A stretch of DNA of 30,949 bases from positions 1 to 30,949 of IMG/VR virus record IMGVR_UViG_3300047552_000734; one strand, given 5' to 3'. Source of the stretch: a virus. The position numbers and the translations under genes were made by a program. The notes beneath the pieces were generated by a model. It was given only the letters and a program-made list of their open reading frames with translations, searched no databases and was not told where the DNA came from. The number at the start of each line of letters is the position of its first letter. The first letter of the stretch is position 1. Shown in pieces: positions 1 through 30,949 of the stretch.

Positions 1-1206
1 ACTATCACCGCTCACGGGCTGGGCTACACCAGCGCACCGACTGTCGGCTTCCCGTCAGTTGGCCTGGTCGGCGCGGCTGGCACGGCCACCATTGGCAATT
101 TCACCCGGTTCAGATTCCCGCCCATTACCGCCGTGCCTGACATGCAGTATTGCATCGTTGCCATGTGCAATGACGCGGTGTGGCGCTTGCGTGTGGCTGG
201 CTTGGGCGAAGTAGACGGCCCAACACAGCAACGCATCAGTGCGCAGCCGTATATCGTCGGCGTGCTGTTTTCCAGTTCAAACAACCAGACGTGGACTGCG
301 CATCAGGACAAGGACCTGCAGTTCCGACTAGGCGGTCCCTCGCATACCGTCACCACGCGCACGGTGCGACTCTCTCCGCAAGGCAAGCTGACTTCGGCGA
401 CGATTGCCGCAGCGGGGGCGAATGGCACCAATGGCACGTTCCCGCTAGAAATCACCGGAACCGGTCTAGGCGCCAAGGGCACGTTCACTGTGTCCGGACA
501 ATCTGTCACGGCCATTGATATCACCGAACCGGGTAGCGGCTACACTGCCGGGACCACGCTGGGGCTTGACGCATCGGCGGGTCTGACCGGGGCAGCGGCA
601 ACGGCCGTGTTGACCGACTATCCTGTCACCAACTGCGATTACATCGGCCTGATGGGCGCCATGGACCTGCCCAGCAACGACACGTCGATCCAGTTCAGGG
701 CCACCCTACCGACCGCCGAGACCGTCAATCTGACACTCAACGATTTCACATTGCTGCCCTCGCGCATCACCGGCAACATCGTGATCGAGGCTATCCTGAC
801 CGGCACCGAGTCACTGACGCCGGTCCTGTACCCGGACCTGCAGATTCTGGCCGGCACCACTAATCTTTCCTCGGTCTACGAAAGCCGGACAGTCAATATC
901 ACCAAGCGATCAGGTAGCACCGCACCGACCAAGGTGGTCCTGCTTTACGACTGGCGGGCTCCCGGCGGCGCCACAGTGACGGCGGAAGTGCGGGATGATG
1001 AAAATGACGCATGGGTCCCTCTGGTATTAGATGATACAGCCGGGCTGTTGCCGATGGCAGACGACTGGAGTGAGCGACTGTTGACGATTGACGACCTGGA
1101 TACCGCCAACACCAGTACCAAGCTCCGCATCACCCTGACCGGGACCGCATGGGCTAGGCCGGAGATTCGTAGGCTCAGACTGATTTGTCAGGAGAACACA
1201 CCCTGA
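1..1206 (+). CDS. Phage tail-associated structural protein (5' partial)
   Basis: The reading frame is open from the first base, so the N-terminus lies outside the window; 401 codons are visible. The protein is rich in Gly, Thr and Ala and has two copies of a repeat of the type ITAxGxGYTSAPTVxF (codons 1-16 and again near nt 508-560, ending in a GxxGAAATA stretch), as in beta-structured phage tail and baseplate proteins. The C-terminal part is a beta-rich domain (WRAPGGATVTAEVRDDE, then a terminal RPEIRRLRLICQ strand). It sits directly before a tail-fibre gene and its stop overlaps that gene's start (ATGA), which places it in the distal tail operon. The exact tail role cannot be told; Gly-rich repeats alone would not be conclusive, but the context supports a virion protein. 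Confidence 0.7.
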   Translation, partial: TITAHGLGYTSAPTVGFPSVGLVGAAGTATIGNFTRFRFPPITAVPDMQYCIVAMCNDAVWRLRVAGLGEVDGPTQQRISAQPYIVGVLFSSSNNQTWTAHQDKDLQFRLGGPSHTVTTRTVRLSPQGKLTSATIAAAGANGTNGTFPLEITGTGLGAKGTFTVSGQSVTAIDITEPGSGYTAGTTLGLDASAGLTGAAATAVLTDYPVTNCDYIGLMGAMDLPSNDTSIQFRATLPTAETVNLTLNDFTLLPSRITGNIVIEAILTGTESLTPVLYPDLQILAGTTNLSSVYESRTVNITKRSGSTAPTKVVLLYDWRAPGGATVTAEVRDDENDAWVPLVLDDTAGLLPMADDWSERLLTIDDLDTANTSTKLRITLTGTAWARPEIRRLRLICQENTP

Positions 1207-2330
1207 TGGCTGACACCACCACCAACCTTTCGGCGCCCAAGCCGATAGCATCGAATCAGCTTTCGACCGATGTTGACCGGCTCAGAACGGCGCTAGACAC
1301 CCTGGACACGGCGATTGCCACCAAGGCGGCCACGAGCGCCCTGACTGCGCATATCGCGCTGAAAAACCCGCACGGGGCGGCGGCGGCCGACGTGGGCGCG
1401 GTCCCGGCGCTCTCGAATGCCGTCACCGATGACTATCTGGGCAATCGCACTGCGAACCCCGATCTTGCGCCCTCGGGTAGCGTCGGTAATTTGACGCAGT
1501 GGGTGAGTTGGTTCGCCAATCGCATCAAGACCGTCACCGGCAAGGCGTCATGGCTGGATGCCCCGGCCACCACGCTCGAAGCGGCGGCCAGTCATGCGGC
1601 ATCCCAGTCCAACCCGCACGGCACGACTGCAGCACAGATCGGGGCGCTGGCCAACGTAGCGAATGTCGTCAATGACACGCTCATCGGCAGCCGAACCGTC
1701 AACCAGGCACTGGCGAGCCCGGCCAACACCGGTACGCTGACGCAGATTGTGTCCTGGTTCGCCGGGCGCATTGTCGCCATCACCGGCCGCACCAACTGGT
1801 TTGAGGCTCCCGCTATCACGCTGGCATCGACATCAAATCACGTTTCCAACACGTCCAACCCGCACGCGACCACGGCGGCGCAAGTCGGGGCTCCCACGAC
1901 TGCAGGTGTCGGCGCCACCGGAACCTGGGGTATAAGTATCAGCGGATCGGCCGCATCAGCGGCTGCCTGCTCTGGCAATGCCGCCACTGCGACCAGTCTC
2001 GCTACGGCCCGGACCATCAACGGGGTGTCTTTTGATGGGTCGCAAAACATCACCATCACAATGATCAAGTCAATCCAGCGCGGACAAAGCCCCGGCACAG
2101 CCAATCGCACGGTCACAATTACGGCGGTTGATCCGGAGAAGTCGGTAGTGATTGCGAACTGCGCAACCGGGGGATACACGGACAGTGGGAGTTACCAGGC
2201 GACCGATGCACAGGTTCTCGATGGCTGCTACTTATTGAACAGCACGACACTGCAAATTATCGCTGGCAACAGGTTGGGGGCAAATTTGGCTTCAGCAACC
2301 GTATGCTGGCAGGTCGTTGAGTACATGTGA
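1206..2330 (+). CDS. Phage tail fibre protein with repeated NPHGTTAAQVGA segments
   Basis: A 374-residue protein starting at an ATG that overlaps the previous stop codon, with GGAG about 11 bases upstream. The short motif NPH(G/A)xxAAxVGA occurs three times (nt about 1366, 1613 and 1858), the first two followed by NAVTDDYLGNRT / NVVNDTLIGSRT and a WFA(N/G)RI segment. This is the repeat pattern of collar or side tail-fibre shafts. After the repeats come the GTWGISISGSAASAA and ATARTINGVSFDG segments typical of fibre necks, then a compact C-terminal domain of about 100 residues ending CWQVVEYM, probably the receptor-binding tip. It is the last gene of the tail operon and is followed by a hairpin terminator. 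Receptor and host cannot be inferred. Confidence 0.85.
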   Translation: MADTTTNLSAPKPIASNQLSTDVDRLRTALDTLDTAIATKAATSALTAHIALKNPHGAAAADVGAVPALSNAVTDDYLGNRTANPDLAPSGSVGNLTQWVSWFANRIKTVTGKASWLDAPATTLEAAASHAASQSNPHGTTAAQIGALANVANVVNDTLIGSRTVNQALASPANTGTLTQIVSWFAGRIVAITGRTNWFEAPAITLASTSNHVSNTSNPHATTAAQVGAPTTAGVGATGTWGISISGSAASAAACSGNAATATSLATARTINGVSFDGSQNITITMIKSIQRGQSPGTANRTVTITAVDPEKSVVIANCATGGYTDSGSYQATDAQVLDGCYLLNSTTLQIIAGNRLGANLASATVCWQVVEYM

Positions 2331-2373
2331 TCGTGTTCGGGTAAAGTAGCGCGAAACTCAGCGACAGTTTTTG

Positions 2374-2612
2374 TGGACCATATACTGGACCATATTGCAG
2401 ACCAAGATAAAGTATTTTGTTTGAAATCAGAGACTTATGACAGAAAGACTGCTTGTGATCGATAAATAGGATACGGATTTTCCGGTTTATTCTGACGGAA
2501 ACCGGGACCACGAAAGCCGCGCCGCGCAAGGGTTGCGGCTTTTTTGTTGGTCAAAATCCGTCAGAACGACATAGAATTAGTCATGGTGGATGCGTACCAC
2601 AGCACGTACCAC
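2374..2612. other. Candidate phage attachment region (attP) with arm-like repeats
   Basis: This gene-free stretch between tail fibre and integrase has several paired short repeats. TGGACCATAT occurs twice with a 12-bp period (2374-2383, 2386-2395). CGTACCAC occurs twice with a 12-bp period (2593-2600, 2605-2612). TTCTGACGGA at 2490-2499 recurs exactly inverted at 2557-2566, each copy followed a few bases on by GACCA when read outward in its own orientation. CCGGTTT (2482-2488) and AAACCGG (2499-2505) form another inverted repeat. Such paired sites upstream of int fit integrase core and arm binding sites. The core crossover sequence cannot be fixed without the host attB. Part of the block is also occupied by a transcription terminator. 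Confidence 0.45.
2513..2545 (+). terminator. Rho-independent terminator after the tail operon
   Basis: An 8-bp perfect stem (AAAGCCGC 2513-2520 with GCGGCTTT 2535-2542), a 14-base loop and a run of T to 2545. It lies about 180 bp after the tail-fibre stop and before the integrase. The A-run on the other side could also make it work for leftward transcripts. Confidence 0.75.
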
Positions 2613-2637
2613 GCCGCTGCCTGACTCAAAATGTCCC

Positions 2638-3804
2638 ATGCCGCTGACCGACACGCAAATCCGCAACGCCAGGCCCCAAGACAAGCCTATCCAGCTAGTC
2701 GACGGGTTTGGGTTGTATCTCGAAGTCCGGCCCACGGGCGCCCGGCACTGGCGGATGCGCTACCGGCTGGATGGCAAGGAGTCTCGCATCTCCATCGGGC
2801 AGTACCCGCTCATGAGCCTCAAGGATGCGCGTGCTGAGCGTGAGCGCATACGAGCACTGCTGGCCGAGGGTATCAGCCCTATCGAGGAAAAACGGGCCGA
2901 GAAAGCCATCAGGCGCAAGCAGGCGCGGGACACGTTCGAGCAAATCGCCCGGGAGTGGCTGGACCGCCGGGCTGGCAAGTGGACGCCGTACTATCAGAAG
3001 GGTGTGCTGTCGTGCCTGGAGCAGAATGCGTTTCCGGCTATCGGCTCGCTCCCGATCCGGCGGGTGACTTCGGCGCACATCCTGTCAATCTTGCAGGCCA
3101 TGGAGGAACGTGGGGTCCACACGTATGCGATCCAGCTTCGGCAGTGGATCAGCGCCATTTTCCGGCATGCGATTGTCACGCTCCGGGCCGACGTTGACCC
3201 GGCGGCGCCATTGAAGGGTGCCATTGACCGGCCGGTGATCCAGCATGCCAGATGCCTATCGCGGGAAGAGATCGATGCTTTTCGGGAGGCTGTGGATGCT
3301 TACAAGGGCAACCGCACCACGGTCTTGGCTCTCAAGTTATTGCTCTACACCTTCGTCAGAACTATCGAGGCCAGGACGGCGCGGTGGGAGGATATTCAGG
3401 GCGGCTTGTGGGTTATCCCTGCGGGCCGGATGAAGATGCGGCGCACGCACTCTGTCCCACTATCAAAGCAGGCACGGGCGGTTATCGATGAGTTGCGGAC
3501 CATCACTGGCAGCAATCAATGGCTGTTCCCAGGGACCCGCGATCCCACGACCCACATGAGCGGGACCACGGTCAACCGGGCGCTGGAGTATATGGGTGTG
3601 GCTGCGACTGGGCATGACTTCCGGGCCACGGCGTCCACATGGCTGAACGAGATGGGCTTTCGGCTGGATGTGATCGAGCGGCAGTTAGCCCACGTCGAGG
3701 CCAATCAGACCCGTCGCGCATATAACCACGCTTTGTACCTGGATGAGCGGCGCGACATGATGCAGAAGTGGGCTGACTGGGTGGACTCAAGCTGCGCGGT
3801 TTAG
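2638..3804 (+). CDS. int: P4-type tyrosine integrase
   Basis: Site-specific recombinase for integration and excision of the phage genome. The N-terminus MPLTDTQIRNARPQDKPIQL is the DUF4102 arm-binding domain of P4-family integrases, which is why the ATG at 2638 is preferred to an upstream in-frame codon at 2590; neither has a strong Shine-Dalgarno. The central SAM-like DNA-binding domain follows, then the catalytic domain with Arg241 (TFVRTIEARTARW), His326 and Arg329 (GHDFRATAST), His352 (LAHVE) and the nucleophile Tyr362 (RRAYNH). At 388 residues it has the usual family length and all catalytic residues are present. Its 3' end overlaps the AlpA-type gene tail-to-tail by 18 bp. Confidence 0.95.
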   Translation: MPLTDTQIRNARPQDKPIQLVDGFGLYLEVRPTGARHWRMRYRLDGKESRISIGQYPLMSLKDARAERERIRALLAEGISPIEEKRAEKAIRRKQARDTFEQIAREWLDRRAGKWTPYYQKGVLSCLEQNAFPAIGSLPIRRVTSAHILSILQAMEERGVHTYAIQLRQWISAIFRHAIVTLRADVDPAAPLKGAIDRPVIQHARCLSREEIDAFREAVDAYKGNRTTVLALKLLLYTFVRTIEARTARWEDIQGGLWVIPAGRMKMRRTHSVPLSKQARAVIDELRTITGSNQWLFPGTRDPTTHMSGTTVNRALEYMGVAATGHDFRATASTWLNEMGFRLDVIERQLAHVEANQTRRAYNHALYLDERRDMMQKWADWVDSSCAV

Positions 3805-3978
3805 CCGGACCTGCTCGGCAATCCACTCCTGTACTTCGGAGAGTAGCCAGCGCGGATGACCTGTGCCATGCGGCCGAATCGGTTGGGGGAATTTCTTCTG
3901 GGCAACCCATTCGTCGATTTTGGTGTTGCCGTACCCGATCATGTCGGACACGTCAGAGATTTTAAGCAGTCGCTCCAT
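3787..3978 (-). CDS. AlpA-family excisionase / DNA-binding regulator
   Basis: A 63-residue winged-helix MerR/AlpA-like protein: MERLLKISDVSDMIGYGNTK has the LLKISDVsxmxG N-terminal helix-turn-helix signature, followed by FPQPIRPHGTGHPRWLLSEV, where the wing lies, and EVQEWIAEQ. AlpA-type proteins next to P4 integrases usually act as recombination directionality factors or activate int. GGAGG stands 7 bases before the ATG. It is the last gene of the leftward arm, overlaps the gene before it by 17 bp, and overlaps the 3' end of the integrase, so transcription of either gene crosses the other. Confidence 0.88.
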   Translation of the reverse strand: MERLLKISDVSDMIGYGNTKIDEWVAQKKFPQPIRPHGTGHPRWLLSEVQEWIAEQVRLNRAA

Positions 3979-4240
3979 TCTGCCTCCTCACCGCGAGCAG
4001 TCGGTATTTCCCGGTCGGCAGCTTTTTTGCTGCGTCAAGCAGGCCGATAATTGCCTTGCCTGATATCTCAAAATCGCCTCCTTCAATGGCATCTTGCTTA
4101 TCGGCCTCTGCTTCCAACCGATCAATCAATCCCTGGCTGGCCTGCCTAACAGCACCATCCCATTCGTCCGGGAATCCAGAATTGAGAAAGTTTTGTAAAG
4201 CGCAGGCAGCTTCTTGCAATAACTCACGATTGCTCATCAT
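3962..4240 (-). CDS. Conserved small phage protein, unknown function
   Basis: 92 residues. The N-terminus MMSNRELLQEAACALQNFL belongs to the same short module as its upstream neighbours (M-x-R-E-L-L-xx-A-xx-A-L). The C-terminus GKYRLLAVRRQ resembles GRYNLYAVRLDD of the gene at 4224-4466. It therefore looks like a shuffled product of a local module pool. GAGG lies 4 bases before the first ATG and 7 before the second (4237), so the second may be the real start. It overlaps both neighbours. No catalytic motif is visible. Confidence 0.75.
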   Translation of the reverse strand: MMSNRELLQEAACALQNFLNSGFPDEWDGAVRQASQGLIDRLEAEADKQDAIEGGDFEISGKAIIGLLDAAKKLPTGKYRLLAVRRQNGATA

Positions 4241-4466
4241 CCAACCTCACGGCGTAAAGATTGTATCTTCCACTTTCAAGGCCATCCGTCATCCATCGGT
4301 TAGTTAGGATTCCGTTTTTAAGCTCAATCCAGCCACGCACCACCGGCTCCGGCTTGGCCAGTTCGGCGCGTATCTCATCCAGCAAATCCCAGTCTGCCAC
4401 GTCAACCATCCGGCAATCTTCCATCGCATTTAGCGCCCAATGCAACAACTCACGTTCACGATTCAT
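4224..4466 (-). CDS. Small phage protein with RELL N-terminal module, unknown function
   Basis: 80 residues. It begins MNRERELLHWALNAMED, then DEIRAELAKPEP (compare DIRAELEKQEE in the gene at 4646-5161), and ends SGRYNLYAVRLDDEQS, similar to the end of the downstream 92-residue protein. GGAGA lies about 7 bases before the ATG. It overlaps the next gene by 17 bp and the previous gene by 11 bp, so translation is probably coupled. Function unknown. Confidence 0.72.
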   Translation of the reverse strand: MNRERELLHWALNAMEDCRMVDVADWDLLDEIRAELAKPEPVVRGWIELKNGILTNRWMTDGLESGRYNLYAVRLDDEQS

Positions 4467-4656
4467 TTATCTTCTCCAGCAATTCAACCGCTTCAGTTCC
4501 GCCCATTGTCTGCACCAATTCTGATATGCGCTCTCGCTCTATATCCACGCAAATCCACGCAAATAACAGGGCGCTGGTAGTGAGTACCGTCCTTTTGTCT
4601 CCACTTGGCCATTCAAAAAACTTCTCGGCCTCGGCTTTGATTTGCTCACGGTTCAT
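4456..4656 (-). CDS. Small phage protein, unknown function
   Basis: 66 residues, MNREQIKAEAEKFFEWPSGD at the start and a hydrophobic stretch LTTSALLFAWICVDIE in the middle that might be a buried helix rather than a membrane span. GGAG is 7 bases before the ATG. It overlaps genes on both sides by about 11 bp, consistent with one translationally coupled run. I do not recognise a family. Confidence 0.65.
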   Translation of the reverse strand: MNREQIKAEAEKFFEWPSGDKRTVLTTSALLFAWICVDIERERISELVQTMGGTEAVELLEKINES

Positions 4657-5161
4657 TGATTTGCTCCCCGTATTTGGCGATAGCGGCGCGGGCTATTTCC
4701 CCATGCCATATCAGCATGTCATACGTGCTTTTGTGGCGGCCCATCGACACATCTGCAATTGACTCAAGCGCATCAAGCAACACCTTCGTCCGATCATCTA
4801 CACCGAATACATATGTCTTGATGCCGCTTTCGTAGCCTTTGGCGTAGGTGATCACAAGGTCCGCGTCCCGTTCCTGCCGTTTTTCGAGTTCGTTGGTCAA
4901 TATCTCGTTTGCTTTACGCTCAGATTCAAGTGTGGCTATCGCTGACATATAGTCTGACTCGAGCTGCCGGTGACGCCGTATCTGCGACTCAAGCGATTTG
5001 ACCAAAACCTTATAGGAGCTGCATCTTTTGCACGGTTCATCCTGCTCCTCCTGTTTTTCAAGCTCGGCGCGGATGTCTATGTAAGTCTGCTCCGCTGCAT
5101 AACCCCTGATTCCGCTTATTTCCAACGCCGCAATCGCCCTCTGCAACAATTCTCTACTCAT
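4646..5161 (-). CDS. Coiled-coil phage protein with RELL module and one CxxC, unknown function
   Basis: 171 residues. The N-terminal module MSRELLQRAIAALE is shared with neighbours. A single CKRC pair follows (EQDEPCKRCSSYK), then a long helical, probably coiled-coil stretch (residues about 50-100) rich in Glu, Arg and Leu. The C-terminal end ARAAIAKYGEQINEP repeats the AI(A/T)KYEE end of the two upstream genes. A strong GGAGG site precedes the ATG. It looks like a fusion of modules also found singly beside it. Function unknown. Confidence 0.72.
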   Translation of the reverse strand: MSRELLQRAIAALEISGIRGYAAEQTYIDIRAELEKQEEQDEPCKRCSSYKVLVKSLESQIRRHRQLESDYMSAIATLESERKANEILTNELEKRQERDADLVITYAKGYESGIKTYVFGVDDRTKVLLDALESIADVSMGRHKSTYDMLIWHGEIARAAIAKYGEQINEP

Positions 5162-5472
5162 ATCCCCTCCTCGTATTTAGCGATGGCGAACTTAACGCAG
5201 CTAGTGATTACACTCATATCCCTGGTGTGTCGCCTCTCGGATACTGCCAGCACCGCTCTTAACGTCGATAGCAACACTCTCGACCGCTCACGCTCTACAA
5301 CCAGAGCATCTACTGTAGCCGCATATCTATCATCAAACCCAGCCGCAAGGGCTTTCCCTCTTTCGCGTACACGCTCTTCTGCTTGCGCGGCGTCCCATGC
5401 TTCTTGCACCATTTTCTTTTTTGAGAAAAAGGCACCGTCTCGATTTTCGGACCACCATTTTTCAAATGTCAT
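5158..5472 (-). CDS. Small phage protein with TFExWW module, unknown function
   Basis: 104 residues. The N-terminus MTFEKWWSENRDGAFFSKKK followed by EAWDAAQAEER is the (M)TFExWWxxN...AWxAAQ module common in small phage proteins of unknown role. The C-terminus FAIAKYEEGI matches the ends of the genes on both sides. GAGGA lies 6 bases before the ATG. ATGA overlap with the preceding gene and 4-bp overlap with the following one. Paralogous to 5469-5711 at both ends but with a different middle. Confidence 0.75.
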   Translation of the reverse strand: MTFEKWWSENRDGAFFSKKKMVQEAWDAAQAEERVRERGKALAAGFDDRYAATVDALVVERERSRVLLSTLRAVLAVSERRHTRDMSVITSCVKFAIAKYEEGI

Positions 5473-5711
5473 CTTGATTCCTCATATTTGGTGATGGCGG
5501 CACGGGCTCGATTTTTTGCCCACCACTCAAAATGATCTTTTAGTCCTTCGCCCCATTCCCGTGGTCTAGCATTCATGATGTTTTTCAACTCATCAACCAA
5601 CTCCTTCGCCCGCTCCCGATCTACCTCTTGCGCGGCTTTCCATGCAGCATGTGCCGTGTCTTTATGGTAATGCCACGCGTTTTGATTCTCCCACCATTCT
5701 TCAAAAGTCAT
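5469..5711 (-). CDS. Small phage protein with TFExWW module (paralogue), unknown function
   Basis: 80 residues, MTFEEWWENQNAWHYHKDTA then HAAWKAAQEVDRER, ending RARAAITKYEESR. Both ends are homologous to the downstream 104-residue protein while the middle differs, a sign of duplication followed by exchange of the central part. AGAGG precedes the ATG. Starts inside the stop of a 52-residue Cys-containing protein (ATGA) and ends in an ATGA overlap with the next gene. Confidence 0.75.
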   Translation of the reverse strand: MTFEEWWENQNAWHYHKDTAHAAWKAAQEVDRERAKELVDELKNIMNARPREWGEGLKDHFEWWAKNRARAAITKYEESR

Positions 5712-5866
5712 TTCAGCCTCTTTAGGTTTTTCAGTTTACATTCACCAACCGATCGTTTTGCCGGCCTGACTGTTCTGGTGCACATATCGTTGTACCGCAT
5801 ATATGGGCTACCTTTTGGATGGCCCGCATTCCAGTGGTTCAGACAGCCCTTGCAATGCGGTGTCAT
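5708..5866 (-). CDS. 52-residue Cys/His small phage protein
   Basis: A short frame with four Cys and two His: MTPHCKGCLNHWN at the start gives a CxxC pair, followed by YNDMCTRTVRPAKRSVGECK. The spacing suggests a small zinc-binding protein. Real-gene evidence is the context: its ATG overlaps the previous stop (ATGA) and its own stop overlaps the ATG of the TFEEWW gene (ATGA), so it fills exactly what would otherwise be a gap in an overlapping chain. Partner and function unknown. Confidence 0.65.
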   Translation of the reverse strand: MTPHCKGCLNHWNAGHPKGSPYMRYNDMCTRTVRPAKRSVGECKLKNLKRLK

Positions 5867-5925
5867 CTCAAACTCCACAATGCCGCTACTAGCAGAACGG
5901 ATATTAGGATAATGTTCTCAATCAT
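5863..5925 (-). CDS. 20-residue hydrophobic micropeptide
   Basis: Encodes MIENIILISVLLVAALWSLR, essentially one membrane span with a positively charged C-terminus. Its ATG lies within the end of the preceding gene (overlap 5918-5925) and its stop overlaps the next ATG (ATGA). The perfect fit into the overlap chain supports translation, perhaps as a coupling peptide or a small inner-membrane peptide. Short length makes it uncertain. Confidence 0.45.
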   Translation of the reverse strand: MIENIILISVLLVAALWSLR

Positions 5926-6106
5926 TGGCGTCACTCGGTATCCTGTAATCATAGCTGTCATCTACGCATAGATGGCTATAATATTGAGTGTTCGGCCCTC
6001 CATTGTTCCTGTTAAGGAATCTCTCACACATTGATCGCACTGGGCAAATTGCGCGGGTATCCCAGTGTTCACCAACGCACCGCGCCACGTCATTTAATAG
6101 TTTCAC
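5918..6106 (-). CDS. 62-residue Cys-containing small phage protein
   Basis: MKLLNDVARCVGEHWDTRAI then CPVRSMCERFLNRNNGG and a late SHLCVDD give Cys10, Cys21, Cys27 and Cys47, a spacing seen in many small phage proteins that probably fold around a metal. It overlaps the preceding gene by 17 bp and the following micropeptide by 8 bp. Function unknown. Confidence 0.65.
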   Translation of the reverse strand: MKLLNDVARCVGEHWDTRAICPVRSMCERFLNRNNGGPNTQYYSHLCVDDSYDYRIPSDAND

Positions 6107-6545
6107 ACATCACCCCATCAACCAATTGCAAAACCTTATCAGGACTAAATGAGCGGTCCCTGTAAAACCAGTTTGATTCAACCACACCGGCCTCTGCGCC
6201 GAAGTACGTTGATGATCCTGACCGGCGATCCGGTGCAAGCTGGATTAGGTAGCCTTCATGTGATTCGTCATTAAAAGCAAAGTAGGTTTGCCTGCTGAGC
6301 TTGTATATCTGCCCTGTCCAGCCTACCGCGTCATAACTCAGGCAATTATCACTCGGCTTGCGGGCTATCGTGCGTCCTGTATAGCGCCCCTGCTTGTCAA
6401 TTTGAAACCATGAAAAGCCCTGCATGGTTTGCCCTGAGTACGAATTGATTACAGGGCCGACGAAGGTGCTTCCGAGTACGTTATCACCCGATGGAGGCGG
6501 CGAGAGGGCGTGCAAGGCGGCGGCTAATGTGAGTGACTTAATCAT
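6090..6545 (-). CDS. Hypothetical, possibly exported protein
   Basis: 151 residues. The N-terminus MIKSLTLAAALHALSPPPSG is a short hydrophobic stretch after Lys and could be a weak signal peptide. The rest is rich in Gly, Ser, Tyr and Phe (beta-type), with no catalytic motif I recognise and only two Cys. GGAG lies 8 bases before the ATG. Its first 14 codons closely resemble a separate 19-codon frame at 7703-7762 at the DNA level, so a small duplication has occurred. It starts 36 bp after the DpdA-like gene and overlaps the next gene by 17 bp. Confidence 0.65.
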   Translation of the reverse strand: MIKSLTLAAALHALSPPPSGDNVLGSTFVGPVINSYSGQTMQGFSWFQIDKQGRYTGRTIARKPSDNCLSYDAVGWTGQIYKLSRQTYFAFNDESHEGYLIQLAPDRRSGSSTYFGAEAGVVESNWFYRDRSFSPDKVLQLVDGVMCETIK

Positions 6546-6581
6546 GTATATGCTCCGCGATTGTCTTTATGTAAACCTTGA

Positions 6582-7289
6582 CTACCATGGGTAAATGCTA
6601 TGTCGTGAATTGTGCATTTCAATGCGCTCGACAAGAACCTGTGTTCTCGCCTCCTTTGTTGCAGGCAGATATGTCCCTTTCCATTTCTTGTCTATCCCGA
6701 TATTGCGGGCGACATTCGTAGAGTCGGCACTCGAGAAGGGCCACTCCGTATAAATCCTCGGATTCAACATTCGCAATCCGTGTAGCTTGCAGTTTGGCCT
6801 CCCATCTTCGTCGCAAATATGCGGCAGGACATCCATAAGACGCGCATTCAATTTGGCTACATTGGATGCGTCATATTCACCGCTACTGCCAAGCGCGACT
6901 AGGGGCCATTCGCGTGAAAGCCTAACCAACCTATCAATGGATTCATTTGTATGCCAAACGGCAGCGCCTTCATGCCGGTGGAATGGCCACTCACGCAAAA
7001 GCGCATCGTTATCTTCTTCTGAGCCTTCTATCACGTCTGGAATGACGGCAAAATCGAACCCTGGGTGACGCACCCACTTACCAACGTAAGCGTAATAATC
7101 CAGCCATTTAACGGGCTTTCCAGCTTTCCATAGCGAGAATGCACCGTTATCCAGCGCAAAGGATTGCGTACAGCCGGCCGCAACTTCCGTCTGGTCAGGG
7201 TGAGCAAAGCTGATGAAAGCATGCCGTCCAGTCCATGCGCGAACCGCGCATGTCTCTGGAGTGATCGGCCCGCCATGGTAGTGAATCAC
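6582..7289 (-). CDS. dpdA: DpdA-like 7-deazaguanine transglycosylase (TGT-fold DNA-modifying enzyme)
   Basis: 235 residues, GTG start overlapping the queD stop (GTGA). Motifs in order: FALDNGAFSLW with Asp47, FAVIPDVIEG with Asp85, VWHTNESIDRL, VALGSSGEY, LHGLRML and PFSSADSTNVARN with Asp189. This series fits the beta strands of the TGT/DpdA TIM-barrel superfamily, where acidic residues after strands bind the base and attack the glycosidic carbon. DpdA enzymes exchange guanine in DNA for a 7-deazaguanine such as preQ0, shielding phage DNA from host nucleases. It lacks the Cys/His zinc site of tRNA-guanine transglycosylases and is shorter, like phage short-form DpdA proteins. The adjacent queD strongly supports this role. 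The substrate base and sequence specificity are inferred, not seen. Confidence 0.72.
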   Translation of the reverse strand: MIHYHGGPITPETCAVRAWTGRHAFISFAHPDQTEVAAGCTQSFALDNGAFSLWKAGKPVKWLDYYAYVGKWVRHPGFDFAVIPDVIEGSEEDNDALLREWPFHRHEGAAVWHTNESIDRLVRLSREWPLVALGSSGEYDASNVAKLNARLMDVLPHICDEDGRPNCKLHGLRMLNPRIYTEWPFSSADSTNVARNIGIDKKWKGTYLPATKEARTQVLVERIEMHNSRHSIYPW

Positions 7290-7687
7290 TCCTTGTGTAC
7301 TCCGTGATAAAGCCCTTCACCATTCACCGCCATAGCCCAACAACGATCTGTTTCCCAAACTTTCACCGAGTGCAGGTATTGCAATTCTGGCGCTTTCAAA
7401 ATCCACTCTGCGATATTCTCGGCTGTCGGATTATCAATAATGTCGTTTAGGTATTGATGGTCAAGCTGTTTGATGATTGGATTCATCAACTTGTCTACCT
7501 TGGCGAAGTCCAATCCAGCACAAAAGCCATTCGGCTCAAATGTGTCTCCGCGAACTTCGACCTCGACTCGATAGTTATGCCCATGAAGTCTGTAACACTG
7601 GTGGTCTTCTGGCATGCGCAAAAGCCTGTGAGCAGCGGAAAATGTGTAAATCCTGCCGATGCGTGAATACTGCCAAGTACGCTTCAT
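7286..7687 (-). CDS. queD: QueD, 6-carboxy-tetrahydropterin synthase
   Basis: 133 residues from the ATG at 7687, chosen over a GTG one codon earlier because GAGG is 8 bases upstream. Family residues are all present: zinc ligands His20 (FSAAH), His35 and His37 (LHGH), catalytic Cys31, Asp76-His77 (LDHQYLND) and Glu112 (VKVWET). QueD converts dihydroneopterin triphosphate to 6-carboxy-tetrahydropterin, the first committed step to preQ0. No queE, queC or folE is in the window, so the rest of the pathway must come from the host or from genes outside the window. It overlaps the DpdA-like gene by 4 bp, which implies supply of preQ0 for DNA modification rather than for tRNA. Confidence 0.92.
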   Translation of the reverse strand: MKRTWQYSRIGRIYTFSAAHRLLRMPEDHQCYRLHGHNYRVEVEVRGDTFEPNGFCAGLDFAKVDKLMNPIIKQLDHQYLNDIIDNPTAENIAEWILKAPELQYLHSVKVWETDRCWAMAVNGEGLYHGVHKE

Positions 7688-7702
7688 CACAATGACCTCT
7701 AG

Positions 7703-7762
7703 TTATAAATTATCGCTACAGAATCGCCTTGCGGCGGCGGCTAGTGTGAGTGCGGCTATCAT
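7703..7762 (-). CDS. 19-residue candidate peptide, remnant or leader
   Basis: MIAALTLAAAARRFCSDNL, with GGAG 8 bases before its ATG, ending 15 bp before the queD start. Its first codons match those of the 151-residue gene at 6090-6545 closely in DNA (ATGAT, CACTCACA, TAGCCGCCGCC), so it is either a truncated duplicate or a short leader peptide for queD. The start site overlaps nothing else. Confidence 0.35.
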   Translation of the reverse strand: MIAALTLAAAARRFCSDNL

Positions 7763-7764
7763 GG

Positions 7765-8118
7765 TTAATCTCCATCCCAAATTCCATCAGGGCGCATTTT
7801 TGCCAGCGCAAGCAGATGGAATAGCGCGCGTTTTGCATTGCCTTCTGTTGGTTTCCAATAGTCATCATCAACGTCGTCACCAAGAACGACTACGGCCATA
7901 GTAAGGTGCGGGATACTTTCGGCGCCAGTCATGCCGTAAATACTGCGGATACCAGCGCCGCCAAGACAATCAAAATGCTTTCCGTAGTTATAGGTTACGT
8001 TTAAACTCGCTTCCCGCGTGCCCCCGATGGCATAGGTTCCGCCCTTCATGTGGTGCGGTTCGTCAAGCTCCAGGGTCTTGCGGGTTACTGGGTCCACTAG
8101 TCGTATGTCATAGCTCAT
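7765..8118 (-). CDS. Conserved phage protein, unknown function
   Basis: 117 residues. MSYDIRLVDPVTRKTLELDE, HHMKGGTYAIGG, LNVTYNYGKHF, SIYGMTGAESIPHL and DDYWKPTEGNAKRAL form a pattern I recognise from many phage and prophage proteins without assigned function. The very regular conserved blocks suggest a compact globular enzyme-like or binding domain. AAGG precedes the ATG. Four-base overlap with the upstream 86-residue gene. Confidence 0.8.
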   Translation of the reverse strand: MSYDIRLVDPVTRKTLELDEPHHMKGGTYAIGGTREASLNVTYNYGKHFDCLGGAGIRSIYGMTGAESIPHLTMAVVVLGDDVDDDYWKPTEGNAKRALFHLLALAKMRPDGIWDGD

Positions 8119-8375
8119 TGAGCCACCTTCAGTCGCTCAGCCAGCGCCATCAGTGCTTCCCGGGTTTCACCGGAGTAGGTCATGGCCATGCCTTCGGTGG
8201 TTTGCACGATTGCGGCACGTTCATTTGCTGCCGCGTGGCGTGCTTGATACTCAAGCTGTTCGTGGGCATTTGAGGCAGATATCCAGGCGAACTCCATATC
8301 CGCCTGGTTCATTTTCATGCGGGTTTCGACGGGTAGTTGTTCCCACCATTGTCTGAATTTCGACAGTACGCTCAT
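8115..8375 (-). CDS. Small helical phage protein, unknown function
   Basis: 86 residues, predicted mostly helical: MSVLSKFRQWWEQLPVETRM, then MEFAWISASNAHEQLEYQAR. GAGGG lies just before the ATG at 8375. It overlaps the next gene by 4 bp. It is separated from the helicase gene by a 164-bp gap with a strong inverted repeat. Function not recognised. Confidence 0.7.
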   Translation of the reverse strand: MSVLSKFRQWWEQLPVETRMKMNQADMEFAWISASNAHEQLEYQARHAAANERAAIVQTTEGMAMTYSGETREALMALAERLKVAQ

Positions 8376-8496
8376 GTTTGGCCCTCGGTTGAGTTAGTTG
8401 GCCCGTATCGTGGGCGATCCGGCATCCTCACTCACTGGAGCAAGACACGAGATATGTGAGCGGATGCTGCCGGGGTTTGCCATGGCCTTGCGGCGT

Positions 8497-8532
8497 GGAC
8501 GCATCCGCACTCCCGGCTGACCGGATGCGTCC
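8497..8532. repeat. 11-bp perfect inverted repeat between helicase and downstream genes
   Basis: GGACGCATCCG (8497-8507) and CGGATGCGTCC (8522-8532) with a 14-base spacer, just after the helicase stop on the minus strand. No T-run follows in either direction, so a simple terminator is unlikely; an RNA hairpin protecting or separating the two mRNA parts, or a protein-binding site, is possible. The remainder of the 8376-8539 gap shows nothing else clear. Confidence 0.5.
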
Positions 8533-8539
8533 CAGTGTT

Positions 8540-10078
8540 TCATGCGGCTTTTTTGCCTTTCTTGCTTTCTGGCTTTTTCTCAATCAGCAGGTCGGACTGG
8601 ATGAACCGCAGTTCCCGTTTGGCCCGGGTGATGCCGACGTAGCGCAGGTTGGTTTCCTGCTCGAGTTGCCATGCTTGTTTTGCACACTTCAGCGGGATCA
8701 GATCGGCGTCGAGGAACCAGACCCGGTCGGACTCAAGTCCCTTGGATTTGTGGATTGAGCAGAGCGTGATGGCCTGCCGGTTCTTGTCGTCATCCGAGAA
8801 CATGGCTTCGATGCTGCGGATCAGGTCCGGGACTGTCTTGACGGTGGTGCGCTCGACGATGGCATGGATGCAGTTCACTTTGTCGTTGACCGCCTCGACC
8901 ATGTCGTCACGCTCATCCTTGGCCCACCGCTTGACCTCGGTCTGCTGCCACTCGCCCAGCTTTTCGAGCAAGCCGTGAGCGCCCTTGATGCCTTTCGGCT
9001 GGAGCTTCTCGATCAGCTTGACCAGACCGCCACCGATGTCTCGGCCGAGGATGCGGGCCGGGATGCCTTGCGAGATCAGCTTCCAAGCCAGGGAGATAAC
9101 CGGGGCGTTCCGGCGGCAGATCACCATGTCGCCGCCCTGGAGTTCGGTCAATTCCCAGGCCGCTACCTGCTGGACCTCGCCGTCTGGCGCTGTCTCGGAT
9201 GCCTCGATGCTCGGCATGACCTGCTGGGCTGCTGCTACCACGGCTTTGGCGCATCGGTAGCTGATGGAAAGGGGCAGTTCGTCCGCATCGAACTTGTGGC
9301 GCAAGGTGTTCATCGCCTCGGCGTCCGATCCGCTGAAGCCGTAGACCGCCTGGCTTTTATCGCCGACCGCGATCAGTCGGCCGCCTTCTTTCAGGACCAA
9401 GCTGACCAGCTTGGTCCGCACCGGGCTGACGTCCTGGGCTTCGTTGACGAAGACCCAGTCGTAGCGGTCGTTCGAGAACTCGCGGATCGCCGGTATGTAG
9501 ATCTGGTCGTCGAAGTCGATGACCCGCTTGTCGGCGGCCAGGTTGATGCTGGCCTGCACGCAGACCCGGGTGTAGTCGATCACCGTCTGCCTGACGTACT
9601 TGTCGACCGGAACCCCGAAGTGCTCGATCAGGTACTGCCAGGACTCGGCGTTATCCTCCATCAGCGGCACACCCTTGCAGCCCTGCGGCACCAGTCCCAT
9701 GCGGCGCACGTAGCCACACAGGGCCATGACCGGCTCGGCAAATTCCCGGTAGTCGAACTTGTCGACGATCTGTTCGCGGACCAGCTTGCGGAGCTTGCCG
9801 CTATCGAGGATCGGGCGATTGATGCGGCTGGCCAGGATGCTGTGGCCAAGACCGTTGAATGTCTTGACGTCGACGTGCTTGGGGGCACGCTGCTGGAGTT
9901 CGTCGGCGATTGATCGGTTGAATGCCAGCATCAGGACCGACCGGCCTTCCGGGATCAGTTCCAGGGCCTTAATGATCGTCGTGGTTTTTCCACTCCCGGC
10001 GCAGGCTTGTATAACAGCACTGCCTGTACCGTCGGTGATGAAATCGAATACCGCTTGCTGGTACTTGCTTGGTTTCAT
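8540..10078 (-). CDS. UvrD/PcrA-like superfamily I DNA helicase
   Basis: 512 residues from the ATG at 10078. The upstream in-frame codon at 10150 is TTG and falls inside the promoter, so it was not chosen. Motif I/Walker A GSGKTT is at residues 28-33 (QACAGSGKTTT), motif II at 212-216, motif III GDKSQAVYGFSGSD at about 239-252, motif IV/V region TLCSIHKSKGLESDRVWFLD and motif VI NLRYVGITRAKRELRFI near the end. The enzyme should unwind DNA 3' to 5' in replication, repair or recombination. Oddly motif II reads VNEAQD instead of the usual VDEAQD: the Mg-coordinating Asp is Asn, which may weaken ATP hydrolysis. It has its own promoter with an operator. Confidence 0.9.
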   Translation of the reverse strand: MKPSKYQQAVFDFITDGTGSAVIQACAGSGKTTTIIKALELIPEGRSVLMLAFNRSIADELQQRAPKHVDVKTFNGLGHSILASRINRPILDSGKLRKLVREQIVDKFDYREFAEPVMALCGYVRRMGLVPQGCKGVPLMEDNAESWQYLIEHFGVPVDKYVRQTVIDYTRVCVQASINLAADKRVIDFDDQIYIPAIREFSNDRYDWVFVNEAQDVSPVRTKLVSLVLKEGGRLIAVGDKSQAVYGFSGSDAEAMNTLRHKFDADELPLSISYRCAKAVVAAAQQVMPSIEASETAPDGEVQQVAAWELTELQGGDMVICRRNAPVISLAWKLISQGIPARILGRDIGGGLVKLIEKLQPKGIKGAHGLLEKLGEWQQTEVKRWAKDERDDMVEAVNDKVNCIHAIVERTTVKTVPDLIRSIEAMFSDDDKNRQAITLCSIHKSKGLESDRVWFLDADLIPLKCAKQAWQLEQETNLRYVGITRAKRELRFIQSDLLIEKKPESKKGKKAA

Positions 10079-10126
10079 GGCTTGTCTCGGTGGTTGCCCC
10101 GGGCGGAATGCTTGGGGCTTGGGGGA

Positions 10127-10168
10127 ATGATGCGCTTGATGGGGCGTCAAGTCAATAGCATTGCTATT
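10127..10168 (-). promoter_or_regulatory. Leftward helicase promoter with operator palindrome
   Basis: Operator AATAGCATTGCTATT at 10154-10168. On the minus strand its right arm runs into a -35 box TTGACT (10150-10155), followed after exactly 17 bp by CATCAT (10127-10132, 4 of 6 to the -10 consensus). A bound repressor would cover the -35. The helicase ATG lies about 50 bases downstream. Confidence 0.65.
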
Positions 10169-10227
10169 CAGTTTGGTGCGCTTCTATGCCTTGCTATGCC
10201 TTCCGATTCATCCCGAATCATTGCCTT

Positions 10228-10281
10228 GGTGAAAACCCACCGGTACGCGGATCGATACAATCCGCGCCCGCTGTGCTTTCC
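10228..10281. repeat. Structured repeat, set 1 unit 1
   Basis: Stem 1 GGTG (10228-10231) with CACC (10238-10241) around AAAAAC-type loop; linker GGTA; stem 2 CGCGGA (10246-10251) with TCCGCG (10261-10266), loop ending CAA; tail CCCGC then TGTGCTTTCC. First of seven related elements, see 10341, 10457, 10577, 11850, 11966 and 12112. Confidence 0.8.
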
Positions 10282-10340
10282 ACTGTTTTTCAATCTAACC
10301 CAGCGCATTGCGCGTCACATCGATCTCTTGCTGCGCGATT

Positions 10341-10398
10341 GGTGGAAAACCCACCGGTATCCGGCACTGTCACCAATGCCGGACCCGCTTTGCTTTCC
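10341..10398. repeat. Structured repeat, set 1 unit 2
   Basis: Stem 1 GGTGG (10341-10345) with CCACC (10351-10355); linker GGTA; stem 2 TCCGGCA (10360-10366) with TGCCGGA (10377-10383), 10-base loop ending CCAA; tail CCCGCTTTGCTTTCC. Stem 2 differs in sequence from unit 1 yet pairs perfectly. Confidence 0.8.
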
Positions 10399-10456
10399 AG
10401 TGCCTGGCCTTGCTCATCCGTGCCTATCGTCGCGCTCCACTGCATATCAGTGCCCT

Positions 10457-10512
10457 GGTGAAAACCCACCGGGAGAGCGGCTGTCTCCAACCGCTAACCC
10501 GCTTTGCTTTCC
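10457..10512. repeat. Structured repeat, set 1 unit 3
   Basis: Stem 1 GGTG (10457-10460) with CACC (10467-10470); linker GGGAG; stem 2 AGCGG (10476-10480) with CCGCT (10491-10495), loop CTGTCTCCAA nearly the same as unit 2; tail AACCCGCTTTGCTTTCC. Confidence 0.8.
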
Positions 10513-10576
10513 AACTCAGTGCATATCCCTACACTGCAGCACTACGCCCATCGCGGCCGATCTATTCGCTCCGTTT

Positions 10577-10632
10577 GGCAGGAAAACCCACCGAAAGCGA
10601 CTCTCGAAAGAGCCGCTGACGCTTTGCTTTCC
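10577..10632. repeat. Structured repeat, set 1 unit 4 (divergent)
   Basis: Stem 1 is weak (GG..GG with CC..CC around AAAAC); stem 2 has AGC (10596-10598) with GCT (10615-10617) and an inner CTCT (10601-10604) with AGAG (10609-10612); tail GACGCTTTGCTTTCC. The segments between set 1 units (about 56-64 bp) are unlike one another in sequence but several carry their own short hairpin, for example CACTG/CAGTG near 10438-10452. Confidence 0.65.
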
Positions 10633-10697
10633 CTTTCGGTTCTGAGCACATCGGCTTGGCGCTATGCGCTGCACATACGAGCAGTGCCTGTATTCGC

Positions 10698-11201
10698 TTA
10701 CACGCCTGTCCGCACACCGGCCGGCATGCGCTGAGAGACGGCTGGCGGCTGATTGGCGGGGTTCACCCGGATGGGTGACTTGTCCTTAATGCTCTCCCGC
10801 TTGACGATGATTCTGGCCTGGACCTGATCGGCATCCCGCATGGTTTTGGTATCTGCCGGGGTGTTCTTGCTCAGGATCAAGGCCCGTTTCAACTTCTTGT
10901 CGGCGGATGACATATAGCTCTCGACCTGGGCCGCATTTTCACTCGGCAGGAGGATGCGGTAGTTGCCCTTGGTCTGCGCCAGATACTTGCCCTCGCGGAG
11001 CAAGATTTTCCTGACGTAATCCACCGCCGACAATTCTTGCATGCTCAGTTCCTGGAAGGTGACCATTGGGGCGACCTCCGGGACCTCGATACCGATCACG
11101 CTGCGGACGGCATCTGACGGGATGAATGCGCCATACTGATCCAGCTTATTGCGCCTGAAGTATTCCAGCAGTTCACGTGCTGGGTTCTTTTTGTCAGTCA
11201 T
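10698..11201 (-). CDS. Phage protein of unknown function, partner of the 199-residue gene
   Basis: 167 residues from the ATG at 11201, chosen because GGAG is 7 bases upstream and because it overlaps the preceding stop by 8 bp. It begins MTDKKNPARELLEYFRRNKL; the middle reads VRKILLREGKYLAQTKGNYR and ILLPSENAAQVESYM; the C-terminal 40 residues are basic and Pro-rich, probably disordered. No catalytic motif is visible. Together with 11194-11793 it forms a two-gene unit enclosed by two blocks of structured repeats. Confidence 0.75.
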   Translation of the reverse strand: MTDKKNPARELLEYFRRNKLDQYGAFIPSDAVRSVIGIEVPEVAPMVTFQELSMQELSAVDYVRKILLREGKYLAQTKGNYRILLPSENAAQVESYMSSADKKLKRALILSKNTPADTKTMRDADQVQARIIVKRESIKDKSPIRVNPANQPPAVSQRMPAGVRTGV

Positions 11202-11793
11202 GCGTGATCTCCGCTTGTGCGCGGCCGAAGGTCGGGCGGAAATCTCCGAACCCGCCATACATCGCGGCATGCTTGGCAATGTCTGACAGAGATTCTGCGT
11301 CGATCAGATTGTCGTCAAACTCGATGGCCGTTTTGAATGACCACTCATGAAATATCGGGGCCGCCTTGACCACGCGGACCTGGCCTTGCTTGAGGGTCAG
11401 ATTGATGCGGAAGTCAGGATTGCCGACGATATCCTCCGGAGTTTTGACCTTGTCTTTGTCACGGAACATGAGGGGGATTTTGTCCTCGGTGGCGAACACC
11501 GATCCACGCACATCAGCCTTGCTGACTTTGGCTTTCTTGAAGCTGGTCGCGGCAATGGCTGCCATCAGCCAACTGGAAGGCACGTAAATGCCGACACGGT
11601 CATCCCAGAAAATCTTGGCTCTGACCTCTATATCCTGCAGGTCCCGGTAATCCTCATCGGTGCGCCGGGTTTTCTTGGCGTTGATCTTCGCCATGGCCTT
11701 GGTAAAAGGGTTGAACCTGTCAACCGTCTGCGGATTGTTTTGCAGGAGCGGATTGATGCCGGTGACGGCGATGGTCATTTGTCGGATGGACAT
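11194..11793 (-). CDS. Conserved phage protein, possible RAMP-like fold
   Basis: 199 residues. It begins with MTIAVTGINPLLQNNPQTVD, has a central KKTRRTDEDYRDLQDIEVRA, GIYVPSSWLMAAI and VKAAPIFHEWSFKT, and ends YGGFGDFRPTFGRAQAEI. I recall this pattern (xGxxPLLxxN, then a Gly-rich GxGDxRPxFGRxxxE end) from uncharacterised phage and mobile-element proteins. The layout of beta-strand start plus C-terminal Gly-rich loop is reminiscent of RAMP-type RNA-binding folds; that is a guess from the pattern, not a detected homology. GGAA lies before the ATG. A leader of some 430 bases with three structured repeats precedes it. Confidence 0.75.
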   Translation of the reverse strand: MSIRQMTIAVTGINPLLQNNPQTVDRFNPFTKAMAKINAKKTRRTDEDYRDLQDIEVRAKIFWDDRVGIYVPSSWLMAAIAATSFKKAKVSKADVRGSVFATEDKIPLMFRDKDKVKTPEDIVGNPDFRINLTLKQGQVRVVKAAPIFHEWSFKTAIEFDDNLIDAESLSDIAKHAAMYGGFGDFRPTFGRAQAEITHD

Positions 11794-11849
11794 GATTGGT
11801 TCCTATGGTGTGTTTATTAAACCCGCGTCGATTGTCGGCGCGAGAGTGT

Positions 11850-11897
11850 GAGGATTGACCCTCGGTTATCGCACTGATTGCCAATGCGATAACCGCG
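11850..11897. repeat. Structured repeat, set 2 unit A
   Basis: Stem 1 GAGG (11850-11853) with CCTC (11860-11863); stem 2 GTTATCGCA (11865-11873) with TGCGATAAC (11885-11893), 9 bp perfect, loop CTGATTGCCAA; tail CCGCG. Loop start CTG and end CCAA match set 1 units 2 and 3, linking both sets. Confidence 0.8.
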
Positions 11898-11965
11898 TTT
11901 CATTCAGATTCATTTCGGTGCTCCGCCTTACGTTTCGATGCGATGCGCCGCCTTACGCTGCGCTT

Positions 11966-12012
11966 GAGGACTGATCCTCGGCATTGCCCACTCAAAGAAT
12001 GAGCAACCCGCG
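11966..12012. repeat. Structured repeat, set 2 unit B
   Basis: Stem 1 GAGGA (11966-11970) with TCCTC (11975-11979), loop CTGA; linker GGCA; stem 2 TTGCCCA (11984-11990) with TGAGCAA (12000-12006), six of seven paired; tail CCCGCG. Confidence 0.8.
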
Positions 12013-12111
12013 ATTCATTCCCATTCGTTGCTATGCTCTGCGATTTGTTGCTGCGCAGTGCGACGCCTTAACTTGCCGTTCCTTGCGATGCGATGCCAGT
12101 CGATGCACCTT

Positions 12112-12159
12112 GGGGACCGTTCCCCGGTATTACCCACTCGCAAGAATGGGTAACCCGCG
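12112..12159. repeat. Structured repeat, set 2 unit C
   Basis: Stem 1 GGGGA (12112-12116) with TCCCC (12121-12125), loop CCGT; linker GGTA exactly as in set 1 units 1 and 2; stem 2 TTACCCA (12130-12136) with TGGGTAA (12147-12153); tail CCCGCG. Both stems show compensatory changes relative to unit B. The rest of the 11794-12276 gap contains no credible gene. Confidence 0.8.
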
Positions 12160-12232
12160 TATCGGTCAGGATCGATGCTGTGCGTAGCACGGCATTCCAC
12201 TGATTTCCGGTGCGTTGCAATCCAGAAAACAC

Positions 12233-12274
12233 ATTCTCTCACTGGCCGTGCCAGAAGTCAATAGCAATGCTATT
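12233..12274 (-). promoter_or_regulatory. Leftward promoter with operator, driving the repeat-bearing leader
   Basis: Operator AATAGCAATGCTATT at 12260-12274, starting 3 bp after the stop of the recombinase gene. On the minus strand it merges into TTGACT (12256-12261), then 17 bp, then GAGAAT (12233-12238, 4 of 6). Transcription would start near 12226 and cross the three set 2 repeats before reaching the gene at 11793, a leader of about 430 bases. Confidence 0.6.
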
Positions 12275-12276
12275 AC

Positions 12277-13266
12277 CTAAGCCGCTTTTTTATCCATCCC
12301 ACCCCGAATTGCCGCCACAGCCTCGATGACCTTCAGTAGTTGGCTTTCGCTCAAGTCATCCAGTTCCGCGACGATCTGTGCGCGAAGTTTGGCTGCGACG
12401 ACGGATGCTTTGACTGGTGTCGGCGTGGTGGCCTCGACGATGCGTTGTTCTTCGTGCTTAACCGCTGCTTTTGCCAATGCGGCCTGTTCCTCTCGGAGTT
12501 TCTGCGCATCGATCCGTTGCTGCTCGGCTGCGACCCGCTGCGTGATCAGACCGGCAAGCGCGTCGGGGTCGTAATGGCAGACCCTGGCGAAGTCATGTTG
12601 GAACAAAAACCAGTTGTCCCCGATGGCTTTGCGGTTGGCCTCGATCCGATCCGCAAGCTCATTAGCCGCGATCTTTTGCTGGGCCAGTTCCGCGTCGAGC
12701 GCATCTCTGGAGCCCTTGATGGATTTCTTGCCTTTGATGACGTCACCGAATGGCACAGCAAGCACCCATGGTCCCCCAAGGCGCCTGTTTAGCGCGTCAA
12801 CGTGCTGAGTTAGCTTGTCGTGATATTCGCGCACCAGATCGATCCGGATGCTGTCTTTGCGGGTCTTGACCAGCTTGTCCAGCGTCAGCCGTTTTTGTCG
12901 GGCTTCTTCGCGGATGTCGTCAATCGCCCGGAACAGTTCATCTATGCTGGCCGTCTGGCTCAGTGCATTCTGCTTGGCCGCCTCGAGTCGATCCTCGACA
13001 TCTCGGCACCATCTCACCGTGCGTTCCGCGTCGGCAAAATCCTCATCGGTTTCCAGATCGGTCTTAATGCCATCGAACACTGCCAGCGCGTGGGATTTAA
13101 AGGCATCCAGGTTCGATGCCGTGACCATCCCGGTGACCTCGATGTGCAAGGCCGGAAGTTGGTCGGGTGCGCGGCCGGCGACCGGAGTCGGGGTTTCCTG
13201 GTGCTGGTATTCGGCCAGGTCTTTGGCAAACTGCTTCCAGCCGGTTCCGGCACGCTTTCGTACCAT
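12277..13266 (-). CDS. C-terminal part of a YqaJ-type recombinase fusion, separated by a frameshift
   Basis: This frame codes for GWKQFAKDLAEYQHQETPTP, the normal end of a phage YqaJ exonuclease domain, followed by a long helical domain: LHIEVTGMVTASNLDAFKSH, DLETDEDFADAERTVRWCRD, KRLTLDKLVKTRKDSIRIDL and RIEANRKAIGDNWFLFQHDF. In related phages these two parts are one protein of roughly 500 residues, as I recall. Here they lie in different frames; the first credible residues are near 13243. The apparent ATG at 13266 overlaps out-of-frame YqaJ codons and has no Shine-Dalgarno, so independent initiation is doubtful. The coiled domain probably oligomerises or contacts Bet. Confidence 0.75.
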   Translation of the reverse strand: MVRKRAGTGWKQFAKDLAEYQHQETPTPVAGRAPDQLPALHIEVTGMVTASNLDAFKSHALAVFDGIKTDLETDEDFADAERTVRWCRDVEDRLEAAKQNALSQTASIDELFRAIDDIREEARQKRLTLDKLVKTRKDSIRIDLVREYHDKLTQHVDALNRRLGGPWVLAVPFGDVIKGKKSIKGSRDALDAELAQQKIAANELADRIEANRKAIGDNWFLFQHDFARVCHYDPDALAGLITQRVAAEQQRIDAQKLREEQAALAKAAVKHEEQRIVEATTPTPVKASVVAAKLRAQIVAELDDLSESQLLKVIEAVAAIRGGMDKKAA

Positions 13267-13760
13267 GCGAACAGCATGTCATCGCGGTTGCCAGATGAAG
13301 CCATGAACAGGCACTTCTCAGCCCCTGAGAGGAGCAAAACCTGCTCAAGCTGAGGATGGTATTCCCCCGGGATGACGCCGCCCCTTAGCGCCTCTCTGAG
13401 CTTGTTGTTCAGTGATTTATGCTCGAAGGCGATGTTGCCCATGAGGGTCACGCCGTCGGTCGATGCCGAGAGCGGCATACCGTCGATGTCCTTCGCGTGG
13501 GTGGCAGGGTAAAGTTCTTCGCCGATGATTTCCTCGGCCCACGGTCGGGCAATCGCCTCGTAGGCGTGGCCCCGATCAAAGATTTCTTGCTGGGCGTCAG
13601 AGACTTCCGGCGCGATGCCGGTAGCCTTCAGTTTTAGCAGGTCCGACCGTGACTTATGGGGGCTGATGTTCAGCATGGCCGATGCTTCGGAGGCGTTGTA
13701 GCTGCTGGCCCGATGCGCATGCCACTCGGGAGACCCTTGGATCAAGTTTTTTTCGCTCAT
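13014..13760 (-). CDS. YqaJ-like viral recombinase exonuclease (frameshifted)
   Basis: Starts at the ATG at 13760 overlapping the bet stop (ATGA). Residues 1-172 are a clear YqaJ/lambda-exonuclease domain: IQGSPEWHAHRASSYNASEA, Glu68 (GHAYE), Asp102 (SASTDG), Glu113 and Lys115 (FEHK), and a Gln-rich helix HPQLEQVLLLSG. After YESVPE (codon 172, nt 13247-13245) the frame turns into low-complexity Ser/Pro/Arg sequence that is not homologous, while the expected continuation lies in the other frame. One extra A after GAA would join them. The enzyme degrades one strand from DNA ends, giving Bet a single strand to anneal. It may be inactive, expressed by frameshifting, or a sequencing error. Confidence 0.85.
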   Translation of the reverse strand: MSEKNLIQGSPEWHAHRASSYNASEASAMLNISPHKSRSDLLKLKATGIAPEVSDAQQEIFDRGHAYEAIARPWAEEIIGEELYPATHAKDIDGMPLSASTDGVTLMGNIAFEHKSLNNKLREALRGGVIPGEYHPQLEQVLLLSGAEKCLFMASSGNRDDMLFAWYESVPEPAGSSLPKTWPNTSTRKPRLRSPAAHPTNFRPCTSRSPGWSRHRTWMPLNPTRWQCSMALRPIWKPMRILPTRNAR

Positions 13761-14620
13761 TGCGGTGCTCCGTTTTCGTAAGATGCAACCCACTCCTCGC
13801 TGGCCTGTTCGGCTGGAACCGCCATGGCGTGTATGGCCTCCTGCATGGCTCCGTCGACCACGTATTTGGTCGCCAGCTTTGCGATGATGCCATCAGCATT
13901 GCTGGTGCCGGCGGACAAGGCTTGAAGGATGCGTGGCTTCTGCTTCTCGAGGATTTCGGCGGTCAGTGTCGGCATCTCGGGTTTCTCGGGCTCTTTGCGG
14001 AACTGGCCCTCGATGACGTTATCCTCGCTCAGTGACTTGCCTTCCATTTCATCGGCTGTCGGCTGGGCTCCGACCTCGGGGAAGGCTTTTCTCAGTGCCT
14101 GGGCCTCCGCACATTTACTGACCTGGCCATACGGGCGCTTGGACCACATGGCGTTCGGGGCGATACTCCTTTCTTTGCCGCCTTTCACGGCGTAGTTCTC
14201 TTTCCAGCGTTCGATTGCAGAGAACTCGACGATTTCCCCACTGGGCAGCCGGCGCTTGACCGTCACCTTGCACCAGACCGGGTAGGTGATTTCCACCCCG
14301 CCGATGTTCTCCGTGACGTCGGGTCCGAACTCTGGTTCTGTGACGCCGGCATACTGGCCGGATCGGGCTGCCATCACCCGGTACGAGCCGACCCCAGGCA
14401 TGATGACGTCACGCATGCGTCCGGCTTTTGAGTCCCACATGGGGACGATGTGAACCGGCTTTTGCATCGGGTCAAGGCTGGATGCCTTGCAGTACCCGAT
14501 GACAAGTTTAATGCTTTCGGTGCTGGCTCCCGGGTAAAGGCTGGACTCCAGCACCGAGAGCAGTTCCTGCTCGCTCATGGCAAGCGCCGGAATGGCGTCC
14601 TGCTTTGTGGCTGCGCTCAT
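13757..14620 (-). CDS. bet: Bet, single-strand annealing recombination protein
   Basis: 287 residues from the ATG at 14620, chosen for its AGGAGA site. The conserved Bet/RecT core is clear: GYCKASSLDPMQKPVHIVPM, WDSKAGRMRDVIMPGVGSYR, an EFSAIERWKENYA segment, WSKRPYGQVSKCAEAQALRK and AFPEVG. The protein anneals complementary single strands bound after exonuclease resection, in replication-linked recombination. It is followed immediately by the exonuclease gene with a 4-bp overlap. Its own promoter region contains an operator palindrome, so it can be expressed apart from the five small genes upstream. Confidence 0.93.
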   Translation of the reverse strand: MSAATKQDAIPALAMSEQELLSVLESSLYPGASTESIKLVIGYCKASSLDPMQKPVHIVPMWDSKAGRMRDVIMPGVGSYRVMAARSGQYAGVTEPEFGPDVTENIGGVEITYPVWCKVTVKRRLPSGEIVEFSAIERWKENYAVKGGKERSIAPNAMWSKRPYGQVSKCAEAQALRKAFPEVGAQPTADEMEGKSLSEDNVIEGQFRKEPEKPEMPTLTAEILEKQKPRILQALSAGTSNADGIIAKLATKYVVDGAMQEAIHAMAVPAEQASEEWVASYENGAPQ

Positions 14621-14649
14621 GGCTTTATCTCCTGTTTTGTTGAGGTTTG

Positions 14650-14679
14650 ATTGTACCATAATCTAGTAGCTCTGCTATT
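14650..14679 (-). promoter_or_regulatory. Candidate bet promoter with operator
   Basis: Operator AGTAGCTCTGCTATT at 14665-14679. On the minus strand a good -10 TACAAT (14650-14655) lies 10 bp beyond it; the -35 17 bp upstream is weak (ATAGCA), inside the operator. A bound repressor would block the promoter spacer. The bet start is about 30 bases downstream. The palindrome also overlaps the last codon of the upstream gene. Confidence 0.5.
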
Positions 14680-14833
14680 TGCTTTCGGCTAGTTTTTTCC
14701 GTAGATCGAACACGGCGCTGGCCAAGGCTTCGGCCAGTTCTGCGTCATTGGCCGGCTGGCATTTCCGGCGGGTTTCCTCGATCACATGGCGGGTGCCACG
14801 GACCTGCTCCATCACATGCTCCTGTGCTGTCAT
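14675..14833 (-). CDS. 52-residue early phage protein, unknown function
   Basis: MTAQEHVMEQVRGTRHVIEE, then TRRKCQPANDAELAEALASA and VFDLRKKLAESK; mostly helical, amphipathic. Its ATG overlaps the stop of the membrane peptide upstream (ATGA). It ends inside the operator preceding bet. The overlap chain and Ala/Glu-rich helical composition support a real gene; family not recognised. Confidence 0.65.
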   Translation of the reverse strand: MTAQEHVMEQVRGTRHVIEETRRKCQPANDAELAEALASAVFDLRKKLAESK

Positions 14834-14973
14834 GGCTTTTTCTCGTCTTTGTGGCTTTCGATTTCATCCCAGTCGATATCCTCGATGTTGCTTGCCACAA
14901 TAACCATCCCGATGAGGATGGTAAGGACAAACAGGATGCCGATGATTTGGGTTGCGGTTAGTTCGTGGCTCAC
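14830..14973 (-). CDS. 47-residue single-span membrane protein
   Basis: GTG start overlapping the previous stop (GTGA), with GGGAGG upstream. MSHELTATQIIGILFVLTIL and IGMVIVASN give one transmembrane helix (about residues 9-27), followed by an acidic cytoplasmic-type tail EDIDWDEIESHKDEKKP. Position in the first leftward operon suggests an early host-interaction role such as superinfection exclusion, but that is inference. Confidence 0.65.
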   Translation of the reverse strand: MSHELTATQIIGILFVLTILIGMVIVASNIEDIDWDEIESHKDEKKP

Positions 14974-15245
14974 GCTGCCTCCCTATCTTGGTATTCGTTG
15001 GCTGCATCCTCGGCAGCATCCTTCTCGCGCTTTTCCATCCAAGCCTCGGCCAGATATTCATCCAGCTTTTTCTTGGCCAGTTCCGGATGCGTCATCAGCG
15101 TGGTGAGCACTTCCTGGGTTTCTTCCTCGCCGATCAGTTTGGCGGTGTACTCGCCATCCAGCCAATCCTGATGCCCGTCATCCTCGGATGTTCTCGGGTC
15201 TGCCGGATGGTTACGTGCGATCCCATAGTCTTCGTCGTAGCTCAT
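14970..15245 (-). CDS. Acidic early phage protein, unknown function
   Basis: 91 residues, strongly acidic: MSYDEDYGIARNHPADPRTS, then EDDGHQDWLDGEYTAKLIGE and a helical C-terminus with many Glu and Lys (LDEYLAEAWMEKREKDAAED). ATGA overlap with the gene before and GTGA overlap with the gene after. Small acidic early proteins can mimic DNA and block host proteins, which is only a possibility here. No family recognised. Confidence 0.7.
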   Translation of the reverse strand: MSYDEDYGIARNHPADPRTSEDDGHQDWLDGEYTAKLIGEEETQEVLTTLMTHPELAKKKLDEYLAEAWMEKREKDAAEDAANEYQDREAA

Positions 15246-15427
15246 GATTCCTCCGTCATTTCTTCAAGTCGTTCCGCGACGATGCGCAGGGTGCTAATGA
15301 TTCCTCGAATGAGGTTTTTGTTTACAGGAATCAGTCCCAACTGAGTTGATTTCAGGAATGATGCCGCGCTGTTGATTCGTGTGACCATGGCGCCAAGCTC
15401 CATTTGTCCGGCTATCCCGAGATTCAC
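15242..15427 (-). CDS. Small early phage protein, unknown function
   Basis: 61 residues from a GTG at 15427 that overlaps the previous stop (GTGA), the pattern used by its neighbours; an in-frame ATG at 15403 is an alternative start. Contains NSAASFLKSTQLGLIPVNKN and ends IVAERLEEMTEES. Helical and slightly amphipathic. No motif seen. Confidence 0.55.
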   Translation of the reverse strand: MNLGIAGQMELGAMVTRINSAASFLKSTQLGLIPVNKNLIRGIISTLRIVAERLEEMTEES

Positions 15428-15555
15428 AGCCACCCCGCTGATCCCAGTACCGCGCAAGCCATCAGCAGGCCGATGGCGGCGAAGGCCAGGCCGTGCAGGA
15501 CGGCGCTGAAGATGATGCTGGCCAATGGTGGGATGAGCATTGCTTGTCTGTTCAT
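15424..15555 (-). CDS. 43-residue membrane peptide, first gene of the leftward operon
   Basis: MNRQAMLIPPLASIIFSAVL then HGLAFAAIGLLMACAVLGSA, nearly wholly hydrophobic, one long or two short membrane helices. GGAG lies 7 bases before the ATG and the ATG is about 35 bases after the likely transcription start of the leftward promoter. Four-base overlap with the next gene. Role unknown; position recalls the exclusion and lysis-modulating peptides of early phage operons. Confidence 0.6.
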   Translation of the reverse strand: MNRQAMLIPPLASIIFSAVLHGLAFAAIGLLMACAVLGSAGWL

Positions 15556-15597
15556 GTGAGTCTCCAGCCTCCCAGGCGGGATGCCGGGGTTGGGTAC

Positions 15598-15639
15598 ATG
15601 CTATGCCTGCTGGCGGGTCATGTCAATAGCTCTGCTATT
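15598..15639 (-). promoter_or_regulatory. Main leftward early promoter (PL-like) with operator
   Basis: Operator AATAGCTCTGCTATT at 15625-15639. On the minus strand its arm continues into a perfect -35 TTGACA (15621-15626), a 17-bp spacer and -10 TAGCAT (15598-15603, 4 of 6). This is the best promoter in the left arm, located just downstream of the repressor gene's 3' end, where a PL-like promoter for the recombination operon is expected. Repressor binding would mask the -35. Confidence 0.75.
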
Positions 15640-15660
15640 AGCTTTAGGCGAGGGCATCCA

Positions 15661-16191
15661 TCAGGATGCCTGGTCGATCAGTTCGTTCGGCTGGGTCATT
15701 TTCGTGAGAATGTTGACCTTGTGCGGGGCCATGCGGTCCAGCACGCTGACCATCGATTGGTAACGGTCGTTGACGGTTTTGGCGATCTCCTTCTGATCGT
15801 GAGGCGCCAAGTTGGTGTACTTGGAGATCATGTCGGCGATTTCCGGTGTCAGGCGGGCGATCAGGTCATGGTATTCGGGACCATTGACCGAGGACGTGAG
15901 CTTGACCAGCATGGCCTTGAGCCTGGGCGAAAACTCGCCGATGTCGCAGCGCAGGTAGGAGACGAAGGGCAGGGCGGTTTCGAGGTTCAATGGTCGCTTG
16001 CCGTTCAGCAGTTGCTGGACGAAGCCTTGGGTGCCGACGTTGTATTTCTGCGCGAACTGTAACTGGGTCAGTGGGTGCCGGGTGTTGTGCGTGGCATCGT
16101 CCCACAATTTCCGCAGGCGCTTGGCTTCCTCCAGCCGGACGTCCTCGGGGACGTAGCTTTTTTTGGTGCTGATTGGCTTTTCTTCGGTCAT
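15661..16191 (-). CDS. CI-like phage repressor without peptidase domain
   Basis: 176 residues. A helix-turn-helix is visible in HPLTQLQFAQKYNVGTQGFV followed by QQLLNGKRPLNLETALPFVS and the CDIGEFSPRL end typical of CI N-terminal domains. The C-terminal half (residues about 110-176) is helical and lacks the Ala-Gly/Ser/Lys features of S24 self-cleaving repressors, so induction probably does not use RecA-stimulated cleavage; the antirepressor-domain gene on the right arm is a candidate trigger. AAGGAGGT stands before the ATG. Divergent from Cro across the operators. It presumably binds the AATAGC-N3-GCTATT palindromes. Confidence 0.85.
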   Translation of the reverse strand: MTEEKPISTKKSYVPEDVRLEEAKRLRKLWDDATHNTRHPLTQLQFAQKYNVGTQGFVQQLLNGKRPLNLETALPFVSYLRCDIGEFSPRLKAMLVKLTSSVNGPEYHDLIARLTPEIADMISKYTNLAPHDQKEIAKTVNDRYQSMVSVLDRMAPHKVNILTKMTQPNELIDQAS

Positions 16192-16215
16192 GACTGACCT
16201 CCTTATGTGAAGGGC

Positions 16216-16325
16216 GTAAGCATAGCATTAAATAGCTACGCTTTTATCAAGCCCCAGCAAGCTCAGGATTGGCGCGGCTTCCGTTGAGTGCTATGCTGTG
16301 TCATCCGTAACAAAGCATTGCTAGT
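16216..16325. promoter_or_regulatory. CI/Cro switch region: operators and rightward promoter
   Basis: Two recognisable operators: AATAGCTACGCTTTT at 16231-16245 (11 of 12 arm positions) and CAAAGCATTGCTAGT at 16311-16325 (9 of 12). Weaker matches lie at 16216-16230 and 16286-16300. A rightward promoter TTGGCG (16269-16274), 17 bp, TATGCT (16292-16297) with an extended TGC before the -10 would start about 25 bases before cro; the weak operator at 16286 covers its -10. The repressor promoter must lie around 16215-16255 but its boxes are not clear. Confidence 0.65.
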
Positions 16326-16328
16326 GAT

Positions 16329-16577
16329 ATGCCACGAAAAACCTATGACAAGAATCTGATCCTGGAGCGAGCCTGCATGGATTATGGCGGGCAAGGCGAG
16401 GTAGCCAAGGCCCTGGGGGTCACGCAGGGCCTGGTCAATCAATGGGTCTTGGGCCGAACCCGGGTTACCGCTGAACGGGCGCTGGAACTGGTCAAGCTGT
16501 TCAAGTTCAAGATTCGGCCCGAGGACCTGTGCCAGGAGGCCGACTGGGCTGTTGCTCGAAAACTGCCGAAAAAATAA
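16329..16577 (+). CDS. Cro-like helix-turn-helix repressor
   Basis: 82 residues. MPRKTYDKNLILERACMDYG then QGEVAKALGVTQGLVNQWVL is a Cro/YdaS-type HTH with the turn at ALGVTQG, and GRTRVTAERALELVKLFKFK completes the domain. It is divergent to the CI-like gene and shares its operators, as in lambdoid switches, where Cro lowers repressor synthesis and commits to lysis. The ATG has only a weak Shine-Dalgarno, fitting a short leader. Confidence 0.88.
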   Translation: MPRKTYDKNLILERACMDYGGQGEVAKALGVTQGLVNQWVLGRTRVTAERALELVKLFKFKIRPEDLCQEADWAVARKLPKK

Positions 16578-16588
16578 AGGGGTGCAAC

Positions 16589-16604
16589 GATAGCGTTTGC
16601 TATC
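16589..16604. promoter_or_regulatory. Operator-like palindrome after cro
   Basis: GATAGCGTTTGCTATC, a perfect-arm palindrome with a 4-base centre, 12 bp after the cro stop. It is one base longer than the other operators. It lies in the 112-bp gap before the antirepressor-domain gene and could control readthrough or that gene. Confidence 0.5.
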
Positions 16605-16689
16605 TAAGCAGACGCTAAGATATCCAGCTAGACTGTCTCTCAGGCCGGTATTAATCCGGTGTCAATCAACAAAAAAGCAAGGTTGACTT

Positions 16690-17184
16690 ATGTACATGCT
16701 ATCCGTGCCTTTCAACGGCCACCATTTGATCGTGGTCGATCATCAAGGCGAGCCCTGGGCTCCCATCATCCCGCTCTGCAATGCCATGCAAGCCGATCCC
16801 GACAAGGTCAGTGCCTGGACGCAAAAGATGCAGTGCTTTCAGGCCAAGGTTTTGCAGATCCCCATCGTGGATAGGGTCCGCGAGTTTTTATGCGTCCCGC
16901 TGCGCAAGCTGTTCGGCTGGCTGACGCATCTCATGGAGGGTGAGAGGCTCGCTGGCGCCGACGATGTCTTGTATGAAGCCTGGGCCACCGCTCGGCCGGC
17001 GCAGATTCCGGCTGATGGCCGGGTGATGCTAACGATCCGCCAGGGCAAGGTCGATGTCGCGCAACAGGTCCCGGAGGATTGGCTTGTGGCTCCGCTCGAG
17101 GGGTTCCATCATCTGTCGACCCGGGCCGGTTACCGCGTCACGTCCGATCTGCTGCACGATTTCCTGTATGCCCCTCGGGTCTGA
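16690..17184 (+). CDS. Protein with P22 antirepressor N-terminal domain
   Basis: 164 residues. The pattern VPFNGHHLIVVDHQGEPWAP-IIPLCNAMQADPDKVSAW, a middle IPIVDRVREFLCVPLRKLFG and WLTHL match the P22_AR_N domain of phage antirepressors (IPFxGxxLxxVxHxGEPYxPMRPxCExxGLDW...CLPLRKLxGWL). The remaining 90 residues have no ANT or KilAC domain I recognise. Such proteins bind and inactivate CI-type repressors, which would suit this phage because its repressor lacks a cleavage domain. AAGG precedes the ATG. It is immediately downstream of cro. Confidence 0.75.
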   Translation: MYMLSVPFNGHHLIVVDHQGEPWAPIIPLCNAMQADPDKVSAWTQKMQCFQAKVLQIPIVDRVREFLCVPLRKLFGWLTHLMEGERLAGADDVLYEAWATARPAQIPADGRVMLTIRQGKVDVAQQVPEDWLVAPLEGFHHLSTRAGYRVTSDLLHDFLYAPRV

Positions 17185-17187
17185 CTG

Positions 17188-17362
17188 ACCCACATCTTGT
17201 GCCTTCGCGCACCGAAAATCCCACATCTTGTGGGTCGTCGGAAGTAGCATTGCTGCTGTTGATTCTGATGAGCAGAAGGGAGTAATCTGCAGGCTCCAAA
17301 AGGACGAAAGGCCCGGGTGACTGAACCACCCGAGCCTCTCTTTCACCTACTGACCACATCTT
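17188..17362. repeat. Repeated CCACATCTT motif and hairpin in the gap before the zinc-finger gene
   Basis: CCCACATCTTGTG occurs at 17189-17201 and again at 17220-17232, 31 bp apart; the second extends to a perfect hairpin CCCAC-ATCTT-GTGGG (17220-17234). A third partial copy CCACATCTT is at 17354-17362 just before the ribosome-binding site. An operator-like AGTAGCATTGCTGCT lies at 17243-17257 and a terminator-like hairpin at 17310-17343. The 193-bp gap has no gene. Confidence 0.5.
17310..17343 (+). terminator. Terminator-like hairpin
   Basis: GGCCCGGGTG (17310-17319) pairs with CACCCGAGCC (17327-17336) with one C-A mismatch, followed by TCTCTTT. It could end the cro/antirepressor transcript, or be an antitermination-sensitive site since rightward genes follow at once. 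Confidence 0.55.
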
Positions 17363-17377
17363 TGGAGGATGTCAGCG

Positions 17378-17743
17378 ATGACGACTGCGAATTCTAACAC
17401 GGTGCCGTACAAGCACTGCTCCGCGTGCGGGCTGGTTAAACCCAACGACGCATTCCGCTACATCACGCGCAAGCGTGGCGGGTATCTCTATACCCATTGC
17501 CGGGAGTGCGAGCGCGAGTACAACCGCCGTCGAAATGCCGAGCGGAAATTCGGTAACAGCCTGGATGCGCTGATCGAGGCGGTCGGTACACCACCGTGCG
17601 ACACGTGCTTCCGGCGTGATCGGTGCGCAAGGGACCCGGTGCCGTGCTGGCGGTTCGACGTGTATGTGGAGGGGGTATCCATACCCCAAACAAGCGAAAG
17701 CCCCGACAGGAGCGAACTGGCGGGGCGTTCTATCAACCTTTGA
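17378..17743 (+). CDS. Zinc-finger phage protein, unknown function
   Basis: 121 residues from the ATG at 17378; an ATG at 17369 touches the GGAGG box and is too close. YKHCSACGLVKPNDAFRYIT and LYTHCRECEREYNRRR give a CxxC...CxxC ribbon like that of small phage HNH-related and recombination-endonuclease-VII-like proteins, but the catalytic His pairs are absent. A second Cys cluster PPCDTCFRRDRCARDPVPCW lies near residue 75-95. The last codons carry a hairpin GCCCCG/CGGGGC (17700-17726). First gene of the right-arm replication run; probably a nucleic-acid-binding protein. Confidence 0.7.
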   Translation: MTTANSNTVPYKHCSACGLVKPNDAFRYITRKRGGYLYTHCRECEREYNRRRNAERKFGNSLDALIEAVGTPPCDTCFRRDRCARDPVPCWRFDVYVEGVSIPQTSESPDRSELAGRSINL

Positions 17744-17759
17744 TCGAGTGGAGATCAAG

Positions 17760-18041
17760 ATGACTGGTTCAAATTATAACGACGGTGGCCCGTATCTGTA
17801 TAGGGTCAATGAAAAGCAGTTTCTGCGCGGGTGTGGAATCAAAAAGACGCTGATTCTTTTTATGCACGATGGCGGCGCATCGGTTACCCAGGAAAATCAT
17901 TGGGGGAACGAAGAGGTTTTCCTTTCTCGGGACGACATATTGATGCTCCATGCCCTGGTTCGAACCAGAGAGCGGGCTGGGGTTTTTGAGGGTTTCTCAC
18001 TGCCGCCTGTGGATTCATCGCATGCGGAGGGCGGGAGTTGA
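17760..18041 (+). CDS. Phage protein of unknown function
   Basis: 93 residues from the ATG at 17760 with GGAG before it. MTGSNYNDGGPYLYRVNEKQ, then KKTLILFMHDGGASVTQENH and WGNEEVFLSRDDILMLHALV. The middle looks like a beta-hairpin followed by a helix. Its stop overlaps the TTG start of the replication initiator (TTGA). Family not recognised. Confidence 0.65.
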   Translation: MTGSNYNDGGPYLYRVNEKQFLRGCGIKKTLILFMHDGGASVTQENHWGNEEVFLSRDDILMLHALVRTRERAGVFEGFSLPPVDSSHAEGGS

Positions 18042-18985
18042 GCATCATCAGGACACACAGGAAGGAGGGCTTTACCGTCATCCCGAACGACCTGATCAAT
18101 GACGATGACCTGTCTGGTGATGAGCTTGGCATGTTGGTTTTCCTGCTGAGCAAACCAGCAGATTGGTGGGTGACCGTGGAGTCGCTCAAGTCAAGCAAGC
18201 GATTTGGCAGCACGACCAAGGTGGTCGGGGCTCTCAAACGGTTGCGTGATTTGGGCTATGCCAAGCTCACTCGGTTTCGGTCAGGCAAGACGGAGTGGCT
18301 GATCACTGATGAAAAGGGCCTGTTTGCTGGGCGAGAATCCCCAGACCTAGAGCCACATTCCCAAAATCAGAATATGGGAATGCGCCCACATTCCGAAAAC
18401 CCACATTCCGAAAACCCACATTTGGGTTTTGGGAACGCATTACAAAGAACTGAGTACAACAAAGAACTGAGAGAAGAACAAAGAACTGAGGATACACCCC
18501 CCTACCCCCCAGAGGGCCACGCGACAGAAATGGAAAACAAGCAACCGGCGGGTGCATCCGCAGGTAGTCAAGGACGACATGAGGGCGAGCAGGCCAAACC
18601 TGCTGAGCGTGACAAGAAGGCTGCGGTCAAGCACGCGATACCCAGTGACTGGGTACCTGACGAAAACTGCTGGTGCCTGATCGACAAGGCGGGGATTGAT
18701 CGTGACTTTGCGCTATCGATCATCGACGAGTTCAGGCTTTACTGGCAGGAGCGCGGCGACAAACGTGGTGGTTGGAATGCCACCTTTCTCAATCGCGTCA
18801 AGGACGAATGGAAGCGCGATCAAAAGTGGCCCAAGGGCGGAACAAATATCACTCCGCTTCGCCCCGGGCCTATCCATAACGGACCCGCGAATTTTCGCAC
18901 GCTTGGTGAGCTTCGTGCTGAGCGAAACATCCAGGTGGCGATGGAGTGGGTCAATGAAACTACCGAGAGGTGCGTAAATGATTGA
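18038..18985 (+). CDS. Phage replication initiator (O-like N-terminal winged helix, DnaT-like C-terminus)
   Basis: 315 residues, TTG start with GGAGG 7 bases upstream, overlapping the previous stop. Residues 1-95 form a winged-helix DNA-binding domain (EGFTVIPNDLINDDDLSGDE, MLVFLLSKPADWWVTVESLK). Residues about 100-195 are low complexity and encoded by tandem DNA repeats. The C-terminal part HAIPSDWVPDENCWCLIDKA, FALSIIDEFRLYWQERG, GGWNATFLNRVKDEW matches the DnaT DNA-binding domain used to load helicase. The protein should bind its own internal iterons and recruit the loader encoded next. Layout mirrors lambda O with the origin inside the gene. Confidence 0.82.
   Translation: MSIIRTHRKEGFTVIPNDLINDDDLSGDELGMLVFLLSKPADWWVTVESLKSSKRFGSTTKVVGALKRLRDLGYAKLTRFRSGKTEWLITDEKGLFAGRESPDLEPHSQNQNMGMRPHSENPHSENPHLGFGNALQRTEYNKELREEQRTEDTPPYPPEGHATEMENKQPAGASAGSQGRHEGEQAKPAERDKKAAVKHAIPSDWVPDENCWCLIDKAGIDRDFALSIIDEFRLYWQERGDKRGGWNATFLNRVKDEWKRDQKWPKGGTNITPLRPGPIHNGPANFRTLGELRAERNIQVAMEWVNETTERCVND
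18351..18490. repeat. Candidate replication origin: two families of iterons inside the initiator gene
   Basis: Family 1: CCCACATTCCGAAAA at 18385-18399 and 18400-18414 in perfect tandem, a partial copy at 18415-18422 and a variant copy at 18351-18367. Family 2: ACAAAGAACTGAG at 18442-18454, 18459-18471 and 18478-18490, spaced 17 and 19 bp. The A-rich tract between and around them could be the unwinding element. Lambda-type phages carry the origin at the same place in gene O. Confidence 0.65.
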
Positions 18986-19736
18986 TCCTGACGAAAAACC
19001 CGCATTCGCGGAAATGCTTACGGCGTGCTGCATAAATTACGGACGTGACGCAGACAAGGGAGTCATGCGGCTCTGGTGGAACTTGCTGTCTGATTACAGT
19101 TTCCAGGATGTTGCCAAGGCGATGACCGCGCATATCCGGTCATCAAGCAAGATGCCGGCGATCAACGACATTCTCGGTCTGATCAATGCGGGTAATCCCG
19201 CCATGCAGCGCCCTGGTGCGGATGAGGCGTGGGCCATGATGCCGCGATCCGAAGATGACAGCGTGGTCTGGACCGATGAGATGGCGTATGCCTGGGGCAT
19301 TGCCAGCAGCTTGGTCAATCCCAACCTGGTTGATCGACCAGACTGGGTGGCGGCTAGGATGGCGTTCAAGGATGCCTACAGTCGGGCTGTGGACACGGCC
19401 AAGGCGCAGAGTCGTCCGGTGCAGTGGCGGTTGGTGCTGGGCCACACCAAGGACAATTTGCTGGACGTGGTGACCGAGGCGGTTCGGCTGGGGCGTATGT
19501 CGGATAACGATGCGCGGCCGTTGCTGGCTGAACTCGAGTACCGCAAGCCGCTGGTCGCTGGTCTGTTGGAGGGAACGGTGGGCACCGACAACCACGACAA
19601 GGCCAAGCAGGAATTGGCTCGAATCAAGTCCGGGTTATTCCAGTCTGCCGAGCCGGAGAACCTCGACGCCGTTCGGGCTGAGTGCGAATCCAGGGACCGT
19701 GAGCGCAAGTGGTCGCCGAGGGAGGACGCAGCATGA
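18978..19736 (+). CDS. Putative replicative helicase loader (P-like)
   Basis: 252 residues, overlapping the initiator by 8 bp. The N-terminal region FAEMLTACCINYGRDADKGV, MRLWWNLLSDYSFQDVAKAM and HIRSSSKMPAINDILGLIN matches the small helical domain of phage loader/replication P-type proteins (LWWxxLxDYxFxxVxxAxxxHxxxxxxxPxxxDI). The C-terminal half is helical and more variable. It likely delivers the host DnaB helicase to the origin. No AAA+ Walker motif is present, so it is P-like rather than DnaC-like. Confidence 0.72.
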   Translation: MIDPDEKPAFAEMLTACCINYGRDADKGVMRLWWNLLSDYSFQDVAKAMTAHIRSSSKMPAINDILGLINAGNPAMQRPGADEAWAMMPRSEDDSVVWTDEMAYAWGIASSLVNPNLVDRPDWVAARMAFKDAYSRAVDTAKAQSRPVQWRLVLGHTKDNLLDVVTEAVRLGRMSDNDARPLLAELEYRKPLVAGLLEGTVGTDNHDKAKQELARIKSGLFQSAEPENLDAVRAECESRDRERKWSPREDAA

Positions 19737-19951
19737 ACCATCTGACTGAAGCTGAGGTTCAGACTGCGCAAGCCTGGGCATCCAGGATCGACGGCTGTAC
19801 CTGTCGAACCGAGTTTGATGGCATGCGGTACGTCGTGGAAAGGCACACGTGCGACCACTGCCGCGAATGGGACCGCAAGCTGACCGAATTAGGTATCGGC
19901 GCCAAACCCATGCGTCCTGTCGAACAGAAGCGCCGGAGGAAGGCCGCATGA
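19733..19951 (+). CDS. Small Cys-rich phage protein
   Basis: 72 residues; start overlaps the preceding stop (ATGA), with GGAGG 7 bases upstream. DGCTCRTEFDGMRYVVERHT then CDHCREWDRK gives CxC and CxxC pairs, likely a small zinc-binding fold; the C-terminus is basic (KRRRKAA). Function unknown; ATGA overlap with the next gene. Confidence 0.65.
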   Translation: MNHLTEAEVQTAQAWASRIDGCTCRTEFDGMRYVVERHTCDHCREWDRKLTELGIGAKPMRPVEQKRRRKAA

Positions 19952-20250
19952 GGAATTTGACCAACACGATGCTGGCATGGACGCCATCTCGTCAAAACTA
20001 CCTGGACGCTTTCCCGGGGACCTATGGCCGGGTGGCTCTTGTCACTCATCCGTGGCCCCGGCGGTGGGGACCATTTCCGTATGCCAAGGATTTTGGCGCC
20101 AGCCTGAGTTCGGTGCAGCAGGCCAGCCTGGACGAGCGCAAGGCGATGCTGGATCGCATCGTAAATAAAATCGTCGCTGACGGCATCAGTCGGCACCACG
20201 TGCTGGACGTCATCCAGTGTCTCGAAGAAATGAACGGAGAAGCCGCATGA
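19948..20250 (+). CDS. Phage protein of unknown function
   Basis: 100 residues from an ATG overlapping the previous stop. MRNLTNTMLAWTPSRQNYLD and FPGTYGRVALVTHPWPRRWG, then a helical C-terminus ERKAMLDRIVNKIVADGISR ending CLEEMNGEAA. No motif recognised. GGAGGA precedes the start. Part of a tightly coupled run between loader and nin-like genes. Confidence 0.65.
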   Translation: MRNLTNTMLAWTPSRQNYLDAFPGTYGRVALVTHPWPRRWGPFPYAKDFGASLSSVQQASLDERKAMLDRIVNKIVADGISRHHVLDVIQCLEEMNGEAA

Positions 20251-20498
20251 CCGAAAACCCCATCAATCTCGAAAAACTCCAGGAGTGCCTGCCCGAACTC
20301 GAGGCCCTGTACCAAGCTAAGGCCGATGCCGCGATGATGTACTCCTCCGGGCTGGACGCCGTGGCTGAGCAAACTGGCGTCGACCGCAAGGTGCTGGGCA
20401 AGGTCGTGGTGGCGCTGAAAAAGGACAAGGCCGAGGAGGCTAAAGCCGAGGCGCAAGAGGTTGCAGATTTGCTGGAAAGCATTGCAACGGGTAACTAG
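20247..20498 (+). CDS. Small helical phage protein
   Basis: 83 residues, ATGA overlap with the gene before. MTENPINLEKLQECLPELEA, then AEQTGVDRKVLGKVVVALKK, possibly a small helix-turn-helix (TGVDRKVLGKVVVAL), and a Lys/Glu-rich helical end. Its stop codon TAG is the first half of an operator palindrome. Last gene before a terminator. Confidence 0.65.
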   Translation: MTENPINLEKLQECLPELEALYQAKADAAMMYSSGLDAVAEQTGVDRKVLGKVVVALKKDKAEEAKAEAQEVADLLESIATGN

Positions 20499-20510
20499 CA
20501 GTGCTATTCT
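20482..20510 (+). promoter_or_regulatory. Rightward promoter with embedded operator
   Basis: TTGCAA (20482-20487, 4 of 6), 17 bp, TATTCT (20505-20510, 4 of 6). Operator ACTAGCAGTGCTATT (20494-20508) fills spacer and -10. The start would lie about 20517, only some 20 bases before a strong terminator, an arrangement like lambda PR'-tR' where genes are read only with antitermination. Confidence 0.5.
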
Positions 20511-20533
20511 AGTCCCGCATTCTTCCTCCTTAC

Positions 20534-20560
20534 CCGCCTCTCCCAAGGGGCGGTTTTTTT
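20534..20560 (+). terminator. Rho-independent terminator
   Basis: CCGCCTC (20534-20540) pairs with GGGGCGG (20547-20553, one G-T pair), 6-base loop, then seven T residues. It divides the replication genes from the gene at 20571. Confidence 0.85.
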
Positions 20561-20570
20561 CGGATCAAGC

Positions 20571-20867
20571 ATGGACGACATCGCCAACCGCATCGAAATC
20601 ATGCGCCAGTCTGCGGCGGAAAAGGCCCGTGCTGAGGCTGAGAGGTCCGTAGAGCGACGAAAAGAACAATGGGCGGCCATCCAGCAGGAGCCAGAACTAG
20701 CAGTGCTCCTGAAGACTCTGAAGGCGTCCGGGATGGAACCAAAACCGATTTACGTCCTGATCAAGCAGGACAACCCGACCACCAAGCCTGGTCGGTATCG
20801 CATCCGCCTTCCGGACGGCTCGCCGATGATGGTGACCGTGCCGGAGGGGTACCAGAGGATTTTGTGA
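20571..20867 (+). CDS. Phage protein of unknown function
   Basis: 98 residues. N-terminal coiled-coil (MDDIANRIEIMRQSAAEKAR, AEAERSVERRKEQWAAIQQE) and a small C-terminal beta region KPGRYRIRLPDGSPMMVTVP. The first gene after the terminator; no strong Shine-Dalgarno directly upstream of the ATG. Its stop overlaps the GTG start of the next gene (GTGA). Not recognised. Confidence 0.65.
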   Translation: MDDIANRIEIMRQSAAEKARAEAERSVERRKEQWAAIQQEPELAVLLKTLKASGMEPKPIYVLIKQDNPTTKPGRYRIRLPDGSPMMVTVPEGYQRIL

Positions 20868-21175
20868 GTCGCATCGAGTCTGATTTTCAGCAGTTCCACT
20901 CGGAAAACCCGGGCGTCTACCGGGATTTCTGCCGACTGGCGATTGAGGCTGTGAACCGGGGGTTTCCTCGGGTTTCGTCCGACTTCCTGCTGCACCAGAT
21001 TCGCTGGGACTCGGATCGGAGGCTGAAGATCAACAACAATTTCAGCGCTTATTACGCTCGCATGTTTGTCCGCGAGTTCCCGCGCCACTCGCATCTGTTC
21101 GAGTTGCGGGTAACCCGTGGGGAGCGGGGGGCGGCGCCAAGCCCGCAGATGGATTTGTTTGGGGGTGTGGCGTGA
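20864..21175 (+). CDS. Conserved phage protein (nin-region type)
   Basis: 103 residues from a GTG overlapping the previous stop; GAGG lies 6 bases before. SRIESDFQQFHSENPGVYRD, LAIEAVNRGFPRVSSDFLLH, QIRWDSDRRLKINNNFSAYY and ARMFVREFPRHSHLFELR make a pattern (ENPxVYxxF...IRW...KINNNxxxYYARxF) I recognise from many phages as a conserved protein of unknown function near replication genes. The strong conservation of IRW and INNN suggests an enzyme or DNA-binding fold. Confidence 0.75.
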   Translation: MSRIESDFQQFHSENPGVYRDFCRLAIEAVNRGFPRVSSDFLLHQIRWDSDRRLKINNNFSAYYARMFVREFPRHSHLFELRVTRGERGAAPSPQMDLFGGVA

Positions 21176-21543
21176 TCAGTAAGTTCTACTTCCGGCTGGT
21201 TCATAAATCCGCCCGTGACCGCGCCATCGAGGCCATTCGCAATGCGCCGGACGGTTGGGTCTGCATCGTCCAGGAGCCGACGCGGAGCCTGGATGCGAAT
21301 GCCAAGCTGCATGCTTTGCTGCAGGAACTCAACGGCCAAGAGTGGGCCGGCAAGCCGCGCACGATGGAGCAGTGGAAGTTGCTGATGGTTTCCGCGCATG
21401 CGGTGGCTACCGGCCGTGGCGCCGACGTGGTGCCTGGCCTGGAGGGCGAGTTCGTGAACCTGCGGGAGTCGACCGCAAAGATGTCGGTGTCCCGGTGCTC
21501 GAGTTTGATCGAATATATCCAAGCGTGGGTGGCGCAACGGTGA
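21172..21543 (+). CDS. ninB: NinB recombination protein
   Basis: 123 residues, GTG start with GTGA overlap. The NinB signature is clear: DGWVCIVQEPTRSLDANAKL, HALLQELNGQEWAGKPRTME, QWKLLMVSAHAVATG, VVPGLEGEFVNLRESTAKMS and LIEYIQAWVAQR. NinB (Orf) proteins bind single-stranded DNA and replace host RecFOR functions in phage recombination. Works together with Bet and SSB. Full family length. Confidence 0.9.
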   Translation: MISKFYFRLVHKSARDRAIEAIRNAPDGWVCIVQEPTRSLDANAKLHALLQELNGQEWAGKPRTMEQWKLLMVSAHAVATGRGADVVPGLEGEFVNLRESTAKMSVSRCSSLIEYIQAWVAQR

Positions 21544-21800
21544 GCGCGAAATCAAGACGCCATCTGTCCCGTGTCCATGACATTCCTTGCGTCCTGTGTG
21601 GCTCGACCCCGGTTGAAGCCCATCACATCCGTGATGGTCAGGGGTTAAGCCAGCGGGCCAATGACTGGATGGTCGCATCCTTGTGTGCCGACTGTCATCG
21701 TGGACCACTGGGTATTCACGGGGACAGGACCATGCTGCGCATCCAGAAGGTTTCAGAGTTGGATTTGGTGGCCAGGACGCTTGAGGCGGTCTATGGCTGA
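21540..21800 (+). CDS. HNH-type nuclease (Ref/DUF968-like)
   Basis: 86 residues, GTG start overlapping the ninB stop. HDIPCVLCGSTPVEAHHIRD gives the CxxC and the HH pair, and VASLCADCHRGPLGIHGDRT gives the second CxxC and His, so the beta-beta-alpha metal HNH core is complete. Length and position right after NinB fit the phage Ref-type or DUF968 nucleases that cut displaced strands during recombination. The exact subfamily is an inference. Confidence 0.82.
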   Translation: MSAKSRRHLSRVHDIPCVLCGSTPVEAHHIRDGQGLSQRANDWMVASLCADCHRGPLGIHGDRTMLRIQKVSELDLVARTLEAVYG

Positions 21801-21835
21801 GGATTTTTTCATCAATACACCGTAGGAGAACTATT

Positions 21836-22300
21836 TTGGCTAATGATCATAATTCCTGCACATTCGTGGGCCGGTTGGGCGCTGACCCGGAGCCTAAAAG
21901 TCTGCCGTCTGGCGACACTGTGACGAACTTTCGCATCGCGGTTGGCTGGAAAACCAAGGACAAGGAGGGCGCTGAATGGATTTCCATCGTGGCCTTCGGG
22001 AAGTTGGCTGAAATCTGTGGCCAGTACCTGAAAAAGGGTTCTCAGGTTCTCATTGAGGGTTATCTGCGCAGCCGGAAATACACCGACAAAAACGGCATTG
22101 AGAGATACGCCACCGAGATCGTCGCCAACAAGATGCAGATGCTCGGCTCGAAGAGTGACGGCCAGTCCAGTGACCGGGCGGCGAGTCAGGCTGAGGCGTA
22201 TGGGCGGGGTAGTGCTGCGCCGGCTGATACCAGCAGTGCTGGTGGTGGGGGCGACTTCGACGATGACATACCCTTCATGCGCGTCATGGGTCCCTGGTAA
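21836..22300 (+). CDS. ssb: Single-stranded DNA-binding protein
   Basis: 154 residues, TTG start with TAGGAG about 7 bases upstream. OB-fold signature NSCTFVGRLGADPEPKSLPS, TNFRIAVGWKT, EWISIVAFGKLAEICGQYLK, KGSQVLIEGYLRSRKYTDKN and YATEIVANKMQMLG, followed by a Gly/Ser-rich linker and an acidic tail DFDDDIPF. Unusually the tail is extended by MRVMGPW after DDDIPF, where bacterial SSBs normally end; this may alter binding of host SSB partners. Confidence 0.95.
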   Translation: MANDHNSCTFVGRLGADPEPKSLPSGDTVTNFRIAVGWKTKDKEGAEWISIVAFGKLAEICGQYLKKGSQVLIEGYLRSRKYTDKNGIERYATEIVANKMQMLGSKSDGQSSDRAASQAEAYGRGSAAPADTSSAGGGGDFDDDIPFMRVMGPW

Positions 22301-22306
22301 TTTGCC

Positions 22307-22534
22307 GTGAACGCAAAAGTAGCACAGCTATGCGACCAGGACATCAGCCAAGTCAAGCATCTGCTGTCGCTTGGCTACCGGCCCCTGGAAATCTCCGAGA
22401 TTCTCGGCCTGAAGTCTGAACCGCAGATCCGGGCGATTGGCGAGATCAGCAACCAGCCTGGGTTCCGGAAATGGTCGCGGGGTACCGAGGTGCATGGCCA
22501 GGCCCGGCGGCGCGGGGGGATGTATACGCCGTGA
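22307..22534 (+). CDS. Small phage protein, possible helix-turn-helix
   Basis: 75 residues, GTG start 6 bp after ssb. HLLSLGYRPLEISEILGLKS looks like an HTH (sigma or RHH-type repeats are absent). Basic C-terminus with RARRRGGMYTP. An operator-like AGTAGCACAGCTATG (22318-22332) lies in its first codons. Function unknown. Confidence 0.6.
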   Translation: MNAKVAQLCDQDISQVKHLLSLGYRPLEISEILGLKSEPQIRAIGEISNQPGFRKWSRGTEVHGQARRRGGMYTP

Positions 22535-22686
22535 AGGACGTCAACTTCTGCCGTGGGTGCCGCAGGCACGTGCTCTCGACCGAAGGCAAGGTGGAAGTGG
22601 TTCGCTACGTGGCTAATGGCCAGCGGCGGACCATGACCCGTTTTGTGTGCCCTTCCTGTCAGGCAAAAAGGAAGGGGCGGCGATGA
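22531..22686 (+). CDS. Small zinc-ribbon protein
   Basis: 51 residues, GTG start with GTGA overlap. VKDVNFCRGCRRHVLSTEGK and RFVCPSCQAKRKGRR give two CxxC pairs about 35 residues apart, a classic zinc ribbon with a basic tail. Likely nucleic-acid binding. ATGA overlap with the next gene. Confidence 0.7.
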   Translation: MKDVNFCRGCRRHVLSTEGKVEVVRYVANGQRRTMTRFVCPSCQAKRKGRR

Positions 22687-22898
22687 ATCCGCATGTGGCG
22701 CAGAAGCTGTTTCAGGAGTTGACCAATGCCGAGTTGGCGCATCTCGAGACCGGCGTCCAGCACGCTGCGTTTCTGTCGATGCGCCGGCATCGTTACAACG
22801 GTGAGGCTCGTCGTGAACTGGACAAGATCATAGCTCTGGGGTCCGGCTGCGGCCGGTTTGTCGGGGTTTTTTTGGCTGAATTTGAGGGGGACTACTGA
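22683..22898 (+). CDS. Small phage protein of unknown function
   Basis: 71 residues, ATGA overlap with the zinc-ribbon gene. MNPHVAQKLFQELTNAELAH, LETGVQHAAFLSMRRHRYNG, then ELDKIIALGSGCGRFVGVFL. Helical. Not recognised. The next gene starts at its stop (TGATG). Confidence 0.65.
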   Translation: MNPHVAQKLFQELTNAELAHLETGVQHAAFLSMRRHRYNGEARRELDKIIALGSGCGRFVGVFLAEFEGDY

Positions 22899-23110
22899 TG
22901 GATTGGGTGAAGAAGGTTTTGGATCACGTTCCTGGTGTGAGCGTGATGGAGCGTAAGGAGGGTCTGGTGATCTTCGCCGAAGACTACAAACTGATCGTCG
23001 AGCGGATTGCCGGTATGTGGCGATTCCAGGAGTCGAAGTCGGACAAGCCGAACCGGGAGTGTCACTTTGATCTGCGTCGTCAAATTCACATGGTGCTGAA
23101 TCATGGGTAG
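22898..23110 (+). CDS. Small phage protein of unknown function
   Basis: 70 residues, ATG sharing a base with the previous stop. MDWVKKVLDHVPGVSVMERK, GLVIFAEDYKLIVERIAGMW and NRECHFDLRRQIHMVLNHG. It overlaps the next gene by 8 bp. No known motif. Confidence 0.65.
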   Translation: MDWVKKVLDHVPGVSVMERKEGLVIFAEDYKLIVERIAGMWRFQESKSDKPNRECHFDLRRQIHMVLNHG

Positions 23111-23636
23111 CCCGCTTGATCCGCCTTACGGGCATCCCCCTCGTGAGCGTGTTACTGCCGTTGCTTCCCCAGCTCGGTTCCGGATTGGTCAGGCGGTGCG
23201 GGTGGTTGCTGGCGACTATGCGGGCGGTACCGGGATTGTGAGGTCCATCGATAAGGCAGGCGGATATCTGGTGGCGTTCAACGGTGACTCGGTGATTGCC
23301 GTATCCGAATGGATACACGGCGATCTGCTGTCGGAGAGTTTGGTGGGCGATGTGAAACCACAACCGCGTAAGCATTCCCACTATTTCCGCGACGTATCTC
23401 GCTTGCGGGAGATTGACGTCTACCGCGTACTGGAACTGTTCGATGTGACCCATCCAAGTGCGCAGCACGCCATCAAAAAATTGATGGTTTCCGGCAGGCG
23501 TGGCGCGAAAAACGTCGAGCAGGATGTCAGGGAAGCCGGCGACACGGTGAATCGCTGGCTGGAGATGATTGCCGAGGATGGTAGTAGCGACCCCGCACCG
23601 GGCGGTTCCCGGCATTCAACTGAGAAATCACAATGA
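23103..23636 (+). CDS. Conserved phage protein with KOW-like N-terminal domain
   Basis: 177 residues. RFRIGQAVRVVAGDYAGGTG and IVRSIDKAGGYLVAF resemble a KOW/SH3-like RNA or protein-binding domain. The second half, KHSHYFRDVSRLREIDVYRV, LELFDVTHPSAQHAIKKLMV, SGRRGAKNVEQDVREAGDTV, is a conserved phage module of unknown role normally found as a short separate protein (H(Y/K)Y..VSxLxxIDVYRVLxLFxVTxPxxQHAxKKLLxxG). This looks like a fusion of the two. Overlaps hu by 4 bp. Confidence 0.7.
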   Translation: MGSPLDPPYGHPPRERVTAVASPARFRIGQAVRVVAGDYAGGTGIVRSIDKAGGYLVAFNGDSVIAVSEWIHGDLLSESLVGDVKPQPRKHSHYFRDVSRLREIDVYRVLELFDVTHPSAQHAIKKLMVSGRRGAKNVEQDVREAGDTVNRWLEMIAEDGSSDPAPGGSRHSTEKSQ

Positions 23637-23908
23637 ACAAGGCCGAATTGATAACTGAAATCTCGCTTAGCGCCGGATTGAATAAAACCGATGCGGGGAA
23701 ATCGCTGGAGGCCATGATTTATGCCGTGGCTGGGGCCTTATACAAGGGAGAGGACGTCACCCTGGTCGGTTTCGGCACGTTCCACGTGAAGGATCGGGCA
23801 GCCCGCAACTGTCGCAATCCGAAAACCGGGGAGACCATGTCGGTCCCTGCGACTCAGCGGGTTGTGTTCAAGCCCGGCAAGTTGCTCAAGGATGCGGTCA
23901 ATGCCTAG
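23633..23908 (+). CDS. HU-family DNA-binding protein
   Basis: 91 residues, ATGA overlap. Full HU fold: MNKAELITEISLSAGLNKTD, GEDVTLVGFGTFHVKDRAAR, NPKTGETMSVPATQRVVFKP and GKLLKDAVNA. The intercalating Pro and flanking basic arm (RNCRNPKTGE) are kept. It bends DNA and may help site-specific recombination, packaging or expression. Phage-borne HU is less common than host HU. Confidence 0.93.
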   Translation: MNKAELITEISLSAGLNKTDAGKSLEAMIYAVAGALYKGEDVTLVGFGTFHVKDRAARNCRNPKTGETMSVPATQRVVFKPGKLLKDAVNA

Positions 23909-24362
23909 AACCCAGCGCGACCTGTTCCGCAAGCGATCCAAGCCGGTTCACGGGCAATCGGAGCATGTTGAGCAGGTCATGTTTTGCCAGTGGATGCAGT
24001 TCCAGCATCCGCACATGGCCAAGCGACTGTTCGCGGTTCCCAACGGTGAGTACCGGACCATCAGCGCGGCGCGGCGGCTCAAGGACGAGGGTGTCCGGCG
24101 GGGTGTGTCCGATCTGATCATGCTGGTGCCCAACGAGCGGTACTTCGGGTTGTGCCTGGAGTTCAAGCGGGCAGAGGAGACGTGGTCAGCGGTAAGCATG
24201 GATCAGCGGGACTTCCTCTACCAGGCCGAGAAGGATGGCTATGCCGCTGGGGTCGCTTTTGGTTTTGACCACGGGCGCTACCTCATGACCCGCTATCTGA
24301 ACGGGGAAGATGTGACGATGGATGATTGCAAATTTTACGCAAAGGAGAAGGGTAAACGATGA
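23901..24362 (+). CDS. VRR-NUC domain nuclease
   Basis: 153 residues from the ATG at 23901, overlapping the hu stop by 8 bp. AKRLFAVPNGEYRTISAARR, LKDEGVRRGVSDLIMLVPNE, GLCLEFKRAEETWSAVSMDQ and DGYAAGVAFGFDHGRY form the VRR-NUC signature with PNG, GVxxGVSDL (catalytic Asp), ExK and the Gln. Related single-domain proteins are structure-specific nucleases in phages; a role in resolving replication or recombination intermediates is likely. Confidence 0.88.
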   Translation: MPRTQRDLFRKRSKPVHGQSEHVEQVMFCQWMQFQHPHMAKRLFAVPNGEYRTISAARRLKDEGVRRGVSDLIMLVPNERYFGLCLEFKRAEETWSAVSMDQRDFLYQAEKDGYAAGVAFGFDHGRYLMTRYLNGEDVTMDDCKFYAKEKGKR

Positions 24363-24826
24363 GCATAAATGATGTGGTCAGGAAATTCCTGGCGGTCGAT
24401 ATCCAGGTTGACGGTCGCGGTCAAGTCCCGGCCTATGCCCATCCGGGTGATGCCGGCTGTGATCTGTGCGCGGCATTGGATCAGCCGGAAAAGCTGTGGC
24501 CTGGTGACATCAGGGCTATTCCAACCGGGCTGCGCGTGGCGGTTCCGATGGGGTTCGAGATGCAGATCCGCTCTCGCTCCGGGCTGTCGCTGAGAGGGAT
24601 TGTCGTGGCTAATGCGCCAGGAACTATCGATGCCGGGTTCAGGGGAGAGGTGAAGGTGATCCTGCGCAATTCCGGCAAGACCGAGGATGGTCCTTTCGTC
24701 ATTGAACCCGGCATGCGGATCGCACAGGCGGTGTTTGCTCCGGTCATTCAGGCGTCATTTATTGTGGTCGACAGCCAAGATGAGACGTCTCGCGGTGATG
24801 GCGGGTTTGGGAGCACCGGGGTATGA
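24359..24826 (+). CDS. dut: dUTP diphosphatase (dUTPase)
   Basis: 155 residues, ATGA overlap. All five trimeric dUTPase motifs are present: PGDAGCDLCA, IRSRSGLS, GTIDAGFRGEV, GMRIAQAVF and the C-terminal P-loop-like RGDGGFGSTGV. It hydrolyses dUTP to dUMP and pyrophosphate, keeping uracil out of new DNA. Motif 1 has a Gly-Cys variation (PGDAGCDL instead of SAGYDL), frequent in phages. Complete and expected to be active. Confidence 0.95.
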   Translation: MSINDVVRKFLAVDIQVDGRGQVPAYAHPGDAGCDLCAALDQPEKLWPGDIRAIPTGLRVAVPMGFEMQIRSRSGLSLRGIVVANAPGTIDAGFRGEVKVILRNSGKTEDGPFVIEPGMRIAQAVFAPVIQASFIVVDSQDETSRGDGGFGSTGV

Positions 24827-24987
24827 AGACATGGCGCCGAGAAGCTCAGGGCCGGACGGCAAAGCGCAAGTGTAAGCAATGGGCTGGAAGCTCTATGCGC
24901 AAGAAAGAGCACGTCAAGGAACTGAAGAGGTATTACCGAGGGTGGCTCGGTGCGCTTGATCACATTCAGCTTTTCTACAAAATATAG
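24823..24987 (+). CDS. 54-residue basic phage protein
   Basis: Starts at an ATG overlapping the dut stop (ATGA) and ends TAG inside an operator-like site. MKTWRREAQGRTAKRKCKQW, AGSSMRKKEHVKELKRYYRG and WLGALDHIQLFYKI; strongly basic. Context and overlap support it; function unknown, perhaps nucleic-acid binding. Last gene of the right-arm coupled run. Confidence 0.6.
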   Translation: MKTWRREAQGRTAKRKCKQWAGSSMRKKEHVKELKRYYRGWLGALDHIQLFYKI

Positions 24988-25000
24988 TAGCATTGCTTGT
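24986..25000. promoter_or_regulatory. Operator-like site before the Cys-rich genes
   Basis: AGTAGCATTGCTTGT (9 of 12 arm positions against AATAGC-N3-GCTATT) in the 70-bp gap between the right-arm run and the next genes. No convincing promoter boxes were found with it. Confidence 0.4.
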
Positions 25001-25024
25001 CATCCTACCTGACATCTGCAAAAA

Positions 25025-25058
25025 TCGCGTCCCATCAAACATTTGCATGGGACCGCGA
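25025..25058 (+). promoter_or_regulatory. Long hairpin ending at the start codon of the next gene
   Basis: TCGCGTCCCAT (25025-25035) pairs with ATGGGACCGCGA (25047-25058) with one bulged C, and the loop itself can pair CAAA with TTTG. The A of the ATG at 25058 is the last base of the stem, and no Shine-Dalgarno is free of the hairpin. No T-run follows, so it is not a terminator. It is a good candidate for control of translation by RNA structure or a bound protein. Confidence 0.6.
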
Positions 25059-25549
25059 TGGATACCACAGTCGAACTGGTCGAGTGCCCGCCTTACCACA
25101 TGCAGTTGATGCCGACGCGCTGCGCGTCCAACTGGGAGTCCGTCGCTGGCAAGCATCGGCACAAGCTCGAACGGCTGCAGCACTGCCTCGACTGTCCTCT
25201 GGGTGCGCAGCGGGCTGGCCGGCAAGCGGTGCCGACCCCGCTTCCGCGTTTCTGCTGTCGCTGCCTCAAGCTCTCGCCGCGTCTGATCGGCAAGCGTCTT
25301 TGCCCATCCTGCTACAACCGCCAGCGCGAACTGGAACTCGGCCGAAATGCCAGGGGTACGGCGCCGGTCAAGATCACCCCGGTGTTCACCGTCACCGCTC
25401 AGGTCCGTGACGCGGAAGTCGTCATGACCGCTGTCGACCGCATTGAGGTGGCCATGGTCACCCTGCGTCAGGACTCGACTGCCACCATCGGTTGGGCTCA
25501 TGCGGTCAAGGCGCCAGCGCAGTTCCAGACCATGTGGGGCGGTGTCTGA
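25058..25549 (+). CDS. Cys-rich phage protein, possible regulator
   Basis: 163 residues from the ATG at 25058. Two Cys clusters: QHCLDCPLGAQRAGRQ and RFCCRCLKLSPRLIGKRLCP-SCYNRQRE; the second is followed by ELGRNARGTAP, a pattern (CxxC...RL..G+.LC.SC.NR..E...G+N..G..P) I recall in phage proteins near late genes. It may be a DNA-binding or transcription factor for the late region, by position. The C-terminal 60 residues are beta-rich with no motif. Preceded by a strong hairpin. Confidence 0.65.
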   Translation: MDTTVELVECPPYHMQLMPTRCASNWESVAGKHRHKLERLQHCLDCPLGAQRAGRQAVPTPLPRFCCRCLKLSPRLIGKRLCPSCYNRQRELELGRNARGTAPVKITPVFTVTAQVRDAEVVMTAVDRIEVAMVTLRQDSTATIGWAHAVKAPAQFQTMWGGV

Positions 25550-25848
25550 GCAATCCTGAACTATGGGCGCTCACCGAGCACTGCTGCCGACGCTGTTTTG
25601 GCCGGGTGTTGCGGCGCTATGTGGGTGGTCGTCACCAGGCCCTGTGTGCCGAATGCGGCCTGCAGGTCGATGGCTACCCGCGAGCCCTGTGCTGCTGCGG
25701 CGTCAAGATGGCCGATGGCAAAGACGCCGGACTTCGTTGTGTCCCGAACGACGACATCACTCCTGAAACCCCGCACCGCGTGTTGGTTCGTCATATCAGC
25801 ACGCTGCCGCATGATCCGCTGAAAAAGCATGAACCAACTCCGGATTGA
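25546..25848 (+). CDS. Second Cys-rich phage protein, possible regulator
   Basis: About 100 residues if started at CTG 25546, which overlaps the preceding stop in the same NTGA way as its neighbours; GTG at 25534 is an alternative start, and the frame is open further upstream. LTEHCCRRCFGRVLRRYVGG, ALCAECGLQVDGYPRALCCC and GLRCVPNDD contain many Cys (CCxxC, CxxC, CCC), so a zinc-binding fold is likely. Same type of small regulator as the gene before. Overlaps the methyltransferase start by 20 bp. Function unproven. Confidence 0.6.
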   Translation: MSNPELWALTEHCCRRCFGRVLRRYVGGRHQALCAECGLQVDGYPRALCCCGVKMADGKDAGLRCVPNDDITPETPHRVLVRHISTLPHDPLKKHEPTPD

Positions 25849-26995
25849 CTACCTGCCGCTGGATGGGCTGGTCCCGTATGAGCGGAATGCCAAACTGCAT
25901 CCGCAGGAGCAGGTTGAAAAAATTGCCAACTCGATCCGCGAGTTTGGCTTTAACGCCCCGATCATGCTGGATGACCGAAACGGCATCATTGCGGGTCATG
26001 GGCGGGCGATGGCGGCAAAACTGCTGGGTATCAAGCAAGTGCCCTGCGTGTACCTGTCGCATCTCTCCGACGTCCAGAAGCGGGCCTACATTCTGGCCGA
26101 CAATCGCACGGCGCAGTCGGATTGGTCGGTTGATCTGTTGTCGCTGGAACTGAAGGACCTCCAGTTCGAGGACTTTGACCTGAGTCTCACAGGGTTTGAC
26201 CCAGGCGAACTGGAAATGTACCTGACCGATCCGGAGCCGCCGGAGGAAGAAGGTGAGAAACCGTTTGACGAGCCCGAGGGTGAGCCGATCTCAATTCTCG
26301 GCGACATCTGGCAGTGCGGCCCGCATCGGATTGGCTGTGGTGATGCGGCCGATAGCACATTCATCGAAACGCTATTAGACAGAAGTCCGGTTGATCTGGT
26401 TTATTGCGATCCGCCCTATGGGATCGGCGAGGCCGCCGGGCGTAACAAGAGCCGGGGCAAGATAGCCAAGGCCAAAGACTACGGCAACGACGACTGGGAT
26501 AACCAGATTCCCTATGCCGCGATCCAGACCGCGCTGAGCCTGTCCAAGAACGTCGTGCTGTGGGGCGGCAACTACTTCGCCGACAAACTGCCGCCATCGT
26601 CCTGCTGGCTGGTGTGGGATAAGGAAAACGGTGCCAATGATTTCGCCGATTGCGAGTTGGCCTGGACTTCGTACCCCAGTGCCGTGCGCATGTTCCGGTT
26701 CCGCTGGGCCGGCATGCTCCAGGGCGACATGAAGAACAAGGAGGATCGGGTTCACCCGACGCAAAAGCCGGTAGCTCTGCATAAGTGGGCCTTCGAGACA
26801 TTGAAAGCGGGCGGGGTGGTGGTCGATCTCTTTGGAGGATCGGGAAGTAGTTTGATCGCCTGCGAGAAAACTGGCCGAGCGTGTTTCACGTGCGACATCA
26901 CGCCAAAGTACGTCGACGCTATGGTGCGGCGCTGGCAGGACGTGGCGGGAACCCACGCGGTGCATGCGGAAACGGGGGATGTGTTTCCGGGGTGA
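25829..26995 (+). CDS. ParB/Srx-domain fused to N4/N6-type DNA methyltransferase
   Basis: 388 residues. Residues 1-95 form a ParB-like nuclease/Srx domain: PLDGLVPYERNAKLHPQEQV, SIREFGFNAPIMLDDRNGII, AGHGRAMAAKLLGI and AYILADNRTAQ. From about 155 a methyltransferase: motif IV DPPYG at 194-198, HPTQKP 309-314 and motif I VDLFGGSGSS 332-341, so the order IV then I is that of beta-class adenine N6 or cytosine N4 enzymes. It methylates DNA, probably protecting phage DNA. Such ParB-MTase fusions are frequent in phages. No cognate nuclease nearby. Only a weak Shine-Dalgarno. Confidence 0.92.
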   Translation: MNQLRIDYLPLDGLVPYERNAKLHPQEQVEKIANSIREFGFNAPIMLDDRNGIIAGHGRAMAAKLLGIKQVPCVYLSHLSDVQKRAYILADNRTAQSDWSVDLLSLELKDLQFEDFDLSLTGFDPGELEMYLTDPEPPEEEGEKPFDEPEGEPISILGDIWQCGPHRIGCGDAADSTFIETLLDRSPVDLVYCDPPYGIGEAAGRNKSRGKIAKAKDYGNDDWDNQIPYAAIQTALSLSKNVVLWGGNYFADKLPPSSCWLVWDKENGANDFADCELAWTSYPSAVRMFRFRWAGMLQGDMKNKEDRVHPTQKPVALHKWAFETLKAGGVVVDLFGGSGSSLIACEKTGRACFTCDITPKYVDAMVRRWQDVAGTHAVHAETGDVFPG

Positions 26996-27045
26996 CGCCC
27001 GCATCGTGACAGCACAATAAGGGTAATCTCCCCAAAGGTGCGCCC

Positions 27046-30000
27046 ATGTTCACACCCGCCGATCTCCGCTTTCCCCTCCTGCTGATCAAGTCCAAGAAGC
27101 TGTCTGATCAGCCTGGCATGGTCCTGATGGGTAATCCGCCCCGCTGGCACCAGATCAATCCTGGCGACGAGGCACCAAAGGACGTTCACCACGCCCTGTA
27201 CAAGAAAGGCGAGATCGCATCCGCGAAAAAACTTTCCAAAGACCCGGAGTTCACCAAACTCCATCCAGACGAGCAGGTCAAGAAAGTCCAGGAGCACGCC
27301 AAGGCGGTTCAGGACAAGAACACAGCCAGTTCCAAGGCCGCCACGTTTATCAAGAAGGTGATAAGCGGTCAGCCGCCACAGGCCGCCGAATGGAAGCACT
27401 GGATTGCGCAAAGCCGGGAAAAGCGTGCGGAGGATATTGCCAAGTTTGAGGCCGACCCGCAGGTCAAAGCCTACTGGGATCAGGCGGTATCGACCTTCAA
27501 GGCCAAGGCGGCGGCCAACATCGAGCGGCATAAGGCCGAGGACAATCAGTCGGACAAACCGGAGCCGGTGAAAGCCGCTGAACCCCAGAAGGAGCGGGCA
27601 GTTGATGCGGACAAAAAGGCGGACACGGTTGAACCGGTCAAGGCAAAAGAGTCAGGGATCAAACCGCTGGATCACGGCGAACTGAATGTTCCCGGCAAGA
27701 CCAACAAGATCAACGCGGAACTGGATAAGTACAAGGCGCAGCAGGCCAAGCAGGCCAAAGCCGACCAAAAGTCGGCGACCGTTGACAAAAAAGCCAACAA
27801 GGCCAAGGCCAAGGAATTATTTGCCGAGCACGGTCAGGCCATGATCGACCGGTACAGCAAGAAGTTCGGTAAAAAAGAAACGACCGACATGCTGGACGAT
27901 CTGGTCAAGTGGCAGTCGACCAAGTTCATCCTCATGGTTGATAAGTACCTGAAGGAACTAGAGGCGGAAAAGGCTGAATCAAAACAAGAGCCCGTTGCTG
28001 AGCCGGAAAAGGCCGAAGTCAAGCCAGAACCCGTCGCGGAATCCAAGCCGGCATCTGAGTCCGACGACGACTACGATGCCAAAATCCAGGAATACGCCAC
28101 GGGCGCGACCTACAAGCAAAAAGCCTACAAGCTGCTATCGCAAGACCCCGAATGGCTAAAGCTGTCCGGCAAGCCCAAGTTCGACGTATTGCACGCCAAG
28201 TACCTGGAGTTGCAGTCAGCCGCATCCCTGTCCGGAGCTATGGCCAAGTTTAAAACGGCGCTGTTGTCCGGCAAGGCGCCAACCAAAGCACTGGTCGAGA
28301 AGTTCAACTCACTGAGTAAGGAAGACCAGGCCAAGGTGCTCAAGCCGGTGTTCGAGCAGAAGGACAAGGCCGAGATTGGGAATCTTCTGGAGCAGTCAGG
28401 GGCCAAGCCGGTGGAAAAACCCAAAGCGGACAAGCCCAAACACACCTTCAAGATCAAGCCGCATGAGGGCGGATTCAAGCTCGAAAGCGATAACGGTGGT
28501 GGCTTTGTCGCCAACAAACCCAAAGGGGGCATGAGCCTGTTTGGTTTGCCGCCCAAGGTGTTCAAGACCGAAGCCGATGCCCAAGCCTATCTCGACAAGA
28601 AGGGTATGACGATGGATGCGGGAGAAAGCCCCAAGGTCGACGACAGTCCCAAGGATGGCGATACCAAACAGGGCGCCGATGGCCTGCTGGTGTTCAAGAA
28701 TGGGCGCTGGCACAAGCAGGGTGAGCCGGAAAAGGCTGGCGGCGACAAGGTCTACCTCAATGTGCCGTTCCAGAAAAAGGACTTTGCCAAGCAGGCCGGC
28801 GCCAAGTGGGATTCCGTAAAAAAGCTGTGGTATGCGCCAGAAGCCAAGCAAGGCATGGCTACCGATTACGGGGTGAAGATCAATCCCGGATTGACTCAGT
28901 TTATTCCCAAGGAAGTTGGACTGGTCAACCAAAAAGGCAACATCAACGCATCGGCGCTGGCGGAAAACCTGGCTATGTCCAGTGGCGAGCCGCATGAAAT
29001 TCATGCAGCCAAAAACCCAAAGACCGGAGCCATGGGCTATTACGTAGCCAAGACAGATGGCACGCCGGCTGAAACCGGTTACGACGTGCTGGGCAACTGG
29101 GAAAAGCAGGGGCCTGTGGACGGGGACGGAATCAAGCAGTCAAAGGCTGAAACCAAAAAAACCGAGGGCGAGAAGTACAAGGACGAGTTGGTTAATGCGG
29201 CCAAGACGGGTGATGGTGCGATCCCGTTGCCAAAAGGCGTGCTGGCTAAAAAGCCGGTTGGGCTGAAGGGCATCGCTGGGGTTATGGTCGAACAGATCGA
29301 GAACGCCCACAGCGTGGGTGATCAGGATGCGCTTAAAAACATCAAAGCGAACCTGTTCACGCCGGCCGATTCCACTGGCAAGATCATTTATTCCGGCACC
29401 AATAAAAAGGCTGTCGAGGCGTATCTGGATGCGGCGATTGAGGACTTGAGCGGCGAGAAAAAGCTCACCAAAAAAGCCGTGGAGGCGTTGGCCTATGAGT
29501 TGGGTAAAAAGGCGCATGCGGCGGGCTATGCGGTGCCGGTTTTCGATCCGGAACTGATGAACCTGATCAAGCAACTACCCGAGTATGGGTCTGTATCCAA
29601 GGCGGCGTACAAGGCGTGGCAGAAGGGTAGGATTGAGGCCATGGCTGCCGCACCGATTCCTGGATGGTCCGAGGACGAGAATGCCGCCTTCCAGCAGGCT
29701 GTTAATGGCAAGCAACCGGCTGAGCCACAGACCGAAATCCACCACGGCGCGGCCTGGGTTGCGGCACTGGCTGAGGGCAAGAAGCCTGACAATGACACCG
29801 ACAATGCGGTCGTCATAATGCCGGAGGAGCGGCAACAGGAACTGTTCACCAAAGCCGCTACCCTATGGGCCAAGGGCCAGAAACTGGATGCTGATGAGCA
29901 CGGCGTGGCGTTGGGCAAGGTGGTGCTGAGCGATGTCATGAATGACCGCGAGCATCAGGAAGGCGACACCAAGACCGTCAACGGTGTCACCTATATCCTG

Positions 30001-30949
30001 CAAGGCGGTCGCTGGCATCGGCAGACCCCGAAAACCAAGGGTGAGGGTACGCCGGCACAGAAGTTGGCAGCTCTGCAGTCGCTGGATACGCAGGCGCTAT
30101 TTCATAATATAACAAACGGTCAAGCTAGCCAGAAAACTGATCGTCACCTGGACGCTATGGGTCCGGACGCCAAGGCTACTTTTTACAGCATGATGTCTGA
30201 CTACGAAACAAAGTGGTCAGTAATTTACAAAAAAGGCGCTATCGCGGCAGCCGTTGGGCACCCGAATGAGGTTCTGACAAAAACAGGTCAATGGGTTCCG
30301 TTTGATCCTGATATGTCTGCGGCAGCAACACCTCCAGGTATAGTTTTCTGGCAAAAGGCGCTGGAGGAAGCCACTCTAGCCGCCAAAGATGAGCCCAGCA
30401 GTGGCCCGGAGAACCCCGACACGCCGCAATCGTTCGGGCATGGCACGGTGACCTTTACCGGGGCGCAAAAGCTCCACGATTTACTGTCAAGCAAGGGCTG
30501 GGACGTGGCCGGCGGCCCGCATCACCAGATCAAATTTTTGAGTAGCAAATCCATTCAGGATTGGAGCGTGAGCCCGGCCGGCTGGATCGATGACAAGGCC
30601 GTCTGGCAAAAGAGCCAGTGGTACCTGAAGGACATGTTCCCGGCAGGCGCGGTTGTGGATGTTGCCGATACGAAGTGGGTCATCGAGCACAGCGCCAAAA
30701 GCCTGGATTTCGTCAATCAGCAGACCGGGCAGAAACAGTCGTTCAGCAAGAAGGAGCAGGTCGAGGATTTGCTGAACACGCTTTGGCACAAGAACCCCAC
30801 GATCATTCCGCCCGGGCATCCGGCCGGCAAGAAGATTCGCGACGAGGCGGCCGATCAGGTGGCGGTGGATTCTCCGACCATTGAGCACAACGCCCTGTTG
30901 TTCAAAAAGGTGAATGGCGCTTGGAAATATAACTTCAACGACGCTGGAC
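27046..30949 (+). CDS. Giant polyvalent phage protein with DUF5710 domain (3' partial)
   Basis: The frame is open from the ATG at 27046 (AAAGGTG 6 bases before) to the window's end, at least 1301 residues with no stop. It is very rich in Lys, Ala, Asp and Glu with helical, low-complexity segments. A DUF5710-like unit is at residues about 568-601: KVYLNVPFQKKDFAKQAGAK-WDSVKKLWYAPEAK. A short beta-hairpin motif L-xx-K-N-G-R-W-H-K recurs: RWHQ at Trp34, FKNGRWHKQ at Trp555, LQGGRWHRQ at Trp990 and VNGAWKY at Trp1293. Similar giant proteins in other phages are injected or virion-linked and carry primase or antirestriction parts; none of those is proven here. It sits before the expected packaging/head genes. 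Confidence 0.75.
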   Translation, partial: MFTPADLRFPLLLIKSKKLSDQPGMVLMGNPPRWHQINPGDEAPKDVHHALYKKGEIASAKKLSKDPEFTKLHPDEQVKKVQEHAKAVQDKNTASSKAATFIKKVISGQPPQAAEWKHWIAQSREKRAEDIAKFEADPQVKAYWDQAVSTFKAKAAANIERHKAEDNQSDKPEPVKAAEPQKERAVDADKKADTVEPVKAKESGIKPLDHGELNVPGKTNKINAELDKYKAQQAKQAKADQKSATVDKKANKAKAKELFAEHGQAMIDRYSKKFGKKETTDMLDDLVKWQSTKFILMVDKYLKELEAEKAESKQEPVAEPEKAEVKPEPVAESKPASESDDDYDAKIQEYATGATYKQKAYKLLSQDPEWLKLSGKPKFDVLHAKYLELQSAASLSGAMAKFKTALLSGKAPTKALVEKFNSLSKEDQAKVLKPVFEQKDKAEIGNLLEQSGAKPVEKPKADKPKHTFKIKPHEGGFKLESDNGGGFVANKPKGGMSLFGLPPKVFKTEADAQAYLDKKGMTMDAGESPKVDDSPKDGDTKQGADGLLVFKNGRWHKQGEPEKAGGDKVYLNVPFQKKDFAKQAGAKWDSVKKLWYAPEAKQGMATDYGVKINPGLTQFIPKEVGLVNQKGNINASALAENLAMSSGEPHEIHAAKNPKTGAMGYYVAKTDGTPAETGYDVLGNWEKQGPVDGDGIKQSKAETKKTEGEKYKDELVNAAKTGDGAIPLPKGVLAKKPVGLKGIAGVMVEQIENAHSVGDQDALKNIKANLFTPADSTGKIIYSGTNKKAVEAYLDAAIEDLSGEKKLTKKAVEALAYELGKKAHAAGYAVPVFDPELMNLIKQLPEYGSVSKAAYKAWQKGRIEAMAAAPIPGWSEDENAAFQQAVNGKQPAEPQTEIHHGAAWVAALAEGKKPDNDTDNAVVIMPEERQQELFTKAATLWAKGQKLDADEHGVALGKVVLSDVMNDREHQEGDTKTVNGVTYILQGGRWHRQTPKTKGEGTPAQKLAALQSLDTQALFHNITNGQASQKTDRHLDAMGPDAKATFYSMMSDYETKWSVIYKKGAIAAAVGHPNEVLTKTGQWVPFDPDMSAAATPPGIVFWQKALEEATLAAKDEPSSGPENPDTPQSFGHGTVTFTGAQKLHDLLSSKGWDVAGGPHHQIKFLSSKSIQDWSVSPAGWIDDKAVWQKSQWYLKDMFPAGAVVDVADTKWVIEHSAKSLDFVNQQTGQKQSFSKKEQVEDLLNTLWHKNPTIIPPGHPAGKKIRDEAADQVAVDSPTIEHNALLFKKVNGAWKYNFNDAG

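Follow-up and report, generated by a model that had tools for sequence, protein, structure and literature searches.

A queD-like gene and a gene for a short protein resembling DpdA overlap in the 30,949-nucleotide stretch of phage DNA analyzed here (the window; Table 1). A reading made from the sequence alone had taken them for a 7-deazaguanine DNA modification pair of a temperate phage, protecting its DNA from restriction. The locus raises the question of whether the two proteins are what they were taken for, where the precursor of the modified base would come from, and whether such a modification would act as a restriction shield.

Table 1. Features of the window, with position, strand and basis of assignment
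Feature	Position	Strand	Basis or remark
Tyrosine integrase	2590-3804	+	Pfam Phage_integrase (5e-22), Arm-DNA-bind_3, phrog_1
Lower-GC cargo block of the leftward gene cluster, holding queD-dpdA	4000-8100	-	~50% GC, against 57-58% around it
dpdA-like gene, predicted short DNA guanine transglycosylase (235 aa, GTG start)	6582-7289	-	phrog_887, hhalign, AF2/Foldseek, conservation
Overlap of queD stop and dpdA start (4 bp, GTGA)	7286-7289	-	Recurs in many relatives
queD-like gene (6-carboxy-5,6,7,8-tetrahydropterin synthase)	7286-7690	-	Pfam, NCBIfam, PDB, alignment
UvrD-like helicase	8540-10150		Source of generic GajB matches in PADLOC
RecE-like exonuclease region	12277-13793	-	Frame split; 19 bp fewer at 13243 than in the 90,100-bp contig
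YdaS/Cro-like regulator	16329-16577		Divergent from the leftward gene cluster
ParB-like domain fused to N6/N4 DNA methylase	25829-26995		
ORF of >1301 aa	27046-30948		Open at window end; repeated 'GRWHKQ'-like motifs

The DpdA-like protein is related to a DNA transglycosylase

No Pfam or NCBIfam model matches the DpdA-like protein, and PDB sequence searches with the protein and with its profile returned no relevant match. It does, however, belong to phrog_887, 'queuine tRNA-ribosyltransferase' (E = 8.4e-75), as does DpdA from phage 9g (E = 2e-98), whose activity on DNA has been demonstrated (PMC6884629). Alignment of the two proteins by hhalign gave a probability of 95% (E = 2e-8) over residues 45-211, and paired D47, H170 and D189 with D72, H196 and D215 of 9g DpdA, respectively; the same pairs were obtained in a multiple alignment. 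By the same method, the probability against E. coli Tgt was only 1.3, and by sequence the protein is not assigned to the bacterial tRNA TGTs.

The AF2 model of the protein is a TIM barrel (pLDDT 82, pTM 0.83). The top BFVD matches from Foldseek include nine named queuine, queuosine or guanine tRNA transglycosylases, together with many unnamed proteins, and the Vibrio phage nt-1 protein R9TGF0 stands at rank 30. In the PDB, the matches are TIM barrels, among them the archaeosine TGTs 1iq8 and 1j2b at a TMq of 0.56-0.59, although these fold matches are not TGT-specific, as other TIM barrels score equally by E-value. The predicted structure of the 235-residue protein is thus a TGT-like TIM barrel and does not fall outside the TGT fold, an outcome that would have spoken against the sequence-only reading. 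Along with the shared phrog_887 family, the hhalign match and H170, this fold bears out the description of a short TGT/DpdA-like protein.

Conservation was assessed by aligning 63 short relatives with four long DpdAs, one of the long sequences being too short to count. Both D47 and D189 are invariant in the short relatives and are also Asp in the alignable long DpdAs; we take them to be the two catalytic aspartates of the TGT superfamily. Residues D47, H113, E116, G134, H170, P184, D189 and S190 are common to the short relatives and the long DpdAs. Three acids had been proposed as candidate active-site residues. Of these, D47 and D189 hold up, whereas a catalytic role for D85 is unproven: all the short relatives share it, yet it lies opposite a Ser in 9g DpdA and in one other long protein, with an Asp in a third. 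H196 of 9g is the histidine separating DpdA from DpdA2, which is without it (Hutinet 2019, PMC6884629), and its equivalent H170 is invariant in the 63 short relatives, placing the window protein outside DpdA2. DpdA2 from nt-1 is of the same function class as the window protein and a distant fold match to it, but lacks the histidine that the window protein keeps.

An intact QueD is encoded by the overlapping gene

The queD gene can start at GTG 7690, giving 134 residues, or at the adjacent ATG 7687, giving 133, and AGAGG lies just upstream of the ATG. Its product matches Pfam PTPS with an E-value of 4.4e-29, and its nearest solved structures are 6-carboxytetrahydropterin synthases (PDB 2oba, 4ntm and 3qn0). 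Against the NCBIfam QueD equivalog TIGR03367 it scores 88.3 bits, just under the cut-off of 89.25, and is therefore classed as QueD-like, its active site being complete. Alignment with E. coli QueD (4ntm) shows that active site to be entire, with the zinc histidines H21, H36 and H38, the catalytic C32, the Asp-His pair D77/H78, and E113. The earlier claims that QueD is complete and that its gene overlaps dpdA by 4 bp are both confirmed; the overlap itself makes translational coupling likely. PADLOC did not match the pair to any defence system, and its GajB matches in the window proved generic (Table 1).

The phage carries queD without the rest of the preQ0 pathway

A 90,100-bp IMG/VR contig represents the same phage: across the 30,949 bp of the window, the two differ by a single substitution and a 19-bp gap. 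Both of its ends match window positions 10899-11036, and this 138-bp end overlap, which is not letter-perfect, makes a circular or circularly permuted genome of about 90 kb probable. The 19-bp difference, which splits the exonuclease frame in the window, is either a strain variant or an assembly error. The phage has a contractile tail, as judged from its sheath gene, the product of which is 42-47% identical to the sheaths of Bordetella PHB04, Pseudomonas Dolphis, Jeremy and Touem01, and Aeromonas ST4; a nucleotide search found no close phage. Its description as temperate is supported by the integrase, AlpA, the YdaS/Cro-like regulator and RecT, in addition to which the window encodes SSB and dUTPase. 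When 274 genomes from one class were scanned at a strict limit, no match to a host was found. Elsewhere in the window, the ParB-like/methylase fusion is possibly a second DNA-modifying enzyme of the phage, to judge from its domains, and the long open frame at the window end is perhaps a polyvalent protein.

The 90,100-bp contig contains one PTPS protein, and searches of it revealed no QueC, QueE, FolE, QueF or Vut_1 transporter. A protein of PF03883, which we take to be the DpdC family and thus a possible partner for the conversion of preQ0 to ADG, was likewise not found in the contig. The 90-kb contig therefore has QueD alone, and not the complete phage preQ0/G+ pathway of FolE, QueD, QueE, QueC and an amidotransferase. 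The proposal that only queD is carried thus extends, as far as tested by these searches, to the whole phage, and with no other pathway genes present the host would have to supply the rest.

Supply genes recur beside short dpdA genes

Related queD-dpdA pairs exist elsewhere, so the window pair is not singular. DpdA of this short kind, common among temperate phages, was located at 308 IMG/VR places in a first scan, in 107 phage records and at 77 bacterial loci, the last being mostly from Pseudomonadota and presumably prophages. For 66 representatives at 85% identity, with roughly 10 kb searched per locus, a supply gene (QueD, QueE, QueC or a Vut_1-type transporter) was present in 15, always within 1.4 kb of dpdA, and absent nearby in the remaining 51. 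This linkage, new here, spans several lineages and comprises QueD in 11 representatives, a Vut_1-type transporter in four, QueE in two and QueC in one; most of the QueD genes share 4 bp with dpdA. Such an overlap occurs in the window, in L004, L083, L089 and L195, and in ten loci whose QueD-like protein is of a second type. The gene rows vary: at L010:2531-5065, flanked by integrase and terminase genes, the order is QueE, QueD-like, a small ORF, short DpdA and QueC, and in L015, L017, L018 and L020 it is QueE, QueD-like and DpdA. The preQ0 transporter YhhQ belongs to the Vut_1 family, a member of which is encoded directly upstream of DpdA in Flyfo siphovirus Tbat1_6. In several lineages a Vut_1-type transporter adjoins short dpdA, at L274:2519-2995 and in L011, L072, L167, L198, L204, L238 and L239.

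At least eight changes of the QueD label are required on the DpdA tree, which implies that queD-dpdA pairs have repeatedly arisen or broken up; this was one tree built by a quick method only, and its long branches leave deep placement unsure. In L083, QueD is 68% identical to that of the window and DpdA 42%, as if its queD and dpdA had been combined anew. The same locus holds a helicase-like frame (L083:6321-8720) with a seeming intein-like insert and, in a different frame, an HNH-like ORF (7507-8235).

The QueD proteins themselves are of two types. The active site is complete in type A, which comprises the proteins of the window, L004, L083 and L089. Type B, of about 100 residues, occurs in L010, L012, L015, L017, L018, L020, L021, L022, L095, L098, L099 and Caulobacter phage DMCA, and keeps a histidine, an HGH motif and the Asp-His pair, but is without the Cys and Glu of E. 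coli QueD. Type B genes mostly overlap dpdA by 4 bp, the overlap being 1 bp in L272 (L272:3205-3501). A tentative interpretation, which we regard as possible but doubtful, is that a swappable precursor supply slot beside the short phage dpdA has been filled independently with QueD, the Cys-less QueD-like protein, QueE/QueC or a Vut_1-type transporter, and that the Cys-less protein is not a CPH4 synthase but may have acquired a new function, as a precursor carrier to DpdA or as a partner in base modification, such as ADG formation.

Comparison with known systems

The window pair is a new example of an already known kind of DNA-modification system. Its DpdA is most readily compared with the short 'singleton' gammaproteobacterial proteins, group 3 of Hutinet 2019 and the MED16 DpdA/TGT_1 cluster, as found in SPN3UB, SfI, BTP1, SEN1 and 7-11. 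It is similar to these in length, and is 59-62% identical to Klebsiella, Salmonella and Shigella phage proteins, 42% identical to the DpdAs of MED16 and SEN1, and 34% identical to that of 7-11. In phages with singleton DpdAs, however, reports or annotations show no preQ0 gene next to dpdA, whereas the window has a coupled queD. In DMCA, an annotated 6-carboxytetrahydropterin synthase does lie immediately upstream of a DpdA of 39% identity, with a 1-bp overlap, yet it is the type B protein without the catalytic Cys, while the window QueD is full and canonical. The dG+ pathway of 9g shares with the window a QueD and a homologous DpdA with the same Asp, Asp and His. Phage 9g, though, carries nearly the whole pathway (DpdA, FolE, QueD, QueE and Gat-QueC), and its DpdA has 317 residues to the 235 of the window protein, the short form lacking a C-terminal region that the 9g protein has.

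Proposed mechanism and alternative explanations

It appears probable that the pair is a two-gene phage DNA-modification unit, in which DpdA inserts a 7-deazaguanine and QueD boosts the supply of preQ0. In the proposed mechanism, the two genes would form one unit, probably translationally coupled. QueD would convert dihydroneopterin triphosphate to CPH4 and so raise the flow into preQ0, with FolE, QueE and QueC provided by the queuosine pathway of the host. The predicted DpdA, a TIM-barrel transglycosylase with D47 and D189 as its likely acid/base and nucleophile pair, would then replace some guanines of the phage DNA with a 7-deazaguanine base, for which preQ0 is the likeliest candidate and ADG a possible end product. 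A QueD-family (PTPS) protein was present in all six host genomes of relatives that were checked, which fits a booster role for the phage enzyme.

The nearest experimentally measured relative found is MED16, at the identity given above. In the DNA of this Pantoea phage, with only dpdA, dADG was measured at 354 per 10^6 nucleotides, or ~0.13% of G, and the DNA was still cut at G-containing sites by EcoRI, EcoRV, HaeIII, BamHI and other enzymes (PMC8306585); in Salmonella phage 7-11 the level was 50 per 10^6, or ~0.02% of G (PMC6884629). At such levels a general restriction shield is unlikely, and sparse or site-specific modification would be more plausible. Of the original proposal, 7-deazaguanine modification of DNA in a temperate phage is therefore retained as the best reading, given the 9g homology, the TGT-like fold, the linkage to supply genes and the dADG of two relatives, while restriction protection is unsupported for the short form.

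These same measurements lend some weight to a different view, that the short DpdA has diverged, to bind or exchange guanine at a few specific sites or to serve another task such as prophage DNA marking, regulation or packaging, with QueD supplying the base and no bulk anti-restriction effect. The singleton DpdAs of gammaproteobacteria cluster apart and have perhaps diverged (Hutinet 2019, PMC6884629), and in MED16 no effect on restriction enzymes was visible (PMC8306585). The catalytic residues are nevertheless invariant, and a limiting precursor could explain the low levels, a limitation that a phage QueD would relieve; we thus consider divergence rather unlikely.

An action on tRNA, by which the pair would raise or change the queuosine of host tRNA during infection and aid translation, is quite unlikely. 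While the tRNA queuosine pathway draws on QueD, the parent fold is that of TGT, and some cyanophage que genes have been read as tRNA-queuosine helpers (PMC9837993), the window protein matches DpdA and not Tgt, and keeps the DpdA histidine. Moreover, 9g DpdA failed to complement a tgt deletion (PMC6884629), and it is in DNA that the dADG of phages with related short DpdAs was found (PMC8306585, PMC6884629). Finally, queD-dpdA might be neutral or decaying cargo with no present role, as its location in the lower-GC block and the absence of QueD from most relatives could suggest; with both frames intact, all key residues kept and the 4-bp coupling seen in many loci, this is very improbable.

Implications for short-DpdA phages

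For the large group of phages with a lone short DpdA, the open issue is whether these enzymes modify DNA, which precursor they use, and why the modification is so scarce. Where dpdA is coupled to a gene for QueD, QueE, QueC or a transporter, as in the modification unit favored here, nature has in effect set up an experiment on precursor limitation, and a comparison of modification levels with and without a supply gene makes that question testable.

Follow-up and report, generated by a model that had tools for sequence, protein, structure and literature searches.

VIPR, first described in a 2026 preprint (PMC13142463), is a newly reported form of RNA guidance and a proposed precursor of CRISPR, of which very few systems have been studied. 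Its parts are a RAMP protein (Vipr), a vap gene and vrRNAs in which GGY/NN pentamers are followed by a structured 3' tail (PMC13142463). In the known systems a vrRNA holds 9-16 pentamers, in which a fixed triplet alternates with a free NN dinucleotide; non-GGY types follow 'a related consensus', and in the SUSP1 clade the 3' tail is a pseudoknot (PMC13142463). Vipr coats the vrRNA, the NN pairs recognise double-stranded DNA with one base skipped between them, and VIPR represses competing phages and satellites (PMC13142463).

The window analysed here is the whole 30,949-nucleotide stretch of a phage record (IMG/VR record IMGVR_UViG_3300047552_000734). We are highly confident that it carries a phage-borne VIPR locus with seven guides, and that the tandem hairpins at 10228-10632 (Set 1) are the 3' tails of four of its vrRNAs. 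The vipr and vap genes sit between Set 1 and a second array (Set 2), and the functional strand of both arrays is the minus strand, the same as that of the genes. In the order in which they follow each other on that strand, the features are:

12233..12274, minus strand: sigma-70-like promoter candidate, TTGACT-17-GAGAAT with TG before the second hexamer; a consensus match, no more than chance expects
12112..12223, minus strand: vrRNA v1 of Set 2; NN = TT AC CC AA GT AT GT AC CA TC CC; tail with pseudoknot GACCG x CGGTC
11966..12106, minus strand: vrRNA v2 of Set 2; 17 pentamers and tail
11850..11961, minus strand: vrRNA v3 of Set 2; NN = GC AG GC TC TC AC AG GA CC AT TC; tail
11194..11793, minus strand: vipr, 199 aa, phrog_4652; predicted RAMP/Cas7-like guide-RNA-binding protein
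10698..11201, minus strand: vap, 167 aa counted from the ATG at 11201; small partner, predicted to be helix-turn-helix-like
10577..10672, minus strand: vrRNA u4 of Set 1; 8 clear pentamers (GCAGC GCATA GCGCC AAGCC GATGT GCTCA GAACC GAAAG; perhaps 5 more upstream, up to 13), then the pseudoknot tail 10634-10577; boundaries inferred
10457..10572, minus strand: vrRNA u3 of Set 1; 12 pentamers, then tail; NN = GC TA CG GC GG TA CT GT GG AT CT TT
10341..10453, minus strand: vrRNA u2 of Set 1; 11 pentamers, then tail; NN = CT AT GT GC AC AG CG GA AG AG CT
10228..10336, minus strand: vrRNA u1 of Set 1; 11 pentamers, then tail; NN = CA AG TC GT GC AT CT TT TT AA GT
10155..10229, minus strand: eighth period-5 tract; no tail recognised; extends into the probable promoter/operator of the helicase gene

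The earlier note had described four two-hairpin units at 10228-10632, and all four are present with their stems paired as claimed. Measured from the starts of GAAAACCCACCG (10231, 10345, 10460 and 10582), the units are spaced 114, 115 and 122 apart, which corrects the reported 113, 116 and 120. On the minus strand each unit consists of AAAGC-AAAGCGGG, then a long stem B, different in sequence from copy to copy, and then a short stem C whose loop is U-rich (GGTG-GGTTTT-CACC). The GGTA linker reported for units 1 and 2 was found in those two only; the tail end described as fixed is GCTTTGCTTTCC in units 2-4, but unit 1 has GCTGTGCTTTCC. Three further units of the same build, tract plus tail, lie at 11850-12223 and form Set 2. 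The minus strand had been proposed as the relevant one, and all seven units fold there (z = -3.9 to -6.7), with none of 200 shuffles folding as well for any unit. No Rfam covariance model matched the arrays, even with the threshold relaxed to E 5. That the block contains no believable gene also held, none of its open reading frames matching any phage protein family.

Sequence variation with retained pairing had been ascribed to selection on RNA or cruciform structure. We counted stem B pairing in 33 units drawn from about 18 loci, with arms exchanged between units as a control; arms were curated by hand because the MAFFT alignment of the tails breaks across loci. Stem B paired at 98.7% of positions, compared with 45% for swapped arms, and most pair positions took all four Watson-Crick types; in the seven window units 100% of positions paired, and over both sets swapped arms gave 45-50%. 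The compensating changes are the product of selection on structure, and the two-hairpin units are selected as RNA. The cruciform half of the proposal is unnecessary, because tracts and tails are strand-specific and lie on the vipr strand.

The stretch 5' of stem B and the loop of stem C are complementary (AAAGC x GCUUU or GUUUU, GACCG x CGGUC, GCGAU x AUCGC, AAAC x GUUU and CAAC x GUUG), and the tail is likely to carry a pseudoknot besides its two stems. The mean paired stretch was 3.87 compared with 3.33 after shuffling, a value reached by 0 of 5000 shuffles; we regard this test as supporting and not decisive, because the units were curated by eye. In single-strand folding the pseudoknot bases form an outer helix instead, the partners being identical in both models. 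The family comparison provides independent evidence for the tail pseudoknot.

The earlier note missed the pentamer tracts before the tails, which form the informative part of longer guide RNAs ending in the hairpins, as well as the eighth, tail-less tract, the identity of Set 2 as the same element and the two-gene VIPR system. Every tail is preceded by a period-5 tract, G(C/A)A-NN, some 11-17 pentamers long. Across the 81 pentamers of the window's seven tracts, position 1 is G in 91%, position 2 is C or A and position 3 is mostly A, also G, with positions 4 and 5 holding 0.00 and 0.06 bits. A strict tract filter did not call u1, because three of its pentamers begin with A. The triplet is GCA-like in the window, relaxed in Set 1, and GCA in relatives; by eye it is GGT-like in wV8 and GGC-like in the actinophages LittleE and MakoManhole. 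Because the preprint allows 'a related consensus' (PMC13142463), we read the GCA-like triplet as a variant scaffold and not as exclusion from VIPR.

Vipr of the window matched PDB entry 36pp, 'SUSP1 Vipr protein' (phmmer E 2.7e-23; profile E 2.1e-28), and over 192 residues it shares 30% identity with Vipr of wV8, another phage. The top Foldseek matches of its AlphaFold model (pLDDT 88.5) were RAMP subunits of the Csm3/Cas7 kind, type VII Cas7 among them. Vipr has a near-invariant GDxRPxxGR loop, and no Pfam match was obtained for it. The vap gene adjoins vipr in 15 of 15 aligned relatives and in every intact one. Its product is a distant match to that of the gene after vipr in wV8 (hhalign 91%, E 1.1e-6), and its predicted fold gave a weak HTH-like match. 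The Nop domain of the TIGR-Tas protein Tas was absent from the Pfam hits of either gene family. Early candidate readings, namely a repressor of SSB translation, TRAP-like repeats and RecT bound with 5 nt per monomer, were given up once the profile matched the solved Vipr.

The SUSP1/wV8 VIPR (type II; PDB 36pp; PMC13142463) is likewise phage-borne, with a homologous Vipr, a partner gene directly after it, vrRNAs flanking the gene pair on both sides, period-5 repeats with free NN and a pseudoknot tail, and the parts stand in the same order here and in known VIPR (PMC13142463). From this architecture, namely vrRNAs on both sides and a small vap of DNA-binding type, we assign the window locus as type II-like among the seven VIPR types. 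The triplet, however, is GCA-like where SUSP1/wV8 VIPR has GGY/GGT, the guides number seven (3 upstream, 4 downstream) and not four (1 + 3), and the tail stems are unrelated in sequence to those of SUSP1/wV8. To the few VIPR systems studied, the locus adds one with seven guides, in which the repeat triplet differs and the tails are unrelated in sequence. With the class 1 CRISPR effectors (Csm3/Cas7, type VII Cas7) it shares the RAMP fold predicted for its RNA-binding subunit, and repeated subunits on a guide RNA would be expected here as well. In contrast to class 1 CRISPR, the locus is without identical repeats and spacers, no other cas genes were recognised near the locus, the period is 5 nt instead of 6 nt, and the guide information is scattered in dinucleotides.

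Relatives of the 199-aa vipr gene have leaders with 1-6 tandem copies in the same arrangement and with unrelated stem sequences, and the same arrangement recurs in an independent phage (L044). Among 18 loci, 66 tracts lay within 900 nt of vipr-vap; elsewhere the same strand had 3 in 181 kb, and the opposite strand also had 3. Hits of a consensus-pattern scan (AAAGCGGG..CCGGTGGG) were used as background loci only. No vipr relative was found in 369 genomes of one bacterial class or among GTDB candidates. The vipr gene or gene pair is inverted relative to the surrounding tail genes in phiHSIC (L209 8001-8585) and LittleE (L210 3986-5148), and in this it behaves like a mobile moron. The locus also offers a recipe for searching raw sequence: a period-5 G phase, then a double hairpin, beside a phrog_4652 gene.

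In the leader of T4 gene 32, a pseudoknot is joined to an unstructured repeat tract, and gp32 represses its own translation cooperatively. The arrays could likewise be mRNA leader elements through which Vipr or another phage single-strand-binding protein cooperatively represses its own translation. The design is similar, a pseudoknot being combined with unstructured repeats open to coating by a phage protein, and in most relatives the array lies directly upstream of vipr. Gene 32, however, has one leader, no variable guide positions and an unrelated protein, whereas four of the window's copies lie downstream of both genes and those of phiHSIC solely between vipr and vap. Fixed triplets alternating with free dinucleotides fit guides and not a uniform binding site, and in SUSP1 the vrRNAs exist as separate RNAs of ~100 nt and direct binding to DNA (PMC13142463). 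We consider it very unlikely that the arrays are leader elements, and autoregulation could coexist with a guide function.

Tandem pseudoknot RNA beside a ~200-aa protein in mobile DNA also recalls the type III toxin-antitoxin systems, in which such RNA neutralises an adjacent ribonuclease toxin such as ToxN. The protein here is a RAMP homologue without Pfam matches and not ToxN, the units differ in stem sequence where near-identical ones would be expected, and PADLOC returned no match, all of which makes a toxin-antitoxin locus barely conceivable. Folded DNA, that is, single-strand or cruciform recombination or replication sites of attC-like or REP-like kind, would be consistent with strong stems bearing compensating changes and with the isolated inverted vipr-vap cassette in the tail-gene regions of phiHSIC and LittleE, which does move. 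Such sites leave unexplained the strand specificity tied to vipr orientation, the free NN positions and the Vipr homologue, and no attC core was recognised; we attach next to no probability to them.

As a VIPR locus, the window would be expected to work as described for SUSP1. By that analogy, the RNA would be produced in units of ~100 nt, each pentamer would hold about one Vipr subunit via the conserved triplet with the NN bases left free, and the tail would cap the complex. The NN pairs would then base-pair with one strand of double-stranded DNA, one target base being skipped between pairs, and the seven guides would specify seven different DNA sites. Binding, with Vap helping, would repress genes of rival phages or of other mobile elements, as in SUSP1 VIPR. 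RNA-guided repression of rivals is the function that we infer for the window locus.

Targets were sought with guides decoded as NN x NN x NN (one-skip rule). Five guide cores were searched in IMG/VR and one in GTDB genomes, two full guides in 399 genomes with <=2 mismatches, all family guides against the fetched loci with skips of 0-2, and the guides against the window itself. No window guide had a full-length one-skip match in the IMG/VR and GTDB core searches, the 399 genomes or the fetched loci. Core matches in IMG/VR numbered 5 for u3, 8 for u2, 16 for v3, 5 for v1 and 46 for u1. The best extension of u1 (20/22; L268, L275, L303) lay antisense in phage helicases coding AFNKSIATEL, and that of v3 (21/22) in an hsdM gene (L227), both within chance given the hits tried. 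Under the one-skip rule u1 reads antisense TFNKSIATELC, near the helicase motif AFNKSIATEL; its hits fall on FNKSIATEL-type motifs, and those of v3 on common EIGSLVEEA-type motifs, other proteins included. Because conserved protein motifs inflate the u1 and v3 hits, no target is claimed. A v2 match of 23/34 at window position 27077 was outside the wobble frame and was set aside. At the u1 site the window's own neighbouring helicase codes AFNRSIADEL, with 13/22 bases matched. A relaxed-GCA VIPR lineage with guides aimed at rival-phage genes homologous to the phage's own replication genes, its own helicase differing as if to avoid self-targeting, is a tentative reading, which we judge unlikely.

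Two near-identical 15-bp palindromes each overlap a minus-strand TTGACT promoter-like site. The one at 10154-10168 (AATAGCATTGCTATT) is upstream of the helicase gene; the other, at 12260-12274 (AATAGCAATGCTATT), overlaps the promoter-like site at 12233..12274, upstream of Set 2 and the vipr operon. Both are probably operators of one repressor, either a phage repressor or Vap. A 90.1 kb contig (IMGVR_UViG_3300042988_000510; window-containing segments L257 1-20000 and L258 9065-20000) covers essentially all of the window, circularly permuted and at 99.9-100% identity, and the window is therefore probably a 31 kb fragment of a phage genome of ~90 kb. Elsewhere in the window, a queuine tRNA-ribosyltransferase-like gene (6582-7289, minus strand, phrog_887) possibly serves deazaguanine modification of phage DNA, and a ParB-like domain is fused to a DNA methyltransferase at 25829-26995 (plus strand, phrog_498).

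Two of the related loci (L206 6001-6297 and L207 3516-3812) have a vipr truncated after about 42 homologous residues and keep two vrRNA units upstream; they can be read either as a decaying VIPR locus or as one that keeps guides only. At actinophage vipr loci, hairpins between GGCNN tracts resemble tRNA acceptor/T-arm minihelices (GGTTCGACTCC, GGTTCGAGTCC). These tRNA-like hairpins lie at L212 1653-1695, about 2985-3030 and 3103-3143 in Gordonia phage MakoManhole and at L210 5346-5392 in Mycobacterium phage LittleE. ARAGORN called no tRNA at them, and the actinophage tails are perhaps tRNA-like and processed by tRNA enzymes.
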